From Desulfomonilaceae bacterium (GTDB lineage: Bacteria; Desulfobacterota; Desulfomonilia; Desulfomonilales; Desulfomonilaceae), in contig JAVHLK010000012.1 of the NCBI GenBank assembly GCA_031082285.1, forward strand, positions 1-64,000: a stretch of DNA of 64,000 bases. The letters are read 5' to 3'. Under the pieces are notes generated by a model. The model worked only from the letters and a program-made list of their open reading frames with translations, did no database searches and had not been told where the DNA came from. Positions within the stretch are counted from its first letter, which is position 1. Each line of letters opens with the position of its first letter. Shown in pieces: positions 1 to 64,000 of the stretch. The translations under genes and the position numbers were made by a program.

Positions 1-179
1 AACATGATACACGTGACAAGGGGGAACCTGAACGAAAACCCCGGCCGTTCAATGCGAATGTCGCCTGGAAGAGTCCCGAAGGGAATTCCCCATCTGCCGG
101 TCAGCCAGACAAGAAGTCCCAGGCAAGCCACGGCAAGTCCAATAACCGTCAACCATTTTCCAAGGTAACTGAAATCCAT
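1..179 (-). CDS. DUF2905-family small membrane protein (partial, cut by window edge)
   Basis: The reading frame starts at an ATG at 179 on the minus strand and stays open to the window edge. It reads as one hydrophobic segment (KWLTVIGLAVACLGLLVWL), then a short loop with GTLPGDIRIE, then a second hydrophobic stretch. This pattern (membrane helix, LPGDIRIER loop, second helix) matches my recollection of DUF2905, a family of about 70-residue two-helix membrane proteins of unknown function. The last residues are outside the window. It lies downstream of the ferritin-like gene on the same strand, about 220 bp away, with no sign of coupling. The family call is by eye only; no role can be assigned. 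Confidence 0.6.
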   Translation of the reverse strand, partial: MDFSYLGKWLTVIGLAVACLGLLVWLTGRWGIPFGTLPGDIRIERPGFSFRFPLVTCIM

Positions 180-396
180 AATGCCGGCACCCCCTCCGTG
201 CCGGTCTCTTCGCCTCGAACGCCAGGGGCGCCGCGACGCTGCCCAGCGTGTGTGAATACGCAACCGAAGTTATCAAACCCTGCGCTTAGACGCTAAACTC
301 CCCCCAATGACCACCTTGTTGTTGTCATTTCGACAGAGCGGCCCGCTGCAAGCTCAAGAGGTTGAGGGAACGTGACTACATTGTGGAAAACCAGTA

Positions 397-702
397 CTAC
401 GGCTTTATCTTCTCCATGATCTCTTCGACTTCCCTATAACCCTCCTGGTACAACTCCTCTTCGTCCGGTTGGAGTTCCTTGAGAAGCCTCAGGAATTCTC
501 CTGCATGCACTCTCTCCTCATCGGCGATATCTATGAGGACCTCTTGAGCCAGCTTGTGGTCCGTAGACTCCGCCAACTGCATGTAGAGCTGGGTCGCTTC
601 ATACTCGGCGGCGATCATGTAGCGTATGGCCCGCACGAGTTCGGAGTGAGTGAGTTTCCGATCGTTGGCCAGGCCCGAGAAAGGATGGGAAAATTCAGGC
701 AT
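397..702 (-). CDS. Ferritin-like di-iron protein (Flp / encapsulin-cargo type)
   Basis: A 101-residue, mostly helical acidic protein. Metal-ligand candidates are Glu33 and Glu35 in AAEYEATQLY, and Glu63/His66 in the ExxH of DEERVHAGEF. The spacing matches the short ferritin-like proteins that are cargo for, or fused to, encapsulins. The C-terminal EELYQEGYREVEEI resembles the linker seen before the shell domain in archaeal fused encapsulins. Such proteins form annular oligomers that oxidise Fe(II) and deliver it to the shell. No encapsulin gene is within this window and I see no obvious encapsulin targeting tail at the C-terminus. The start is supported by GGAGG seven bases upstream. The protein could instead be a stand-alone rubrerythrin-like oxidase. 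Family assignment is firm; the encapsulin link is inference. Confidence 0.75.
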   Translation of the reverse strand: MPEFSHPFSGLANDRKLTHSELVRAIRYMIAAEYEATQLYMQLAESTDHKLAQEVLIDIADEERVHAGEFLRLLKELQPDEEELYQEGYREVEEIMEKIKP

Positions 703-987
703 GATAGACCTCCAGACAAGATCGTTAACGGCATCCGGCGGTACCCCCCGGCCGTTGGCCGCGCGAAGGAGCCGGCCCCTGAAACGGGTTCGTCAAGACC
801 TCCGCAACAATGACACGTATGTACACATTAGCCGGCTGAGGACAGGAACGCAAGGGCATCCGAACACGGCGTCAAGAAATTGGCCTTGGCGTCATGCTTG
901 CATCAGGGCGGAATGCGGTGCATCATGCAATGTGTGTAGTCGGTTGCGTACATACCGTCGTACCTTATCGGCGGGCCTGTGATGAGC

Positions 988-1137
988 GAAGTGCACCGTT
1001 TCCCAAGTGCGGCGTCGAATTCGCGGTGAACTTCCCCGCTTTGCCGGCGCCGGCCTCCGTGCCGTTTTGGTAGGGGTACGGCCCTGTACCCGTGGGCACC
1101 CACAGCGGGGTGCCCCTACAGATACGCCCGGCATCCC
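988..1137 (-). repeat. Dispersed repeat A, copy 1
   Basis: Read on the minus strand, this segment aligns with 12755-12907. The last 86 nt align without a gap at roughly three quarters identity by eye, including CTACCAAAACGGCACGGAGG versus CTACCAAACCGGCACGGAGG. The first part carries GC-rich inverted sequences of the type GTAGGGGCACCCC / GGGTGCCC. The nature of the element is unknown; a non-autonomous mobile or REP-like intergenic repeat is the simplest reading. Confidence 0.65.
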
Positions 1138-1201
1138 GCGCAGAACGCGGGACGGGACGGTACCGAGCGTTTACAGGAATACGCGACCGTGGCCGGGGAA
1201 C
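1131..1201 (+). repeat. Dispersed repeat B, copy 1
   Basis: This stretch aligns nearly without gaps with the reverse complement of 46421-46494, at roughly 80 per cent identity by eye. Both begin ATCCCGCGCAGAACGCGGGA, a palindromic core, and both contain GCGACCGT near the far end. A partial relative of the palindromic core occurs near 6455-6475. It abuts repeat A copy 1, so this intergenic region is a composite of two repeat types. Confidence 0.65.
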
Positions 1202-1226
1202 GAAAACCGGGGATAGGGAATTCCAC

Positions 1227-1916
1227 ATGGCCATGATCGCAGACGACCACAGACGACCTGGATCGACAGGTGCCGTCCCCCTTTTTGTCGTGTTTGAGGG
1301 TATCGACGGATGCGGCAAGACCCTTCAGGCGAAAATGCTCGCGGAACGCCTTTCCAGGGAAGGCTTTCGCGTCGTGCTCACCGCAGAGCCGTCGGACGGC
1401 CCGATGGGCACGAAGATAAGATCCCTGGACATTCGGCCCACCGCGGAGGAGGAAGCGCGACTCTTCACGGAAGATCGGCGGGATCACGTAAACCGCGTAA
1501 TCCGCCCCGCTCTGAAGGACGGACGGATTGTGATCTGCGATCGATACGTGTATTCATCCGCGGCGTACCAGGGGGCAAGGGGGATCGATCCCGCGAAGAT
1601 AATCTCCCGAAATCGGTCATTTGCCGTACCACCCGATGTGATATTCCTCTTGGAAGTACCGGTGGAAACCGCGTTGCATAGAATCCGAGCCGGACGATCG
1701 GGCGGTTTTTCGTCATTTGAAGACAAGACTGGGCTGGAAGCCGTTGACCGCATCTACCGAGATCTCAAAGACCCGGCGATCGTGCGCATCGACGGAACCG
1801 GCACCGTGGAGAGCATTCACGAGACGATCCTGAGGATTTTACGTGGCCTGATACGTGATGAAGCCGACTCCCCCGAGTGTGTGCGTGTTCCTCGGGGCAC
1901 GAAACGCGAACCGTGA
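1227..1916 (+). CDS. tmk: Thymidylate kinase
   Basis: The 229-residue protein phosphorylates dTMP to dTDP with ATP, in the cytoplasm, for DNA synthesis. Visible motifs are the Walker A loop GIDGCGKT (25-32, preceded by FE), the DRY motif at 105-107 followed by YSSAAYQG, and the arginine-bearing lid RAGRSGG around 154-160. Length is close to the usual 205-215 residues plus a roughly 16-residue N-terminal extension. I took the ATG at 1227; a second in-frame ATG at 1233 is equally possible, since the upstream ribosome binding site is weak. An open frame continues upstream through the dispersed repeats but is not protein-like. The gene stands alone between repeats and a separately promoted small gene. 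Confidence 0.93.
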   Translation: MAMIADDHRRPGSTGAVPLFVVFEGIDGCGKTLQAKMLAERLSREGFRVVLTAEPSDGPMGTKIRSLDIRPTAEEEARLFTEDRRDHVNRVIRPALKDGRIVICDRYVYSSAAYQGARGIDPAKIISRNRSFAVPPDVIFLLEVPVETALHRIRAGRSGGFSSFEDKTGLEAVDRIYRDLKDPAIVRIDGTGTVESIHETILRILRGLIRDEADSPECVRVPRGTKREP

Positions 1917-2114
1917 ATATGTGGGGACCACGAAGCAACCGTTCCGTAATGACCTGGAGAACGCGGCAAGGGGACGCCCCCCTGCGCGGTATCCTCGCGA
2001 GTGTCCGCGAGTCTCAGGCGGAACGATGAGACTTGCCGCGTCATGGTCGCGGGCGTTTGTCAACCGTCACTGGAAGTTTATCTCGAAATGGTATAATTCT
2101 CCTATTACAACCTG

Positions 2115-2144
2115 TTGACATAAGACAACTTTATTTGGTATTAT
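2115..2144 (+). promoter_or_regulatory. Sigma-70-type promoter for the small exported protein
   Basis: TTGACA (2115-2120), an 18-bp spacer, then TATTAT (2139-2144) in an AT-rich patch. It lies about 40 bp before the start codon of the next gene, which has AAGGAG at 2175-2180. Both hexamers are close to consensus, so the promoter is likely functional. Confidence 0.7.
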
Positions 2145-2185
2145 TGAGACCGGTTCGTATTCGATCGGATGGCTAAGGAGTTGTC

Positions 2186-2509
2186 ATGCGCTCAAGACCC
2201 TATATCGTAGCTCTGGTCCTTGCATGTCTGTTCGTAGCAGCCTGCATATCCGTATCCTGGGCCCGAGACTATGAACCGCGTTTCGTGAGGAATTACCCGC
2301 CGGGATACTACGGCATGTGGTACTATGCCGAACGATTCGACGAGAAGCAGGATCCGCAGATCGTGCCCCAGGAAACGTACCGGTGGGACAAGTACATGAG
2401 CAGAATAACCGACGTCTATTTCCCGTTTTTCCCGATCCCTTATGACTGGGACTACGGCACACATAGGAGATTCAATCTTCCGGACGACACGACCAATGAT
2501 TGGCACTAG
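2186..2509 (+). CDS. Small exported protein of unknown function
   Basis: A 107-residue protein with an N-terminal signal peptide: MRSRP, a hydrophobic run of about 17 residues, a Cys at 21 within VAACISVSWA, and a plausible signal peptidase I site after SWA. The mature part is rich in aromatic residues, proline and charged residues (for example YPPGYYGMWYY and FPFFPIPYDWDY) and has no domain I recognise. AAGGAG sits five bases before the ATG and a strong promoter precedes it, so expression as a single gene is likely. A lipoprotein is possible but the AAC context is a poor lipobox. No function is assigned. Confidence 0.75.
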   Translation: MRSRPYIVALVLACLFVAACISVSWARDYEPRFVRNYPPGYYGMWYYAERFDEKQDPQIVPQETYRWDKYMSRITDVYFPFFPIPYDWDYGTHRRFNLPDDTTNDWH

Positions 2510-2858
2510 ATGCTTACCGGGCGTCGCCTCGTTGACGAATTGAACGCGAAGGAGATCCCCGTGCCCACAGGCCTCGCTTGAACACCGGCACGGCGGTCAC
2601 GTTGTGAGATAGGACCGGGCCTGCCGGTCATCATCACCGTTCCTTGGTTCAGGAGCAGCAACAACAGAATTCTCACGTACATTCCGTGTGGGGGTAATCC
2701 CGCACCAGGCGGGTTCTTACAGTGGATCGGCGTCCGACCAGGCCACGTCGGCCCGTCACCCCACGTACCTGATGTTTTTCCGTTAAACGATTCGTATGTG
2801 CGGGGATCGCGGTCTATCGGGCGAGTTCTTCCGTTTGGCTCGAAGATTGCCCAAATCG
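2510..2858. other. Gene-free interval before tRNA-Ser
   Basis: About 350 bp between the small exported protein and tRNA-Ser. Reading frames here lack a protein-like composition. I see no RNA motif or clear terminator. Confidence 0.4.
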
Positions 2859-2951
2859 TGGCGGAGAGAGAGGGATTCGAACCCTCGGAACACCTTGTGG
2901 GCATTCACGCGATTTCCAGTCGCGCCCCTTCAGCCGCTCGGGCATCTCTCC
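2859..2951 (-). tRNA. tRNA-Ser (anticodon GGA)
   Basis: On the minus strand the sequence starts GGAGAGATGCCCGAGCGGCT and ends with GGGTTCGAATCCC, the acceptor strand TCTCTCC, discriminator G and encoded CCA. The 7-bp acceptor stem pairs fully. The anticodon loop CTGGAAA sits on a CGCGA/TCGCG-type stem and gives anticodon GGA (Ser, codons UCC/UCU). A long variable arm, typical of class II tRNA-Ser, precedes the T arm. Total length is 93 nt including CCA. Confidence 0.95.
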
Positions 2952-3011
2952 TTCAGAAATATATCGTATAATAGTAAACTGGAAGAACGATCCCGGTCAA
3001 GGAGAATCCGC

Positions 3012-3899
3012 ATGGAATCCGTGGAACATCGATCCGGATTTGTTGCCGTCGTCGGTAGGCCCAATGTGGGGAAGTCCACTCTGGTGAATCGGATCATGGG
3101 AACCGAATTGTCCATAGTGACCTCGAAAGCCCAGACCACCCGACATAGAATATCCGCGATCTATACGGTGCCCGAAGCCCAGATGATTCTGTTGGACACT
3201 CCCGGACTGCATGAAGCGGCAGGAGGGCTGAACCGCTCACTGGTGGCCACGGCCATGAGAAGCCTGGAGGATGCAGACGGCGTACTCATCATGGTCGTTC
3301 CGGGAGAGGAAATCCATGAGCAGGATCTCCGGATCGTAGATCTTGTCAAAGCGTCGAAATCTCCCTCGGTGTTGGCAATCAACAAGATCGATACCATTCG
3401 CCACGAGCTGCTGCTGCCCATGATGGACGCCTACGCCGGGCTTCATACGTACGAGGCGATTGTGCCCATCAGCGCACTGAGCGGTTCGGGGGTCGACGAC
3501 CTGGTCCGAGCCATACTGAAGATGCTTCCGGAAGGGCCGCCGCTTTTTCCTGAAGACGATGTGAGCGACCTGCCGGTGCGATTCTTCGTGGCGGAAATCA
3601 TCCGCGAGCAGATCATCACGATGACCGGTCAGGAGATTCCCTACAAAACCACGGTGGTTGTGGAGAACTTCAAACGACGGAGCCGAAACATTCTCATTCA
3701 GGCGGACATTCACGTGGAAAAGGAGAGCCAGAAGAAGATCGTCGTGGGAAAGCGGGGCGCCATGGTCAAGCGCATCGGTACGGCCGCACGGACCAAGATT
3801 GAAGAGTTTTTGGAGAGTCCGGTGAGGTTGGAATTGTTCGTCAAGGTGACCCCGAATTGGACGCGCAATGAAAGACTTCTCAGAGAATTCGGTTACTAG
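3012..3899 (+). CDS. era: GTPase Era (ribosome maturation)
   Basis: The 295-residue protein is an essential GTPase that binds the 3' end of 16S rRNA during 30S assembly. G1 is GRPNVGKS at 15-22, G3 is DTPG near 62, G4 is NKID near 124. The C-terminal KH domain contains the characteristic KIVVGKRGAMVKRIG, followed by a segment ending with VTPNWTRNERLLREFGY. Length matches the family. I start at the ATG at 3012, immediately before the first conserved residues; frames extending further upstream would run into tRNA-Ser on the opposite strand. AAGGAG lies at 2999-3004. It appears monocistronic. Confidence 0.96.
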   Translation: MESVEHRSGFVAVVGRPNVGKSTLVNRIMGTELSIVTSKAQTTRHRISAIYTVPEAQMILLDTPGLHEAAGGLNRSLVATAMRSLEDADGVLIMVVPGEEIHEQDLRIVDLVKASKSPSVLAINKIDTIRHELLLPMMDAYAGLHTYEAIVPISALSGSGVDDLVRAILKMLPEGPPLFPEDDVSDLPVRFFVAEIIREQIITMTGQEIPYKTTVVVENFKRRSRNILIQADIHVEKESQKKIVVGKRGAMVKRIGTAARTKIEEFLESPVRLELFVKVTPNWTRNERLLREFGY

Positions 3900-3970
3900 C
3901 GCCTCGTGTGGGAAATGCGTCACCGGATTGGAATGATTGCCCCGCGGCCCAACATATTCCTTTCCTTTGC

Positions 3971-3999
3971 TTGACAATAGATTGGGGCTCGGTCATACT
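3971..3999 (+). promoter_or_regulatory. Sigma-70-type promoter upstream of the DtxR-family gene
   Basis: TTGACA (3971-3976), a 17-bp spacer and CATACT (3994-3999), about 30 bp before the ATG at 4029. An autoregulatory operator overlapping it would be expected for a DtxR-type repressor but I cannot identify one by eye. Confidence 0.5.
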
Positions 4000-4028
4000 C
4001 AAGTCGCACAACTTCCCGGGGAATTTCC

Positions 4029-4778
4029 ATGTCTTCTTCCAACAGCGTTCCCGAGTTGACCTCAGCGATGGAGGATTACCTGGAGGCTATCTATCACCTC
4101 GAACAGGAACGCCGAATCGCGCGGGTGCGTGATATTGCCAAACGGCTCGACGTAAGAATGTCGTCCGTCAGCTCGGCATTGAGAAGCCTCGGCGCCCGGG
4201 GATTTATCGAGTACGATCCCCACCAGTTCATCACGCTTACGGAAAGAGGTATTCAGAAGGCCAAGGAGATTGTGCGGAAGCATGAGGTTCTCAAGCGCTT
4301 CCTTGTCAGGGTGCTGCAAGTTGAGGAGTCGGCTGCAGAAGACAACGCCTGCCGGCTCGAACACCATCTTGCACCCGAGGTCATTGATAAGCTCGTGAAC
4401 TTCGTGGAATTCGTCGAGATGTGCCCGGTCGATCAGACGCGTTGGCTGAGCGGATTGTCCGAGGGGTGTGACGACTGTATCCATTGCCTCGAGCAGGCTG
4501 CGAAACAAGTCCGGACCAGGGAACGGGTACAGCAGGCCGCTCTCGAAGACGGGCTGACGCTCGCAGAAGCCCCTGCCGGATCTCAGGTCATGATCGAGAC
4601 GGTCAGAGGAACCGCGAAACTTCGCAAGATGTTCGCGGACAAAGGACTGGAAAGCGGCGTAATCGTAGAAATCGAGGCCGGCGACAAGGGTACCGGGACT
4701 CTTCAGGTCAACATCAAGGGTTATCACGTGTCCCTGGACATGAAGACCGCCTCCAAGATCCTCGTAAAACCCATCTGA
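4029..4778 (+). CDS. DtxR/MntR-family metal-dependent transcriptional regulator with FeoA-like domain
   Basis: A 249-residue cytoplasmic regulator. Residues about 8-70 form the winged-helix DNA-binding domain (MEDYLEAIYHLE, RVRDIAKRLDVRMSSVSSALRSL, then the wing). The dimerisation and metal-binding domain follows with KHEVLKRFLV and the His/Glu-bearing DNACRLEHHL. A cysteine cluster (GCDDCIHC) follows at about 145-155, and the C-terminal 75 residues form an FeoA/SH3-like domain. Proteins of this build repress iron or manganese uptake genes when loaded with metal. Its own promoter lies just upstream. It precedes the cobalamin-riboswitch operon in the same direction, so control of that metal/tetrapyrrole cluster is plausible but not shown. 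Confidence 0.9.
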   Translation: MSSSNSVPELTSAMEDYLEAIYHLEQERRIARVRDIAKRLDVRMSSVSSALRSLGARGFIEYDPHQFITLTERGIQKAKEIVRKHEVLKRFLVRVLQVEESAAEDNACRLEHHLAPEVIDKLVNFVEFVEMCPVDQTRWLSGLSEGCDDCIHCLEQAAKQVRTRERVQQAALEDGLTLAEAPAGSQVMIETVRGTAKLRKMFADKGLESGVIVEIEAGDKGTGTLQVNIKGYHVSLDMKTASKILVKPI

Positions 4779-4800
4779 CATTTCCCATCTTCTTTTTCCC

Positions 4801-4830
4801 TTGACTGATTTCCGTAAAAGCGGGTAACGT
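4801..4830 (+). promoter_or_regulatory. Candidate promoter for the riboswitch transcript
   Basis: TTGACT (4801-4806) and a weak TAACGT (4825-4830) with an 18-bp spacer. The expected start near 4837 fits the 5' edge of the riboswitch at 4844. The -10 match is poor. Confidence 0.35.
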
Positions 4831-4843
4831 AGAACAAAGGTAG

Positions 4844-5010
4844 CCCTGCAGGTTCCCTTAGTGGAATAATCGGGAATCCTGTTACGAGTCAGGAGTGGGC
4901 CCGCCGCTGTAACCGGGAACGAAAGCCGCAGCATGCCACTGGAGATATGGAGTCTCCGGGAAGGCGCGGTGAGTAGAGTGATCCGGAAGCCAGAAGACCG
5001 GCCTGCAGGG
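4844..5010 (+). promoter_or_regulatory. Cobalamin riboswitch
   Basis: The closing stem P1 is CCCTGCAGG (4844-4852) with CCTGCAGGG (5002-5010), nine perfect pairs. Inside, in order, are the conserved GGTTCCC block, GGGCCCGCCGCTGTAA, GCCACTGG (4935-4942), GGGAAGG, and the B12-box AAGCCAGAAGACCGGCC (4987-5003). The order and spacing are those of the adenosylcobalamin aptamer. It is followed by an intrinsic terminator, so the expected mechanism is transcriptional attenuation of the downstream cobalt/corrin genes when cobalamin is abundant. Confidence 0.93.
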
Positions 5011-5077
5011 TAATGGTCTCCGACCATCGAGGAGTCGTCGTGAGACCGGGCACACTGTGGACAAAAAAGGGAAGTCT

Positions 5078-5106
5078 CCGGGCCTGTGAGGGTCCGGTTT
5101 TTTTTT
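5078..5106 (+). terminator. Intrinsic terminator of the cobalamin riboswitch
   Basis: CCGGGCC-TGTGA-GGGTCCGG forms a stem of about seven pairs with one G-T pair, followed directly by nine T residues (5098-5106). It lies about 70 nt after the aptamer and over 300 nt before cbiK, as expected for a riboswitch expression platform. Confidence 0.85.
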
Positions 5107-5420
5107 GGGGCGGAGAAGGTGCCGTACGGGTGAGTGTAACGACATAATGACCGACTCGAATGTTGAACACGGCAGCACCTGTGACTTCTCATGCTGCATG
5201 GCGGATAGGATCCGTTTCCCCCGACCGTATGTGATTGCTCTTACCCTTTTCTTTTCCCTTGGCCCGTTGCGGCGCCCTTTCCGGTGCAACGACGCCCGCC
5301 CGCGAAACTCCTCCATAGTCAGGTGGATCCGTGAAAGAAACCCTCTCGCAATCTTATTCATGGACGACCGAGCGGCTTAACGACCGCTTCGGGCACAATT
5401 CGATGTGGAAGGAGTGCAAG

Positions 5421-6314
5421 ATGACCAGGAGAGTATGCGTATTTTCACTTGTGATTGCGATGCTGTTGGTGACCGTTCCTTACTCGGCCCCGGGTTCGGG
5501 TCATGGCGAGAAACTTGAGAAGAAGAGCGCCGTCATGCTGGTAGCCTTCGGCACGAGCGTACCGGAGGCTCTGACGGCCTTTGATCAGATTGAAAAGCAG
5601 GTGAGAGAGGCGTTCCCCAACGAGGAGGTCCGTTGGGCGTTCACTTCCGGCATCATCAGGGCGAAACTTCGCGAGCAGGGCCGTGAGCTGGATCCCCCTG
5701 CAGTCGCATTGGCAAAACTGTTGGAAGCAGGGTACACACATATTGCAGTAGCCTCGTTCCATACGCTGCCCGGTGAGGAATTCCACGACCTGTACCAGGA
5801 CGTGCGGGCATTTGGGCTCATGTCCGAGGCTCATGGTCGCAAGATCCTGGTGTCACGACCGCTGTTGTCCTCACGTGAAAACATGGAGGCCGTGACAAAG
5901 GCTCTGTTGAAAGGTGTCCCCAAAGACAGAAAGCCTGAAGATGCGATCGTGCTCATGGGGCACGGGTCGGAACACCATCCGGGCGACGCCGTCTATGCGG
6001 CAATGAACTTTTATTCCATGAACGTCGATCCGAACCTGTTCGTAGGAACCGTGGAGGGCAACCCGACGCTGGACGACATCGCTCCCAAGCTCAAGGACAA
6101 TGGAGTCAAGAAGGTCTACCTCATGCCGCTCATGGCCGTGGCAGGCGACCATGCCCGCAACGACATGTGCGGTGACGAATCGGACAGTTGGAAATCAATT
6201 CTGAAACAGCAGGGATTTCAGGTCGAGTGTGTCCTCAAAGGCACTGCGGAGAATTCCGAGATCGTCGACATATGGCTGGATAACCTCAGGAAGATTCACG
6301 CTCATTTTGAGTAG
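5421..6314 (+). CDS. cbiK: Sirohydrochlorin cobaltochelatase CbiK, exported form
   Basis: A 297-residue protein that inserts Co(II) into sirohydrochlorin, the first committed step of anaerobic cobalamin synthesis. Candidate active-site histidines are in SFHTLPGEEFHDL, GHGSEHHPGD and AGDHARNDM, all family hallmarks. The N-terminus is a clear signal peptide (MTRRV, a hydrophobic run VFSLVIAMLLVTV, then a small-residue stretch), so the enzyme is probably periplasmic, as described for the CbiK-P form of Desulfovibrio. A periplasmic chelatase may instead handle iron, haem or metal trafficking. The ATG at 5421 has AAGGAG at 5409-5414; a longer in-frame start at 5331 would bury the signal peptide. 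First gene under the riboswitch. Confidence 0.93.
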   Translation: MTRRVCVFSLVIAMLLVTVPYSAPGSGHGEKLEKKSAVMLVAFGTSVPEALTAFDQIEKQVREAFPNEEVRWAFTSGIIRAKLREQGRELDPPAVALAKLLEAGYTHIAVASFHTLPGEEFHDLYQDVRAFGLMSEAHGRKILVSRPLLSSRENMEAVTKALLKGVPKDRKPEDAIVLMGHGSEHHPGDAVYAAMNFYSMNVDPNLFVGTVEGNPTLDDIAPKLKDNGVKKVYLMPLMAVAGDHARNDMCGDESDSWKSILKQQGFQVECVLKGTAENSEIVDIWLDNLRKIHAHFE

Positions 6315-6629
6315 CTCCCCTGGAGTCGAGGAGACGCGACGGTACGTACGGCGTCCGATGCCGAACGGGCCCTCGAGGTCATACGGTCGCGAAACCGAGG
6401 CGAACGGCCATGACCTATTGTCACAACTGACCATGAAAGTCCACCTCGTCTCCTGGCCGAAGATCCCGCGGGACGCGGGAAGGATAGGCATTCCCAGCCA
6501 GAGCCTGGGAACGAGAAAGGGGTAGACTTTCAGGCGACGGCCCGTAATACCGCTCATTGCACCGATGACGGAGCTTCCGTCTCGTGCCGATGTTCAGAGC
6601 GGAACGGAGCCGTGAATCAGGCATTGTGA
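6315..6629. other. Intergenic region with palindromic repeat fragment
   Basis: About 315 bp without a gene. Around 6440-6535 there is a palindromic element: GAAAGTC near the left end is complementary to GACTTTC near the right end, enclosing ATCCCGCGGGACGCGGGA and a CCAGAGCCTGGGAACG segment. The GC-rich core resembles the core of dispersed repeat B. No promoter is evident, so the downstream transporter genes may be read from the cbiK transcript. Confidence 0.5.
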
Positions 6630-7718
6630 ATGCGTACCGAGCCGCCCAAACGTGACGACATCAGACGGGAACAGAGGAAAGCCGATACACGCTTTTACAC
6701 GCTGTTGGCGTTTCTCATCGTGAGCTCCGTTGCATCCTTGTTTGCAGCCTGCCTTTTCGGCAGGCTGTCGATCCCCACCGCAGGAGTGGTGCAATCGATC
6801 CTTGTCGGGTTGAGACTGGTCGAGGACTCGTCGGTCGATCCGACGTGGCACTCGGTGGTGTTCAATATCCGCTTCAGCCGCGTGTGCCTTTCAATGATGG
6901 TCGGCATGGGGCTGGCAGTGGCCGGTGCGGCATTTCAAGGGATACTGCGAAACCCGTTGGCCGATCCCTTCACCATCGGAGTTTCCACGGGCGCGGCTTT
7001 TGGTGCGTCGTTAGCAATATTCCTCGGTCTCGGTTCCGCGACCTTCATCGGACTGAGCATGTTGCCCCTGGCTTCGCTGGCGGGGGCTCTCGTGGCCCTG
7101 TTCACGGTGATCGCACTGGCACGGGTGGACGGTCAATTGAGACGTGACACAATGGTACTGGCAGGAATCGTGGTCGCGACGTTCCTGTCCGCGTTGATTT
7201 CCCTGGTGAAGTCGTTGGACGAGGAGTCCGTCGCAAGCATCGTCTTCTGGGTCATGGGGAGCTTCCAAGGCCGCGGGTGGATACATGTGGGCTTTGCGCT
7301 CCCGTACACGATCGCGGGCCTGATCCTCGTGGGAGCTTATTCGCGCGAACTCGATCTACTCTCCCTGGGCGACACTCAAGCACGGCAGCTGGGTGTGGAC
7401 GTCAACCGCGTTCGGTACAGAATCCTCGTGGGAGCCAGCCTGTTGACCGCGGCAGCGGTGTCGGTATCCGGCGTCATAGGATTTGTGGGACTGGTCGTGC
7501 CCCACCTGATTCGAATGAGCATGGGAGCGGAACATCGCCGTCTGATGATCTTGTCGGGATTCCTGGGCATGATCGCCCTCACCTGGTCGGATGTGGCAGC
7601 GCGGACCTTGCTGCCCGAAGGAGAGGAATTGCCGGTCGGAGTCGTGACCGCCCTTTTGGGAGGGCCGTTCTTCTGCCTGCTGCTGAAAGGAAAGAAGGAG
7701 ATCGGAGCCATTGATTGA
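6630..7718 (+). CDS. FecCD/BtuC-type ABC transporter permease
   Basis: A 362-residue inner-membrane permease with about ten hydrophobic segments. Family hallmarks are the GAAFQGILRNPLADPFTIGVSTGAA region (about 95-120) and the coupling segment with GFVGLVVPHLIR near the C-terminal third. It belongs to importers of vitamin B12, haem and iron-siderophores. Its position behind a cobalamin riboswitch and between cbiK and cbiL favours corrinoid or cobalt-complex import, but substrate cannot be read from the permease. The start ATG at 6630 has only a weak ribosome binding site. The stop overlaps the start of the ATPase gene. Confidence 0.93.
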   Translation: MRTEPPKRDDIRREQRKADTRFYTLLAFLIVSSVASLFAACLFGRLSIPTAGVVQSILVGLRLVEDSSVDPTWHSVVFNIRFSRVCLSMMVGMGLAVAGAAFQGILRNPLADPFTIGVSTGAAFGASLAIFLGLGSATFIGLSMLPLASLAGALVALFTVIALARVDGQLRRDTMVLAGIVVATFLSALISLVKSLDEESVASIVFWVMGSFQGRGWIHVGFALPYTIAGLILVGAYSRELDLLSLGDTQARQLGVDVNRVRYRILVGASLLTAAAVSVSGVIGFVGLVVPHLIRMSMGAEHRRLMILSGFLGMIALTWSDVAARTLLPEGEELPVGVVTALLGGPFFCLLLKGKKEIGAID

Positions 7719-8514
7719 GGTCGAGCGTCTTCGTTGCGGGTACGGAAGCCGCGACGTGATCAAAGGTATCTCGCTGAAAGTGGGCACGGGCGAGATGACG
7801 GGAATTCTCGGCCCTAACGGCAGCGGAAAAACCACGCTGATGCTGGCCATGGCCGGCGTGATTCCTCCTCGCGAAGGAACGGTGAGGGTATGCGGTGAAG
7901 ATATTCTGGTTAAAGGCGCGCGATGGACGGCGCGGCAAGCCGCGTCGGTACCTCAGAGATCGGAGACCTCGTTCCCTTTCAAATGCCTGTCCCTGGTACT
8001 CATGGGGCGCTATCCTTATCTCAACGGCTGGGGAACTTACTCTGAGGAAGATATGAACGCGGCCCTGGAGGCCATGGAAAGTACTGAGACAATGCACCTG
8101 GCCCATCGGAAAGTTCGAGAAGTGTCGGGCGGTGAAGCCCAGATGATCACCATTGCACGTGCCTTTGCACAGCAAACCGGCATACTCCTGCTGGACGAGG
8201 CGACCTCGAGCCTGGATGCGGCCCACAAGATGCGAATATTTGACGTACTCCGCGAGAAAAACCTGCGAGGCGCGACGATTCTCTGCATCATGCACGATCT
8301 GAATCTCGCGGCCTTGTACTGCACCAGATTGATATTCCTGAAGAACGGAGAAATTGCCTTGGACGGCAAAACCGAGGAAGTGTTCACGGATGAGTACTTG
8401 TCCCAAATTTACGAAACGGAGATACGTGTTGCCGGGCATCCGGTCACGGGAGCTCCCCAGGCTCATTTTGTTCCACGTGCTCATGGGCACGTTGATCCTG
8501 GGAGTGTGGGCTAG
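7711..8514 (+). CDS. FecE/BtuD-type ABC transporter ATP-binding protein
   Basis: A 267-residue cytoplasmic ATPase that powers the adjacent permease. Walker A is GPNGSGKTT (about 31-39), the Q-loop region includes PQRSETSFPF, the signature is VSGGEAQM and Walker B is ILLLDEATSSLD, followed by the switch His in CIMHDLN. Translation starts at TTG (7711), eight bases inside the permease gene, with AAGGAG at 7695-7700. This overlap implies translational coupling. The C-terminal about 30 residues overlap the start of the binding-protein gene. It is part of the riboswitch-controlled cluster. Confidence 0.93.
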   Translation: MIEVERLRCGYGSRDVIKGISLKVGTGEMTGILGPNGSGKTTLMLAMAGVIPPREGTVRVCGEDILVKGARWTARQAASVPQRSETSFPFKCLSLVLMGRYPYLNGWGTYSEEDMNAALEAMESTETMHLAHRKVREVSGGEAQMITIARAFAQQTGILLLDEATSSLDAAHKMRIFDVLREKNLRGATILCIMHDLNLAALYCTRLIFLKNGEIALDGKTEEVFTDEYLSQIYETEIRVAGHPVTGAPQAHFVPRAHGHVDPGSVG

Positions 8515-9397
8515 AGGACCTGTCGAGGCGGCATCGTTCAGCGTTACCGACGACACCGGCCGGGATATAGTTCTGGAGCGACCTGCATTGAGGATTATCG
8601 CTCTGTACGGCGCGTACAATGAAATCCTGGCCGCCATGGGCCTGGGAGACCGGTTGGTGGCGAGAACCAAGACCGACAACCTGCCGCCGTCCATTCTTTC
8701 CAAGCCCAGTATCGGGACGCACATGCGACCCAATGTGGAACTGGTCCTCGCGCTCAAGCCCGACCTCATCATCCAGGGTGGAGGCAGACGACAGGCAATG
8801 ATGCCGGTCGATCAGTTGAGTAGGGAAGGTCTTTCGGTCGCGGTATTCAATCCGACAAACTTCTCGGAACTCTTCGGTACGATAGCGCGGCTGGGGGTTT
8901 TGACTGGTGAGCCGACCCGTGCCCAGGATCTCATCGATAAGATGAAAACGCGATTGGACGAAGCTGAATCGAGGTTGGCCGGAGTGTCCCATCGCCCGCG
9001 GGTCTTCTTTGAAGTGCGATATCCCAACCTGCTCGCTGCGGGCAAGCATTCCATGGTCGACGACGTCATCACCCGTGCGGGCGGATCGAACTGCGTAAGG
9101 GCGGACAAGATGTTTGTCCGGCTCAACATGGAAGCTCTGATCGCGGCTCGACCCGAGGTGTATGTCGTACAAAAGGGCGCAATGAATCCGGACCCCGGAA
9201 TGCCGGGGGAACGGTCCAATTTCCGCATCCTCGACGCTGTACGGAAGAACAGGGTCTTGATCGTCGACGAGCAGGTGTTCTCGCGTCCCGGCCCCAGGTC
9301 CGTTGAGGCCGTTGAAACTCTGGCCCGCTTTCTCTATCCGGGACTATGGAATGAGGACCGATCGGAGGCGACCGGGCGGGATCCTGATCGTCCCTGA
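8426..9397 (+). CDS. BtuF/FepB-type periplasmic binding protein
   Basis: The substrate-binding component of the ABC importer. The mature part begins near ASFSVTDDTGRDIVLE, the classical opening of this family, and continues with ALYGAYNEILAAMGLGDRLVART, NVELVLALKPDLII and a C-terminal lobe ending in AVETLARFLYPGLW. A hydrophobic signal (PRLILFHVLMGTLILGVWA) precedes it. I chose GTG at 8426, just ahead of the signal peptide and preceded by ACGGAGA; an upstream frame to 8354 adds residues unlike a leader. The gene overlaps the ATPase gene by about 90 bp, an unusually long overlap. The C-terminal 15 residues or so are polar and probably disordered. Confidence 0.88.
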   Translation: MLPGIRSRELPRLILFHVLMGTLILGVWARGPVEAASFSVTDDTGRDIVLERPALRIIALYGAYNEILAAMGLGDRLVARTKTDNLPPSILSKPSIGTHMRPNVELVLALKPDLIIQGGGRRQAMMPVDQLSREGLSVAVFNPTNFSELFGTIARLGVLTGEPTRAQDLIDKMKTRLDEAESRLAGVSHRPRVFFEVRYPNLLAAGKHSMVDDVITRAGGSNCVRADKMFVRLNMEALIAARPEVYVVQKGAMNPDPGMPGERSNFRILDAVRKNRVLIVDEQVFSRPGPRSVEAVETLARFLYPGLWNEDRSEATGRDPDRP

Positions 9398-9512
9398 GCC
9401 GGAGCAGGCGAAAAATCGGATAGCACGGACCTCTTGTCGGCTTTCGTGGGAACAACGGCCGTCCGGACTGTTCGAGATCCGGAGCGGACGGACAACCTGA
9501 GGAGGAGATGTA

Positions 9513-10232
9513 ATGAAAACCAGGTGCGGCACACTGTATGGGATTGGAGTGGGGCCCGGGGACCCCGATCTGATCACTGTGAAGGCCCTCAGGATTCTCA
9601 AGAGCGTGTCGGCGATTTTTGCCGCAAGCTCTACCAAGAACGGATACAGCCTCGCGGAGACGATCGTCAAAAAGCACTTGGGTTACACCCCGGTGGAGAG
9701 GATGCCGTTCCCCATGACCAGGGACAAGGAACTCCTTGCGAAACACTGGGAGGCCAATGCCGGGCGAGTCCTCGAAGTACTCAATGAAGGCGACGATGCT
9801 GCGTTCGTCACCCTGGGAGACCCTTCGACCTATTCCACGTTCACCTATCTCGTGAGGTCCGTCCGGCGAATTGCCCCGCATGTTCCGGTGGTCACGGTTC
9901 CCGGGATCACGTCGTACCACGCTGCAGCCGCCCTTTCCAATACGCCGCTGACCGAAGGCGAAGAGTCGTTCCATCTGATTTCAGGCGCGAACGGCGGGAG
10001 GAACCTCCGCAAGATCATCGAGAGTTCGGAAAATGTCGTGGTTCTAAAGACGTACAAGTACTTTGATGACATCTTCGACACCCTGGAAGACCTCGATCTG
10101 GTAGATCGCAGCATCCTGGTGAGTCGCATGGGATTGGAGGACGAAACCGTGGTTGAAGACCTTCGGTCGCTGAAAGGGAAGACTTTGCCGTATCTGTCAT
10201 TGGTCATCATCAAGAAGCGAAACCGGACCTGA
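9513..10232 (+). CDS. cbiL: Precorrin-2 / cobalt-factor II C20-methyltransferase
   Basis: A 239-residue SAM-dependent tetrapyrrole methylase that adds the C20 methyl group in corrin synthesis. The start LYGIGVGPGDPDLITVKALRIL (6-27) contains the GVGPGDP motif of the superfamily. FVTLGDPSTYSTF near 105 and VPGITSYHAAAA near 133 match the CbiL/CobI subgroup. Because the cluster uses the cobaltochelatase CbiK, the early-cobalt (anaerobic) pathway and cobalt-factor II as substrate are the likely context. GAGGAG (9500-9505) precedes the ATG. It is the last gene of the riboswitch cluster; the other cbi genes are not in this window. Confidence 0.92.
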   Translation: MKTRCGTLYGIGVGPGDPDLITVKALRILKSVSAIFAASSTKNGYSLAETIVKKHLGYTPVERMPFPMTRDKELLAKHWEANAGRVLEVLNEGDDAAFVTLGDPSTYSTFTYLVRSVRRIAPHVPVVTVPGITSYHAAAALSNTPLTEGEESFHLISGANGGRNLRKIIESSENVVVLKTYKYFDDIFDTLEDLDLVDRSILVSRMGLEDETVVEDLRSLKGKTLPYLSLVIIKKRNRT

Positions 10233-10292
10233 CGGCCGCTCGCATTTCACCTGTTTGGGAGCGCTCCCGCGGGCGGTGCGCGCCTGTCCGGT

Positions 10293-10643
10293 TCACGCGT
10301 CTTCCTGCAGGCATGCCTCCGTCTCCGATTCCAGTACGTGTATGGCCTCATTGACCAGCATGAATAGTACTGCGTCGCCTTTGCCCCTCACCCCCGGTTT
10401 TTCGAGATAGTCTCCTTGCAGGATATTCCGGACAATCGTGCGTGTCGAATCCTCATCCAGCCCGGTGAGATCCAGACTGGTTATAATGTGATCGGTCATG
10501 AGGTCCGATCCGTTCAAAGCCTCCAGATCGTACGGCGGATTCTCGCTCAGGGCCCATATTCCGTGTGGAGTGCACGCCCACGTCTTTGGACTCTTCTCTC
10601 GCGTCTTGCTTCTCACGAAGCCTCTGACGAAATCTACTCTCAT
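10293..10643 (-). CDS. Small acidic protein of unknown function
   Basis: A 116-residue cytoplasmic protein with no signal peptide. The N-terminal half is basic and contains WACTPHGIWALSE; the C-terminal half is acidic and helical (SLDLTGLDEDSTRTIVRNIL, then VLFMLVNEAIHVLESETEACL). I recognise no family. The amino-acid composition looks genuine rather than like a shadow frame, and no gene lies opposite. I start at ATG 10643; a TTG one codon earlier is also in frame. The ribosome binding site is weak. It lies downstream of the NtrC-type regulator on the same strand, with about 215 bp between them. Confidence 0.5.
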   Translation of the reverse strand: MRVDFVRGFVRSKTREKSPKTWACTPHGIWALSENPPYDLEALNGSDLMTDHIITSLDLTGLDEDSTRTIVRNILQGDYLEKPGVRGKGDAVLFMLVNEAIHVLESETEACLQEDA

Positions 10644-10860
10644 CAAGTCACTGTGAAGGATTGTGGGTGCGGTCGTCCCCGTGAGCGTCCCGGCTGTTGC
10701 CTAAAGAATCGACCGACAATGGAAGTCCCTTTCCTGACCTATGAACCGAAAAATCCCTCCGAATCCTTCTTTGTCAAGGACGGTCGGAGGGTCGTCATGC
10801 CCGGAAACGACACGGACCTGCACATCTCGGGCAATACTCGTGACCACCGTTGTATCGGCA

Positions 10861-12264
10861 TCACACCGCCTGTTTCAGACCATGCTTCCGTATCTTACTG
10901 TACAGGGTACTGCGGCTTATTCCCATCATTTTCGCCGCCTTATACTTGTTCCAACCGCAACGCTCCAATACGGACTTGACATGATCCCTTTCGACCATGT
11001 CCAGGTTTCCTTTACCGCGCTCGGCGCCGTCTCCTTCAGCCTGGCACTTGAGATCCGGGGAAAGGTCCTCCACCCTGATCACTTCGTCCTTGGCCAGCAC
11101 CATCGCCCGTTCCACCACGTTTTCCAATTCCCGAACGTTGCCGGGCCAATGATGGCCGAAGATGATGTCCATGGCCTGCGAGGAGAAACAGCTCACGTTC
11201 TTGTCGAGCCGTTCATTGTACCGATCGATGAAATTCTGAATAAGCTGCGGAATATCTTCCTTTCGTTCTCTAAGAGGCGGAACGTGTATACTTATGACAT
11301 TGAGCCTCCAGTACAAGTCTTCGCGAAATGTCCCCTGGACCATGGACTCTTTCAATACACGGTTCGTCGCAGCGACGATTCGTGCGTCCGAGGTGAGCGT
11401 TTCCTCTCCGCCGACCCTCTCGAACGTCCGTTCCTGAATAACTCTCAAGAGCACCACTTGCGTCGGGAGACTGATTTCACCAATTTCGTCCAGGAATATG
11501 GTTCCTCCCGCAGCCTGTTCGAAGCGTCCGGGTTTCCTGCGGATCGCGCCCGTAAAGGCTCCTTTCTCGTGTCCGAAAAGCTCCGACTGGAGCAGAGTCT
11601 CCGCGTAGGCCGCGCAGTTCACTACAACAAATGGTCCTTGGCGTCTCTTGCTTTCTTCGTGTATGGTCCTCGCAACAACTTCCTTTCCGGTCCCTGATTC
11701 GCCCTGTATCAATACGTGGGAATCCGTACCGGAAACATTGAGGATGAGATCCGCCAAATCACGCATTTTGGACGATCTCCCGAGAAGATTGCCGAGCCTT
11801 TCCGATCGGTCCAGCGATAGGCTCAGTTGTCGATTCACTTGCCTTTCGTGCCTCAAGCTTCGATAGATGCCGCGTATGCGCATCATCGCGTTGACGCGGG
11901 CAATGAGCTCGTCCGGTTGGTACGGCTTGGTAAGATAATCGTCCCCGCCTCTGGTCAGCCCCTCGATCCGGCTCTCGAGCGTATCGTTTACGGTGAATAT
12001 GATGACCGGTATGTACTGGAATTCAGGGTGTTCCTTTAGTTTGGGCGCCATCTCGAAGCCGCTTATGCCCGGAAGATTTACGTCCAACAGGATCACGTCG
12101 GGCCCGTTCAAGATTTCCCGCTCCAGCAACGCGAGTCCGGCCTCCGCAGTTTGGACCAGGTCCGCGCGGAAACCCGCGGACTCGAGCAGTTGTCGAGTGA
12201 ACGGGCCGTTGTACGGATCGTCTTCGATTACCAGCACATAACCGGAATTCGTGGTTTCGTTCAT
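10861..12264 (-). CDS. Sigma-54-dependent response regulator (NtrC family)
   Basis: A 467-residue cytoplasmic transcription activator. The receiver domain covers about 8-125, with acidic pocket EDD (14-16) and phospho-acceptor Asp61 in ILLDVNLPG. The central AAA+ domain has Walker A GESGTGKE, the sigma-54 contact loop GAFTGA and Walker B in [11 protein letters not shown]. The C-terminal Fis-type helix-turn-helix includes [19 protein letters not shown]. The ATG at 12264 has GATGAGG upstream; ATG 12279, overlapping the thioesterase stop, is an alternative. No histidine kinase gene is in the window, so the partner and targets are unknown. It is the last gene of an apparent three-gene unit with the thioesterase and exported amidotransferase. 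Confidence 0.93.
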
Positions 12265-12278
12265 GAGTGAAAACCTCA

Positions 12279-12689
12279 TCACACGAAGTGATAGGCGAGA
12301 CCTTGAGCCAGAGCCACCTTTGCTCCGTCTTCCGACCTCACTTCGATGTTCCAGAGGCTGATGCGCTTGCGTACATCAATGGGCGTGGCTTCGGCCGTCA
12401 CAATTCCTCCCGGCTGCACGCCCTGAAAATAGTTTATTTTCAACTCGGCCGCCACGGCCCGCAATCCCCGCGAACTGACGGCGACGGCAAAGGCCTGGTC
12501 CGCCAACGTGAAAAGCGCGCCTCCATGAGCGATTTGCTCACTGTTGCGATACTCCGGCCGAATGGCCAGGCTCAAACGGGCATATGATTCGCGCACTTCA
12601 TCCACCTTGATCCCGAGAAACGTCGCGAAGGGGTCACCGCCAACGACTTCTGCAGCGTGTTTCAACGTCTTCGCTTTTCGATCCGTCAA
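12279..12689 (-). CDS. PaaI-type hotdog thioesterase
   Basis: A 136-residue hotdog-fold protein. The signature HGGALFTLADQAFAVAVSS matches the PaaI acyl-CoA thioesterase pattern (HGG plus catalytic Asp), with a preceding catalytic-loop Asn in RNSEQIAHGG. The family hydrolyses phenylacetyl-CoA, hydroxyphenylacetyl-CoA or other acyl-CoA esters; the substrate here is unknown. I chose TTG at 12689, preceded by GGAAAGGGCGG, which gives a normal family length. A longer frame reaching 12809 would enter dispersed repeat A and has no family support. Its stop overlaps candidate starts of the regulator gene downstream. Confidence 0.85.
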   Translation of the reverse strand: MTDRKAKTLKHAAEVVGGDPFATFLGIKVDEVRESYARLSLAIRPEYRNSEQIAHGGALFTLADQAFAVAVSSRGLRAVAAELKINYFQGVQPGGIVTAEATPIDVRKRISLWNIEVRSEDGAKVALAQGLAYHFV

Positions 12690-12754
12690 CGTTCCGCCCT
12701 TTCCGGCTCTTGCTCGGTGAATCGTTGGAGCCTCCCCAACTCGGGAAAGGTATT

Positions 12755-12907
12755 GGGAGTGCCGGGCATGTGTGTAGTGGCACCCCCTGCGGGCGCCCTG
12801 GGTAGGCACGGGGGCCTACGCCTACCAAACCGGCACGGAGGCCGGCGCTACCAAATCAGGGAGGTTTACCGAAACTTCGACACCGCCTTTAGGAAAACCT
12901 GTACTAA
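12755..12907 (+). repeat. Dispersed repeat A, copy 2 (enters the amidotransferase gene)
   Basis: Aligns with the reverse complement of 988-1137; the 86 nt from 12822 to 12907 align without gaps. The segment 12822-12907 forms the last 27 codons and the stop of the exported amidotransferase gene read on the minus strand. The left part (12755-12821) carries the same GC-rich inverted sequences as copy 1. Confidence 0.65.
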
Positions 12908-13763
12908 GCCCCAAAACGGTCCGAGGCTCCTTGAGGAACTTCGGCGCTCGAGCAATGCGGTTGTGGGTTGCCGCGATATGGAGAAAGTTCCTGAGGAGAA
13001 CTCCTCCATCGGGTCTCGATTTGAGATAGTACTCGGTGTGGGCCTGGACTCCGTAAACAGGTCTTGATGGGTGCCTCATGATCTGGTAGGGGCACAGTTT
13101 GTTCTTCGCGAGGCACAGGAATCCGGGCGGTAGCCGTTTGACCTCGTCGTAATGGTTCTGGACCAGGTTCAAGGTCGGCCCCATCCCGATAAACAGGGGA
13201 TCGTTCCTGACCACCTGAAGGTTGTGCCGACCTCGTTCCGTCGGGTTCTTTCTGTACGGAAAACAATCGTCCTCTCCGCCGAGAATCGGGCCCACCTTAC
13301 CACCGAATGCCAGGGCCAACGCCTGATGCCCCCCACAAATGCCAATCACCGGAATGTTCATCTGCTCCACAATGATCTTGAGAGCGTGAAGGAAGTTTCT
13401 CAGATCCTCACCGTTCTTTCCCCTGTACCGGCACCATGGAATTCCGTTGGGGCTCAGGGCCAGAAACGCGGGCCGCAACTTAATCATGTTCTCAACGGTA
13501 ATGTCTCTGTAAGGCAGTACTATGCCGTGGCCTCGGGCACCCAGCTTTGCAAACGTGTCCCGCACCCGCACCGCTTGCTCGGACGTGCGTCCGGTGAAAA
13601 GATTCACCACGATCCACAGTGAGGAAGCCTCCATCGGCCTCACCAAGGGATGCTCGCCCGGGACGAAAGGTACTTCCTCATCCGGGGTTGCGGACGCGTA
13701 CGCCATGGGACATGTCATAAGCACGATTACTGCCAATGCGATGAAACACCGATGGGCATCCAT
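12822..13763 (-). CDS. Exported class I glutamine amidotransferase-like protein
   Basis: A 313-residue protein with a signal peptide (MDAHR, hydrophobic FIALAVIVLMTC, then AYASA). The mature domain is a class I glutamine amidotransferase fold: nucleophile elbow GICGGHQALA with Cys143, and the His/Glu pair in VQAHTEYYL (His242, Glu244). All three catalytic residues are present. Such domains release ammonia from glutamine or cleave gamma-glutamyl bonds, but a periplasmic location is unusual since synthetases that use the ammonia are cytoplasmic. A gamma-glutamyl hydrolase-like role is possible. Start chosen at ATG 13763 with GGAAAGG upstream. The last 27 residues (from about TGFPKGG on) are encoded by dispersed repeat A and are likely an acquired tail. 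Confidence 0.82.
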   Translation of the reverse strand: MDAHRCFIALAVIVLMTCPMAYASATPDEEVPFVPGEHPLVRPMEASSLWIVVNLFTGRTSEQAVRVRDTFAKLGARGHGIVLPYRDITVENMIKLRPAFLALSPNGIPWCRYRGKNGEDLRNFLHALKIIVEQMNIPVIGICGGHQALALAFGGKVGPILGGEDDCFPYRKNPTERGRHNLQVVRNDPLFIGMGPTLNLVQNHYDEVKRLPPGFLCLAKNKLCPYQIMRHPSRPVYGVQAHTEYYLKSRPDGGVLLRNFLHIAATHNRIARAPKFLKEPRTVLGLSTGFPKGGVEVSVNLPDLVAPASVPVW

Positions 13764-13998
13764 TTCAAGGCACCTTTCCAAATCTGCAGGCACTTTCCTC
13801 TTCGACCGAACTTGCCATGAAATCTTGAAAAAATCAAAGCTAAATCTTACAATGAACGACATTTCATCATAAATTGATTAATGTTGTCAAGTTAACCGAC
13901 CGTATATCAAACAGCTTTGACCACTTCGCTTTGTTCTCCGATCAAAGGCCGAGAACAACGCGACTCCGATCAAAAGCGCCCACCGGCCGAGGTGAAGG

Positions 13999-14925
13999 CT
14001 AGTCGTCGCTTAACGTGTTGAACACCTTGACGGGTCGAACAGCGATCTCCGTACCTTTCGGCTCAGGCCGAACCAGTATCACGATGCTGCCGGTACCTGA
14101 TGCGATCTTCATGAGCCTCTCCCCGCCCTTGAAGGCGGAGTCGGACATCGGAAGTCTGGAACGAGCGATTGCCGGCGCATTCCCGCGCATCAGCCTGCGC
14201 AGCTCCGGCTCAGTCACCTTAAGGTCCGGAATGTGCATAAGTGCACGAGCAAGGTCCATCAGGTGTACTCTTACGACGTCCCTTCCGCCCGACTCGATTT
14301 CGTCCAACGTGAGCGCTTCCGTCACATCGAAGGAGCCGCTCGCGGTTCGTCTCAGGGTTTCGAGCCTTCCGCCCACGCCCAAATCACGGCCGATGTCTCT
14401 GGCGAGCGACCTGGCATAGGTACCCTTTGAACAGACCAGTTCCAAATCCAGAAAGGGCGGGACCCACCGGATCATGGAAAGGGAAAAGATTTCCACTTTC
14501 CGGGGTTCCAGCGAAGGAAACACTCCTTTGCGGGCCAATTTGTACAGCGGGGTGCCCTCTTTCTTGATCGCCGAATAATGCGGTGGAACCTGGTCTATGA
14601 CTCCCCGGTAGCTCTCCAGGGCTTTTTCAATCTGTTCACTCTCTATGCCGGAAGGATCTTCCGTTCGAATGACCGTTCCTTCACGATCGCACGTGTCCGA
14701 TTCTTCACCAAGCCGAACGGTGAGGCTGTAACTCTTTCGCCTTTCGTCCAGATAATCCAGTGTTCGGGTCCCCGATCCTATGAGAATGACGATGAGACCC
14801 GAGGCTGCCGGATCCAACGTTCCGGTGTGCCCTACCTTGGATGGTCTGACGATTCGCTTGACGATTCGGACCACGTCATTGGAGGTAATTCCCTCCGGTT
14901 TGTCTACCAACAGTATTCCATGCAT
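13999..14925 (-). CDS. truB: tRNA pseudouridine(55) synthase
   Basis: A 308-residue cytoplasmic enzyme that converts U55 in the T loop of tRNAs to pseudouridine. The N-terminal GILLVDKPEGITSND and the catalytic loop KVGHTGTLDPAASG (catalytic Asp about 38) are diagnostic. The TruB C-terminal PUA-like region follows, with LRRLMRGN. Length is typical. In many bacteria truB sits with rbfA, nusA and infB; here it stands alone downstream of a histone-deacetylase-family gene on the same strand with a gap of about 120 bp. The start ATG at 14925 begins directly with the conserved MHGILLVDKP. Confidence 0.95.
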   Translation of the reverse strand: MHGILLVDKPEGITSNDVVRIVKRIVRPSKVGHTGTLDPAASGLIVILIGSGTRTLDYLDERRKSYSLTVRLGEESDTCDREGTVIRTEDPSGIESEQIEKALESYRGVIDQVPPHYSAIKKEGTPLYKLARKGVFPSLEPRKVEIFSLSMIRWVPPFLDLELVCSKGTYARSLARDIGRDLGVGGRLETLRRTASGSFDVTEALTLDEIESGGRDVVRVHLMDLARALMHIPDLKVTEPELRRLMRGNAPAIARSRLPMSDSAFKGGERLMKIASGTGSIVILVRPEPKGTEIAVRPVKVFNTLSDD

Positions 14926-15044
14926 GAGATCTTGTCGCGCATTCCCGGTTCGGGATGATCGCCCCCCGATTCGGCAAGCATCTCGACAACGCCGTGATCC
15001 TCCCGACCGGGTGGGCTGATGAACCGTAGTTTTTCGAGTTTCAA

Positions 15045-16109
15045 TTAGAACTGAGGAAGATTCGGCCAGTACTTTCGTTGAGTCGACAACACGTCGCTCA
15101 ACCTGCTCTTGAAGGATCCGCTGAGATCGTCGAGCGAGGGCTCCAGGGGGACCGATTCGTTATCCGGATCGTACGAGCCAAGACTGCTCAGAATGAGTTC
15201 CACGGAATCACGGAGCGCCGCCAAATCGTATCCTCCCTCAAGCGTCAAGACAAGTCTCCCCGAGCACAGATCCTTTGCCAGATGCATCAATATCCGTACC
15301 ATTTGCTCGTAGCCGGCTTCCGTGAGGCGCATCCCCCCCAAGGGGTCGTTGCGGTGTGCGTCAAATCCTGCTGAAACCAGAATAAGCTCCGGTTTGTACG
15401 CCTCAAGCAACGGGGCTACCACAGAATGGAATACGGTCACGTACTCCGCGTCTCCCGCGCCGAGTCCCAAGGGTACGTTCACGGTGAACCCCTCTCCCGG
15501 ACCATTCCCCACTTCCGCAATCCTTCCGGTTCCAGGGTAGTGGGGAAACTGATGAGTTGAAAGGAACAGTACCTTGGGATCGGTGTAGAATGAATTCTGG
15601 GTTCCGTTTCCATGGTGCAGGTCCCAATCAACGACGGCGACGCGCTCCATGCCCTGACCGTTTATCGCATACCTGGCTGCCAATGCCACGTTGTTGAATA
15701 AGCAGAACCCCATGGCCCGGTGATGCTCCGCGTGATGTCCCGGCGGCCGTACCAAGGCGAAACCATTTCGAATACGCCCGTCCATCATGGCATCCAACAG
15801 GTTGAAGATGCCGCCCACCGCCTTGGAAGCGGCTTCCCAAGAATACGCACATGTCGAGGTGTCGGGGTCCAGGAACGTACTCAGGCGGCCCTCCGTCGCG
15901 GCAATTCTCTCAACATAACGCCGATCGTGGTTGTCCGAGAGCTCGTCGATCGTCGCTTGCCTGACGGGAATCTCTGTAAGATTGAGCTTCAGTGGAGATT
16001 GGTCTATCATCTCGTAGATAACCCGGAGCCTCTCGGGACTCTCGGGATGGAAGCTTCCCATATCGTGCTGTAAGTATACGGGATCTCTCACAATGCCGGT
16101 TGGTTTCAT
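15045..16109 (-). CDS. Histone deacetylase-family (AcuC/class II-like) amidohydrolase
   Basis: A 354-residue zinc-dependent deacetylase. Zinc ligands and catalytic residues are visible: tandem His in RPPGHHAEHHRAMGFC, the Asp/His pair in VVDWDLHHGNGTQ, the second Asp in SAGFDAHRNDPLGG, and the C-terminal LEGGYDL. Bacterial members deacetylate polyamines, acetoin-pathway enzymes or acetyl-lysine on proteins such as acetyl-CoA synthetase. The last is notable because three acyl-CoA synthetase genes lie 36 kb or more away, but no link is shown. I start at ATG 16109; an upstream in-frame ATG at 16151 adds 14 residues. It may be co-transcribed with truB. Confidence 0.92.
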   Translation of the reverse strand: MKPTGIVRDPVYLQHDMGSFHPESPERLRVIYEMIDQSPLKLNLTEIPVRQATIDELSDNHDRRYVERIAATEGRLSTFLDPDTSTCAYSWEAASKAVGGIFNLLDAMMDGRIRNGFALVRPPGHHAEHHRAMGFCLFNNVALAARYAINGQGMERVAVVDWDLHHGNGTQNSFYTDPKVLFLSTHQFPHYPGTGRIAEVGNGPGEGFTVNVPLGLGAGDAEYVTVFHSVVAPLLEAYKPELILVSAGFDAHRNDPLGGMRLTEAGYEQMVRILMHLAKDLCSGRLVLTLEGGYDLAALRDSVELILSSLGSYDPDNESVPLEPSLDDLSGSFKSRLSDVLSTQRKYWPNLPQF

Positions 16110-16376
16110 GATCCGATTCGCTCTCCCTTGGGATTGACGATGGTCTGTCAAGCGGACTGTCTAAGGATATAGGATTCGCTCAAAAAACATGACATACAAA
16201 GTAGTTAAATCTAACATCTCGAGCATGGTGCGTCAATCATTTTCACCTGCCCGGGTCACCGAACGCGCGGCCGGGGGATGCGTCCTCCAACGCCCGGGTA
16301 CGTATCCCCCCTCATGGGCAGCGTCGGACTGCCTGAACGATAAATCTCGGACGAAGAACGAAAGGTGCCCAACATC

Positions 16377-17156
16377 ATGCTGCTGGCTATCGACGTAGGA
16401 AATACCAACACGGTCATCGGTATCTTTGACGGTGCCAAGTGGGTCGGGTATTGGAGAATCCGTACACTGGAAGACGCGACCGCCGACGAATACTGGATAA
16501 AACTTCACAATCTCACCGACATCGGACGAATCGACGTCTCCCTGATCGACGGCGTCATCATCTCGTGCGTTGTTCCCCCCTTGATTGGAGCCTTGGACGA
16601 GCTGTGCCGGATTTTCCTGAAAATCCCTCCCTTGTTCGTGGGTCCGGGAATGAAAACCGGCATGCCAATTCGCTATGACAATCCACGTGAAGTGGGCGCG
16701 GATCGAATCGTGAACGCCATTGCAGCGTACGAAAAGTACCGTGCCGAGCTCATCGCCGTGGACTTCGGCACCGCGACCACCTTCGACTACATCAACGAGG
16801 CGGGAGAGTACGAAGGCGGCTCCATTGCACCAGGGGTCAAGATTGCGGCGGAAGCGCTGTTTAAGCAAGCCTCCAAGTTGTTTCGCGTCGAGATGGCAGC
16901 ACCGGAAAGGGTCATAGCCAAGGATACCGCATCGGCGATCCAATCCGGAATCGTGTACGGGTACGCGTCTCTTGTTGACGGAATACTCGCACGGATGTTC
17001 GATGAGCTCGGTTCCAGACCGAAAGTGGTGGCCACCGGCGGCCTTGCATCGGTCATCGCTGCCCAAACCAAACTCATTGACGAAGTCGACGATGACCTGA
17101 CGATGGAAGGACTGAGGATCTTGTACCTCAGAAACAAGCCTCCCGGGAAGAACTGA
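16377..17156 (+). CDS. coaX: Type III pantothenate kinase
   Basis: A 259-residue cytoplasmic kinase that phosphorylates pantothenate, the first step of coenzyme A synthesis. Motifs of the ASKHA fold are visible: MLLAIDVGNTNTVIGIF at the start (phosphate 1), NPREVGADRIVNAIAAYE, VDFGTATTFD (phosphate 2), and VATGGLASVIA. I chose ATG 16377 because family members normally begin at this MLLAIDVGNTN; a GTG at 16365 in the same frame is possible, and AAAGG lies between the two. It is divergent from the deacetylase gene and followed by an opposing amidohydrolase gene. It probably forms a single-gene unit. Confidence 0.95.
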   Translation: MLLAIDVGNTNTVIGIFDGAKWVGYWRIRTLEDATADEYWIKLHNLTDIGRIDVSLIDGVIISCVVPPLIGALDELCRIFLKIPPLFVGPGMKTGMPIRYDNPREVGADRIVNAIAAYEKYRAELIAVDFGTATTFDYINEAGEYEGGSIAPGVKIAAEALFKQASKLFRVEMAAPERVIAKDTASAIQSGIVYGYASLVDGILARMFDELGSRPKVVATGGLASVIAAQTKLIDEVDDDLTMEGLRILYLRNKPPGKN

Positions 17157-17248
17157 AGGAGGGGTGCCCAAGACGCCGCCGTCCTACGGCCGCTGATGTA
17201 AAGGCCGGCCTCGGAGCAACTGGTTCTTCCCGCGACCCCATGGAAAAA

Positions 17249-18139
17249 CTACGCGGAGATGGAAAAGAACTCGAGACAGTTCAGCCCGAGAATACGTTCC
17301 ATAACGTCTCTGGGAAGGCCCTGCGCGTGTACTTTCTTGAGTTCCCGATCCCACGCATACGGTATGTTGGGGAAATCCGATCCATACATGATCCGGTCGG
17401 TGCGCATCTCGGCCAATCGAGGAGGCTCGGTGTTCGGCAGGTAGTCGGCCGCCACCATGGCAATGTCCAACCATAAGTTATCGTACCGCTCCGACATTCT
17501 CCGGTACTCCGCAAACTCGTCCGCGCCCATGTGCGGCACACAGATGCGGAGACTCGGATACTCGGAGAGCACGCGCTCGAGCTTGCCGGAATCGCATGTA
17601 ACGTACGGATCGACGGGATACGGATAATCCGGATTCCGAGGCTCTCGGCCCACATGCATGACGAGAGGCTTGTCGTGGGCAACACAGGCTTCATAGATCT
17701 CGTTCATCCCGGGACCGTCCAGATGAAAACACTGGACATGAGCGTGGAGTTTTACGCCGGAAAGACCCAGTTCAAACCCCTCCTCCAAGATCTCCCGGGT
17801 CCCCTTCTCTCCGGGAAATACCGTTGCGGTTCCGGTCAGTGAAGGATACTCGGCACAAAGACCCGCCATGTAACGGTTGAGCGCTCCGGCGATTCCCGGC
17901 TTATGAGCATAGTGCAACCCCACCACATGCCGCACCCCTTTGGAATGCAGAAACTTGACGATCTCGGGTGACGTCAGTCTGTAGCGGACGGGCCACGCGT
18001 AGTTGTCGAACCAGTTCCACATGGCCTGAAAAACCGCGTCGGGGAACAGGTGAACGTGCGCGTCACACACGGACAAGCTTGGGTCCGGCACTGTGTGTCC
18101 TTCAGGATCGTCCAGGCCCGGTAACGGTAATTGGAGCAT
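17249..18139 (-). CDS. Amidohydrolase-family (metal-dependent TIM-barrel) protein
   Basis: A 296-residue protein of the amidohydrolase_2 type. Metal-site motifs are visible: DAHVHLF near 26 (HxH), KLHAHVQ and MHVGRE in the middle strands, PHMGADE, and the catalytic Asp in YGSDFPNIPY. The family includes decarboxylases and lactonases; I cannot name the substrate. The N-terminus is short and there is no signal peptide, so it acts in the cytoplasm. It is convergent with coaX and has no obvious operon partner. Start ATG at 18139 gives a normal length. Confidence 0.85.
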   Translation of the reverse strand: MLQLPLPGLDDPEGHTVPDPSLSVCDAHVHLFPDAVFQAMWNWFDNYAWPVRYRLTSPEIVKFLHSKGVRHVVGLHYAHKPGIAGALNRYMAGLCAEYPSLTGTATVFPGEKGTREILEEGFELGLSGVKLHAHVQCFHLDGPGMNEIYEACVAHDKPLVMHVGREPRNPDYPYPVDPYVTCDSGKLERVLSEYPSLRICVPHMGADEFAEYRRMSERYDNLWLDIAMVAADYLPNTEPPRLAEMRTDRIMYGSDFPNIPYAWDRELKKVHAQGLPRDVMERILGLNCLEFFSISA

Positions 18140-18563
18140 GTCTCAGGTACTTCCTACAGTGATAGTCCGCCCACGTTGCCGTGGCATCGGTCTATGAGCG
18201 GCTCCTTGATTGGTTCCGGATATCTTGACCGAAACGATAAACTTCCTGCGGTCCGCCTATTGCTCACGGCGAATCAGTGAGTACTCTATAAAGTAGTCCT
18301 TAACGCTCCCCCCCCGGTGCGAAAAGGGCTCGAAGCCTCCGGGATATCGCGATGGGGTCCCGGAGGTTTTGTAGTTCGCGGCTATTGCCGAGCCCATGAG
18401 GCGTCGACATGTGAAGTCCGGTTCTCTGGGCCTCGAATGGGGGAATTGTGTGAAACCGGTACGGACGGCGCGAGCGGCGGACGGACCGTGCCCGGAAACG
18501 ACATGGACTTCCGCGTGTCGGATAGCTTCCGTCTTCTGTAGGATTCCGTCGGACTCCACAAAG
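18140..18563. other. Gene-free interval downstream of fhs
   Basis: About 420 bp between the amidohydrolase start and the fhs terminator. Open frames here lack protein character. A 23-nt segment at about 18488-18510 (TGCCCGGAAACGACATGGAC) recurs with one or two changes at about 10799-10821. No promoter for the amidohydrolase was identified with confidence. Confidence 0.4.
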
Positions 18564-18599
18564 AAAAGCCCCCACCGGGCAATGCCGGTCGGGGCTTTT
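18564..18599 (-). terminator. Intrinsic terminator downstream of fhs
   Basis: On the minus strand AAAAGCCCCGACCGG pairs with CCGGTGGGGGCTTTT around a short ATTGCC-type loop, followed by CTTTG. The strong GC stem flanked by A/T runs lies 20-50 bp beyond the fhs stop codon. Confidence 0.75.
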
Positions 18600-18617
18600 G
18601 TCTCATAAACGGCTTGC

Positions 18618-20381
18618 CTAAAAAACTCCCTTGACCTTTCCGGTCTCCACATCGACGTCGATGCGTCGGAACGCGGGATTGGATCCCGTCCCGGGCATCA
18701 GGGATATCGCGCCGGCAACCGGCACCACGAATCCCGCGCCCTGGTAGGTGAGGATGTCTCTCACGGGCAGTGTCCACCCCTTGGGCACTCCCTTGAGGTT
18801 CGGGTCGTGGGAGAGGCTCAGGTGAGTCTTGACCATGCACGTACCGAGTTTGGAGAGTTCCGGATCGGCTTCCATCTTCTTGGCCTTGGCTTCGGCTTCC
18901 GCACTGTAGCTTACGCCGTCCGCGCCGTACACCTCTTTTGCGATGAGTTCGATTCTCTGACGCAGGGGAAGCTCAAGTTCGTAGAGAAGCTTGAATTCAT
19001 TAGCTTCCTCACAGGCATCGACAACCGCGTCGGCAAACTCCAATGCGCCGTCGCCGCCTTTGAGCCAATGCTGAGAAACCGCTGCACGGGCACCTGCTTG
19101 TTCGGAGAGTCTTTTTACGGCTGCGATCTCGTCCTTGGTGTCCGTGTAGAAGGAGTTGATGCAGACCACGGGATTGATTCCCGCTTTCTTGACCGTTTCA
19201 ATGTGCTTGACGAGGTTGGCGCAGCCGGCTTCGACCCAAGCGACGTTCTCGCCCTCGTACTCCTTCGGCATGGGCAGTCCGGGCCTGGGAACCGGGGCTC
19301 CGCCATGGCATTTCAGGGCCCGGATCGTCGCCACGACCACCGCGCAGTTCGGCTTGAGCCCGGAGAAGCGGCACTTGAGATTCCAGAACTTCTCGAAACC
19401 GATGTCGGCACCGAAACCGGACTCCGTGACGTGGTAGTCGGAGAGCTTGAGACCGATTCTGTCGGCAATGATCGACGATTGGCCGATGGCAATGTTTGCG
19501 AAAGGCCCGGCATGAACGAACACGGGCTGCCCCTCGATGCTCTGCAGCAGGTTGGGGTTGAGCGCCTCAACCATCCAGGCCGTCATCGCGCCGTCCACCT
19601 CGAGATCCGCGGTGGTCACCGGGTCGCCGTTCTTGTTGTAGGCAACCACGATACGCCCCATGCGCTCGCGCATGTCTTTCAGATCGGTAGCAACGGCAAG
19701 AATCGCCATGATTTCCGACGAAACCGCGATGCCGAATGTGGACCGCATCATAAAGCCGTCCATCTTGCCGCCCAAACCGATGATAATGTTGCGCAGAGAT
19801 TGCGCGCAGAAGTCCATGATCCACCCGAACTCAACATTCCTGGGATCGATGTTCAGCCTGGGCTGACCTCGCTTGGCCCACTCTTCGTCATCATAATTGA
19901 ACTCATGTTGCATGCGGGCGGTGAGTGCCACCATGGCAAGGTTGTGAGCGTTCATGATGGCATTGATGTCGCCGGTGAGTCCCAAGGAAAAGGGCGTGAG
20001 AGGAATGCATTGCGCCAATCCGCCTCCGGCTGCCGAACCCTTGATGTTCATGGTGGGACCGCCCGAGGGCTGCCGAATCGCGGCCACAACGCTCTTGCCG
20101 CGCTTTCCGAGGCCTTCTACAAGTCCCATGGAGCTGGTCGACTTTCCTTCCCCGAGGGGAGTCGGCGTAATAGCCGTCACGTCGATGTATTTTCCGTCAG
20201 GCTTGCCGGCAAGACGTTTGAGTACCTTTGCGAAGTCCACTTTTGCGACATAATGACCGTGAGGAAGGAGCTCCTCTTCCGTTAAACCCAACTCATCCCT
20301 GAGTTGATACACCGTCTTCATGGTCTTTTCGGCCTCTTCGGCTATCTGCCAATCGGCCATCTTCGTAGCATCCAGTGCCAT
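18618..20381 (-). CDS. fhs: Formate--tetrahydrofolate ligase
   Basis: A 587-residue cytoplasmic enzyme that makes 10-formyltetrahydrofolate from formate, THF and ATP, the entry to the methyl branch of the Wood-Ljungdahl pathway and to purine synthesis. The ATP loop [19 protein letters not shown], the [19 protein letters not shown] segment and C-terminal [15 protein letters not shown] are present. The start at 20381 is fixed by GGAGG six bases upstream; an in-frame ATG at 20435 lacks such support. It has its own terminator and follows purQ, another user of one-carbon chemistry. In an anaerobe with complex I and acyl-CoA synthetases it suggests C1 metabolism in either the oxidative or reductive direction. 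Confidence 0.96.
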
Positions 20382-20480
20382 CGATACCTCCTCGAGCCTA
20401 ATCGCACCGCGGGTTGCGCTGCGTATGTTGTCCACTATAATGAACGTCGGTTTCTGTTCGTAGGGCGAGAAAACCTAAAT

Positions 20481-20509
20481 ATTTTAGTCTCTCCCAGACA
20501 ATAATGCAA
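20481..20509 (-). promoter_or_regulatory. Candidate promoter for fhs
   Basis: On the minus strand TTGCAT (20509-20504), a 17-bp spacer, and TAAAAT (20486-20481) in an AT-rich patch just after the purQ terminator. The -10 is good, the -35 only half matches. It leaves a leader of about 95 nt before fhs. Confidence 0.4.
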
Positions 20510-20510
20510 G

Positions 20511-20531
20511 CAAAAAACGCCCACGGGCGTG
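20511..20531 (-). terminator. Intrinsic terminator of purQ
   Basis: On the minus strand ACGCCC-GT-GGGCGT forms a compact hairpin followed by a run of T residues. It lies about 50 bp beyond the purQ stop and separates purQ from fhs. Confidence 0.75.
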
Positions 20532-20576
20532 TACTGCGTGCCGTCCTGCGTCTCGGGGTTCCCCGTATCGGCTTTT

Positions 20577-21386
20577 CTATGCTTCGCGCAGAAACCGTGC
20601 CGCATTCCTGAATATTGCCAGTCCTTCTCCTTCCTCCCGGAGATCTTCCCGTGTCCACCGAGGATGGTTGGTCCGGTGATTGAAGCTCTCCGGATGGGGC
20701 ATCAGCCCAAATACCCGCCCCGTCGAGTCCGTGAGCCCCGCTATTGCCTGTTCCGAGCCGTTTGGATTGAACGGGTAGTCCATCGTGGGTTCGTCCGTGT
20801 CTCGGGAGGCGTACCGCACCGGCGCCAGGTGCCGCTCCACCAGCAAACCGGCCAGGTCGCCCGTCCTCCCTACGATCTTCCCTTCTCCATGGCGTACCGG
20901 CAAATAGAGTCTTTCCACCCCTTTCGTGAATATGCAGTTGGAAGCACGGTCCACCGCCAGGGTGACCCAACGGCTCTCAAACCGGCCGCTGTCGTTGCCG
21001 GTAAGAGTGATCTCCCTTCGCGTGTAATCACCGTCCATGGCCGGCAGCATTCCAAGCTTTGTCAGTAATTGGAATCCATTACAGATTCCCAAGACCAGAC
21101 CTCCGCCATGAACAAACCTTACGAGCCGGTCGATCAATCGTTCCTCGTTGACCCGCGAGTGTCTGATCCGATTCGCACACGCTTGCGCGGCCCCAAGATC
21201 GTCCCCGTCGAGGAAACCGCCTGGGAACACGATGAGCTGATAGTTGAACGGATCTACGTTCCCTCCCGCAAGAAGGTTGAGATGCACCAGATCGACCGTA
21301 TCGAATCCCGCGACTTCCAACGCATGGCGGGTCTCATTTTCGCAGTTGATCCCGTGACCTGTCGGAACGAGCGCTTTAATCCTCAT
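20577..21386 (-). CDS. purQ: Phosphoribosylformylglycinamidine synthase, glutaminase subunit
   Basis: A 269-residue class I glutamine amidotransferase that supplies ammonia to PurL in purine synthesis. Motifs are the N-terminal PTGHGINCENETRHAL (the GxNC element of PurQ), FPGGFLDGDDLGAAQ, the nucleophile elbow GICNGFQLL and GLMPHPE with the catalytic His/Glu pair. It is about 40 residues longer than the commonest bacterial PurQ (about 227), resembling the longer form in some thermophiles and deltaproteobacteria. PurS and purL are not adjacent. The start ATG at 21386 begins with a typical MRIKALV beta strand. Confidence 0.9.
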   Translation of the reverse strand: MRIKALVPTGHGINCENETRHALEVAGFDTVDLVHLNLLAGGNVDPFNYQLIVFPGGFLDGDDLGAAQACANRIRHSRVNEERLIDRLVRFVHGGGLVLGICNGFQLLTKLGMLPAMDGDYTRREITLTGNDSGRFESRWVTLAVDRASNCIFTKGVERLYLPVRHGEGKIVGRTGDLAGLLVERHLAPVRYASRDTDEPTMDYPFNPNGSEQAIAGLTDSTGRVFGLMPHPESFNHRTNHPRWTREDLREEGEGLAIFRNAARFLREA

Positions 21387-22028
21387 GACGTAGCTGCTCC
21401 ATCTGCGATGCTCAAGAGAGTCTTTGTTCTGAAAACCGATTCTTTGCCGAACGACCGCCGCGTCCCCTCGTGCGGCGACTCTGACGGGGGATCGCCATGA
21501 CCGACGACCGAAAGTGGTCTCCGAAGTTCTTGGCCGAAATGCAGAGGTCCGTTTCGTCTCGATGCGAATGCCCCCTGCCCTCTTTTAGTAGGAGGATTTA
21601 CAGCCATTTCTTCATTCAAAGCCTGGGAACCGGACTTCACCTGACGGTCTTCTCTTCCGGACAATAGCTGTAGCTGCTCCCCGGCGGAACCCCGGGGGCC
21701 TTTGGGGCCTCTCCCCAACGTGCATCAATATCCGACACCGGAGCCGTTGCTTCGCCGTGTCCTCATCGCACCGGCAATTGCCCGCACCAGTTCGTTACCG
21801 ACGAAGCGAAGAATGTTCAACCGTTCGGATTATGTGACCGAGCGTACAAATCCGCTGACGATGCAAATTCAAAGACCACGGCCGAGCAGTACGTCGACCG
21901 CGTGTTCCCGCGGCGAGTACGGGTTCAGCCACTCACATGTGTCGGCGTTCTGCATTGCCCGTGCCCGGGCCGCATTATCCAGAGCGACGTCCAGTGGCCT
22001 GCGGGCAGGCTTGCGTACGCCATATCTC
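21387..22028. other. Gene-free interval between nuoN and purQ
   Basis: About 640 bp with no protein-like frame. A GC-rich inverted element lies around 21676-21715 (CCCCGG ... CCGGGG) without a T run. An AAAGCCTGGGAACCGG segment near 21618 resembles parts of the palindromic repeat near 6500. No promoter for purQ is certain. Confidence 0.4.
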
Positions 22029-23474
22029 CTAGAAGAGCGGTTTGACTGACTCCAAAGCCAAATTGAGATAGGTAGTCGGGAATATCCCTATGTACACCAC
22101 ACCAATCACGGCAATACCGAGAGCGAGTATCATCGACGGAGAGAACTCGAGTCTCGCCGGCGTCGTCTCCGGGACTTCCATGTACATCTTCATCACGACG
22201 CGAAAATAATAGTAGACGGACGCAGCGCTCGTCAGAGCGCCGATCACGACCAGCCAGATGTAGCCCTGGGCAATCGCGGCGCTGAATATGGCGAATTTCC
22301 CCACAAAGCCGGCGGTGGGAGGAATGCCCGCAAGAGAGAACAAGAAGATGGACATGACAAGTGCCAGCAGAGGATTGGACTTGGCCAATCCTCGGTAATC
22401 GTCGATATGTACGTTGGCCTCGCGTTTACTTCCCACAAGGGCCACGACTCCGAACGCCCCGATATTGGTGAATGTGTACGCGAGCAAGTAATAGAGAACT
22501 CCCGCCGTACCCAATTCCGTTCCGGCCACCATGCCGATCAGAATATACCCGGCATGCGCGATACTGGAATACGCAAGCATTCGCTTGATGTTGTCTTGTA
22601 CGATGGCCGCAAGGTTTCCCAGTATCATGGTCAGTGCCGCAAGGACCCAGAGAATCTCAGTCCAATTCACCTGAAGCTCGCCCAACGCGTCGAAGAAAAC
22701 TCTGACAAAAGCCGCGAACGCAGCCGCCTTGACGCCGACGGACATGAACCCGGTGATCGGCGTAGGGGCTCCCTCGTACACGTCCGGAGTCCACATGTGA
22801 AACGGGACCGCGGAGACCTTGAAGGCGAAACCTATTGCAAGCAACCCCATACCGGCCAATGCCATGGGTCCAAAAGTCCCGGCTTTGAAATACTCGGTCA
22901 ACGCAGGCAGTCCCGTAGATCCGGCCGAACCGTACAGCAAGGCCGCTCCATAGAGGAAAATGCCGCTCGAAAACCCGCCCAGAATGAGATACTTGAGCGC
23001 GGCTTCACTGGACTTGGGATTCTTGGGGATTATGCCCGCAAGCACATAAATACTGATTGAGAGCGTTTCCAGGCCTACGAAGATGGTGAGAAGGTGATTT
23101 CCCGATACCATGAACATCATGCCGGCTCCCGAGAAGAGGAGCAGCACAAAATATTCGTACGCACCCGGCTCGTCGTCCGAGAGGTACCGAACGGAGGCGA
23201 GGACCGTCAGACCGGTGGCAATAAGAATGAGAAAATTAAAGAACCATGAGTAGGGGTCGAGGGATACGAGCCCTGAGAATGCCGTCTCGTTCAACACCCT
23301 CAGAGGGCTGTTTGCGGCACCGGCCGCCAAAATTCCGATTGCGCTCATGATTGCCGCCACGGTAACGGTCCCTCGTTTCACGAAAAGACACGCCAGCATG
23401 ACGACCAGCCCGGCTATGCATAAGATCAGAGCCGGTAGAATACCGCCAAGATTGACCACGGGAAACTGGATCAT
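22029..23474 (-). CDS. nuoN: NADH-quinone oxidoreductase subunit N
   Basis: A 481-residue antiporter-like membrane subunit of complex I with about 14 hydrophobic segments. The proton-channel pattern is visible: KVSAVPFHMWTPDVYEGAPTPITGFMSVGVKAAAF and, earlier, VGLETLSISIYVL with the membrane Glu. Translocates protons in the membrane arm. Start ATG 23474 has AGGAG nine bases upstream. It is the last gene of the nuo operon, about 30 bp after nuoM. Confidence 0.96.
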   Translation of the reverse strand: MIQFPVVNLGGILPALILCIAGLVVMLACLFVKRGTVTVAAIMSAIGILAAGAANSPLRVLNETAFSGLVSLDPYSWFFNFLILIATGLTVLASVRYLSDDEPGAYEYFVLLLFSGAGMMFMVSGNHLLTIFVGLETLSISIYVLAGIIPKNPKSSEAALKYLILGGFSSGIFLYGAALLYGSAGSTGLPALTEYFKAGTFGPMALAGMGLLAIGFAFKVSAVPFHMWTPDVYEGAPTPITGFMSVGVKAAAFAAFVRVFFDALGELQVNWTEILWVLAALTMILGNLAAIVQDNIKRMLAYSSIAHAGYILIGMVAGTELGTAGVLYYLLAYTFTNIGAFGVVALVGSKREANVHIDDYRGLAKSNPLLALVMSIFLFSLAGIPPTAGFVGKFAIFSAAIAQGYIWLVVIGALTSAASVYYYFRVVMKMYMEVPETTPARLEFSPSMILALGIAVIGVVYIGIFPTTYLNLALESVKPLF

Positions 23475-23505
23475 CCGGATCGCTCCTAATCCTAATAGTC
23501 TATGA

Positions 23506-25098
23506 TCACCGCTCGGTATGCCGGCCGGAAGACGTGAGTTTCATTCCCGCCGTTTCACCTGAAGATTGCTTCTTTTCCTTCTCGAGGTCCAAGACCGCTG
23601 CGCGTTTCTTCTCCACCATCTGGATGAAGTTCTTTACCGACGGCTCCATGGGCTTCAGGAAGGTGTTCGGGTATACGCCTATCCATACGCAGAACACCAG
23701 GATGGGCGCCAGCACGAGCACCTCTCGCGCGCCGAGGTCCTTGAGTCCCTTGTTCTTGGGATTGGTGACCTCCCCGAACATCACTCTCTGGAACATCCAA
23801 AGCATGTACACTGCGGCAAAAATCACCCCGGAGGCGGCAATCACCGCATACCACGGGTAGACTTTGAACGCGCCCAGGAGAATGAGAAATTCACCCACGA
23901 AGCCGTTGAGGCCCGGAAGTCCTATTGACGACAAGGTGAATACCATGAAGAGCACGGCAAACAACGGCATGACCTTGGAAATCCCTCCAAAATCCTCGAT
24001 CAGTCGCGTGTGCCTTCGCTCATAGATCATCCCCACGATAAGGAAGAGTGCTCCGGTGCTCAGTCCATGATTGATCATCTGGATGATGCTTCCCTGGACT
24101 CCCTGTACCGTGAAGGCGAACATCCCCAACATGACGAAACCGAGATGGCTGACGCTCGAAAAGGCAACGAGGCGTTTCACGTCGGTCTGAACCATGGCCA
24201 CCCACGCCCCGTAAATGATGCCAATGACTGCCAGCAGGCACACCCACCATGCGGCATCCATTGCCGCGTTGGGAAACAGTGGGATTGCAAACCGAATGAA
24301 GCCGTACGTTCCCATTTTCAGCAATACCGCGGCAAGCACCACGCTGCCGACCGTGGGGGCTTCGGTATGTGCGTCGGGAAGCCACGTGTGAAAGGGAAAC
24401 ATGGGGACCTTAATGGCAAATGCGAGGAAGAAGGCCAAAAACATCCAGAACTGCGCGTATATGGGAACCGGGAACTCGTACAGTTTGAGGAGATCGAAGG
24501 TGTAGGAGTCGCTTGCCGCGCCCGCCATGAAGTAAAGCGCGAGAATTGCGACCAGCATCAGCAGGCTCCCGACGATGGTGTACAGCACAAACTTGATTGC
24601 CGCGTAGAGTCGCCGAGCCGGATTTCCCCAGACGCCTATCAGAAGATACATGGGAATGAGCATGATCTCCCAGAAAACGTAAAACAGGAACAGGTCCAAG
24701 GACACGAAGACGCCGATCATCCCGGTTTGCAGCACGAGCAGACAGATGAGGAACTCTTTGACGCGGACCTTGATATCCTTCCAGGATGCCAGGATCACGA
24801 TGGGGCCCAGCATAGTCGTCAACAGCACCAGGAACAGGCTGATCCCGTCAACACCAAGCTTGTACGAAATCCCCCAATCACGCACCCATGTATGATCCTC
24901 AACCATTTGCATTGCAGCCGTCGATGAATCGAAATTGAAGTACAGACCGAGGCTAACCACGAAGTCGGCGAGCATGAAAATCAACGCTACCCACCGGAGT
25001 AGTTCGTGAGACTTCCTATTGAGAAAAAGCAGTATCAGTGCCGCTACCGATGGAATGAACGTGACGTAACTCAGGTAGGGGAAGGAAACATTCTCCAT
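23506..25098 (-). CDS. nuoM: NADH-quinone oxidoreductase subunit M
   Basis: A 530-residue antiporter-like proton-pumping subunit. [17 protein letters not shown] carries the conserved membrane Glu, and [37 protein letters not shown] is the classic channel helix pair with Lys. The C-terminal about 35 residues are charged and cytoplasmic ([18 protein letters not shown]). The start ATG at 25098 has GGAGG upstream. It sits between nuoL and nuoN with short gaps. Confidence 0.96.
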
Positions 25099-25118
25099 GA
25101 AAGGTATTCCTCCGTGTC

Positions 25119-27044
25119 TTATCTCAAGACGAGATATCCGATGATCACGACGACTCCCACCATGATCGACAAGGCGTAATCCTTGACCAATCCGGATTGA
25201 AGCTGTCTCAGCACGCCGCCAAAACCTCGGGTCAAGCGGGCCAGTCCGTTAACGATTCCGTCAACGACGGCGTCATCGAAGGCTTTCCACAGAAAGCGGG
25301 AAAACTTGACGATGGAGTTGACGAAGAGTATGTCGTACAGCTGATCGACCCAGTACTTGTTGTACACGAGCTGGTGAATCTCCGGGATCCTGCTGATGAC
25401 TCTGTCGGGAGCCGCCGGATCGACAATGTACATGTAGCGGGCGAACAACAAGCCTCCTACGGCAATGGCCAATGACATCCCCATGAGGATCAGTTCCAGG
25501 GCGAGGCTGTGATGGGCCGCGCCGTGCGCATTGGAAGTGAGGATGGCCGTGGCCGGAGCAAACACGGGCGAGAGAAAATCTCCGAACACGTGCCAACCCT
25601 GGATGATCGGTATTCCCACGAGCCCGCCGACGAGCGAAAGGCCCGCCAATATCATGAGAGGTACGGTCATGATGGGAGGAGACTCATGAAGATGATGCGC
25701 CACATCCGCTTCCACGCGCGATTTTCCGTAGAAGGTCATGAACACGGATCGAAACATGTAGTACGACGTCATGATCGCGGCCAAAGCTCCGAGAATCCAG
25801 AAACCCATGTGCCGTTCAAACGAGTAGAATAGGATTTCGTCCTTGCTGAAAAAGCCGGCGAACGGGAATATGCCGGCAATGGCGAGCGTGCCGAACAGAT
25901 ACGTCCAGTGAGTTTGCGGAAGCTTGTGACGAAGATTTCCCATCTTCCTCATGTCCAGTTCACCGGCCATGGCATGCATGACGCTTCCGGCGGCCATGAA
26001 GAGGAGAGCCTTAAAAAACGCATGGGTCATCAGGTGGAAGATTCCCGACGCAAACGCTCCGACACCGCATGCCATGAACATGTAGCCCAGCTGGCTGATG
26101 GTCGAATAAGCGAGCACTCGTTTGATGTCGAACTGAGTCATGCCGATGGTCGCGGCATAGAACGCCGTCGCGCCTCCGATCACCGCGACTGTGGTCATGG
26201 AGACGGGAGCCATGGCAAAGAGCACGCTGCACCGGGCCACCATATATACGCCGGCGGTCACCATGGTCGCCGCGTGGATGAGAGCGCTGACCGGAGTCGG
26301 GCCTTCCATGGCGTCGGGGAGCCACGTATAGAGAGGGATCTGAGCGGACTTGCCGGTGGCTCCGAGAAAGAGCAACAGGGTAATACCCGTCACCATGAGA
26401 CCGCCCTGGGTCAGTTTGGCCGTGGCTTCGGAGAACACCTGGGTGAAGTCGAAAGTCCCGAACGTTATGAAGATGAGGAACATGCCGACCAGAAAACCGA
26501 AATCTCCCACTCGGTTGACGACGAACGCCTTCTTTCCGGCGTCGGCTGCCGACTTCTTTTCGTAGTAGTACCCGATGAGCAGATACGAGCACAGACCGAC
26601 GCCTTCCCATCCTACGAACAGAAGGAGGAAGTTGTTGGCCGACACGAGAATGAGCATGTTGAAGACGAACAGATTCAGGTAGGCGAAATATCGTCGGAAT
26701 CCCGTCTCGCCGTGCATGTACCCGATGGAGTAGACGTGGATAATGAACCCGACGCCGCTGACCACCAGCATCATCACCAAACTCAGCGGATCGATCAGAA
26801 AACCGATGGGCACCGAAAGATCGCCGGAGAGTATCCACGTATAGACGATTTTCTGGACCGAGCGTGAGCCGGGCTCCATTCCCAGAACTTCCAGAAAGAT
26901 TAAAACCGCCACTACGAACGAGGCTCCAACGGAGAGAGATCCTATCCACCCGATAGCCTTTTCGGGAAGTTTCCGCGTGAAAAGCCCGTTGATGAGGAAT
27001 CCTATCAGCGGAAACACGGGTATCAACCAGACCAGATCAGTCAT
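25119..27044 (-). CDS. nuoL: NADH-quinone oxidoreductase subunit L
   Basis: A 641-residue membrane-arm subunit, the distal antiporter-like pump with the long lateral helix at its C-terminus. Hallmarks are [21 protein letters not shown] with the conserved Glu, [40 protein letters not shown], and [17 protein letters not shown]. Length is typical. It is followed 20 bp later by nuoM. The start ATG at 27044 is preceded by an AGG-containing leader. Confidence 0.96.
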
Positions 27045-27121
27045 TCCAGGCTCCCAGATTAAGGTTATAGGAACGTATTCTCATGCATCATCTCAGACGG
27101 TTCGAGGAACCGGCATTCCTC

Positions 27122-27424
27122 TCACCATTTCATGAGGTTGATGTCGTTGACGTCCACGGTACCTCTTTGTCGAAACACGGCCACGCCTATGGCCAGTCCG
27201 ACGGCGACCTCCGCGGCGGCGACAACCATAATGAACAATACGAATATCTGCCCTTCGATGGAGTCCAGGTACTTCGCGAAGGCGATAAACGAAAGGTTCA
27301 CTGCGTTGAGCATAAGTTCCAGCGACATGAGGATCACGATCAGGTTCCGCCGGATCATCACTCCCGCCACACCCAGGGTGAACAGAACTGCCGACAAGAA
27401 GAGGTAATGTTGCAGAGTAACCAT
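27122..27424 (-). CDS. nuoK: NADH-quinone oxidoreductase subunit K
   Basis: A 100-residue membrane subunit with three helices. The two conserved membrane glutamates are in [12 protein letters not shown] and [11 protein letters not shown], which form part of the proton path. I start at ATG 27424, where the family begins ([12 protein letters not shown]), with AGGAAA upstream; the open frame extends to 27508 but those residues are hydrophilic and overlap nuoJ. Confidence 0.95.
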
Positions 27425-27482
27425 TTTGAATATTTCCTGAGACAGATAATGAGATGGGGACCGACGATGAATCGCCGCCCTA

Positions 27483-27992
27483 TCACCCCGATCTCTTTCG
27501 CGAAACAATCACCGTCCCGATTATGGCCGCCAGCAGCAGCACCGAGACGATCTCAAAGGGAAGAAGATAGGTCGTAAACAGTTCCCGAGCCACGATTTCA
27601 GTGTTTGACATGCCGGGTTGGAACGCGGCCGCGCCGACGGTCGGCCCGGACGGGAAGATCATCTTCAATACCGGACCCATCAGCACCAGAAAACCCAGGC
27701 TCAGCAACGCCCCAACCCACATTCGGGCGGCCCGTGCGTCCTGCGCGGGGTTCACCGTTTCAAGGTTCAGGAGCATGATCACGAAGAGAAAGAGAACCAT
27801 TACCGCCCCTGCGTACACGATGAGCTGCACCATGGCCACAAACTCGGCGTGCAGCAGGAGAAACAGACCTGCCAGGCCGATCATCGTCACGATCATGAAG
27901 ACCACGTTGTGGACGGGTCTGCGCAAGAAGACCACAAATATGGCAGAAATCAGCGTGATCGCAGCCAGAACATAGAACATCACGGCTTCCAT
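27483..27992 (-). CDS. nuoJ: NADH-quinone oxidoreductase subunit J
   Basis: A 169-residue membrane subunit with five predicted helices. The conserved helix [20 protein letters not shown] includes the pi-bulge Tyr-Ala-Gly-Ala motif that lines the link between quinone site and proton path. Start ATG at 27992. It is separated from nuoI by about 290 bp, the largest gap inside this operon, and by about 58 bp from nuoK. Confidence 0.94.
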
Positions 27993-28283
27993 GGTTATTT
28001 CCTTACCTCCGGCAACGAACGTGTCCGCGGTTCATAGGCACGGCCGACCTACAGCCCACCTTTCGACCGCCCTCACTCGGACCTTAGATACGCTCACGCG
28101 TGGGCCGACGAGTGTCCCGGGAACCGTTCTTCAGCATCAAATCTCAGACCGGCATAGGGCCTTCCCCTCCGGGACCGCGCCCTACTCGTTGCCGGCATGT
28201 CCGGCTCAGTCATCGCGTAGGGTTCGGGCCGGCAACGTTCGTCATCATGATTGTCAAAAGACCTACCTACCCACTTTTCGGCT
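27993..28283. other. Unusually wide gap between nuoI and nuoJ
   Basis: About 290 bp inside an otherwise compact operon. I see no protein-like frame, terminator or strong promoter on the operon strand. It could hold an internal regulatory element or be a relic of an inserted gene. Confidence 0.4.
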
Positions 28284-28718
28284 TCAACCGGCCTTCTTCT
28301 TGGTCTCATACCGCGGCGCAGGCGGCTCGAGAAGCTGTTCCTTTTCGAGGATCAGGTCTTCCCGCGAGTACTCGGAGATCTCGTAGGCCGTGGTCATCTC
28401 TATGGCTTCCTTGGGGCAGACTTCCACACAGTACCCGCAGAAGATGCACCGTCCCAGATCCAGCGTATATTTCTCCGGATATTTCCGGTTGTCCGGCTCC
28501 GCAGCAGCTTCGATACTTATGCACTCGGCCGGACAGACCGTTGCGCACAGCATGCAGGCAACGCACCGTATCTTGCCTGAAGGATGCTTGGTCAGCACGT
28601 GCCGCCCTCGCCACCGCTCGGCTACATCCCACTTCTTTTCCGGATATTCCATGGTAACCTTGCCGGAGAAGAAGTACTTCAGTGTAAGTTTGAGTCCCTG
28701 TAACAGCGGGATAATCAT
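28284..28718 (-). CDS. nuoI: NADH-quinone oxidoreductase subunit I
   Basis: A 144-residue ferredoxin-like subunit of the peripheral arm, carrying clusters N6a and N6b. Two CxxCxxCxxxC(P) motifs are complete: Cys52, 55, 58, 62 and Cys91, 94, 97, 101. The N-terminal amphipathic helix LLQGLKLTLKYFF and the RFRG-like element WRGRHVLTKHPSG are present. Electrons pass from NuoG through NuoI to NuoB. Start ATG 28718. Confidence 0.95.
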   Translation of the reverse strand: MIIPLLQGLKLTLKYFFSGKVTMEYPEKKWDVAERWRGRHVLTKHPSGKIRCVACMLCATVCPAECISIEAAAEPDNRKYPEKYTLDLGRCIFCGYCVEVCPKEAIEMTTAYEISEYSREDLILEKEQLLEPPAPRYETKKKAG

Positions 28719-28803
28719 TTCTTCACGACCTCATGATGAATTCGGCTTGAGCCTCATCTATGCGCGACCGAACACGGCTGTTGTGTCCCGACTTCCTTGC
28801 GCG

Positions 28804-29841
28804 TCATCCCCTGTATTGCAGCCATATCGTGTAGATGAAGGCCGTTGCCATCACGTTAAAGATCCCGACCGGAACCAGAAACTTCCAGCCGAAGCTCATG
28901 ACCCGATCGTACCGCAGCCGAGGATACGTGCCCCTGATCCACACGAAGATGAACACCCACAAGAGCGTTTTGGCAAGGAACCACACAATGGGCGGCAAGA
29001 AGGGACCTTGCCAGCCGCCGAAGTACAAGGTGGTCATCAAGGCGCTGAGGAACAGCAGGTGAGCATATTCCCCAAGATAAAACAGACCGAACTTCATCGA
29101 GCTGTACTCGGTCTGATATCCTGCAACCAACTCATTTTCGCATTCCGTGAGATCGAAGGGAGTTCGACCGATGTCCGCGCTTCCCGCAATAAGAAAGAGA
29201 ATGAATCCCAACGGTTGCCGGAACACGTACCACTTCCAGACGCTGTCCTGTGACTCCACGATCTGGACGAGGCTCAGCGTGCCCGCGAGCAAGAGCACCC
29301 CCAGAACCGCCAGGCTCAGACCCAATTCGTAGCTGATCATCTGAGCCCCGGCTCGAACCGATCCAAGGAGAGAGTACTTGTTGTTGGACGCCCAGCCTCC
29401 GAGAATGACTCCGTATACTCCAAGTGAAGTCACGGCAAGAACGAAGAGTATTCCCACGTTCGTGTCCGAAACGACGCCTTGGTTCAGACCGTATGCCTGG
29501 GCTGTCGGACCGAGAATGTTTTCCAATCCCAGGCCCTTGGCGAAGGGAACCACCGCGAACGGAATGAGTGCGCACGTCACCACAATGAGAGGCGCGATGA
29601 GATAAATGAACTTGTTCGCGCCGGATACGGTAATCTCTTCCTTGAGGATGAGCTTTGCTCCATCGGCCAGCGGCTGGAGCAGTCCCCAGGGACCGACGCG
29701 GTTGGGACCCAACCTGACCTGTATGAAGCCGAGCACTCGTCTTTCGATGAGAGTCAGATACGCCACGAGGGTCAGTACAGCCCCAATCACGAGAAGGACT
29801 TTGACGATCAACAGGATTATCGGGACGGCGGATTCCATCAA
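28804..29841 (-). CDS. nuoH: NADH-quinone oxidoreductase subunit H
   Basis: A 345-residue membrane subunit that forms much of the quinone chamber. Conserved loops are visible: ERRVLGFIQVRLGPNRVGPWGLLQPLADGAKLILKEE near the start, and DLTECENELVAGYQTEYSSMKFGLFYLGEYAH with its acidic cluster facing the quinone path, then RYDRVMSFGWKFLVPV. Length matches family norms. The gene begins 18 bp after nuoG ends. Confidence 0.96.
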   Translation of the reverse strand: MMESAVPIILLIVKVLLVIGAVLTLVAYLTLIERRVLGFIQVRLGPNRVGPWGLLQPLADGAKLILKEEITVSGANKFIYLIAPLIVVTCALIPFAVVPFAKGLGLENILGPTAQAYGLNQGVVSDTNVGILFVLAVTSLGVYGVILGGWASNNKYSLLGSVRAGAQMISYELGLSLAVLGVLLLAGTLSLVQIVESQDSVWKWYVFRQPLGFILFLIAGSADIGRTPFDLTECENELVAGYQTEYSSMKFGLFYLGEYAHLLFLSALMTTLYFGGWQGPFLPPIVWFLAKTLLWVFIFVWIRGTYPRLRYDRVMSFGWKFLVPVGIFNVMATAFIYTIWLQYRG

Positions 29842-29859
29842 TGCGACCTCTTCCGGCTT

Positions 29860-32502
29860 CTAAACCTTTTCTACCTTGACCTTCACCACCGGTTGATCCC
29901 ACTTGGTGAAGGTGTTAAGTTTCAGAGCGGAGAAATGATACGGGACGATAACCGATCCCTCGACCGCTCGGCGGGACCATTTTGCCGCTACCTGTACGGA
30001 CGCTCCGTTCCCGGAGGTAATTTTCACCGTATCGCCCTCCTTGAGACCCAATGCTTTGAGGTCTTTCGCGTTCATCTCCGCGGTACCCGGCGGGCATACC
30101 TCCAGAAGAGACGAACTCCGTTCGGACATCGATCCGGAATGGAACTTGAGGACGGCGGGTATCAGATACATGGGAAGACCGTCATCCGAGGGTTCCGGCA
30201 GGGTCGGGGCGGGCACCAAATGCGCCTTACCAATCGGAAAACCGCCTTCGTAGAGCAGCTCCTTCCCTTGATCGTCAGGGTCGACGCACGGCCAGACAAG
30301 CCCCTGTGTTCCAAGACGACCGTATGAGATCCCGGCATAGACCTCCACTAAACGGGCGATTTCCTCCATGATTTGCTCCGACCCAGCGTAGGTGAGGGAC
30401 GGTTTTCCCATCATCGCGGCAAGCGCGGTGAACAGCTCCAGGTCGCTCTTGGCCGAAGTGTTCTTTATGGCTCGAGTCAACCGTTGGACCCGCCTGTCCG
30501 TGCTGGTGTACGTGCCAGATTTTTCCGCGAACGACGCGACGGGGAGTACGGCATGAGCCACTTTGGCGGTGGAGGTCATGAACATGTCCTGAACGACCAG
30601 GAATTCCAAACTGCTCAGAGCCTTTTCCACCCGGCCTCGGTCCGGATAGGAATCCACAGGGTTCTCACCCACGACATACAGGCCCCGAAGTTCGCCGCTC
30701 TCCGCATTGTCCAACATTTCGCGCGCGCTCAGCCCTTTGGACTCCGGTATCGCGCCGTCCCACACTTCGGAGAACTTCGCTCGTGCAGCCTCGTCTTCTA
30801 TTCGGTGAAACCCCGGCAACAGGTCCGGAGCCAGTCCCATGTCAAGAGCACCTTGAGAATTGGCCTTTTCCGACAACAGGTGCACTCCGCTCGATCGCTT
30901 GCCGATCCGGCCGGTCACGAGGGCGAGATTCACCGCGGCCTGCGCGAGCTCTACGGTGTTTCCGACTCGGTTCATACCCGAGGCCAGGACGATGGCCGCG
31001 TTCCCCGCCTCCGCGTAGACCTTTGCCGCTTCGGCAATGAGATGGGCCGAAACTCCCGTGATTCTCGCCGCGTTCTCAACCGTGTACTCGGCAAGGGAAG
31101 CCGTCAGTTCATCAAACCCGTTGGCGCGAAGGTCCAGCGCCTTCTTGTCCACCATGTCCCCGTCGATTATCCACTTGAGCATCGCGTTGGCGATCACGTA
31201 TTCGGTTCCCGGGCGCACTTGAAGAAAGAGACTGCCCATTCGCTCCGTCAGCTTGGTCTGAATCGAATCGACGATGATGGGCCGCGCTTTTCTTCGTCCG
31301 TTGGCCGCTATGACTTCGTTCTTCGCAATGGGGTGAGTTTCCGTGATGTCGGCTCCAAACAGCACGACCACGTCCGCGTCTCTCAGCTCTCTGACCGAAT
31401 TGGGGCTCGCAGGATAACCCAAAGCCGGACCGAACGCATCGGTCAACGGCCTGTACGCGTGGCCTCCCGCATGGTCCAGGTTGGCGGTCTCCATCACCGT
31501 GCGAACAAAGCGATTGAAGACATACGCCTCCTCGTTGGTCAGCCTTGCCGACCCAATGGCCCCGAGACTCGAGCCTCCGGTCGCATTCTTCACCTTCATC
31601 AGACCGTTCGCGACGAAAGCCAGAGCTTCGTTCCAGTCCACCTCCCGCAAGGAGCCGTCCTTGCGGATCAACGGCTTGGTCAGCCTTTGCTCGGCATATA
31701 CGTACGGCCATCCGTACCGGCCCTTGACGCACAGGCTGCCTTCGTTTGGGCCGGCGTGCGGTGAGTCCACGTATACGATCTTGTCGTTCTTCTCTCCGAG
31801 AGTGAGCCTACAGCCGAGACTGCAGAACGCACAGGTCGTATCGGTCTTCTTCAGCTCGAACTGACGGCCGGTGCCGACAAGCCATTTTGAGGTAATGGCT
31901 CCTACGGGACAAACCGATGCACACTGCCCGCAAAACTCGCAGTCGAGCGGTCTGCCGAAGTCGGTGGACACCTCACATTCCATGCCTCGGTTCACAAAGC
32001 TCAGCTCTCTCTGTCCCTGGACCTCGTCGCAAATCCGCACGCACATTCCGCAACGGATGCACAGATTCATGTTGTGACGGATAAAGTGCGATTCGTTGTC
32101 TACATGAAAGTAGCGCGATTCCCGGGCAAAAGGGGGCTCTCCGACCTCATACTCGTGCACCAGATTCTGGAGCTGACAGTCGCCGGCTGCATCGCAACTG
32201 GGACAGAGCAGCGGATGGGACCTCAGGAGCAACATGAGCTGCATCTTACGGCTGTAGATAAGATTCTCCGTGTGCGTGGCCACTTCCATGCCATCCCGCG
32301 CCGGATTGAAGCAGGCCGGCATGGTCCTGGTCCTTCCCCGTGCCGTCACTTCAACCATGCACAGCCGGCAGGAACCATAGGGGATCAGGCGTTTATCGTG
32401 GCAGAGGGTGGGAATGCGAATCCCGGCCTGTTGGGCAGCTTCCAAAATGGTGGTTCCGCGCTCGACAGTAACTTCAACGCCGTCAATGGTCAGGGTAACC
32501 AT
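29860..32502 (-). CDS. nuoG: NADH-quinone oxidoreductase subunit G
   Basis: An 880-residue iron-sulfur subunit of the peripheral arm. N-terminal [2Fe-2S] ligands are Cys34, 45, 48 and 62; the His-ligated cluster uses HPLLCPSCDAAGDC (His96, Cys100, 103, 109). Next are two ferredoxin motifs, CIRCGMCVRIC and CEFCGQCASVCPVGA. A further CAFCSLGC opens a molybdopterin-oxidoreductase-like domain. The position where formate dehydrogenases carry Cys or Sec reads DHAGGHAYRP, so the domain is not a functional formate dehydrogenase. The same N-terminal layout occurs in [FeFe] hydrogenases such as HndD/HydA, which fits the neighbouring HndB/HndC-like genes. Start ATG 32502. Confidence 0.95.
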   Translation of the reverse strand: MVTLTIDGVEVTVERGTTILEAAQQAGIRIPTLCHDKRLIPYGSCRLCMVEVTARGRTRTMPACFNPARDGMEVATHTENLIYSRKMQLMLLLRSHPLLCPSCDAAGDCQLQNLVHEYEVGEPPFARESRYFHVDNESHFIRHNMNLCIRCGMCVRICDEVQGQRELSFVNRGMECEVSTDFGRPLDCEFCGQCASVCPVGAITSKWLVGTGRQFELKKTDTTCAFCSLGCRLTLGEKNDKIVYVDSPHAGPNEGSLCVKGRYGWPYVYAEQRLTKPLIRKDGSLREVDWNEALAFVANGLMKVKNATGGSSLGAIGSARLTNEEAYVFNRFVRTVMETANLDHAGGHAYRPLTDAFGPALGYPASPNSVRELRDADVVVLFGADITETHPIAKNEVIAANGRRKARPIIVDSIQTKLTERMGSLFLQVRPGTEYVIANAMLKWIIDGDMVDKKALDLRANGFDELTASLAEYTVENAARITGVSAHLIAEAAKVYAEAGNAAIVLASGMNRVGNTVELAQAAVNLALVTGRIGKRSSGVHLLSEKANSQGALDMGLAPDLLPGFHRIEDEAARAKFSEVWDGAIPESKGLSAREMLDNAESGELRGLYVVGENPVDSYPDRGRVEKALSSLEFLVVQDMFMTSTAKVAHAVLPVASFAEKSGTYTSTDRRVQRLTRAIKNTSAKSDLELFTALAAMMGKPSLTYAGSEQIMEEIARLVEVYAGISYGRLGTQGLVWPCVDPDDQGKELLYEGGFPIGKAHLVPAPTLPEPSDDGLPMYLIPAVLKFHSGSMSERSSSLLEVCPPGTAEMNAKDLKALGLKEGDTVKITSGNGASVQVAAKWSRRAVEGSVIVPYHFSALKLNTFTKWDQPVVKVKVEKV

Positions 32503-32585
32503 AGAAATTCACTCACCAATGAGATTAGTTGTCGGTTCCGGACGATACCGTCGGGTTGCCGAGCATCGTCACACGGAACCGCGAG

Positions 32586-34382
32586 TTATCTGATGGCTCC
32601 GAACTTGCAATTCATGATGCAGGTGCGGCATTTCGTACATTTGCTCAGGTCGATTCGGGCGACCTGTTTCTTCTCCCAGATGATCGCGTCCGAGGGGCAG
32701 TTCCGATAACAGAGTCCGCACATCTTGCACTTTTCCTCGATCACCACGAAGTCGATCAGCTCGGGGCATACCAGTGCCGGGCAGTGTTTTTCATGAATAT
32801 GCGCGTCGTATTCGTCACGGAAGTAGCGTATGGTGGAGAGCACCGGATTGGCCGCGCTTTTTCCCAAACCGCAATGAGACGTGCCGTTGATGTGCCGGCC
32901 CAATTCCTGAAGGAATTCCACGTCGCCTTCCCGGCCTCGTCCTTCAACGATGTCGGTCAGCTTGTCCAGCATTACTTTGAGGCCCTCACGACACGGGGTG
33001 CACTTTCCGCACGATTCCTCAACCGAAAAATCGGTGAAGAATCGAGCCGTGTCCACCATGCACGTGTGATCGTCCATCACGACCACGCCTCCGGATCCCA
33101 TCATGGCGCCGACACCGTACAGCGACTCGTAGTCGATCTCCACGTCTTCCATGCCGTTCGGTATGCACCCTCCGGACGGACCTCCGATCTGAGCCGCCTT
33201 GAATTTGCGTTTCTTGGGGATTCCACCGCCGATGTCGAAGATGAGACTTTTCAGCGACGTGCCCATCGGCACCTCGACCAGTCCGACATTGTTCACTGCG
33301 CCCGTCAGAGCAAAGACCTTGGTGCCCTTGCTTCCCTCGGTGCCGATTGAAGCGAACCAGTCTCCGCCGTTGAGAATAATGGGATTGATGTTTGCGAAGG
33401 TCTCGACGTTATTGAGGTTGGTGGGCTGATTCCAGAGCCCTGCCTCCGCGCTTCGAGGAGGCTTGATTCGAGGCATGCCGCGTTTGCCTTCGATGGAGAA
33501 CATCAACGCGGTGGACTCGCCGCATACGAATGCGCCTGCTCCGGGAGCTATCGCGATATCGAAATCGAATCCGCTGCCGAGAATATCCTTTCCGAGCAGC
33601 CCATACTCCCTCGCATCGGCCATGGCTTTCTCGAGTCGCTGAATTGCCAGCGGATATTCAGCCCGCACATAAATGTACCCCTGATGGGCCCCGATCGCGT
33701 ACCCGGATATGGCCATGCCTTCCAGAACCGAGTGGGGATCGCCTTCCATCACCGAACGGTCCATGAACGCACCCGGGTCGCCTTCATCACCGTTGCAGAT
33801 CGTGTACTTGGGGAAATTGTCGTATCGGGCACATTCCTCCCACTTCAGACCGGTGGGAAATCCGCCTCCACCGCGGCCGCGCAATCCGGACTTCTTCACC
33901 TCCTCGATGACCTCCTCAGGGGTCATCTCCAGGAGAGCCTTCCCGAGAGCCGCATAACCGTCGCGGGCAATGTATTCGTCAATGTTTTCCGCATCGATCA
34001 GACCACGGTTTCGCAGAACGATGAGCCTCTGCAAACCGAAGAAACCGATATCCTTCATCAAAGGGACCGCGGATTTCGCAGCGGGCTCCTTGAACAGGAG
34101 CTTTTCGACCACGCGACCTTTGAGCACGTGCTCTTCGACGATGAGCGGCGCGTGCTCGGGCTTCACCTGGTTGTAGAACACGCCGTCGGGATACACGACG
34201 ACCAGCGGCCCCATCGCGCAGAAACCGTTGCAGCCGGTCATGACTATCTGCACTTCGTCCTGCAGATTTCTCTTGACCAGTTCCTTCTCCAGGGCCGCTC
34301 TCACGTCCGCGGATCCGCTCGCCAGGCAGCCTGTTCCGGCACACATCATAAAGTGCATTCTATAGGAAGGACTCGCACACAT
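32586..34382 (-). CDS. nuoF: NuoF/HndC/HydB-type flavoprotein (NADH-binding subunit)
   Basis: A 598-residue protein, longer than standard NuoF (about 430-450). Domains in order: a thioredoxin-like [2Fe-2S] domain (Cys14, 19, 51, 55); the FMN/NAD(H) core with GLRGRGGGGFPTGLKW, NGDEGDPGAFMDR and the N3 cluster motif ESCGKCTPCREG; and a C-terminal pair of [4Fe-4S] motifs (CKMCGLCYRNCP, CTKCRTCIMNCK). This three-part build is that of HydB/HndC of electron-bifurcating or NADP-reducing hydrogenases, yet the gene sits in a full complex I operon with nuoG instead of a hydrogenase. The extra clusters could offer a ferredoxin entry point. Start ATG 34382. Confidence 0.94.
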   Translation of the reverse strand: MCASPSYRMHFMMCAGTGCLASGSADVRAALEKELVKRNLQDEVQIVMTGCNGFCAMGPLVVVYPDGVFYNQVKPEHAPLIVEEHVLKGRVVEKLLFKEPAAKSAVPLMKDIGFFGLQRLIVLRNRGLIDAENIDEYIARDGYAALGKALLEMTPEEVIEEVKKSGLRGRGGGGFPTGLKWEECARYDNFPKYTICNGDEGDPGAFMDRSVMEGDPHSVLEGMAISGYAIGAHQGYIYVRAEYPLAIQRLEKAMADAREYGLLGKDILGSGFDFDIAIAPGAGAFVCGESTALMFSIEGKRGMPRIKPPRSAEAGLWNQPTNLNNVETFANINPIILNGGDWFASIGTEGSKGTKVFALTGAVNNVGLVEVPMGTSLKSLIFDIGGGIPKKRKFKAAQIGGPSGGCIPNGMEDVEIDYESLYGVGAMMGSGGVVVMDDHTCMVDTARFFTDFSVEESCGKCTPCREGLKVMLDKLTDIVEGRGREGDVEFLQELGRHINGTSHCGLGKSAANPVLSTIRYFRDEYDAHIHEKHCPALVCPELIDFVVIEEKCKMCGLCYRNCPSDAIIWEKKQVARIDLSKCTKCRTCIMNCKFGAIR

Positions 34383-34452
34383 TACCTATTCTCCTCCGTG
34401 TAGTCCCGAACCGGACGGACACACGGACATCTTTCCGACACACCCGATAGTT

Positions 34453-34839
34453 TTACGTAGCCATTGTCTCACTGCCCATCGCCAGCGCGTAGTCCTCAAC
34501 GGGGTTCCCCTGGAGGACATGCTCCTCGAATATGCGCAGTGCCTTGTCCTTGTTCAGCTTGATATACTTGACCGGGGCCTGTTCGACCACCTCCACGGTG
34601 ATCATGGGTTCTTTGGCGCACAGGCCGGCGCAACCCGAGTTCGTCAGCATCACGTCGGTAATCTCTCGCTTGGCAATCTCGTCGCGAAAGACGCCCATAA
34701 TGTCACGGGCTCCCGCCGCGATGCCGCATGTTCCCATGTGGACCGTAACCTTGGCCCTGAACTCACCCTCCCTGAGTACCATTCGCGAGCGCTCTCGCTC
34801 CTTGATCTTCTTGAGATCCTGTATGGAAATCTTCGGCAC
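34453..34839 (-). CDS. HndB-like thioredoxin-fold (2Fe-2S) ferredoxin-domain protein
   Basis: A 128-residue protein resembling HndB of the Desulfovibrio NADP-reducing hydrogenase and the small ferredoxin encoded in clostridial hyd operons. Only three cysteines are visible (Cys38 in MGTCGIAAGA, Cys70 and Cys74 in GCAGLCAKEP), one fewer than NuoE-type domains, so cluster binding is uncertain or uses another ligand. It lies between nuoE and nuoF on the same strand, exactly as hndB lies between hndA and hndC. This gene is not a standard complex I subunit. Role: probable accessory electron carrier or assembly factor (inference). Start ATG 34839 is preceded by AGGAGG. Confidence 0.85.
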   Translation of the reverse strand: MPKISIQDLKKIKERERSRMVLREGEFRAKVTVHMGTCGIAAGARDIMGVFRDEIAKREITDVMLTNSGCAGLCAKEPMITVEVVEQAPVKYIKLNKDKALRIFEEHVLQGNPVEDYALAMGSETMAT

Positions 34840-34951
34840 GTTGTTTCCTCCTGAGGGATCGTTTCACACGATGGTCGACTCGGCCCAACCATCCTCGGGG
34901 TCGTTACCGGGAAATGAGTGCACGGGGTAGGCCTCGAGGCCGATCAGTGAG

Positions 34952-35467
34952 TTATTGGTATCCATCCAAAATCTTGACCGTTTGACCGGGGATCACGTTC
35001 CCGTGGGTATTTTCGCCAACCAGGAACACGGGAGCCAACCCACACGCTCCCAGGCATCTGACCGCCTCAAGGGTGAACCTGCCGTCATCGGATGTCTGTC
35101 CCACGTCGATGCCGACTTCCCGTTGCACGATCTCGAGGATCTCTTTTGCTCCCTTCACGTAGCACGCGGTACCGAGGCAGAGGCGGATGACATGCCTGCC
35201 TCGGGGTTGAATGGTGAAGAATGAGTAAAAGGTAACCACCCCGTAGACATGTGAAGCCGGAATGTTGAGTCCCACGGCCAACTTGTATTGCACTTCCTGA
35301 GGCAGGTAGCCGAAGATTTCTTGCGCTTCCTTCAATGCGGGTATGAGATATCCGGGATTCCCATAGTATTTCTCAATGACCGGATCGAGCTGCTCCAGCT
35401 CGTCCGGCGTAATGATCACCCTATCGGCTTCCCGTTTCTTTTTTAGTATGGCGTCTCGTTCTTCCAC
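34952..35467 (-). CDS. nuoE: NADH-quinone oxidoreductase subunit E (HndA-like)
   Basis: A 171-residue thioredoxin-fold subunit with one [2Fe-2S] cluster (N1a): Cys97, Cys102 in CLGTACYVKG and Cys138, Cys142 in CLGACGLAP. The helical N-terminal bundle (IEKYYGNPGYLIPALKEAQ, GYLPQEVQ) and HVYGVVTFYSFF are typical of NuoE/HydC/HndA. It partners with NuoF for NAD(P)H oxidation or reduction. It follows the GHKL ATPase gene by about 30 bp, and the HndB-like gene lies about 110 bp downstream. Start ATG 35467. Confidence 0.94.
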   Translation of the reverse strand: MEERDAILKKKREADRVIITPDELEQLDPVIEKYYGNPGYLIPALKEAQEIFGYLPQEVQYKLAVGLNIPASHVYGVVTFYSFFTIQPRGRHVIRLCLGTACYVKGAKEILEIVQREVGIDVGQTSDDGRFTLEAVRCLGACGLAPVFLVGENTHGNVIPGQTVKILDGYQ

Positions 35468-35499
35468 TTTCTTTTCGCTCCCTTGGTCTCACCGGAGCA

Positions 35500-36048
35500 T
35501 CAGGCAACTTCTTTCAAGCCTGCCAAGAGATTCTCCTTGATGAGGCTCACGACCTGTGGATTGTTGAGCGGAATCTCCTCGAGTTCCGGCCGAATTTGTC
35601 TGGTGTCGAGCGTATATTCCCGTCCGTTCTTCCGGTGGGTATATACGAAGTCTATGTCGGGATTCCCCTCTATCAGCGTAGTCACGGTAGCCGCCATGTC
35701 TCCCATGGGCCTGCGATCGATATGGCCGTGACTCATAGATACACGTACCGTTGTTCCCATGCCGGGAGCGGACTCAACGGCCAAATCGCCTGCGGCTTCC
35801 CGCGCCGACTGCTGGAAGAGGGACAATCCCAGCCCTACTTTTCGCGTCGTGCGAGTCGTCGTGAACGGATCGAGCGCTTTGGCGAGGAATTCCGCATCCA
35901 TCCCGCTTCCATTGTCCCGGATCGTAATCGTCAGGATGTCCGCCTCGAGATCCTCGTCCACGGTTATCTCGATCAGACCGGCTCCCGCTCTGATGCCGTT
36001 CTCCGCCACATCGAGTATGTGAAGCGACAAATCCTCCATGTCCTGCAA
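35500..36048 (-). CDS. GHKL-type ATPase (histidine-kinase-like / anti-sigma-like)
   Basis: A 182-residue cytoplasmic protein. Bergerat-fold motifs are visible: N-box LHILDVAENGIRAG, G1 box IRDNGSGMD, F-region LDPFTTTRTTRKVGLGLSLF with G2, and a G3-like GMGTTVRVSM. There is no dimerisation His domain or sensor, so it resembles stand-alone ATPase proteins encoded with [FeFe] hydrogenase (hyd) operons of clostridia and Thermotogae. The C-terminal 70 residues (DIDFVYTHRKNGREYTLDTR) are specific to this subgroup. Function unproven; regulation of the redox complex is a reasonable guess. It lies between the PHP gene and nuoE. Confidence 0.88.
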   Translation of the reverse strand: MQDMEDLSLHILDVAENGIRAGAGLIEITVDEDLEADILTITIRDNGSGMDAEFLAKALDPFTTTRTTRKVGLGLSLFQQSAREAAGDLAVESAPGMGTTVRVSMSHGHIDRRPMGDMAATVTTLIEGNPDIDFVYTHRKNGREYTLDTRQIRPELEEIPLNNPQVVSLIKENLLAGLKEVA

Positions 36049-36096
36049 AATGTTCGGCTTGTCCGGGGAAATCTGTGACTTGCGGCGGTTCCCGGC

Positions 36097-36942
36097 TCAG
36101 TTTTTCCGCGTGCGCCCCTCAAGGACCGCCCGTCCGTCGACGCCCTTGAACGCTTTTTCCAATTCCTCGAAGCTCGGTTCTGCCATTCGAGCCAAGCTGT
36201 ACGCCACGCCGATATCATGCACATAGTGCGCATCCGAGCTTGCCGTGAGCGTGTACTGCAGGCATTGGCGGTACTTGCTTCGAACCGTCCGAAAATCAGA
36301 ACGCTTTGATACTTCGAGTGCGTCCAGCGCCAATCCCTCGGGAATAAAACCCAACTGACTGAATATCCCGAATCCGTCACGATCGACATGAGCCGCGACC
36401 GCTAAGCCGTTGAACCTGTGGATCAGGTCGACAACTCGTTCACACGACAGGGTCGTCGCTCCGATGAGGAGTCTCTTATCCAGGTCTTCCACTTCGTCAT
36501 ACTCGTTCACCACCACCTGACAGCCGAAAACCTCCTCGTCGTTTTCTCCGTAGAGACGCGCGTATATCTCTTCCTGGACCGCTTCCGCCGCGTCGTCCGT
36601 CGGAAACAGCCCAACGATGTGTACTTCCTCCGATGTGGTGACTTCGATACCCGGCAGTACGCTCACGCCGGTTCCCTTCGCGGCACGTCTCGTGGCTGCC
36701 GTATTCCGGGCCGAATTGTGATCGCATATTGCGATCATATGCAGTCCCCGTTCGACGGCGGCTCTCACGATGGCTTTGGGCGTCATGTCCGCAATTTCCG
36801 TGCAGGGCGACAGCACCGTATGTATGTGAAGGTCGAGTCTGTATACGCGTAAGTCTACCTGAAAACCTCTCTTCCGTTTTAGGTTTACGGCCCCGATCGC
36901 GAAGCCGTCCCCGGTCGTCGATCCCGCGGGGAACCGACCCAT
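36097..36942 (-). CDS. PHP-domain metal-dependent phosphoesterase
   Basis: A 281-residue protein with a PHP domain: DLHIHTVLSPC (first HxH motif), CDHNSARNT, PGIEVTTSEEVHIVGLF, AAHVDRDGFG, and SSDAHYVHDIG provide the full set of metal-binding His/Asp/Glu. The PHP family hydrolyses phosphoesters, including nucleotides and small RNA. PHP genes of this subgroup are found in hyd clusters with DRTGG and GHKL proteins. The ATG at 36942 is preceded by AGGAG six bases upstream but yields about 35 extra residues before the PHP fold; no closer standard start with a good ribosome binding site is visible. It lies between DRTGG and GHKL genes. Confidence 0.88.
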   Translation of the reverse strand: MGRFPAGSTTGDGFAIGAVNLKRKRGFQVDLRVYRLDLHIHTVLSPCTEIADMTPKAIVRAAVERGLHMIAICDHNSARNTAATRRAAKGTGVSVLPGIEVTTSEEVHIVGLFPTDDAAEAVQEEIYARLYGENDEEVFGCQVVVNEYDEVEDLDKRLLIGATTLSCERVVDLIHRFNGLAVAAHVDRDGFGIFSQLGFIPEGLALDALEVSKRSDFRTVRSKYRQCLQYTLTASSDAHYVHDIGVAYSLARMAEPSFEELEKAFKGVDGRAVLEGRTRKN

Positions 36943-37033
36943 TCTCGACTCCTGATCCCTCTTACGGGAGACGGGGACATACGAGGCACATCCCGAAGCG
37001 GCCGGCAGTCCCACACCTTGCGGACAGGAACGA

Positions 37034-37384
37034 CTACGCGTCCGCGCGGCGGCGAATACCCATTTCGTAGAGCTTACCGGCCAGTTCATAAGTCGGCATG
37101 GCGGTTACCATAATAGGCACGCCCTGATCCTCTGCCTTTTCCAGGGTGTCGGGATCGGGCTCTCTGCCTCCTACAATCACTATGCCTGCCAGATTGTTCA
37201 GAAAAGCGACCGCCACGATATTCTGGTGCAGTTGGAGGGTGACCCAGAGATCTCCCTCTCGAGCTCCGGCGATTACGTCGCTGAGCAGGTCGCTTACATA
37301 GCCGCCTTCCACTTCTCGATCCAATTCCGAAGCGCCTGCCCGGACGTCGAGATTCAATGCTTCCACCACATCTTCTAACGTCAT
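37034..37384 (-). CDS. DRTGG-domain protein (copy 1, inside nuo operon)
   Basis: A 116-residue protein that corresponds to a stand-alone DRTGG domain, the fold found between CBS and DHH domains in some proteins and next to phosphotransacetylase. The pattern VEGGYVSDLLSDVIAGAREGDLWVTLQLHQNIVAVAFL and ELAGKLYEMGIR is typical of the family encoded in hydrogenase clusters. Ligand and function are unknown; nucleotide sensing is suspected for the family. It shares its N-terminal pattern with a second DRTGG gene at 41090-41461. It begins 20 bp after nuoD ends. Confidence 0.85.
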   Translation of the reverse strand: MTLEDVVEALNLDVRAGASELDREVEGGYVSDLLSDVIAGAREGDLWVTLQLHQNIVAVAFLNNLAGIVIVGGREPDPDTLEKAEDQGVPIMVTAMPTYELAGKLYEMGIRRRADA

Positions 37385-37404
37385 GAAAGCACCTCGGGTT
37401 TCAT

Positions 37405-38604
37405 CTATCGATCAACCTCCGCCAAGACAATGTCCACACTTGAAAGTATCGCGATCAAGTCCGCGAAAAGATTGCCCTTGCTCATCAATGTCAAGGATTC
37501 AAGGTTAACGAAGGCCGGCGCTCGCCACTTCAATCGGTAAGGCCGCGGTCCGCCGTCGCTCACCAGATAGCAGCCCAGCTCTCCTCTCGGGGACTCAATG
37601 CACTGATAGTACTCTCCCACGGGGGGCTTCAAGCCTTCTACCACGAGCATGAAGTGATGGATCAGAGACTCCATCCTGGTATAGATTTCTTCTTGGGGCG
37701 GAAAGATCACCCCTGCCTGGCGGGAGCGTATCGGTCCTTCCGGAAGCTTTTCAAGAGCCTGCTTCAGGATGCGATTACTTTCCCTCATCTCTTTGATGCG
37801 CACCAGATATCTGGCGTAGATGTCGCACCCATTCTCGACCGCGACGTTGAAATCATAGGTTTCATAGCCGCAATACGGTTCGCTTTTGCGGATATCCCAC
37901 GCGAGACCGGATCCTCTTATCATCGGCCCGCTGGCCCCGAGAGCTATCGCGTCGTTCAAGGGAAGCACTCCGACGCCTTGGGTGCGATCCATGTAGATCG
38001 CGTTCTTGGTGAGCAGGGTCTCGTACTCATCTACGCGGCGATCGAAATGTTCCGTGAAGGCCCTCAATCTCTCCACGAATCCGTCGGCCAGGTCTTGAAC
38101 GACCCCTCCTATTCTCAGATAGTTGGGCATCAACCGGCCGCCGGCGGTCAGCTCGAAGAGGTTCATGATCTCTTCCCGCTCGCGCAGGTTGTAAAAGAGC
38201 GGCGTCATGGCTCCCACGTCATGTGCGTGGGTTCCCAACCAGAACAAATGGGAGAAGATCCGGGAGAGTTCGGCAAACATCACCCGGATGACCTGGGCAC
38301 GTTCCGGAACCTCCACGTCGAGAATCTTTTCAACCGTGAGGCAGAAGACCAATGAATTGCTCGAGGCCCCCATGTAGTCGCATCGTTCGGTTAACGGGAT
38401 CACCTGGTGGTAGTGCTTGTTCTCGCACGTCTTTTCATATCCTCGGTGGAGGTAACCGAGGTACGGCGTTACGTTGACTACCGTTTCGCCATCCAGTTCG
38501 ACAATCGCACGGAAGACACCATGGGTACTTGGGTGGTGGGGCCCAAGGTTCAGCTCCATGATCTCGGACTCGAAGTCCTCCATGCGCCTCACTTGTTCGC
38601 TCAT
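37405..38604 (-). CDS. nuoD: NADH-quinone oxidoreductase subunit D
   Basis: A 399-residue 49-kDa-type subunit lining the quinone site, related to the large subunit of NiFe hydrogenases but without the nickel cysteines. Visible: NLGPHHPSTHGVFRAIVELDGE with quinone-site His residues, LGYLHRGYEK, ERCDYMGASSNSL, and the C-terminal PRGELGCYLVSDGG with FVNLESL. Length is normal for a separate NuoD. It follows nuoC by about 15 bp. Confidence 0.96.
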   Translation of the reverse strand: MSEQVRRMEDFESEIMELNLGPHHPSTHGVFRAIVELDGETVVNVTPYLGYLHRGYEKTCENKHYHQVIPLTERCDYMGASSNSLVFCLTVEKILDVEVPERAQVIRVMFAELSRIFSHLFWLGTHAHDVGAMTPLFYNLREREEIMNLFELTAGGRLMPNYLRIGGVVQDLADGFVERLRAFTEHFDRRVDEYETLLTKNAIYMDRTQGVGVLPLNDAIALGASGPMIRGSGLAWDIRKSEPYCGYETYDFNVAVENGCDIYARYLVRIKEMRESNRILKQALEKLPEGPIRSRQAGVIFPPQEEIYTRMESLIHHFMLVVEGLKPPVGEYYQCIESPRGELGCYLVSDGGPRPYRLKWRAPAFVNLESLTLMSKGNLFADLIAILSSVDIVLAEVDR

Positions 38605-38619
38605 GAGATCGGTTCCTTG

Positions 38620-39123
38620 CTAGTTCGTCTGAGGTGGCAAGTCCGGAGTGTCGTCCGTGCCTTCCAACGGAAAATCTTTTCGTAGGGGAAAAACGGTCCA
38701 GTGCTCCGGCAGGAGGAGTTTTCTCGGGTCGGGGTGGTCGTTGAACGTGATGCCGTACATCTCGGCCGTTTCCCGCTCATGCCAGTCCGCGGTCGGCCAT
38801 ACGTCGACCACCGAATCTACGGACCCCAGTCCTCCTTCCGCCTCTTCAACACGGACCTTGATTCGAAACCGATGATTATGCCTCAATGAATTGAGTTGGT
38901 ACACCACCTCGAACCGCGGCGTCCGCGGATAATTGTCCACCGCTCCGACAAAAGACAGAAAATTAAAGGCCAAATCCGGCTCATCTCGAAGGAAGCGGCA
39001 GATCTCTCGGATCTTGTCCTTGGTCACGGTTACGCAGAGCTGATCACGAAACATCGTCGCGTCGGAAACCACGTCTTCTCCAAACTTGGAAACGAGTCTG
39101 TCTCTTATGCCTTCCTGGTTCAT
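38620..39123 (-). CDS. nuoC: NADH-quinone oxidoreductase subunit C
   Basis: A 167-residue 30-kDa-type subunit of the connecting module. The signature [32 protein letters not shown] is diagnostic, as is [23 protein letters not shown]. The four-base overlap with nuoB (39120-39123) implies coupling. It is separate from, not fused to, nuoD. Confidence 0.95.
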
Positions 39124-39629
39124 TCGCCGGCCACCTTAACACGCGTTACCCTGGGATTACGTATCGATTGTTCCTTCATCACCTTGGCATGCAACTGAAG
39201 GATGCCGTCAAGCAAGGCCTCCGGTCGGGGCGGACATCCGGGGATGTAGACGTCGACGGGGAGATGGCGATCGATCCCCTGCACGACCGCATAGTTCTTG
39301 TATATCCCTCCGGTGCAGGCACATGCGCCCATGGCGATTACCCACCTTGGTTCGGCCATTTGCTCGTAAATCCGCCGAACCGCCGGGATCATCTTCTTGG
39401 ATGCCGTTCCCGACACGATCATCAAGTCTGCGTGACGGGGGGACGGCCGTGCCACCTCCATGCCGAACCGGGCCAGATCGTACCGACTGACGAACGCGGC
39501 GATCATTTCCAGTGCGCAGCACGCAAGGCCGAAGCCCAGCGGCCACATGGAAGACTTTCGTGACCAGTTGACGAACCACTCGAGATTGGTCACATGCACC
39601 GTATCGTTCAGATGTCTTTCTATTGCCAT
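39120..39629 (-). CDS. nuoB: NADH-quinone oxidoreductase subunit B
   Basis: A 169-residue subunit carrying cluster N2, which passes electrons to quinone. Ligands are the tandem Cys37-Cys38 (LACCALEM), a Cys in MGACACTGG and a Cys in [11 protein letters not shown] start at ATG 39629, giving the usual [11 protein letters not shown]; an earlier ATG at 39650 is possible. The start overlaps the end of nuoA by about ten bases, and the stop overlaps nuoC. Confidence 0.95.
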
Positions 39630-39976
39630 TCGAGCGCACCCTTCTTCCACACGTAGATCAGTCCCGCCAGGAGCACCAACACGAAGACGAGCATCTCGAT
39701 GAAGCCGAAGATCATAAGCTGGTCATAGACCACGGCCCAGGGAAATAAGAACATGAGTTCGATGTCGAACACGATGAAGAGCATGCCGATGATGAAGAAT
39801 CTCACGGAGAAACGCCTTCTCGCTCCTCCGATGGGATCCATGCCGCATTCGTACGGCATCAACTTGATCGGGGTCGGGTTCTTCCTGGAAAGCAACGTGG
39901 AGAGGACTATGATGGCCAAACCGATGAATGCGGATACCAGCAGTATGACCAGGATGGGAAGGTAACTGTTGATCAT
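39620..39976 (-). CDS. nuoA: NADH-quinone oxidoreductase subunit A
   Basis: A 118-residue three-helix membrane subunit. The loop [36 protein letters not shown] with the conserved Cys and acidic helix residues is diagnostic. It is the first structural gene of the operon, about 120 bp downstream of a good promoter, and overlaps nuoB. Confidence 0.95.
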
Positions 39977-40098
39977 CCTTCTTCTCCCGCTGACGCAGTG
40001 CCCCTCGCAAAAGGGGGCCTGGAATGGTGTCTACTAACAGAGCTATATCTGAGTGGGGAGCCTGTACGAGTGTTGCTGTCAGCTCGTTAAGACTTGTT

Positions 40099-40127
40099 AG
40101 TCTAAGGGGCCGCCCCAGGGTTGTCAA
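40099..40127 (-). promoter_or_regulatory. Sigma-70-type promoter for the nuo operon
   Basis: On the minus strand TTGACA (40127-40122), a 17-bp spacer and TAGACT (40104-40099). The start would fall near 40092, about 115 nt before nuoA. The -35 overlaps the stop codon of the upstream CBS-ATPase gene, so the operon can be transcribed independently of the two regulators upstream. Confidence 0.65.
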
Positions 40128-41086
40128 GTCTTTTTTGACGCGTCCATTCGGCCTCCGGAACCGTCATTATCAAGGAGGAACTCGATGTCGAGCCTTGTAC
40201 CGCTTCCCGGACCCGACAGGAGTTTCATGACGTCGGCGCACCGCTTGATGTTGGCCAACCCCATCCCTGCACCGAATCCCATATCTCGAATCCATTCGGG
40301 AGCCGTGGAATAGCCCGGTTGCAGAACTTTGACCACGTCCTCTATTCCCGGCCCATGATCCACGGCGTTGATCTTGATCCGCCGGCTGCGCACATCAACC
40401 GTGATGACGCCTCCCACATCCGTATGGATCACCAGATTCATCTCCGCTTCATAGACGGCCACCGCCACCCGACGCACGATGGAGGGTATGACGCCCAGTC
40501 TTTGAAGGGACTTCTTGATGGCGCTGGCGGCCTTCCCCGCGTTGTCGAAATCCTTCTCCGCGACCACAAATCGCAAGATGACGCTCGTATCGTCGGACAC
40601 GATGTCCTGGAAAATGTGTCGAGCTCGGTACGACTGAAGCTTCTCGGCCTCCTTTTTCTGAAAGCTTATGTCCATCTCTCGCAGCAGCGCTCGTATCATA
40701 GTGCCCGTCGTCACGATGCCGACAAGCCTGCCGTTCTGGTCGACCACCGGCAACCGGGCAAACCCCTGCCTGTCGAGATTGCTCACGGCCTCCAACACGG
40801 ACGAATCTTTCAGAATGGTCTTCACTTCCCTCGTCATATGCCGGGTAACCGGATCGCCGAGCAAGCCCTGCTCCGTCACATCCAGCACGTCGGTCATGCT
40901 CACGATGCCCACCATCGTATCGCCTCTCATGACCGGCGCACCGGAGATGCGCTTCTCCTGCATGAGACGCTTGACTTCTCCCATGGTCATGGACGGGTCA
41001 ACCACGACCACATTGGTTGCCATCACCGTCTCGACTCGGGTGGTGTAGATGAGCTCCTGAACCTTTGTGATTTCTTGGGTCGTCAT
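40124..41086 (-). CDS. CBS-pair and GHKL ATPase (serine kinase-like) signalling protein
   Basis: A 320-residue cytoplasmic protein. Two CBS motifs occupy about 15-135 (VVVDPSMTMGEVKRLM, DTMVGIVSMTDVLDV; ILKDSSVLEAVSNLD, GRLVGIVTTGTMI) and would bind adenine nucleotides. The second half is an RsbW-like ATPase domain with AVAVYEAEMNLVIHT (N box), NAVDHGPGIEDV and GFGAGMGLANIKRCAD. Proteins of this exact CBS-CBS-ATPase layout occur in hydrogenase (hyd) operons of clostridia. It could sense energy charge and phosphorylate or sequester a partner; this is inference. It lies three bases from the second DRTGG gene and just before the nuo promoter. Confidence 0.9.
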   Translation of the reverse strand: MTTQEITKVQELIYTTRVETVMATNVVVVDPSMTMGEVKRLMQEKRISGAPVMRGDTMVGIVSMTDVLDVTEQGLLGDPVTRHMTREVKTILKDSSVLEAVSNLDRQGFARLPVVDQNGRLVGIVTTGTMIRALLREMDISFQKKEAEKLQSYRARHIFQDIVSDDTSVILRFVVAEKDFDNAGKAASAIKKSLQRLGVIPSIVRRVAVAVYEAEMNLVIHTDVGGVITVDVRSRRIKINAVDHGPGIEDVVKVLQPGYSTAPEWIRDMGFGAGMGLANIKRCADVMKLLSGPGSGTRLDIEFLLDNDGSGGRMDASKKT

Positions 41087-41089
41087 ATC

Positions 41090-41461
41090 CTACCAGGAAT
41101 TGTTTTCGATCTTTACCAGACCACGGCCCGGAAGGCCTGCGTTATAGAGTCGGCCGCACGCCTCGTACATGGTATAGCCCGTGCGGATGAGGGTAATCCC
41201 CAAATCTCTGGCCAATGCGATGGTTTCCGGGGGAGGGGTCTTGTCTCGCACGAACACCACCACTTCAATGCCGGCCATCTCGGCCGTACGAACGGTTTGC
41301 GGATTGGTCAATCCCGTCATGAGAACCATGCCCTCGGTACCAAACGCAAGGACGTCGCTCATAAGGTCCGCGGCTCCGCCCATGGGAACGTCATTATCCA
41401 GTTCGTGATTGTCAACCAAGATTTGCCCGGACAAGACTTCAATTACTTCCCGGATTGTCAT
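41090..41461 (-). CDS. DRTGG-domain protein (copy 2, upstream of nuo)
   Basis: A 123-residue stand-alone DRTGG-domain protein. MTIREVIEVLSGQILV resembles the start of copy 1 (MTLEDVVEALNLDVRA); the core MGGAADLMSDVLAFGTEGMVLMTGLTNPQTVRTA and TMYEACGRLYNAGLPG matches the family. Function unknown. It is the first gene of a two-gene set with the CBS-ATPase, with a gap of three bases, so both are surely co-transcribed. Confidence 0.85.
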   Translation of the reverse strand: MTIREVIEVLSGQILVDNHELDNDVPMGGAADLMSDVLAFGTEGMVLMTGLTNPQTVRTAEMAGIEVVVFVRDKTPPPETIALARDLGITLIRTGYTMYEACGRLYNAGLPGRGLVKIENNSW

Positions 41462-41740
41462 CGATTCTCCAGGCCCGGCCCATACTTCGAATCACGTCAT
41501 TTCATCATTGGTTCCCATTCTTGTCAAGCACGTCCTCGCCTGAGCGGAGCCATTCGGACACCCGGCGAAGGCGTCTTGAACGGAGACGTCATCACGAGTC
41601 CCGAGTGGAATTCGGGACCAGGCGATCCCGCGTTGTAGGAAACGAAACCATCAGGTCGCGCTCCTCTTCGCAGAGACTTGCATGCAAGGATCGCGTCTCC
41701 CGAGAAGGGGAATACCTTCCCAACTTTCACTCCACCCCGA

Positions 41741-42145
41741 TCAGACGACCTCTTCGTGGAGGACCACCGCCTCACCGTCCACGATTCGTTGTCCTTCAGC
41801 GTTCTCGCAATACGTGTGCAGAGTCACGATGCGTTTGTCCTCACGTACCTTAGTCACCTTCACCGTCGCGGTGATGGTTTCCCCGGGCCGCACGGGCGCC
41901 TTGAACGCCAAGGTCTGACTGAGGTATATGGTACCCGGTCCGGGAAGCTTTGTTCCCAGCACGGCGGAAATGAGGGACGCGGACCACATTCCGTGCGCAA
42001 TACGTCCTCCAAAACGCGTCTTGCCGGCAAACTCCTCGTCCACATGAACCGGATTGAAGTCTCCGCTGACTGCAGCGAACTGCCCGATCTCTTCCGGAGA
42101 AATGGATCGAGACAACGACGCCTTGTCTCCAACTTTCGGCAGCAT
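41741..42145 (-). CDS. MaoC-like dehydratase / (R)-specific enoyl-CoA hydratase
   Basis: A 134-residue single hotdog-fold protein. The hydratase-2 motif is visible: AAVSGDFNPVHVDEEFAGKTRFGGRIAHGMWSASLIS, with the Asp/His dyad in DFNPVH and the GGRIAHGM element. Related PhaJ-type enzymes hydrate trans-2-enoyl-CoA to (R)-3-hydroxyacyl-CoA. GGAAGG precedes the ATG at 42145. It is divergent from the methyltransferase gene. Substrate chain length cannot be judged. Confidence 0.88.
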   Translation of the reverse strand: MLPKVGDKASLSRSISPEEIGQFAAVSGDFNPVHVDEEFAGKTRFGGRIAHGMWSASLISAVLGTKLPGPGTIYLSQTLAFKAPVRPGETITATVKVTKVREDKRIVTLHTYCENAEGQRIVDGEAVVLHEEVV

Positions 42146-42614
42146 AAGGGCCTTCCTTTCAAAGGGCTCTTCCCCTCAAAGCGCAATCCCGGACTCATCG
42201 GTCGGTCTTGTGAGCATGGTTGTAGATTGCCGAACAAACCGATCGACGACCGATGTTCGAGGGAACACCAAGAGATCTCGTCGACGTTCGAGAATTTCCG
42301 GATCGGCTCACACCTTTCCGCTTGTTGAGCGGTCATGGTTGTGTGTAATGTTACCATGAAAGCAGTGCCGGCGACAGGATTGGTTCACCGGGAAATATAC
42401 TTAAGGACCGGTGTACTCACTCATGTGCCGCAGAACTTACCGGCCAAGACCGCGCAGCGACGATTGCGGGGAATGCTCCCCGGCCGACCTCGTGATTCCG
42501 TACGCCGTGCCCCGAGACCGGACCGTCGGACAAGTACGCGCACCAACCGGTTCTCGTCGGTCTTTCTTGCCCCATGGTCTTCTCCGCGCGGATTACGTGC
42601 GTTTGGAGGGTGGT
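42146..42614. other. Divergent intergenic region
   Basis: About 470 bp between the MaoC-like gene and the DNA methyltransferase. The methyltransferase frame is open back to 42411, but that part lacks protein character. No clear promoter was found on either strand. Confidence 0.4.
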
Positions 42615-44486
42615 ATGACACATGATCGCGTGCTCTATTCGGGTGACGGGCCCAATCCGCTTCTTCGCTCGTTCGTCGAAGCACATTGTGCCCGCAACCC
42701 ATACCGACCTGCCGACGATTACCGCGTCGAAGAGTTTTCCCGTCCCATTATGACCACCAAGAATTCCCCCGTGTTCGGCATGCACCCCTATCATCTGGGC
42801 AAGAAGCCTCACGACGCGATCCAGGCCTATGTCCGGCATTTTACGACGGAAGGAGACCTGGTTCTGGATCCGTTTTGCGGTTCCGGCAGTACCGCGCTTG
42901 CCGCGCTCACGAGCGGACGAAATGCGGTGGCCATCGATGCCTCACCTGCAGCAACCTTCATTACCCGGTTCTACCTATCCAGATGTGATCCTGAGGTCTT
43001 GTGGCATCGCTTTAATGTACTATGCCAAGAAGTCGATTCGGAGATTCGGTATCTTTACGATACCACGTGTCACAAATGCGGTCGTGCGGGAACGATTCAC
43101 TACGTCATCTACTCCAATGAATACCACTGCGCGGGCTGCGGCCGCGCGGTGACTTTGTACGAAGCGTCACTGTACAATCAGTCCTGCTGCCCCCACTGCC
43201 TCTCCGAGCGGGGAGAGCACCGTCGCATAGGCTCTATGCTTAAGATCGCCGGCTACGTTCCCGTCGCAGTGAATTTCTCCTGTCACGGAAGATGCAGACC
43301 AAAGCGAATGACCCGATCCGTGTTCGGTCCCAAGGGAGATCGCGACGCCTTTGCCGCAATCGATCTCGCGAGAATTCGGGAGATCGAGCGCGCACCCATC
43401 CCCTACCCTCATCCGATTCAGTTCATGATGAACGAGTCGAACCCCGACCTGCCCTGGGGTGACGAATGGCGACCGAGTCGTGATTTCCGACGTGTCTCAC
43501 AGCTTTTCACCTATCGCAACCTGAGAGCATTGGCCGCGTTTATGCACGCGGCGGGGAACGATTACGATCTGAAAGCCGTCATCACGGCGGGCATGACTGC
43601 GGTCAGCCGCAAAGCACAGCACTTGGACGGAGGGGGGGGCTACATACCGGGCAATTGGTCGTTGCCGCCCGTCTCCAAGCAGCGCAACGTGCTCGAAAGC
43701 CTCACCAGAGTGTTCAAACGTACCGTCAAGGCCAAGGCGGAGTTGGCACGGACCATTCAAACCCAGAGCGCGTGCATATCGACCCAATCGGCTACGGATA
43801 TGGATGCGCTGCCGGAGTGCTCGGTCGACTACATCTTCACGGATCCCCCTTACGGGGGATCCGTTCAGTATGGCGAGTTGAACTTCGTCTGGGAATCATG
43901 GCTGGGCTTCAATACCTCCTGGCACGATTCCGAGATCATCATCAACGCCACTCGACGCAAGAGTGTGGACCATTGGGCGCGCATGATGCGTCTCGCGGCC
44001 TCCGAGTGTCATCGCGTGTTGAAACCGGGCAGATGGCTCTCGCTGTGTTGGCACGATGCATCATCCATGACCTGGCGCCTGGTTCAGCAGATTTTTGCCG
44101 ATGCGGGTTTCGTCATAGGAGATCTCGGTCACGCGTTGTCCATCGATACCGACTCGGAAACGTACAACCAGCGGGTCTCCGATAAGGTGGTGAGGAGGGA
44201 TCTGGTTATCAATTTTCGCAAACCGCAGGAGGGCGAGCGTTTGCCGGCCGTACCGTCCAATTCGGCTGGAGGGGAGAGTTTTGAGGGACGGGCGTGCAGG
44301 ACGATCGGCGCATACGTCTTGGCACACCCCGGTGCAACAAAGGACAGAATCTACGACCACTTTATCAGCGTCATGATCCGCTGCGGCAGTCTGGAAAATC
44401 ACAATTTTGACGCGCTGCTCTCACGAGTCGCCGTTCGGGTGAGCACCGGAGGCACGGGCTGGGTGCTGAAGAGCGACACTCAGTAG
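42615..44486 (+). CDS. Orphan DNA methyltransferase with zinc-binding insertion
   Basis: A 623-residue amino-methyltransferase of circularly arranged type. LDPFCGSGSTALAAL near 85 is the SAM-binding motif and comes before the catalytic TDPPYGGSVQYGEL near residue 412, so the order suits N6-adenine or N4-cytosine methylation. Between them sit candidate zinc fingers: CHKCG with CAGCG, CCPHCL, and CHGRC. The C-terminal 80 residues (AYVLAHPGATKDRIYDHF) look like a winged-helix specificity module. No restriction endonuclease gene is adjacent. The family resembles DUF1156-type methyltransferases. I start at ATG 42615 with GGAGGG upstream. A DUF169 gene follows after ten bases, suggesting an operon. 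Confidence 0.85.
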   Translation: MTHDRVLYSGDGPNPLLRSFVEAHCARNPYRPADDYRVEEFSRPIMTTKNSPVFGMHPYHLGKKPHDAIQAYVRHFTTEGDLVLDPFCGSGSTALAALTSGRNAVAIDASPAATFITRFYLSRCDPEVLWHRFNVLCQEVDSEIRYLYDTTCHKCGRAGTIHYVIYSNEYHCAGCGRAVTLYEASLYNQSCCPHCLSERGEHRRIGSMLKIAGYVPVAVNFSCHGRCRPKRMTRSVFGPKGDRDAFAAIDLARIREIERAPIPYPHPIQFMMNESNPDLPWGDEWRPSRDFRRVSQLFTYRNLRALAAFMHAAGNDYDLKAVITAGMTAVSRKAQHLDGGGGYIPGNWSLPPVSKQRNVLESLTRVFKRTVKAKAELARTIQTQSACISTQSATDMDALPECSVDYIFTDPPYGGSVQYGELNFVWESWLGFNTSWHDSEIIINATRRKSVDHWARMMRLAASECHRVLKPGRWLSLCWHDASSMTWRLVQQIFADAGFVIGDLGHALSIDTDSETYNQRVSDKVVRRDLVINFRKPQEGERLPAVPSNSAGGESFEGRACRTIGAYVLAHPGATKDRIYDHFISVMIRCGSLENHNFDALLSRVAVRVSTGGTGWVLKSDTQ

Positions 44487-44496
44487 AGGCGAGTTC

Positions 44497-45369
44497 ATGG
44501 CCAATGACGGAAAGGATCTGTCGATGGTACACGATTGGAAGTCAAGTCACGTCCGGGAGTTCTTTGCGATACTCGGGCTGTCGGAAGAGCCCTTGGGCAT
44601 GAGTTATGTCGATGAAGAACCAAGGGATGGAATTTCCCCCAAGCATGGAAAACTACCCACGGTTGAAACCGAAGCCAGGGGAGAAGTGGACTGGAGCGCA
44701 CTTCACGAGACGTTCGCGTGCGTTTTGGGGGTTATCTGGAGAGCGAGAAAGAGACGGAGCGTTGCCTATTTCGACCGTGAGCACTTCGGATGCCTGGGAG
44801 GGGCTTTCTATCTCGGCTTTCTCAAACCCCAGCTCGAAGCGATCGCACATCTGGTGTCCACCGGTATTCCCAATCGGATCCAAGGAGAGCGGTATCTCGA
44901 ATCCCCTCAGGTTACCCGTGACTTCTTCTCCATGATCGACCCAAGGCCGGCTCCGGCTCGGTTCTGTCAGTTCAAACCCATCAGCCTGTTCGACGCGGAT
45001 GAGAATCCGGAACTGGTGACCTTTTTCGCAAGGGCCGAAACCATCGCGGGCCTGAACCAGTTGGCCACCTTCGTGACCAATGATTTCGAGGCCGTGAAAT
45101 CCCCTTTCGGTTCGGGATGCTGTTCCATCGTCACGTGGCCCCTGCGATATCTGTCCCAAGGCAAACTGAAGGCGGTGGTCGGCGGATGGGATCCTTCCGA
45201 TCGTAAGTTCATGAAAGCCGACGAGATTACGTTTACCGTACCATTGGAGATGTTTGTGATTATGGTGGATCGATGGAAAGAATCCTTCCTCACGACGAGC
45301 ACGTGGGAAGTGGTACGGAAACGCATTGATCGAAGCCGTCGAGCATGGGGAGAGGAGGAAATCGCCTAA
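44497..45369 (+). CDS. DUF169-family protein
   Basis: A 290-residue protein of the DUF169 type. Typical family elements are LSEEPLGMSYVDEEP near the start, the Cys-containing FGCLGGAFYLGF, KPISLFDADENPELVTFFA and SGCCSIVTWPLRY with paired cysteines. The family is common in anaerobes and its biochemical role is unknown; conserved cysteines hint at a redox or metal role. It begins ten bases after the methyltransferase gene. No signal peptide. Confidence 0.85.
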   Translation: MANDGKDLSMVHDWKSSHVREFFAILGLSEEPLGMSYVDEEPRDGISPKHGKLPTVETEARGEVDWSALHETFACVLGVIWRARKRRSVAYFDREHFGCLGGAFYLGFLKPQLEAIAHLVSTGIPNRIQGERYLESPQVTRDFFSMIDPRPAPARFCQFKPISLFDADENPELVTFFARAETIAGLNQLATFVTNDFEAVKSPFGSGCCSIVTWPLRYLSQGKLKAVVGGWDPSDRKFMKADEITFTVPLEMFVIMVDRWKESFLTTSTWEVVRKRIDRSRRAWGEEEIA

Positions 45370-45533
45370 GCAGTCTTGTTCTCAAGTTTGTGGAAGGTCT
45401 CGTCAATCAAAGAGTGCTTCGGCGATCCGCTCAGCGCAAGTACATCGTCAATGTCCTCATTGCGATGACGCAGCTGACGACGAACTCCCGCGGTCACCAA
45501 ACCGATTCCGCATTCATGTAATCGTGCACTCAT
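45366..45533 (-). CDS. Possible small protein (weak call)
   Basis: A 55-residue frame (MSARLHECGIGLVTAG ... HKLENKTA) with a plausible amphipathic composition. Its stop overlaps that of the DUF169 gene by four bases. The ribosome binding site is poor and I recognise no family. It may be a chance frame; the surrounding 425 bp otherwise holds nothing I can support. Confidence 0.2.
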   Translation of the reverse strand: MSARLHECGIGLVTAGVRRQLRHRNEDIDDVLALSGSPKHSLIDETFHKLENKTA

Positions 45534-45794
45534 TCCGCGGAATTGATTGCCGATCAATCGGAACGGCACGTGAACTGCCCCGACAACGAGTGATCAGGAT
45601 CTTCCTTGGCCCGGATAGCACCGGTCGACTACATTGTTGCGCGGCATGGACACATATGTTCTCCAACCCTGGTTTGGACCACCTCCGATCAAGGCTCGTC
45701 ACGGGATGATTCCGACACCGCGGTGACCCCGCATAATCTCGGGAACGTGGGTCCTCGCATTGGACTTCTCGGCGCGTCGAACTAAGGAAAATTC
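45370..45794. other. Gene-poor interval
   Basis: Apart from the doubtful small frame on the minus strand there is no recognisable gene, RNA motif or terminator in these 425 bp. Confidence 0.35.
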
Positions 45795-46139
45795 CTACTT
45801 TCCCAAGTCTTCCATGTTCCTGTCCCAGGCTTTCCAGTACCTGTTATTGCAATCCTGAATGCACGTCGCGTATCCCACACCATATCCTCGGTGCCAACCG
45901 CGCCTCTTGCTCCACCAATATGGATCGACGCCGTAGGTTGATCTGCAGTACTGCTGACACCCCTGTAGGTCAAGAGGACCTCCGTCGTACTGGTGCATGT
46001 CCGCGGATTGACCTTCCAGGTCACATTCAAGGCCGGGGACCCCGAATACCTCGAGAGCCTGCGACGACATGGGGTACCAAGCCAGAGCGCCGAAAACCGC
46101 GGCCGCAACAATAACTATTGGTATAGCCAAGCGATTCAT
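45795..46139 (-). CDS. Small exported cysteine-containing protein of unknown function
   Basis: A 114-residue protein with a signal peptide (MNRLA, hydrophobic IPIVIVAAAVFGALAWY, then SSQA). The mature domain holds four cysteines in pairs, one near GLECDLEG, two in GCQQYCRSTYG and two in YATCIQDCNNRYW, so about five in all, suggesting periplasmic disulfides. It is rich in Trp and Tyr. I recognise no family. GGGAGG lies just before the ATG, a strong ribosome binding site. It is flanked by gene-free DNA, so it is probably transcribed alone. Confidence 0.75.
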   Translation of the reverse strand: MNRLAIPIVIVAAAVFGALAWYPMSSQALEVFGVPGLECDLEGQSADMHQYDGGPLDLQGCQQYCRSTYGVDPYWWSKRRGWHRGYGVGYATCIQDCNNRYWKAWDRNMEDLGK

Positions 46140-46730
46140 GGTTTCACCTCCCGTCCATTTGGTCCACTCCCTTGCCCTTAGTACTATTAGATGACCGTCG
46201 GACGATTTTGGTTCAAGAGGGAGGCTGAATAGTCGGCGTGATTCTAGTTCAGAGAATCAACAATCCGCAGATCGCCGCCTTTATTGCCGTGTGCGCGGTG
46301 ACGGACGAATGCCTATGTTGGCCGGAGAGATCCATCTTCCCCCGCTCGGGATTGCCCATGTCCGCGTCGCGTGGGTGAATGGTTGCGTTCCGAGTGCACG
46401 CCGGCGCAAATACGGTGCCCCGTTTCCTAAATACGGTCGCACATCCCCGCAAAAGCTCGGTGGCGTCCCGTCCCGCGTTCTGCGCGGGATGGCGGGCGCT
46501 CTCGGAGCGGAAACCGGCACAGAGACGCAGCAGATGACGGGCACGGAGGCCCGTCCCACGAGAGTGGTTTGAGACACCGTCCCGCGGAACGCGGGATAGC
46601 CCGGGCCTCCGTGCTCGGAAAGCTCTGGTTCCAGATATCAGATTCGGTAACGGGAGCAGAATGTGTCACCGAACTTACGCCATGAAGCTCTAAGGAACAA
46701 CGCGGGAAGATTCCCCGTTCGACTCGTGCG
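46140..46730. other. Gene-free interval with dispersed repeats
   Basis: About 590 bp. Its middle holds repeat B copy 2 (46421-46494) and, between about 46530 and 46620, further GC-rich inverted pieces (GGGCACGGAGGCCCGTCCC and GGGCCTCCGTGC). No protein-like frame. Confidence 0.45.
46421..46494 (-). repeat. Dispersed repeat B, copy 2
   Basis: Reverse complement aligns with 1131-1201, nearly gapless. Shared landmarks are ATCCCGCGCAGAACGCGGGA, GGGACG, ACCGAGC and GCGACCGT. See copy 1. Confidence 0.65.
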
Positions 46731-47600
46731 TCACTCATTGTCCAACAGCGTTCCCTTGAGGTTGGCTCCGGTGAGGTCGGCTGCGTCCATTTGGGCACCG
46801 TCAAGCTTTGCCGACGTCAGGTCGGCGCGCTCAAATTCCGTGTCGGAGAGTTTCGCGTCGGTGAAGTCGGCCTGCGTCAGATTTGCTTCCATGAACCTTG
46901 CCTGCCTGAGATCGGCTTCTTTCAGGTTCGCCTCCCTCAGGTTTGCTCTATCAAAGTTCGCCCTGAAAAGGTTTGCCTCCACCAGGTTGGCTCTCGACAA
47001 ATTGGCCCCCGTCAGATTCGCCTCCGACAGATCGGCTCTTGTCAGTAAAGCACCGGCGAGGTTCGCCTCGGAAAGCTCAACACGGAAGAGGGTCGCACCG
47101 GCGAGATTCGCCCGTTGAAGGTTGGCCTCATAGAGATAGGCTTCCGACAGGTCGGCCCCTTCGGCTTCCAGACCGGACAGGTTGGCCCCTGTAAGGTTCG
47201 CTTCAGCAAGATGTGCCCCGGAGCGTACGGCAAGCTCAACAAGGTCCTTAATGGTTTCGGCCGTGCCGCGAAAGAGAATTTCTTCGGTGAACTGGTTCCT
47301 GAGGTTTAATGGTTGGTCGAGTGTCGGCATTCCGTCACGGATCTCCGATTCATCCAACAATCCCTGATCAAGCAGTTTCCCCAAGAGGCTGATGAGTCCC
47401 CGGACGGACAAGTTGTATTTTCGCATCAATCCCGCGTGGTCCATTTCCGCCCGCACATCGGCCAAAGCTTCTCTCGCGCTGATGTTTTTTCTCTGCACTT
47501 GGGCATCTCCCTGGATGGGCGATTGCTCGTCGACCTGTCCGGTCTCCCGGTCACCGCGGTTGACGGAGGGATCGATCGCCTCCTCGTCAATCGCAACCAT
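46731..47600 (-). CDS. Pentapeptide-repeat protein with N-terminal helical domain
   Basis: A 289-residue protein. Residues about 120-289 are tandem pentapeptide repeats of A(D/N)LxX form (for example ADLSEANLTGANLSRANLVEANLF), around 30 units, which fold into a right-handed quadrilateral beta helix. The N-terminal part contains SAREALADVRAEMDHAGLMRKYNLSVRGLISLLGKLLDQG, a short helical module I have seen at the N-termini of several deltaproteobacterial proteins, of unknown role. Pentapeptide proteins can mimic DNA or scaffold membrane proteins; nothing specific can be said here. There is no signal peptide. The ribosome binding site at ATG 47600 is weak. Confidence 0.85.
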   Translation of the reverse strand: MVAIDEEAIDPSVNRGDRETGQVDEQSPIQGDAQVQRKNISAREALADVRAEMDHAGLMRKYNLSVRGLISLLGKLLDQGLLDESEIRDGMPTLDQPLNLRNQFTEEILFRGTAETIKDLVELAVRSGAHLAEANLTGANLSGLEAEGADLSEAYLYEANLQRANLAGATLFRVELSEANLAGALLTRADLSEANLTGANLSRANLVEANLFRANFDRANLREANLKEADLRQARFMEANLTQADFTDAKLSDTEFERADLTSAKLDGAQMDAADLTGANLKGTLLDNE

Positions 47601-47693
47601 AATTATCTGAACACACTATCTTTCTCTTGTAAATTATTTTCCATTCTTTCCTCGTACTCCCCCGCTTTTCCCGGCCACACCGAAGAAACACGA

Positions 47694-47725
47694 AAAGGCG
47701 CACCGCACAGAGGCGGTACGCCTTT
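47694..47725 (-). terminator. Intrinsic terminator of the actP operon
   Basis: On the minus strand AAGGCGTACCGC pairs with GCGGTGCGCCTT (12 pairs, one T-G) around CTCTGT, followed by TTTTCG. It lies about 40 bp beyond the symporter stop codon. Confidence 0.8.
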
Positions 47726-47765
47726 ATTTCGCTTCATTGCAGTCCCCGTAGGGGGCGGACAGAAA

Positions 47766-49562
47766 CTAATGGACCGCCTTGGCCGCCTCGGCACCTCGAG
47801 GATACCGAATGCTTTCAACCATGTCCTGAACGTCTTGGGGCGGCGGAGGCGTAAGCAGAGACACGATGTAGCACACCACGAAATTGAAGATCATTCCCAC
47901 GGTGCCGATTCCTTCGGCGCTTATGCCCAAGAACCAGAATCCCGCGCCCATGAATTTCACGTGGATGATGTAGGCGGCGGTAAAGACAATGCCCACGATC
48001 ATGCCGGCGATGGCTCCCTCACGCGTCGTTCGTTTCCAAAAGACCCCCATGATGATGATGGGGAAGAACGACGAGGCCGCCAGGCCGAAGGCGAAGGCCA
48101 CCACCTGGGCCACGAATGCGGGTGGATGGACCCCGAAATAACCGGCCACACAGATGGCCACAAAGATCATGATGCGTCCAATGGTCAATTGTAAGGCTTC
48201 CGACGCCTGTGGATTTATCATTCGGTAATAGAGGTCGTGAGCGATCGAGGAGCCGATCACCAGGAGGAGACCGGCCGCGGTTGAGAGTGCGGCGGCCAAA
48301 CCTCCTGCCGCCACAAGGCCCACGACCCAGTTGGGCAGCCCGGCAATCTCCGGGTTGGCCAGCACCATGATGTCCCGGTCCACATAGAGCTCATTCTGAT
48401 TATCAGTGAGCTTATTGGTTACCAGAGGCTCCCCGAATTTTCCATGTTCGATCTTTCCGTCCGCTTCTTTGAATTTCGGCGGACCGACAAAGGGATCTCC
48501 GGGCCTGTACTGGATTATGCCGTCTCCATTCTTGTCGACCCAGGCCATGAGCCCCGTGGTTTGCCAGTTCAGGAACCAGGAAGGCGCTTGCTTGTAAGGC
48601 TTGTCGTTGAGGGTGTCGATCATGTTGTACCGGGCGAAGACCGCCACAGCCGGCGCAGTTGTGTAGAGCAGGGCGATGAAGAACAGGGCGTACCCCGCGC
48701 TGATCCGGGCGGACTTCACGTTGGGAACCGTGTAGAACCGGATAATCACGTGCGGCAGTCCTGCGGTTCCAACCATTAGAGCGAACGTGATCATGAACAC
48801 GTCCAGCATGCTCTTCTGCCCCGCGGCAAAGGCTGAAGTGTAGGCGGCGAATCCTAAATCCTTGTTCACGACATCAAGGACGTCGAGCAAGTATTTCCCC
48901 TGTTCCGGGCCGACGGCGGAGATGGCCGCACCATAGCCGATCTGCGGAATGGGCCAACCGGTGAGGTGGACGGATATTGCGACCGCGGGGATAAGATATG
49001 CGACAATGAGCACGCAGTACTGAGCCACCTGCGTCCATGTGATTCCCTTCATGCCGCCGAGGCCTGCGTATATGAACACAATGGCCATACCGATGATGAC
49101 GCCGACGTGGACTTGAACTTCGAGGAATCGACTGAACACGATTCCCACCCCGCGCATCTGACCGCATACGTAGGTCAGCGACACGAAGATCGCGCAGATG
49201 AGGGCCACCACTCTGGCCGTATCGGAGTAGTACCTGTCCCCGACGAAATCCGGCACGGTGAATTTTCCAAACTTCCGGAGATAGGGCGCCAGCAGAAGTG
49301 CCAGGAGAACGTATCCGCCGGTCCAACCCATCAGGTACATGGAACCGGTGTATCCAAGGAAGGAGATCAGGCCCGCCATTGAAATGAAGGACGCGGCACT
49401 CATCCAGTCCGCAGCCGTGGCCATTCCGTTGAAAATTGCAGGCACGCCTTTCCCCGCGACGTAAAACCCCGCGGTGGTGGCAACCCTCGACCTCCATGCG
49501 ATGACGATGTAGATGGAAAACGTTATGCCAACCATAATATAGGTCCAAGTCAGAATCGACAT
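47766..49562 (-). CDS. ActP-like sodium/carboxylate symporter, large subunit
   Basis: A 598-residue membrane protein of the sodium:solute symporter family with about 13 hydrophobic segments. FYVAGKGVPAIFNGMATAADWMSAASFISMAGL is the typical ActP start; later GGLAAALSTAAGLLLVIGSSIAHDLYYR is the sodium-site helix. A hydrophilic loop around residues 320-390 contains VDKNGDGIIQYRPGD, a calcium-loop-like motif. This subgroup is paired with a small DUF4212 subunit, encoded just upstream here, and moves acetate or related short carboxylates. The neighbouring acyl-CoA ligases, exonuclease and DUF294 genes reproduce a cluster known in gammaproteobacteria. GGAGCG-type site before ATG 49562. Confidence 0.92.
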   Translation of the reverse strand: MSILTWTYIMVGITFSIYIVIAWRSRVATTAGFYVAGKGVPAIFNGMATAADWMSAASFISMAGLISFLGYTGSMYLMGWTGGYVLLALLLAPYLRKFGKFTVPDFVGDRYYSDTARVVALICAIFVSLTYVCGQMRGVGIVFSRFLEVQVHVGVIIGMAIVFIYAGLGGMKGITWTQVAQYCVLIVAYLIPAVAISVHLTGWPIPQIGYGAAISAVGPEQGKYLLDVLDVVNKDLGFAAYTSAFAAGQKSMLDVFMITFALMVGTAGLPHVIIRFYTVPNVKSARISAGYALFFIALLYTTAPAVAVFARYNMIDTLNDKPYKQAPSWFLNWQTTGLMAWVDKNGDGIIQYRPGDPFVGPPKFKEADGKIEHGKFGEPLVTNKLTDNQNELYVDRDIMVLANPEIAGLPNWVVGLVAAGGLAAALSTAAGLLLVIGSSIAHDLYYRMINPQASEALQLTIGRIMIFVAICVAGYFGVHPPAFVAQVVAFAFGLAASSFFPIIIMGVFWKRTTREGAIAGMIVGIVFTAAYIIHVKFMGAGFWFLGISAEGIGTVGMIFNFVVCYIVSLLTPPPPQDVQDMVESIRYPRGAEAAKAVH

Positions 49563-49622
49563 GCATTCGCTCCTTTCCGCTCCTTATTCGGTCTCGGTAC
49601 GTACCTGGTGATGGCTTCAGGG

Positions 49623-49877
49623 CTATTCCTGTACGTCGTACTTTCGGTCGAGTCTCGACATGAGCCCCACGTAGACGAATATCAATATGACAAAGATGAC
49701 CTCGGACCCTTGGTTGGCAAACCAGAACCCAAGCGGGAAGCCGCCGATGCTGATCGCGTTGAGAGGTTTAACGAATATGATTCCCAGTACGTACGATACG
49801 AGTCCCCAAATACACAGAAGTATGACCACGTATGTGAGGTTCTTATGCCAGTACTCGGTCAACTTGCTCTGGTCCAT
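49623..49877 (-). CDS. DUF4212 small subunit of the carboxylate symporter
   Basis: An 84-residue protein with two hydrophobic helices (VVILLCIWGLVSYVLGIIF and VIFVILIFVYVGLM), a short basic tail (SRLDRKYDVQE), and the family pattern NAISIGGFPLGFWFANQGS between them. DUF4212 proteins are encoded directly before ActP-type symporters, as here (61 bp apart). GGAGGAGG lies upstream of the ATG at 49877. It is the first gene of the operon; its roughly 600-nt upstream region contains the duplicated leader unit. Confidence 0.92.
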   Translation of the reverse strand: MDQSKLTEYWHKNLTYVVILLCIWGLVSYVLGIIFVKPLNAISIGGFPLGFWFANQGSEVIFVILIFVYVGLMSRLDRKYDVQE

Positions 49878-49900
49878 ACTGAATCCTCCTCCCTATAAAA

Positions 49901-50018
49901 GGCGTTTTTCACCCTTGAAATTCCCGGCGTCGTACGCGACCTGAATGCTGCGGACATCCCACATCACTCAGAGAAATTGGGACCGCTCATTCCTTCCAGG
50001 TCGGCAAACCCGGCAATT
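49901..50018 (-). repeat. Leader unit 1 (118 nt), proximal to the DUF4212/actP operon
   Basis: Read on the minus strand the unit begins AATTGCCGGGTTTGCC and ends GGGAATTTCAAGGGTGAAAA plus ACGCC. It aligns without gaps, at identical length, to 50163-50280. Conserved blocks lie at both ends, with GCGGTC, TTTCT and GCATTC aligned in the variable middle. The end AAGGGTG-AAAAA-CGCCTTT can form a hairpin, immediately before the ribosome binding site of the DUF4212 gene. Confidence 0.75.
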
Positions 50019-50058
50019 GAATCCCCACGTCCTTATCAGTAAATGTAGCTCTTTTCAT
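49987..50058 (-). CDS. Putative 23-residue leader peptide
   Basis: An ATG at 50058 with AAGGAG two bases upstream opens a 23-codon frame ending TGA: MKRATFTDKDVG then IQLPGLPTWKE. The aligned frame in unit 2 (50255-50320) has the same register, no gap, and the same QLPGLPTW; the two base changes within these eight codons (TTG/TTA Leu, CCG/CCC Pro) are both synonymous. This hints at selection on the peptide. It sits in the leader of the symporter operon. Not matched to any peptide family I know. Confidence 0.4.
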   Translation of the reverse strand: MKRATFTDKDVGIQLPGLPTWKE

Positions 50059-50162
50059 CACTCCTTTATGTTTTTTTCAGCTTCGGAAAAGCAAGCGAGA
50101 CGTCTTGGACTTTGGGCGCATCTATTCCATGGCGCGGCACATACTACTCCCATTGGGTGAAG

Positions 50163-50280
50163 GGCGTTTTTCACCCTTGGAATTCCCGATATGCAACGAA
50201 ACGGGAATGCCGTGAACACTCTCGTAACCGTGGAAGAAAACGTGACCGCGGATTTTACCAGGTGGGTAAACCCGGCAATT
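50163..50280 (-). repeat. Leader unit 2 (118 nt), distal
   Basis: Second copy of the leader unit, 262 bp upstream of unit 1 in the operon direction. Similarity extends beyond the 118 nt into an A-rich stretch followed by AAGGAG, so the duplicated segment is probably about 190 nt or more. Confidence 0.75.
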
Positions 50281-50320
50281 GCACCAACAACTTTCTACTT
50301 GGCAACTCTCCTGTTTTTAT
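50255..50320 (-). pseudogene. Counterpart of the leader peptide in unit 2, start codon ATA
   Basis: Aligns codon for codon with the unit 1 peptide: IKTGELPSRKLLV then QLPGLPTW and TAA. The position equivalent to the unit 1 ATG is ATA, after AAGGAGGG. Either it starts at an internal TTG or GTG, it is part of a longer frame from 50458, or it is no longer translated. The label pseudogene is tentative. Confidence 0.3.
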
Positions 50321-52021
50321 CCCTCCTTCACATTTTTTTCCCCACTGGAGAAGCCGAACAAACCTCTCCTCATATGGCCGCGCATCTCTCCTCTCGCGTG
50401 GCGCAGACCACACCCTATGCGCAGACCAGACCACTCCATCCGGTCCATGCGACCGCACACAACAATTTCTACTTGTTGAGACCTATCCTAATATGATGAC
50501 TTAACCTCTCGTAAAGCTGTGTTCACCTTCCTGTGCTGCAAAATTGAGAAGGACCCTGAGGCGGCGCCCTGCCCGTTGCGAGAACAAAGAACACGATTCG
50601 ACCAAGTATTTCCGGCGCCCCCCGGATAAGGGAGTCCTGCCGTGTATCACCTGCCGGGGCCGTAAAAAAGCCTCGGCGCACATGCGAGAGGTCTAACGAC
50701 ACGCAGCGCTTGACATGGCAAACTGGGTATGTTGACGAGGTTGGATATGAACGAGCTGGATGGAAGAAAACCTTGAAGGCGGATACGTTGTTCGGGTGAA
50801 TGAAGGGAGGAGTCAACCCCCTTATTGCCCGCAGGAAGCGCTGAAAGAGCTGAAAGATATGTGTCTCGGCACGAGATATATATGCGGATGAACGTCGCAA
50901 AGAATCCCTGAGCGTGAGGAAGTCTCGCCGGCCGACGTGAATGGTAACGCCGATGCGGCCCTGACTCGCTCTGCCCGCCGTGTCCCCCTCCTTCTCACGG
51001 GAAGAGCATCGCCTGACTCCCTTGAACCGCTCAAAGGTACATAGGTGCGTCGTTTGGAGCACGTTTCTACTCCGCGTAGCCGCAGCCTCAGTCCTTTTTC
51101 ATTGACCCGGCTGAAGAATGAACGACCGACCCGAAATCGGTGGAAACGTTGATGGGCGCGGAGCATGCTCCGCAAGGAAACGAGTGTATAGGCTAACTGC
51201 GCACTCGTGCACCATGTGCAGCCCTTGAAATGCGGACCTTTGTGCTCGATGCGGCAGGTCGATTAGATATAAAAGGAGCGCACGGGTTTTGTCAACGCTA
51301 AAATGACGCGCGATCGATATTTCTTGCATCCAAAGGGGTATGGCCTTCACAGTCGCCCTATCCTGGACCCGCTAATGCCCTGTTTCGCGGGTGAGGGTGC
51401 AGCACGCAAGTGACGCTCACGCGTCTTCGGGCCGTGACGGGTTTCCCTTCGGAGGTGTCGCCGGAGAGGGTGCGGGAAGCGTCACATTCGGTATACGAGA
51501 GTGCAGGCGCACACTCGGACAATTATCCGCTATTGAGACGCGGCGCCCCGCGCACGACACAATCTTTTTTCATTGCTTCCCCTGGGCGCTCGTATCCGGA
51601 CGCCTTGCTCGATACCCCCAAAGAGGGGTTGCAATCGGACCCAAGTACTGCCATGATGGGATTCTCCTTCGGGTCAAGCGAGTCGACATTAATCGCCTTT
51701 CGAGAGCGCGCTACGGTAGGGTTCACCGCGGGGATCTCGGTCTGCGGCCGGCCCCCCCCGCTGAGCGGGGATATGGTTCTTCGGCCGTTTAATAGGACAA
51801 TCACCGCGCCATGGGAGTCGTGAATTCCGCGACTTCTGCGGACCGACCGATCGCGCCCCAGGGAACCCGACTCTTAGGATCGGCTTCCGCGAGGCGATGC
51901 CCTGTTCTTCAAACAATACGTTCTTCTCGTTTCAGGTCGCGGCAACGCGAGGAATCACCTCCTTTGGTTTGGCTGTAATGCGAAACAGGAGTAATCTCGG
52001 CAGACATGTCTGGGGGTACGC

Positions 52022-53917
52022 ATGAAATACGACGAAGTGTACAGAGAGTCTTTGGAGAACCCCGTCGGGTTCTGGGGACGAGCGGCGGAAGAGATCGCTT
52101 GGGACAGAAAGTGGGACCGAGTGTTGGATTTTTCCAATCCTCCGTTCTGCAAGTGGTTTCCCGGGGGGATGCTCAACACGTGTTTCAACGCGGTGGATGT
52201 TCATGTCCTACAGGGACGAGGCGGACAAACCGCGCTCATTTACGACAGCCCCGTAACCGATACCGTTGCAACGTTCTCGTACGCGGACCTGAAGGCGAGA
52301 GCGTCCAAGGTCGCCGGCTTCTTGAAGGGCATCGGAGTCGGTAAGGGAGACACCGTCATCATCTACATGCCCATGATTCCAGAGGCCGTCATCTCCATGC
52401 TTGCTTGCGCGCGGTTGGGAGCGATCCACTCGGTGGTCTTCGGCGGATTCGCGCCTCCGGAGCTGGCAATTCGCATTGAAGACGCAAGACCCAAGGCGAT
52501 TCTGTCGGCGTCCTGCGGCATAGAAGTCAAGCGGATCATTCCTTACAAGCCTCTCCTTGACGAGGCAATCGAAATTTCGTCCCACAAGCCCGAAACATGC
52601 GTCATCCTGCAACGTCCGCAGGTGACCGCCGAACTCATTCCCGGCCGCGATCTCGATTGGGCGGAGCAAGAGGCCGGCGCACAACCTGCCGAGTGCGTGT
52701 CCGTCGGGGCCAACGACCCGCTCTACATACTCTACACGTCCGGAACCACGGGAAGGCCGAAGGGCGTGGTGAGAGACAACGGAGGTCACGCGGTGGCCCT
52801 GAAATGGTCGATGAAGCACATCTACGACATCGGCCCGGGAGACGTCTACTGGGCCGCGTCCGATGTAGGCTGGGTGGTCGGGCACTCGTATATCGTGTAT
52901 GCACCCCTGTTCATGGGGGCCACTACCATCGTCTACGAAGGAAAACCCGTTGGAACGCCCGACCCGGGAGCGTTCTGGCGCGTCATCTCCCAGCACGGAG
53001 TGAAGGCTCTCTTCACCGCGCCGACGGCAATCCGGGCGATCAAGCGAGAGGACCCTTCGGGTCGATACCTGAAAGGCTACGACATCTCAAGATTCGAGAC
53101 GCTGTTCCTTGCCGGGGAACGACTGGATCCCGATACCTATTACTGGGCCACTGAGTTGCTTCAAAGGCCCGTTATCGACCATTGGTGGCAGACGGAGACG
53201 GCGTGGACCATCGCCGGGAACTTCCGCGGTCTGGAGGAGTTCCCCATCAAGGCCGGCTCCGCCACGAAACCAATGCCCGGGTACAATTTGACCGTCGTGG
53301 ATTCGGCTTCGGCTGAGGAGCTCGGCCCGAACATGAACGGCGTGTTGGTCGTGAAACTTCCTCTTCCCCCCGCAAACCTGCCGACGTTGTGGAACGACGA
53401 CAAGAGATTCGTCGAGTCGTACATGAACCCGTTTCCCGGCTACTATCTGACGGGCGACGGCGGTTTTATCGACGAGGAAGGATACGTCTGGGTGATGGGT
53501 CGCGTGGACGACGTGATCAACGTGGCAGGCCACAGGCTTTCCACAGGCGGCATGGAAGAAGTCTTGGCCAGGCACCCCGATGTGGCGGAATGCGCGGTGG
53601 TGGGAGCACACGACAACCTCAAGGGCCAGGTTCCGGTAGGATTCGTCGTGTTAAAGGCCGGGGTGACCAAACCACAGGAAGAGGTCATCTCCGAGGTAGT
53701 GCGGATGGTTCGAAGCGAAATCGGCCCCATTGCCTCGTTCAAGCAGGCAGTGGTCGTCGCGGGGTTGCCCAAGACCCGATCGGGAAAGGTTCTTCGCGGG
53801 ACCATGCGAAAGATCGCCGACGGCGAGGAATATTCAATACCGTCAACCATAGACGACCCGACCGTTCTCGACGCGATAGGAGAGGCCGTCAAAAAGATCG
53901 GATATGGGAAGAAATAA
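52022..53917 (+). CDS. prpE: Propionyl-CoA synthetase (PrpE-type acyl-CoA ligase)
   Basis: A 631-residue AMP-forming ligase that activates propionate (or another short carboxylate) with ATP and CoA. The A3 loop YTSGTTGRPKGVVRDNGGHAVAL with RDNGGH is typical of the PrpE/ACSS3 branch, not of Acs. Also visible are ASDVGWVVGHSYIVYAPL, FTAPTAIRAI, DHWWQTET, the hinge region GRVDDVINVAGHRLSTGGMEE and the catalytic Lys in PKTRSGKVLRG. One oddity is WWQTETAWTIAGN, where most members have Gly after TET. GGGGGT precedes the ATG. It is divergent from the symporter operon, which may supply its substrate. Confidence 0.9.
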   Translation: MKYDEVYRESLENPVGFWGRAAEEIAWDRKWDRVLDFSNPPFCKWFPGGMLNTCFNAVDVHVLQGRGGQTALIYDSPVTDTVATFSYADLKARASKVAGFLKGIGVGKGDTVIIYMPMIPEAVISMLACARLGAIHSVVFGGFAPPELAIRIEDARPKAILSASCGIEVKRIIPYKPLLDEAIEISSHKPETCVILQRPQVTAELIPGRDLDWAEQEAGAQPAECVSVGANDPLYILYTSGTTGRPKGVVRDNGGHAVALKWSMKHIYDIGPGDVYWAASDVGWVVGHSYIVYAPLFMGATTIVYEGKPVGTPDPGAFWRVISQHGVKALFTAPTAIRAIKREDPSGRYLKGYDISRFETLFLAGERLDPDTYYWATELLQRPVIDHWWQTETAWTIAGNFRGLEEFPIKAGSATKPMPGYNLTVVDSASAEELGPNMNGVLVVKLPLPPANLPTLWNDDKRFVESYMNPFPGYYLTGDGGFIDEEGYVWVMGRVDDVINVAGHRLSTGGMEEVLARHPDVAECAVVGAHDNLKGQVPVGFVVLKAGVTKPQEEVISEVVRMVRSEIGPIASFKQAVVVAGLPKTRSGKVLRGTMRKIADGEEYSIPSTIDDPTVLDAIGEAVKKIGYGKK

Positions 53918-54343
53918 TTCCCTCGCGTCTGCAATCACCGTATGAATGGGATATCGATCCCGTGTCTTGCCGGTTGTTGGGAATAAGCATCGAGGCGCAA
54001 TCGTTGCAGCGGAGGCTCCATGTATCCACCGCCGGCGGCACGAAGCCGTGCGGCTTTATTCGGAGCGCATTCATGCGACCCATCGTGTCGGTCACCGCGC
54101 AACGTGCCGTGAGATTCGTCGCACGCAGTCAGGCCGGGGCCCGGGAGATCTCTTGGGTTCCGGACCAACCTACTGATGGTACAGAGCATTTAGTGACATC
54201 CGAAGGATGTGCGGTGCAAACCTTTCAACTATGCCACATCCGCGTTTCGTGTTGGCGAGTGCTTGTGGTAGAGTCTCTGAAGGTATTCCCTTCCGGCTCA
54301 TTTCTGGGCGCTTTCGGTCGGGAATGGTGAAGGAGGTCTCGGC
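53918..54343. other. Intergenic region between the first two ligase genes
   Basis: About 425 bp with no protein-like frame and no clear terminator. AAGGAGG at its right end is the ribosome binding site of the next gene. The two ligase genes may be transcribed separately. Confidence 0.35.
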
Positions 54344-56317
54344 ATGGGAAACGGGCCCACACGGTATGACCGCCATGTGACGTTCTCTGGTCAAACCGCA
54401 TTCATCAAGAGCGTGGAGGAATACGAACAGGTCTACAACAGGTCTGTTGAGGAAGTCGAATCCTTCTGGGGGGAAAGTGCTCGTGAATACCTGTCGTGGG
54501 ATAGGGCGTGGGACTTTGTCCTGCGTCATGACCTTGAGGAAGCGCGTATTCAATGGTTCGGCGGCGGATTGCTCAATGCGTCGTACAATTGTCTCGACAG
54601 GCATCTGGACACGCGCGGCGACACGACGGCCTATTACTGGGAAGGCGACAGTCCTTCGGAACATCGAGCGATCGCCTACTCGGAACTGCACCGATCCGTG
54701 TGCGAGTTGGCCGCGTTACTGAAGGCACGGGGTGTCGGCAGAGGGGATCGAGTCATCATTTACATGCCCATGATCGTCGAACTGGTTGTGGCCATGTTGG
54801 CGTGCGCACGAATCGGCGCGGTTCATTGCGTCGTGTGCACGGAATTCGGCGTCGAATCGCTCGCGGATCGGATCGACTTGATCCGGTCGGTTGCTGTGGT
54901 CACATCCGACGGGGGTCTCCGGGGGGGAGCGGTCTTTCCGGTCAAACCGACCGTGGACGAGGCGCTGACAAGGTGTACGGGGGTACACACGGTCGTGGTC
55001 TTCAACCGATGCGGCCTCAATCCCGACATGCGCAACGAGAGAGACATTTGGTGGCATGAGGCCGTCCCGGGTACGTCCCCTACCGGCTGGGTCGCTCCGG
55101 AACCTATGAATGCGGAAGACCCGCTGTTCATCGCATTTGCCGGAACCAACACCGGCAAGCCCAAAGCTCTGGTCCACACCCACGGGGGGTACCTCCTCTG
55201 GGCCGCCATGACAAGTCGACTCATCTTCAACCTGTCGGAAAATGACGTTTTCTGGTTTACCGGTAACCTCGGCAAGGTCGTCGGCCAGAGTCTGGGCGTC
55301 TACGGACCGCTGATCAACGGAGTATCCTCAGTGCTCTTCGAGGGCGTCTCCAATTACCCCGACTACGACCGATACTGGCGGATCGTGGAGAAGCTCTGCG
55401 TGGGAAAATTCTGCACGGAACCCCATGAAATTCGCGTCCTGGCTTCGAGGGGAAAGGAACATGCGGCCGGGCACGATCTTTCCTCTCTCCGGATCCTAGG
55501 CAGTTGTGGGGAAGCCCTGTCTCCCGAGACCTGGTGGTGGTACTTCGAACATGTCGGCGGAGGAAGATGTCCCGTAATGAACATGTGGTCTCAGAGCGAA
55601 AGCGGCGGCCCCATGTTGAGCCCGTTTCCAGGCGTGGGTCCCGTCAAGCCCGGATCGGTCTCCTTTCCGTTCCTCGGAGTGAAACCCGTTGTACTCGACC
55701 TGAACACGGGGGAGGAGACCAAGTTTCCCGGCCAGGAAGGGGCATTCTTCATTGGAAAACCATGGCCGGGCATGGCCAGAACCATATTCGAGGATCATCA
55801 GAGCTATATCGAAACCTATTTTGCGCCGTTTCAAGCACTTTTCATCACCGGCGACGGAGCCAAGATCGACGAGGACGGGTGCTACTGGATCACCGGACGC
55901 ATCGACGACGTCCTCAAGGTCGCGGGGCATCGTATAGGCGCGTGGGAGATCGAAACAGTGCTGGTGGAACATGACGGGGTGGTTGAGGCGGCTGTTGTGG
56001 GCTTCCCGCATCCGATCAAGGGGCAAGGACTGTACGCGTTCGTCACGGTTGGGCCGGGAGTTGAAAAATCCGATGCATTGAACCGTGAGTTGAGAGATTT
56101 CCTTAGGTCACGTATCGGCGTCATGGCAGTGCCCGACGCTCTGCAATGGGCCGAAGATCTCCCCAAGACCCGCAGTGGAAAGATCCTGCGACGTCTTCTG
56201 CAGAAGATCGCCTTGGGTGAGGTGGACGATCTCGGCGACACCGCGACGGTCGCAAATCCCGCGGCCATCGAGGCGTTGATACGGAACAGGATCGGAGTGC
56301 CGGACGGCGGCGGCTAG
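54344..56317 (+). CDS. Acetyl-CoA synthetase paralogue with altered active site
   Basis: A 657-residue protein clearly homologous to Acs along its length, closest in this window to the gene at 62215. Key motifs are changed. The ATP loop reads FAGTNTGKPKALVH (265-278) instead of [25 protein letters not shown] (306-316) replaces [19 protein letters not shown] (356-364) replaces [19 protein letters not shown] (413-422) replaces [10 protein letters not shown], so the pocket Trp corresponding to Salmonella Trp414 is Ser416. The hinge GRIDDVLKVAGHRIG and catalytic Lys613 (PKTRSGKIL) are kept. It may use a different acid, or bind nucleotide or acyl-AMP without full catalysis. The frame is intact with a strong AAGGAGG, so it is not simply a pseudogene. 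Confidence 0.9.
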   Translation: MGNGPTRYDRHVTFSGQTAFIKSVEEYEQVYNRSVEEVESFWGESAREYLSWDRAWDFVLRHDLEEARIQWFGGGLLNASYNCLDRHLDTRGDTTAYYWEGDSPSEHRAIAYSELHRSVCELAALLKARGVGRGDRVIIYMPMIVELVVAMLACARIGAVHCVVCTEFGVESLADRIDLIRSVAVVTSDGGLRGGAVFPVKPTVDEALTRCTGVHTVVVFNRCGLNPDMRNERDIWWHEAVPGTSPTGWVAPEPMNAEDPLFIAFAGTNTGKPKALVHTHGGYLLWAAMTSRLIFNLSENDVFWFTGNLGKVVGQSLGVYGPLINGVSSVLFEGVSNYPDYDRYWRIVEKLCVGKFCTEPHEIRVLASRGKEHAAGHDLSSLRILGSCGEALSPETWWWYFEHVGGGRCPVMNMWSQSESGGPMLSPFPGVGPVKPGSVSFPFLGVKPVVLDLNTGEETKFPGQEGAFFIGKPWPGMARTIFEDHQSYIETYFAPFQALFITGDGAKIDEDGCYWITGRIDDVLKVAGHRIGAWEIETVLVEHDGVVEAAVVGFPHPIKGQGLYAFVTVGPGVEKSDALNRELRDFLRSRIGVMAVPDALQWAEDLPKTRSGKILRRLLQKIALGEVDDLGDTATVANPAAIEALIRNRIGVPDGGG

Positions 56318-56394
56318 GCCCTGAAACGACGGAAGCCTCCGAGAGGCGGACCGATTCCATCGCGACCGCCGCACGTGCATGGACACGGTACTCG

Positions 56395-57147
56395 CTACCG
56401 GACCATCAGCGGGATCTTCCCCGCAGAGTACAGATCGTTGAGGGTGACGTAACCCGCCTCCTGAAGTTTGGTGACCAGGAACAGAAACAGATACGCGGTC
56501 TGCATCGCGTCTCCCAACGCGTCATGCTGAGCGAATTTCGGCAAATCGTACTCTTTGGCCAGAAGGCCGAGATTCAACGGCATGTACGGACTCACGTAGC
56601 CGCGTTCCGAACGCCGTCTGTACTCGTGATGGGCTTGAGCCAATTTCATGGAATCGAGGCAAGGATTTCGTATGATCCCTCCCAAATACTTCTTCAACGC
56701 CCTGTTTAGGAAATTCACGTCCAACTGAACATAATGGCCGAGCAAGAGAGCGGGGCCAACATACGCGACGAACGCGGGGAGGACTTTTTCCGGGTCCGGT
56801 GCGTCCTTCAATTGCTCGGATGTGATCCGATGTACCAGTGTGCTGTCTTTGGGGATCGGTCTGGTAGGTCGTACATAGGTGAAGAAGGTGTCCCCTGGGA
56901 CGATGCTCAGACCTGTTATGCGCACGGCGCCGATGGCAACGATCTCGTCGCGGCGCGGGTTGAGTCCCGTGAGTTCAGTGTCGAAGCAGACGAATTCACA
57001 GTCCCGAAGGTGTTTATTCTGATCCAAGGAACTGAAATACTTTTCGTTTTCTTCGATAAGCGGATGCTTTGGCCGCGGTGACAACCCCAACAACGACCAA
57101 CGCTGTCTCCACTTCACCAACCTGTCCGAAGAGAAAATAGATCGCAC
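56395..57147 (-). CDS. DnaQ-like DEDDh 3'-5' exonuclease
   Basis: A 250-residue protein of the exonuclease superfamily. ExoI motif FDTELTGLNPRRDEIVAIGAVRI (Asp/Glu), ExoII LLGHYVQLDVNFLN (Asp) and ExoIII HDALGDAMQTAYLF (His and Asp) form the complete DEDDh set. It starts two bases before the end of the upstream DUF294 gene, so they are co-transcribed. In several proteobacteria an exonuclease of this type and a DUF294 protein are encoded beside actP and acs; its role there is not understood. It may degrade a nucleotide signal or RNA; this is inference. Confidence 0.9.
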   Translation of the reverse strand: MRSIFSSDRLVKWRQRWSLLGLSPRPKHPLIEENEKYFSSLDQNKHLRDCEFVCFDTELTGLNPRRDEIVAIGAVRITGLSIVPGDTFFTYVRPTRPIPKDSTLVHRITSEQLKDAPDPEKVLPAFVAYVGPALLLGHYVQLDVNFLNRALKKYLGGIIRNPCLDSMKLAQAHHEYRRRSERGYVSPYMPLNLGLLAKEYDLPKFAQHDALGDAMQTAYLFLFLVTKLQEAGYVTLNDLYSAGKIPLMVR

Positions 57148-57149
57148 GG

Positions 57150-59081
57150 CTATTCGCTGACTTTGAATTCCGACTTGATGAAGGCCTGAACCCTCCCGAT
57201 TACGGCAAATGCTTCCTTGAGGGCCTGTTTCTCAAGATCCGACAGGTCTGAGGGGTCCACGAAGTTGTTCGGGGTAAGACCGGCTTCCATCATTCGCATC
57301 TGGTGGACCAGGCGCAACTGCATCTGAAACTCGTAGGCCTCGCTTGTTTCAGTGTACAGATCCTTGGGGATATAATTGCCGTCTGCAAGGAGCTTGAGAC
57401 GCGCGAGCGTGTTGGTCTCCGATATGCCGTGTGCCAGAGCGAGCAGTCGAGCGAAGTCCACCAACGGCGTGAGACCCCGCGTCTTCAAGTCCAGTCGATT
57501 CTTGTGCGCGCCGTCCTTTTCCACGATGAAGTTCCGAAAGAAAGATAAGGGGGGTTTGTTCTGCAGAGAATCCTTGGCAAGGTGCATGAGGAATATGCCC
57601 TTCTTGGGCGCAGTCTCCGACAGGTGCCTGCGCAACCGTTCACCGAGGCCTACGTGCCCGAAACCGGGACGAAAATCAAAGAAGACCGTGGCGTGCATGA
57701 CTTCGTTGGGCTCGGGCGACCCCATCCATCGATCGAAATACCCCTGCCATGCGTCGTAGGGCTTTCTCCATCTCGGATTCGACGCCATCATCTCACCTTT
57801 GCACAGGGGATACCCGCAGGCTTCCAAGTGCTGAATGGCGCGGTTCCCAAAGCGCCTGAAATAGAGTTTTGCCGTCTTGATCGCTTCCCAATCGTCGGGT
57901 GGAGTATCGTAGATCAGCGCGTTGTCTTGATCGGTCTTGAAGGTCTGTTCCTTCCGTCCTTCACTTCCCATCATGAGCCAACAGAACGGCTGTGGCGAGG
58001 GGCCCATCTCCTCGTACAACAAGGCGAGCATGCGGTCTACGATATGGTCGTTGAGCACTGAGATCATACGCGTAATGTTGTTCGCTTTCGCGCCTTCCTC
58101 AATAAGTGCACGCACAATCGTGGGTACTTTTTGGGACAGCGAGTAAAGCCCTTCAATCTTTTTCTGAGCCACGATTTCCCTGAACAGATAGAGCGGAGAC
58201 GTACCCTGATGAACCATGATGTCGTGGGCCGTCACGACGCCGATAATCTCCTTTTGCCTCTCTACCGCAAGATGATGCACCTTGAGTTTCATCATCTGCA
58301 GGAGCGCGTCGAAACACACCGCATGAGAGAATATGGTATGCACCGGCGATGTCATAATCCTTTCCACCGGAGCCAGATAGTCCAGTCCCTTTGCGACGAC
58401 CTTGGACCTGATGTCTTTGTCCGTAACGATCCCAACGACATTCTCTTCCCGATCCCTGACGAGCAAGGAACCGATCCTGTGGTGGGACATGGCAACCGCG
58501 GCTTGCTGAATGGTTTCGCCGGCCGATATGGTTTGCAGAGGCCGTGTGATCACATCCGCAACCTCGACGCTGAACATGTAGAATGGGGCCTGGGGTCCGG
58601 ATCGCCGCTTCTGGTTTCTCAATTCGGAATAGGCCGTGCACACGACATCTTCGGAGAACCGCTGAAGGTAGTACTGAGCCACCCGTGGACTGTTCTTGAT
58701 AAGATCGAGAAAGGCCTCTTTTTCCAGCAGCCAGCAGAAGGTGTCCTCCACCGTCTCGACGTTGAGATTCGCTCTGGATCCCCTGATTATTCCCAGTGCT
58801 CCGAAGTATCCCCCTTCGCCCCGGAAGTCCTTGAGCGTGACCTCCCTATTGTCGTCGGTGAGATACACTTTGACTCCCCCTCGATTGATCAGATACAGGT
58901 GGGTCACTTCGGAAACGTCCTGTTGGAGCACAAGAGTGCCCTTGGCGAAGAAATCCTGTGTGCACCGTGTGGACAGGTTCCGCAGAACCTCGTCGTCCAA
59001 ATCCTTGAACGGGAGAATCTTCCGGAGGAACCGAACCACGGACTCCGGGTCTGCTAAGTGAATATTGCCGTCCTTGACCAT
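57150..59081 (-). CDS. cNMP-binding/CBS/DUF294 nucleotidyltransferase-like protein (copy 1)
   Basis: A 643-residue cytoplasmic signalling protein. In order: cyclic-nucleotide-binding-like domain (about 15-130, FFAKGTLVLQQDVSEVTHLYLI), two CBS motifs (about 170-285, VVGIVTDKDIRSK and IIGVVTAHDIMVHQG), a nucleotidyltransferase-like DUF294 domain with MGSEGRKEQTFKTDQDNALIYD, and the DUF294 C-terminal helical domain with NFIVEKDGAHKNRLDLKTRGLTPLVDFARLLAL. The GSxGRxEQ ... DxD pattern suggests intact metal and nucleotide ligands. I start at ATG 59081, with GAGGAG six bases upstream. It is co-transcribed with the exonuclease gene and is a close paralogue of the next gene. Confidence 0.92.
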   Translation of the reverse strand: MVKDGNIHLADPESVVRFLRKILPFKDLDDEVLRNLSTRCTQDFFAKGTLVLQQDVSEVTHLYLINRGGVKVYLTDDNREVTLKDFRGEGGYFGALGIIRGSRANLNVETVEDTFCWLLEKEAFLDLIKNSPRVAQYYLQRFSEDVVCTAYSELRNQKRRSGPQAPFYMFSVEVADVITRPLQTISAGETIQQAAVAMSHHRIGSLLVRDREENVVGIVTDKDIRSKVVAKGLDYLAPVERIMTSPVHTIFSHAVCFDALLQMMKLKVHHLAVERQKEIIGVVTAHDIMVHQGTSPLYLFREIVAQKKIEGLYSLSQKVPTIVRALIEEGAKANNITRMISVLNDHIVDRMLALLYEEMGPSPQPFCWLMMGSEGRKEQTFKTDQDNALIYDTPPDDWEAIKTAKLYFRRFGNRAIQHLEACGYPLCKGEMMASNPRWRKPYDAWQGYFDRWMGSPEPNEVMHATVFFDFRPGFGHVGLGERLRRHLSETAPKKGIFLMHLAKDSLQNKPPLSFFRNFIVEKDGAHKNRLDLKTRGLTPLVDFARLLALAHGISETNTLARLKLLADGNYIPKDLYTETSEAYEFQMQLRLVHQMRMMEAGLTPNNFVDPSDLSDLEKQALKEAFAVIGRVQAFIKSEFKVSE

Positions 59082-59442
59082 CGTCTCTCCTCTATCCGAG
59101 AAGCTCAAGCGAGCATCACCACGGGAAAGCGAGTCGCAGACCGGGGATGGTCTCGCTTTGTCCAAACCGGTGTGAGCGAATTACGGCGGTTCACATTGCG
59201 AGGGCGAAGCCCACGGCAAACTCGAACGGTTAAGATTACGTGACCGTATTCATGCAAAGTTGCACTAAAGATCCGAACGGACCGGCACCGCAAGGGATTC
59301 GTTGAGAGAATATCCCCCTATGGATCCAAATGCAACAACAGTCGCCCGCCGCCGTCTTTCCGTGGGACCAAGGTCCCTCGGGCAGACCGTCATTTTCATT
59401 GTGCCGATCACTACCGACCGCTTTGGGACTTCGGTACCGTAT
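59082..59442. other. Intergenic region between DUF294 paralogues
   Basis: About 360 bp without a supported gene. An AT-rich patch near 59,230-59,260 could hold a promoter for copy 1, but no clear hexamer pair was found. Confidence 0.35.
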
Positions 59443-61362
59443 CTACAGCACGGAAGGAAACGCTCGTTTGATATGCGCGAGCATTCGATCGATGACGGAA
59501 AAGGCCTCCTTGAGGGTATTCCTCTCAACATCCGACAGATCGGCGGGGTCGATGAAGCTGTCGGGAACGAGACCGGCTTCCACCATCTCAAGCTGATGGA
59601 CGAGATTCAGCTGAATCTGAAACTCATAGGCCTGTCCGGCATCGGCGTAGAATTCTCCCGAAATCCGCTCCGTTTCCGCCATTATTCGCATCCTGTCCAG
59701 GGTATTGGTTTCTTCGATACCGTAACGAAGGGCCATCAACCTGGCGAAATTCACAATGGGCGATAAGCCCCTTTTCTTGAGATCCAGGCGATTCTTGTGT
59801 TCGCCGTTTTTCTCCACGATGAAGTTCCGGAAGAACGACAGCGGCGGCCAACTATGGAGGCAGTCCGCGGCCAAATGATTGAGAAAGGAATGCTGTCGCT
59901 CAGCCAGACGGGATACTTTGCGCCGCAGTGCATAGCCCAGGTCTACTTCTCCGTACACGGGGCGGAAATCAAAGAAAATGGCCGCGGTTGCCGTGTCCGT
60001 CGGTTCGGGAGACGCCACCCAATCATGGAAGTAGTTGACCCAGACCGAGTAAGGTTTGCACCATCTTGGATTGGATGCCATGAAGTCGCTCTTACACCTT
60101 GGATAGCCGCACGCAATCAGATGCTCGGACGCGAGGTGACCGAGGGTTCGAAAATAGTCTTCCGCCGCTTGACCGGGAGTACCCTCTTCAGGGTCTTGGT
60201 AGATGATCGCATTGTCCTGATCAGTCCTAAACGTCTGTTCCTCTCGTCCGTCACTCCCCAGGCTGAGCCAGCAAAAGTTCACCGGAGGGGGGCCCAGTCG
60301 CTCTATCAACAGATCCAGTATTCGACCGACAATACAGTCATTGAGAAGCGTGATGACCCGGGAGATGTTTCGACCCTGCGCGCCCTCCTCGATCAACGTG
60401 CGTACCCCGGCCGGTACCTTTTCGGAAAGCACGAAGAGACTTTCCATGTCTTTCTCCGCAGCGATGTCACGGAACAGGTAGAGCGGCGGACCGCCCTGAT
60501 AGGCCATGATGTCGTGCGCGGTGACGACGCCCAGGATTTGCTTTCTGTGCTCGACGACCAGGTGGTCGTATCCATCCCTGATAATTCGCAGCAGTGCATC
60601 GAAACAGTCGCTCTGAGCCGATATGGTGCGGACCGGCGATGCCATGATTCGGTCAACGGTAAGGTCGTACTCAAGACCCCGGGCAACCGCTTTCCGCAAA
60701 TCTCTGTCGGTCACGATCCCGACGATGCAGCCGGAAGGATTCCGGACAAGGACCGATCCGATGCCCCGGTCGGCCATGGCTCCCCCCGCCTCACGGATCG
60801 TCGCGCTCGTTGCAACGATCGCCGGCTGAGTTCTTATAAGCGCCTGAATCCTGGTGTTGAAGAGATACAGGGCCTCTTCCTTTCGAGCGCGCATCTTTTG
60901 GCTGCGGAGTACACTGTAGGCGTCACAGATGACGTCTTCCGAAAGACCGTGCAAGTAGAACCGCGCGACGCGTGGATTTCGTCTGACGAGATCGAGAAAG
61001 GTCCCTTTTTCAACCATGAGGCAGAACGTGTCCTCCACAGCCTCTACCGTGAGATCGGCTCTGTCGCCCCGTACTATGCTCAAGGCGCCGATGGCGGCAC
61101 CTTCTCCGCCGTAGTCCTTGAGTGTGGCCACTGTCTCGTCGGCTTGAAAGTAAACCTTTACGCCCCCCTTCTGAACCAAACAAAGGTGGGTAACTTCAGA
61201 TACGTTTTGACGAAATATGATGCTTCCCTTGGGGAAGAAATTGATCAGACAATGCCTGGAGAGACGCTCCAGTTCCCCCGAATCCAAATGGGTGAAGGGA
61301 AGGGTTTTGCCCAGGAAGTCCAGAAGCATACGGGGAACCGTCGAATATTCATTACTACCCAT
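59443..61362 (-). CDS. cNMP-binding/CBS/DUF294 nucleotidyltransferase-like protein (copy 2)
   Basis: A 639-residue paralogue of copy 1 with the same domain order: cNMP-binding-like (FFPKGSIIFRQNVSEVTHLCLV), CBS pair (IVGIVTDRDLRKA, ILGVVTAHDIMAYQG), the DUF294 core LGSDGREEQTFRTDQDNAIIYQ, and the C-terminal domain NFIVEKNGEHKNRLDLKKRGLSPIVNFARLMAL. Identity to copy 1 is about half by eye. Both follow one another on the minus strand between ligase genes on the plus strand. The duplication probably predates their present divergence. ATG 61362 is preceded by GGAGG. Signal and partner are unknown; linkage to acetate activation is inferred from conserved neighbourhoods. Confidence 0.92.
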   Translation of the reverse strand: MGSNEYSTVPRMLLDFLGKTLPFTHLDSGELERLSRHCLINFFPKGSIIFRQNVSEVTHLCLVQKGGVKVYFQADETVATLKDYGGEGAAIGALSIVRGDRADLTVEAVEDTFCLMVEKGTFLDLVRRNPRVARFYLHGLSEDVICDAYSVLRSQKMRARKEEALYLFNTRIQALIRTQPAIVATSATIREAGGAMADRGIGSVLVRNPSGCIVGIVTDRDLRKAVARGLEYDLTVDRIMASPVRTISAQSDCFDALLRIIRDGYDHLVVEHRKQILGVVTAHDIMAYQGGPPLYLFRDIAAEKDMESLFVLSEKVPAGVRTLIEEGAQGRNISRVITLLNDCIVGRILDLLIERLGPPPVNFCWLSLGSDGREEQTFRTDQDNAIIYQDPEEGTPGQAAEDYFRTLGHLASEHLIACGYPRCKSDFMASNPRWCKPYSVWVNYFHDWVASPEPTDTATAAIFFDFRPVYGEVDLGYALRRKVSRLAERQHSFLNHLAADCLHSWPPLSFFRNFIVEKNGEHKNRLDLKKRGLSPIVNFARLMALRYGIEETNTLDRMRIMAETERISGEFYADAGQAYEFQIQLNLVHQLEMVEAGLVPDSFIDPADLSDVERNTLKEAFSVIDRMLAHIKRAFPSVL

Positions 61363-62214
61363 AACACCTCCTCAGAATGGGCAACGAAGGTTGCAGAAGG
61401 GTCGGGTCTTCCGGAGAGTGCGTCTGCATGTTCACTGTATCACATTCCAGGCTCGGCGCCGACAATCGTACTTGACATCTTTCGGATTTCAGGTGAAATT
61501 GTTCAAGGGCGTTCTATTCCATCCGATGCACAGTGGTCGCTTGAGCGAGTGCCGTTCGTGAAGAATCCATCCACAGCGAAAGTCCGGCGCGGTGCATCCG
61601 CAGTTCCAGTGCTCAAGGGACCTTGACGTGGCGCTTGAGTAGCCGGCGGTTGGGTCCGTTTGGAGGCACGACGCGTGAGGAGTACCTCCGAGGGTCTACA
61701 GACCGGCGATACACGGTCGCAGAACGGATCGGTGTCGGCCTCAGAGCCATGAACCGGGACCACGGCGGGCACCGCCGCGATGCGCAACGTGGCCCTGGTA
61801 GCGGATCCGAGATGGGCAAGAGCGTCTCCCCCCACGATTCGCTTCTCATCAAGAAACCATCGGTTGTCGGTTGTGGCCGATGCGTGCCGCGGTCGGCGGA
61901 AGTCGCCATTGTTCATACGGTCGATACGTCACAGCTCATTCGCTCGATCGTGGTACGGTCGTTGCCTTCCATAACGCGGGCGAATGAGCCGTCCTATTCG
62001 ATCAACGTGCCGACGTACGGACCGGGGCTCCGGTAACGGAAGAGTAATACCGGTACTTGCGGGGTGCGACACGTCGCTTTCGTGAAGGACGGTTATATCG
62101 TTTGAGTTACGCACCCTTATCTCACGAACATACGAGTCATATCCGAGCAGCCAATGCTCGACGACGAACACTTTGGATTCTTGGGAATCAAGAAAATGAA
62201 GGGAGGTTTTTTCA
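61363..62214. other. Long leader region upstream of acs
   Basis: About 850 bp between divergent genes. No protein-like frame and no recognised RNA element. AAGGGAGG at 62199-62206 is the acs ribosome binding site. I looked for a sigma-54 -24/-12 pair and found none that is convincing. Confidence 0.4.
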
Positions 62215-64000
62215 ATGGAGAATGCTCCGAAATGGTACGACGCTCACCTGGAAGATTACCGAAAGATTGCCCACGTTAAGAGCAGGCGGCATTACGATGA
62301 ACTCTATCAAAGGTCCATCGAGGACGCGGACAACTTTTGGGCGGAGCAGGCCGGGGAGTATCTGACCTGGTACAAGAAATGGGACACCGTGCTCGACTAC
62401 GACTTTCACGAACCCAGGATTGCGTGGTTCAAAGGCGGTGTCATAAATGCCTCCTACAACTGTCTTGACCGGCATTTGGATAGGCTGAAGAACCGGGTGG
62501 CGTACTACTGGGAAGGTGACGACCCGACTCAGTCAAGAATCATCACCTACCTTGATCTCTACAGGCAGGTAAACAAGTTCGCGGCAGTGCTCAAATCCAA
62601 GGGGGTCAAGAAGGGAGACAGAGTAATCATCTACATGCCGATGATCGTCGAGCTGGCCGTTGCAATGCTGGCCTGCGCACGGATCGGAGCGATTCACAGC
62701 GTCATCTATGGAGGTTTCAGTGCCGAATCGATTGCCAGCCGCATCGAAGACTGTGGCGCGGAACTCGTGATCACGGTGGACGGGGGATATCGCGGGGGCA
62801 AGTTTCTCGATCTGAAGAAGAACGTTGACGACGCGCTGGAGCACAGCCCGGCCGTGAAGACGGTAATCGTGTTCGATCGTTGCGGACGTAATCCCGAGTT
62901 AAAGGCGGGAAAAGAGTTCTGGTGGCATGACCTGGTCGCGGATCCGTCTCTTCCGTCATATGTGGAGCCCGAGCCCATGGATGCGGAGGATCCCCTCTTC
63001 ATCCTCTACACGAGCGGCAGCACGGGAAAACCCAAAGGCGTGGTGCACACGCAGGCAGGATATCTCCTCCATACTGCAATGACAACACGACTGGTTTTCG
63101 ATCTGAGAGAAGAGGAGACGTTTTGGTGTACGGCGGATATCGGCTGGATAACCGGCCACAGTTACATCGTCTACGGTCCCCTCATCAACGGCTTCACATC
63201 CGTTATGTTTGAGGGCGTTCCCAACTATCCGGGTTTCGACCGGTACTGGGAAATCTGCGCCAAACACCGTGTTGACAAGTTCTACACGGCTCCTACCGTT
63301 ATTCGGTCGCTTGCCAAGGAGGGCGGCGCGCACGTCGCGAAGCACGACATATCGTGCCTGAAGCTTCTGGGAACGGTGGGAGAACCGATCAACCCCGAGG
63401 CATGGAGATGGTATTACCATCACGTGGGCAGAGATTGGTGTCCGATTGTGGACACCTGGTGGCAGACGGAAACCGGCGGACAAATGATGACTCCTCTGCC
63501 CGGGGTAGCCCCCATCAAGCCGGGTTCGTGCTCTTTCCCGTTTTTTGGCGTCTCCCCCGTGATTCTCGATCCGGAAACAGGAGAAGAGGTGAAATTTGCC
63601 GGGCAAGAGGGCGCCCTCTTCATCACCAGGCCGTGGCCGGGTATGGCCCGGACGGTGTTCGGCGATCACGAACGTTTCAAAGACACTTATTTCAGCAAAC
63701 TGCCCGGAATGTACTTCACCGGTGACGGGGCCAAGAGGGACGAAGACGGATACTACTGGATTACGGGACGTATCGACGACGTCATCAATGTTTCCGGCCA
63801 TCGCCTCGGCACGGCGGAGGTCGAATCCGCATTGGTGCTCCACCCGCTGGTGGCCGAGGCCGCGGTCGTAGGTTTTCCGCATCCGATAAAAGGACAGGGG
63901 ATCTACGCGTTCGTCACGGTCAATACGGGTGCGGAGAAGACCGATGACATGAAAAAGGAACTGGTGAAACTGGTTCGGACGCAGATCGGACCCATTGCCA
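62215..64000 (+). CDS. acs: Acetyl-CoA synthetase (partial, runs off the window)
   Basis: About 595 codons are present; the C-terminal part with the catalytic Lys lies beyond the edge. The enzyme makes acetyl-CoA from acetate, ATP and CoA through acetyl-AMP. All canonical motifs are intact: [54 protein letters not shown] (with both pocket Trp residues), [37 protein letters not shown]. The ATG at 62215 has AAGGGAGG nine bases upstream. Compared with the neighbour at 54344 it is the catalytically orthodox copy. Its frame is open to the last base, so no truncation is implied. Confidence 0.95.

Follow-up and report, generated by a model that had tools for sequence, protein, structure and literature searches.

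Introduction

In acs-yjcH-actP acetate uptake operons, a small membrane protein and a sodium:solute symporter are encoded together with an acetyl-CoA synthetase. A different kind of precedent is provided by tandem riboswitches, in which two similar units are found within one leader. Tandem attenuators or short open reading frames (ORFs) are reported for the leader of a transporter operon, mgtCBR of Salmonella (PMC3641672). Here, we analyze a diverged tandem duplication located directly upstream of an operon formed by a DUF4212 gene and a TIGR03648 symporter gene, within a stretch of 64,000 nucleotides (the window, to which all positions refer) from a Desulfomonilaceae bacterium. Literature searches turned up no paper that mentions both DUF4212 and a symporter and nothing on the leader of DUF4212 or actP.

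Gene neighborhood of the duplicated leader

The operon is located on the minus strand and comprises the DUF4212 gene, coding for the small subunit of the symporter (49623 to 49877; PF13937, E = 1.2e-32; TIGR03647, E = 1.3e-31), and the gene for the large subunit, a VC_2705-family sodium/solute symporter (47766 to 49562; TIGR03648, E = 1.4e-256, well above the cutoff). Against the ActP equivalog profile, the symporter scored far below the cutoff. Divergent from the operon are two consecutive genes for AMP-binding proteins with N-terminal domains of acetyl-CoA synthetase (52022 to 53917 and 54344 to 56317), which, together with the symporter, suggest a cluster for the uptake and activation of acetate or another carboxylate. 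The ca. 2.1 kb that separate the DUF4212 operon from the first of these genes (49878 to 52021) contain no recognized gene. Three ORFs scanned within this stretch gave no NCBIfam match, and the stretch had no blastn match in 20 relatives. Scans for sigma-70 and sigma-54 promoters gave nothing above chance, and no promoter was recognized. Just downstream of the symporter, we found a gene for a pentapeptide-repeat protein (46731 to 47600); in one relative (G003, locus L011, ca. 600 to 1340), a pentapeptide-repeat-like stretch adjoins a DUF4212-like gene.

Extent of the tandem duplication

Alignment revealed a head-to-tail repeat of ca. 262 bp on the minus strand, with an operon-proximal copy 1 at 49897 to 50153, delimited by its alignment with copy 2 (self-blastn E = 8.5e-27), and an operon-distal copy 2 at 50159 to 50417, delimited by the repeat register and its alignment with copy 1. 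In a global alignment, the two are identical in 170 of 261 columns (65%). Their similarity is far beyond chance, with a local alignment score of 72 versus a mean of 10.2 and a maximum of 17 in 500 shuffles. Repeat pieces D1, D2, D3, and D5, found within 49898 to 50415, have start-to-start spacings of 262 to 264 nt. The copies adjoin each other in the same orientation and in a single register, as in a tandem duplication. The operon end of the duplication falls right at the DUF4212 ribosome binding site.

The original prediction had described two segments of 118 nt on the minus strand that align without gaps, and both were found where it had placed them; they represent the operon-proximal half of each ca. 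262-bp copy. Several pieces are indeed gap free and in register, but not the middle of the unit, where ungapped identity dips to near chance level (13 of 40 positions at 49960 to 49999) and the best alignment takes two compensating 1-nt gaps. The register had also been said to continue upstream, and the duplication in fact reaches ca. 50153 and ca. 50417, with a true period of 262 bp. The search for a third copy further upstream gave only a 21-nt partial match at 50455 to 50475; this stretch (CAAGTAGAAATTGTTGTGTGC) resembles 50281 to 50301 of copy 2 at a spacing of 174 nt, outside the 262-nt register. A direct repeat, TGGTCTGCGC, occurs twice, 18 nt apart, where copy 2 borders on the sequence upstream of it (50401 to 50432), and could be a protein binding site. 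The motif ATAGGG is present at either outer end of the duplication, as might be expected if short repeats had allowed slippage.

Conserved hairpins

Identity between the copies reaches 25 of 26 and 22 of 24 positions (92 to 96%) in the two best blocks, versus 49% outside the selected blocks, and each of these blocks coincides with one hairpin. The hairpin of the form CCGGGU-6-ACCUGG is CCGGGU-UUGCCG-ACCUGG in copy 1 (49996 to 50013), where it overlaps the QLPGLPTW codons considered below, and CCGGGU-UUACCC-ACCUGG in copy 2 (50258 to 50275). The 3' hairpin (AAGGGUG-5-CGCCYUU) is AAGGGUG-AAAAA-CGCCUUU in copy 1 (49898 to 49916) and AAGGGUG-AAAAA-CGCCCUU in copy 2 (50160 to 50178). All are on the minus strand and were delineated by folding and pair comparison. 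The 3' end had been described as able to fold, and this holds for both copies; in copy 1, only four bases separate the hairpin from the DUF4212 Shine-Dalgarno sequence that follows it (49885 to 49893). The seven pairs of the 3' stem are preserved in both copies, one of them differing as G-C to G-U; the comparison of these two sequences showed one-side changes only and no compensatory two-sided changes in the stems. Another conserved segment is an A-rich, Shine-Dalgarno-like block, GAAAAAAACATAAAGGAGTGATGAAAA (50052 to 50078, minus strand), matched at 22 of 27 positions by copy 2, 262 nt farther upstream.

The alifold energy of each of the two blocks was better than 99.8 to 99.9% of same-block column shuffles (P of ca. 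0.001 to 0.002), and the whole 124-column alignment gave a z score of −2.1 (P = 0.028). Folding of the full copy-1 leader produced competing structures, with the hairpins at a probability of ca. 0.5. By permutation, the clustering of identical columns was only marginally nonrandom (P = 0.059 and 0.12 for windowed identity, 0.048 for the longest run, and 0.013 for the two longest runs); these four statistics supersede an earlier block permutation with +1/−2 scoring, which is near the critical regime (P = 0.35 and 0.05), and strong clustering is seen by neither approach. With clustering this marginal, the pattern is nearly accounted for by an old duplicate that simply decayed.

The putative leader peptide

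A possible leader ORF of 23 codons, MKRATFTDKDVGIQLPGLPTWKE, runs in copy 1 from the ATG at 50058 to 49987 on the minus strand, as originally proposed. Of the good ribosome binding site ascribed to it, the Shine-Dalgarno match (AAAGGAG) is real, but it lies only 2 nt before the ATG. The frame of copy 2, LPSRKLLVQLPGLPTW (50255 to 50305, minus strand, by frame translation), has a TTG start and no ATG and is probably not translated efficiently. The residues QLPGLPTW are common to both copies, with two differences that, as claimed, are both synonymous, and stop codons follow shortly downstream in both. Synonymous changes make up 17 of the 72 possible single changes in these codons, and two out of two would arise by chance in ca. 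6% of cases. Both differences fall in the hairpin loop and therefore fit an RNA reading equally well. The frame as a whole has 7, 7, and 10 differences at the three codon positions, and no codon periodicity is left after removing the two within the block. This uniformity outside the block and the missing ATG of copy 2 are not what a leader peptide (attenuator) would show. The common REFQG-TGA needs no coding explanation, as it is part of the strongly conserved 3' block. A mechanism in which leader translation relieves sequestration of the DUF4212 Shine-Dalgarno sequence found no support in constrained folding, with unpaired values of 0.61 for the free leader and 0.53 with a modeled ribosome on the frame.

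Copy number and search for homologues

The whole 5.6-Mb genome (99.9% completeness) contains two copies, adjacent to each other. Other blastn or pattern matches examined in it were short and inside apparent coding sequence, and near matches to AAGGGTGAAAAACGCC elsewhere were discarded, being within open frames and about as numerous as expected by chance. Rfam covariance models had no match up to an E value of 1 at positions 48000 to 52000, and the leader carries no known Rfam RNA family or riboswitch. By blastn, the unit had no match in the relatives searched, and a plasmid collection gave no match either. A covariance model built from the two copies found nothing convincing in relatives or around symporter and DUF4212 orthologues; weak matches in three genomes (G006, G041, and G059), mostly with large deletions and coding-looking surroundings, were judged to be chance.

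A location bias upstream of symporter genes had been proposed as a test; upstream of ca. 120 DUF4212 orthologues, neither the covariance model nor blastn found a convincing homologue. Sensitive blastn against 122 upstream regions, the window's own included, gave nothing beyond the window itself apart from a single match (E = 0.15) attributable to chance. Among these 122 regions, the sole other one with a tandem duplication upstream of DUF4212 was that of Candidatus Uabimicrobium amorphum (83 nt, 89% identity, 90-nt spacing; L048), which has no match to the unit. A degenerate QLPGLPTW pattern had no match in 394 other genomes of the phylum; six viral contigs did match, but these were rejected as short open frames with nothing else alike. 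The DUF4212 gene is found in only 3 of 18 genomes of the family, and among the symporter homologues found, identity is highest, at 71%, for those of a Desulfobulbaceae and a Desulfarculaceae bacterium, so that there are no close orthologous leaders to compare. Absence of the unit upstream of orthologous operons had been named beforehand as the outcome that removes the regulatory case. The idea that DUF4212 symporter operons share a conserved cis-regulatory leader is accordingly unsupported, and the case would narrow to a lineage-specific one.

Interpretation of the duplicated leader

The explanation that we favor, with a probability of roughly 55%, is a lineage-specific tandem duplication of the operon leader with modestly constrained hairpins acting in cis. 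A single ca. 262-bp event, itself shown by the alignments, would have given the DUF4212-symporter operon of this lineage a second 5' leader, arranged head to tail with the first, presumably by recombination or slippage between short ATAGGG-like end repeats, and the copies would then have drifted apart to their present identity. The leader would be transcribed together with the operon and may act through the two small hairpins supported by folding, one overlapping the codons for QLPGLPTW and the other immediately before the Shine-Dalgarno sequence, probably by affecting mRNA stability or ribosome access. Copy 1 would do the work of the leader, and copy 2 would be in decay or partly redundant. 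From the hairpins in both conserved blocks, we infer that a modest role as tandem cis-acting RNA is the best functional reading of a leader that is mostly ordinary. The tandem regulatory RNA of the original prediction thus survives as far as the hairpins are concerned, but it gained no comparative support.

Neutral tandem duplication of intergenic DNA, with no function beyond an ordinary promoter and ribosome binding region and with blocks produced by chance clustering, is a possible if doubtful alternative. The marginal clustering of identities, the lack of conservation in relatives, and the lack of a known RNA family all agree with it, but it leaves the coincidence of both top blocks with hairpins, and their identity nearly twice that found elsewhere, to chance. 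A translated peptide ending in QLPGLPTW that controls the operon through attenuation or the stalling of ribosomes, the copy-2 frame being either a remnant or another sensor, would explain the Shine-Dalgarno match and ATG of copy 1, the residues shared through synonymous differences only, and the stops that soon follow them. We consider it unlikely, given the ca. 6% chance expectation of those differences, their even spread over codon positions outside the block, the copy-2 frame without an ATG, the pattern unmatched in the 394 other genomes, and a Shine-Dalgarno sequence made no freer by the modeled ribosome; control of carboxylate uptake by such a peptide has become a weak proposal. Still less probable is a new tandem RNA regulator of carboxylate uptake, confined to this lineage, whose units would each combine a short QLPGLPTW-terminated peptide and a hairpin in control of the DUF4212-symporter mRNA. 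Hardly any credence can be given to a dispersed repeat or miniature mobile element inserted twice. The inverted complementarity of AATTGCCGG and CCGGGAATT inside one unit is reminiscent of such an element, but several unrelated loci would be needed, and the proposal is refuted by a nearly complete genome with two copies abutting head to tail in one register and otherwise only short matches within coding sequence.

If the hairpins of the favored cis-acting leader do regulate the operon, this locus would exemplify the tandem duplication of a regulatory leader within a single lineage; otherwise, it shows how a diverged tandem duplication can mimic a duplicated regulatory element. Its gene content resembles that of acs-yjcH-actP operons in the small membrane protein, the sodium:solute symporter, and the nearby acetyl-CoA synthetase-like genes, although here the symporter belongs to the VC_2705 family (TIGR03648) and is not a true ActP, and the acs-like genes are divergent. 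With tandem riboswitches, the leader shares two similar units, but it has no Rfam match, conservation elsewhere, or recognized ligand-binding core. Compared with mgtCBR, the units here are diverged copies of each other with one normal start codon and attenuation is hypothetical, whereas the overall design is alike, in that a transporter operon is preceded by a long leader containing at least two short-ORF/stem-loop units.
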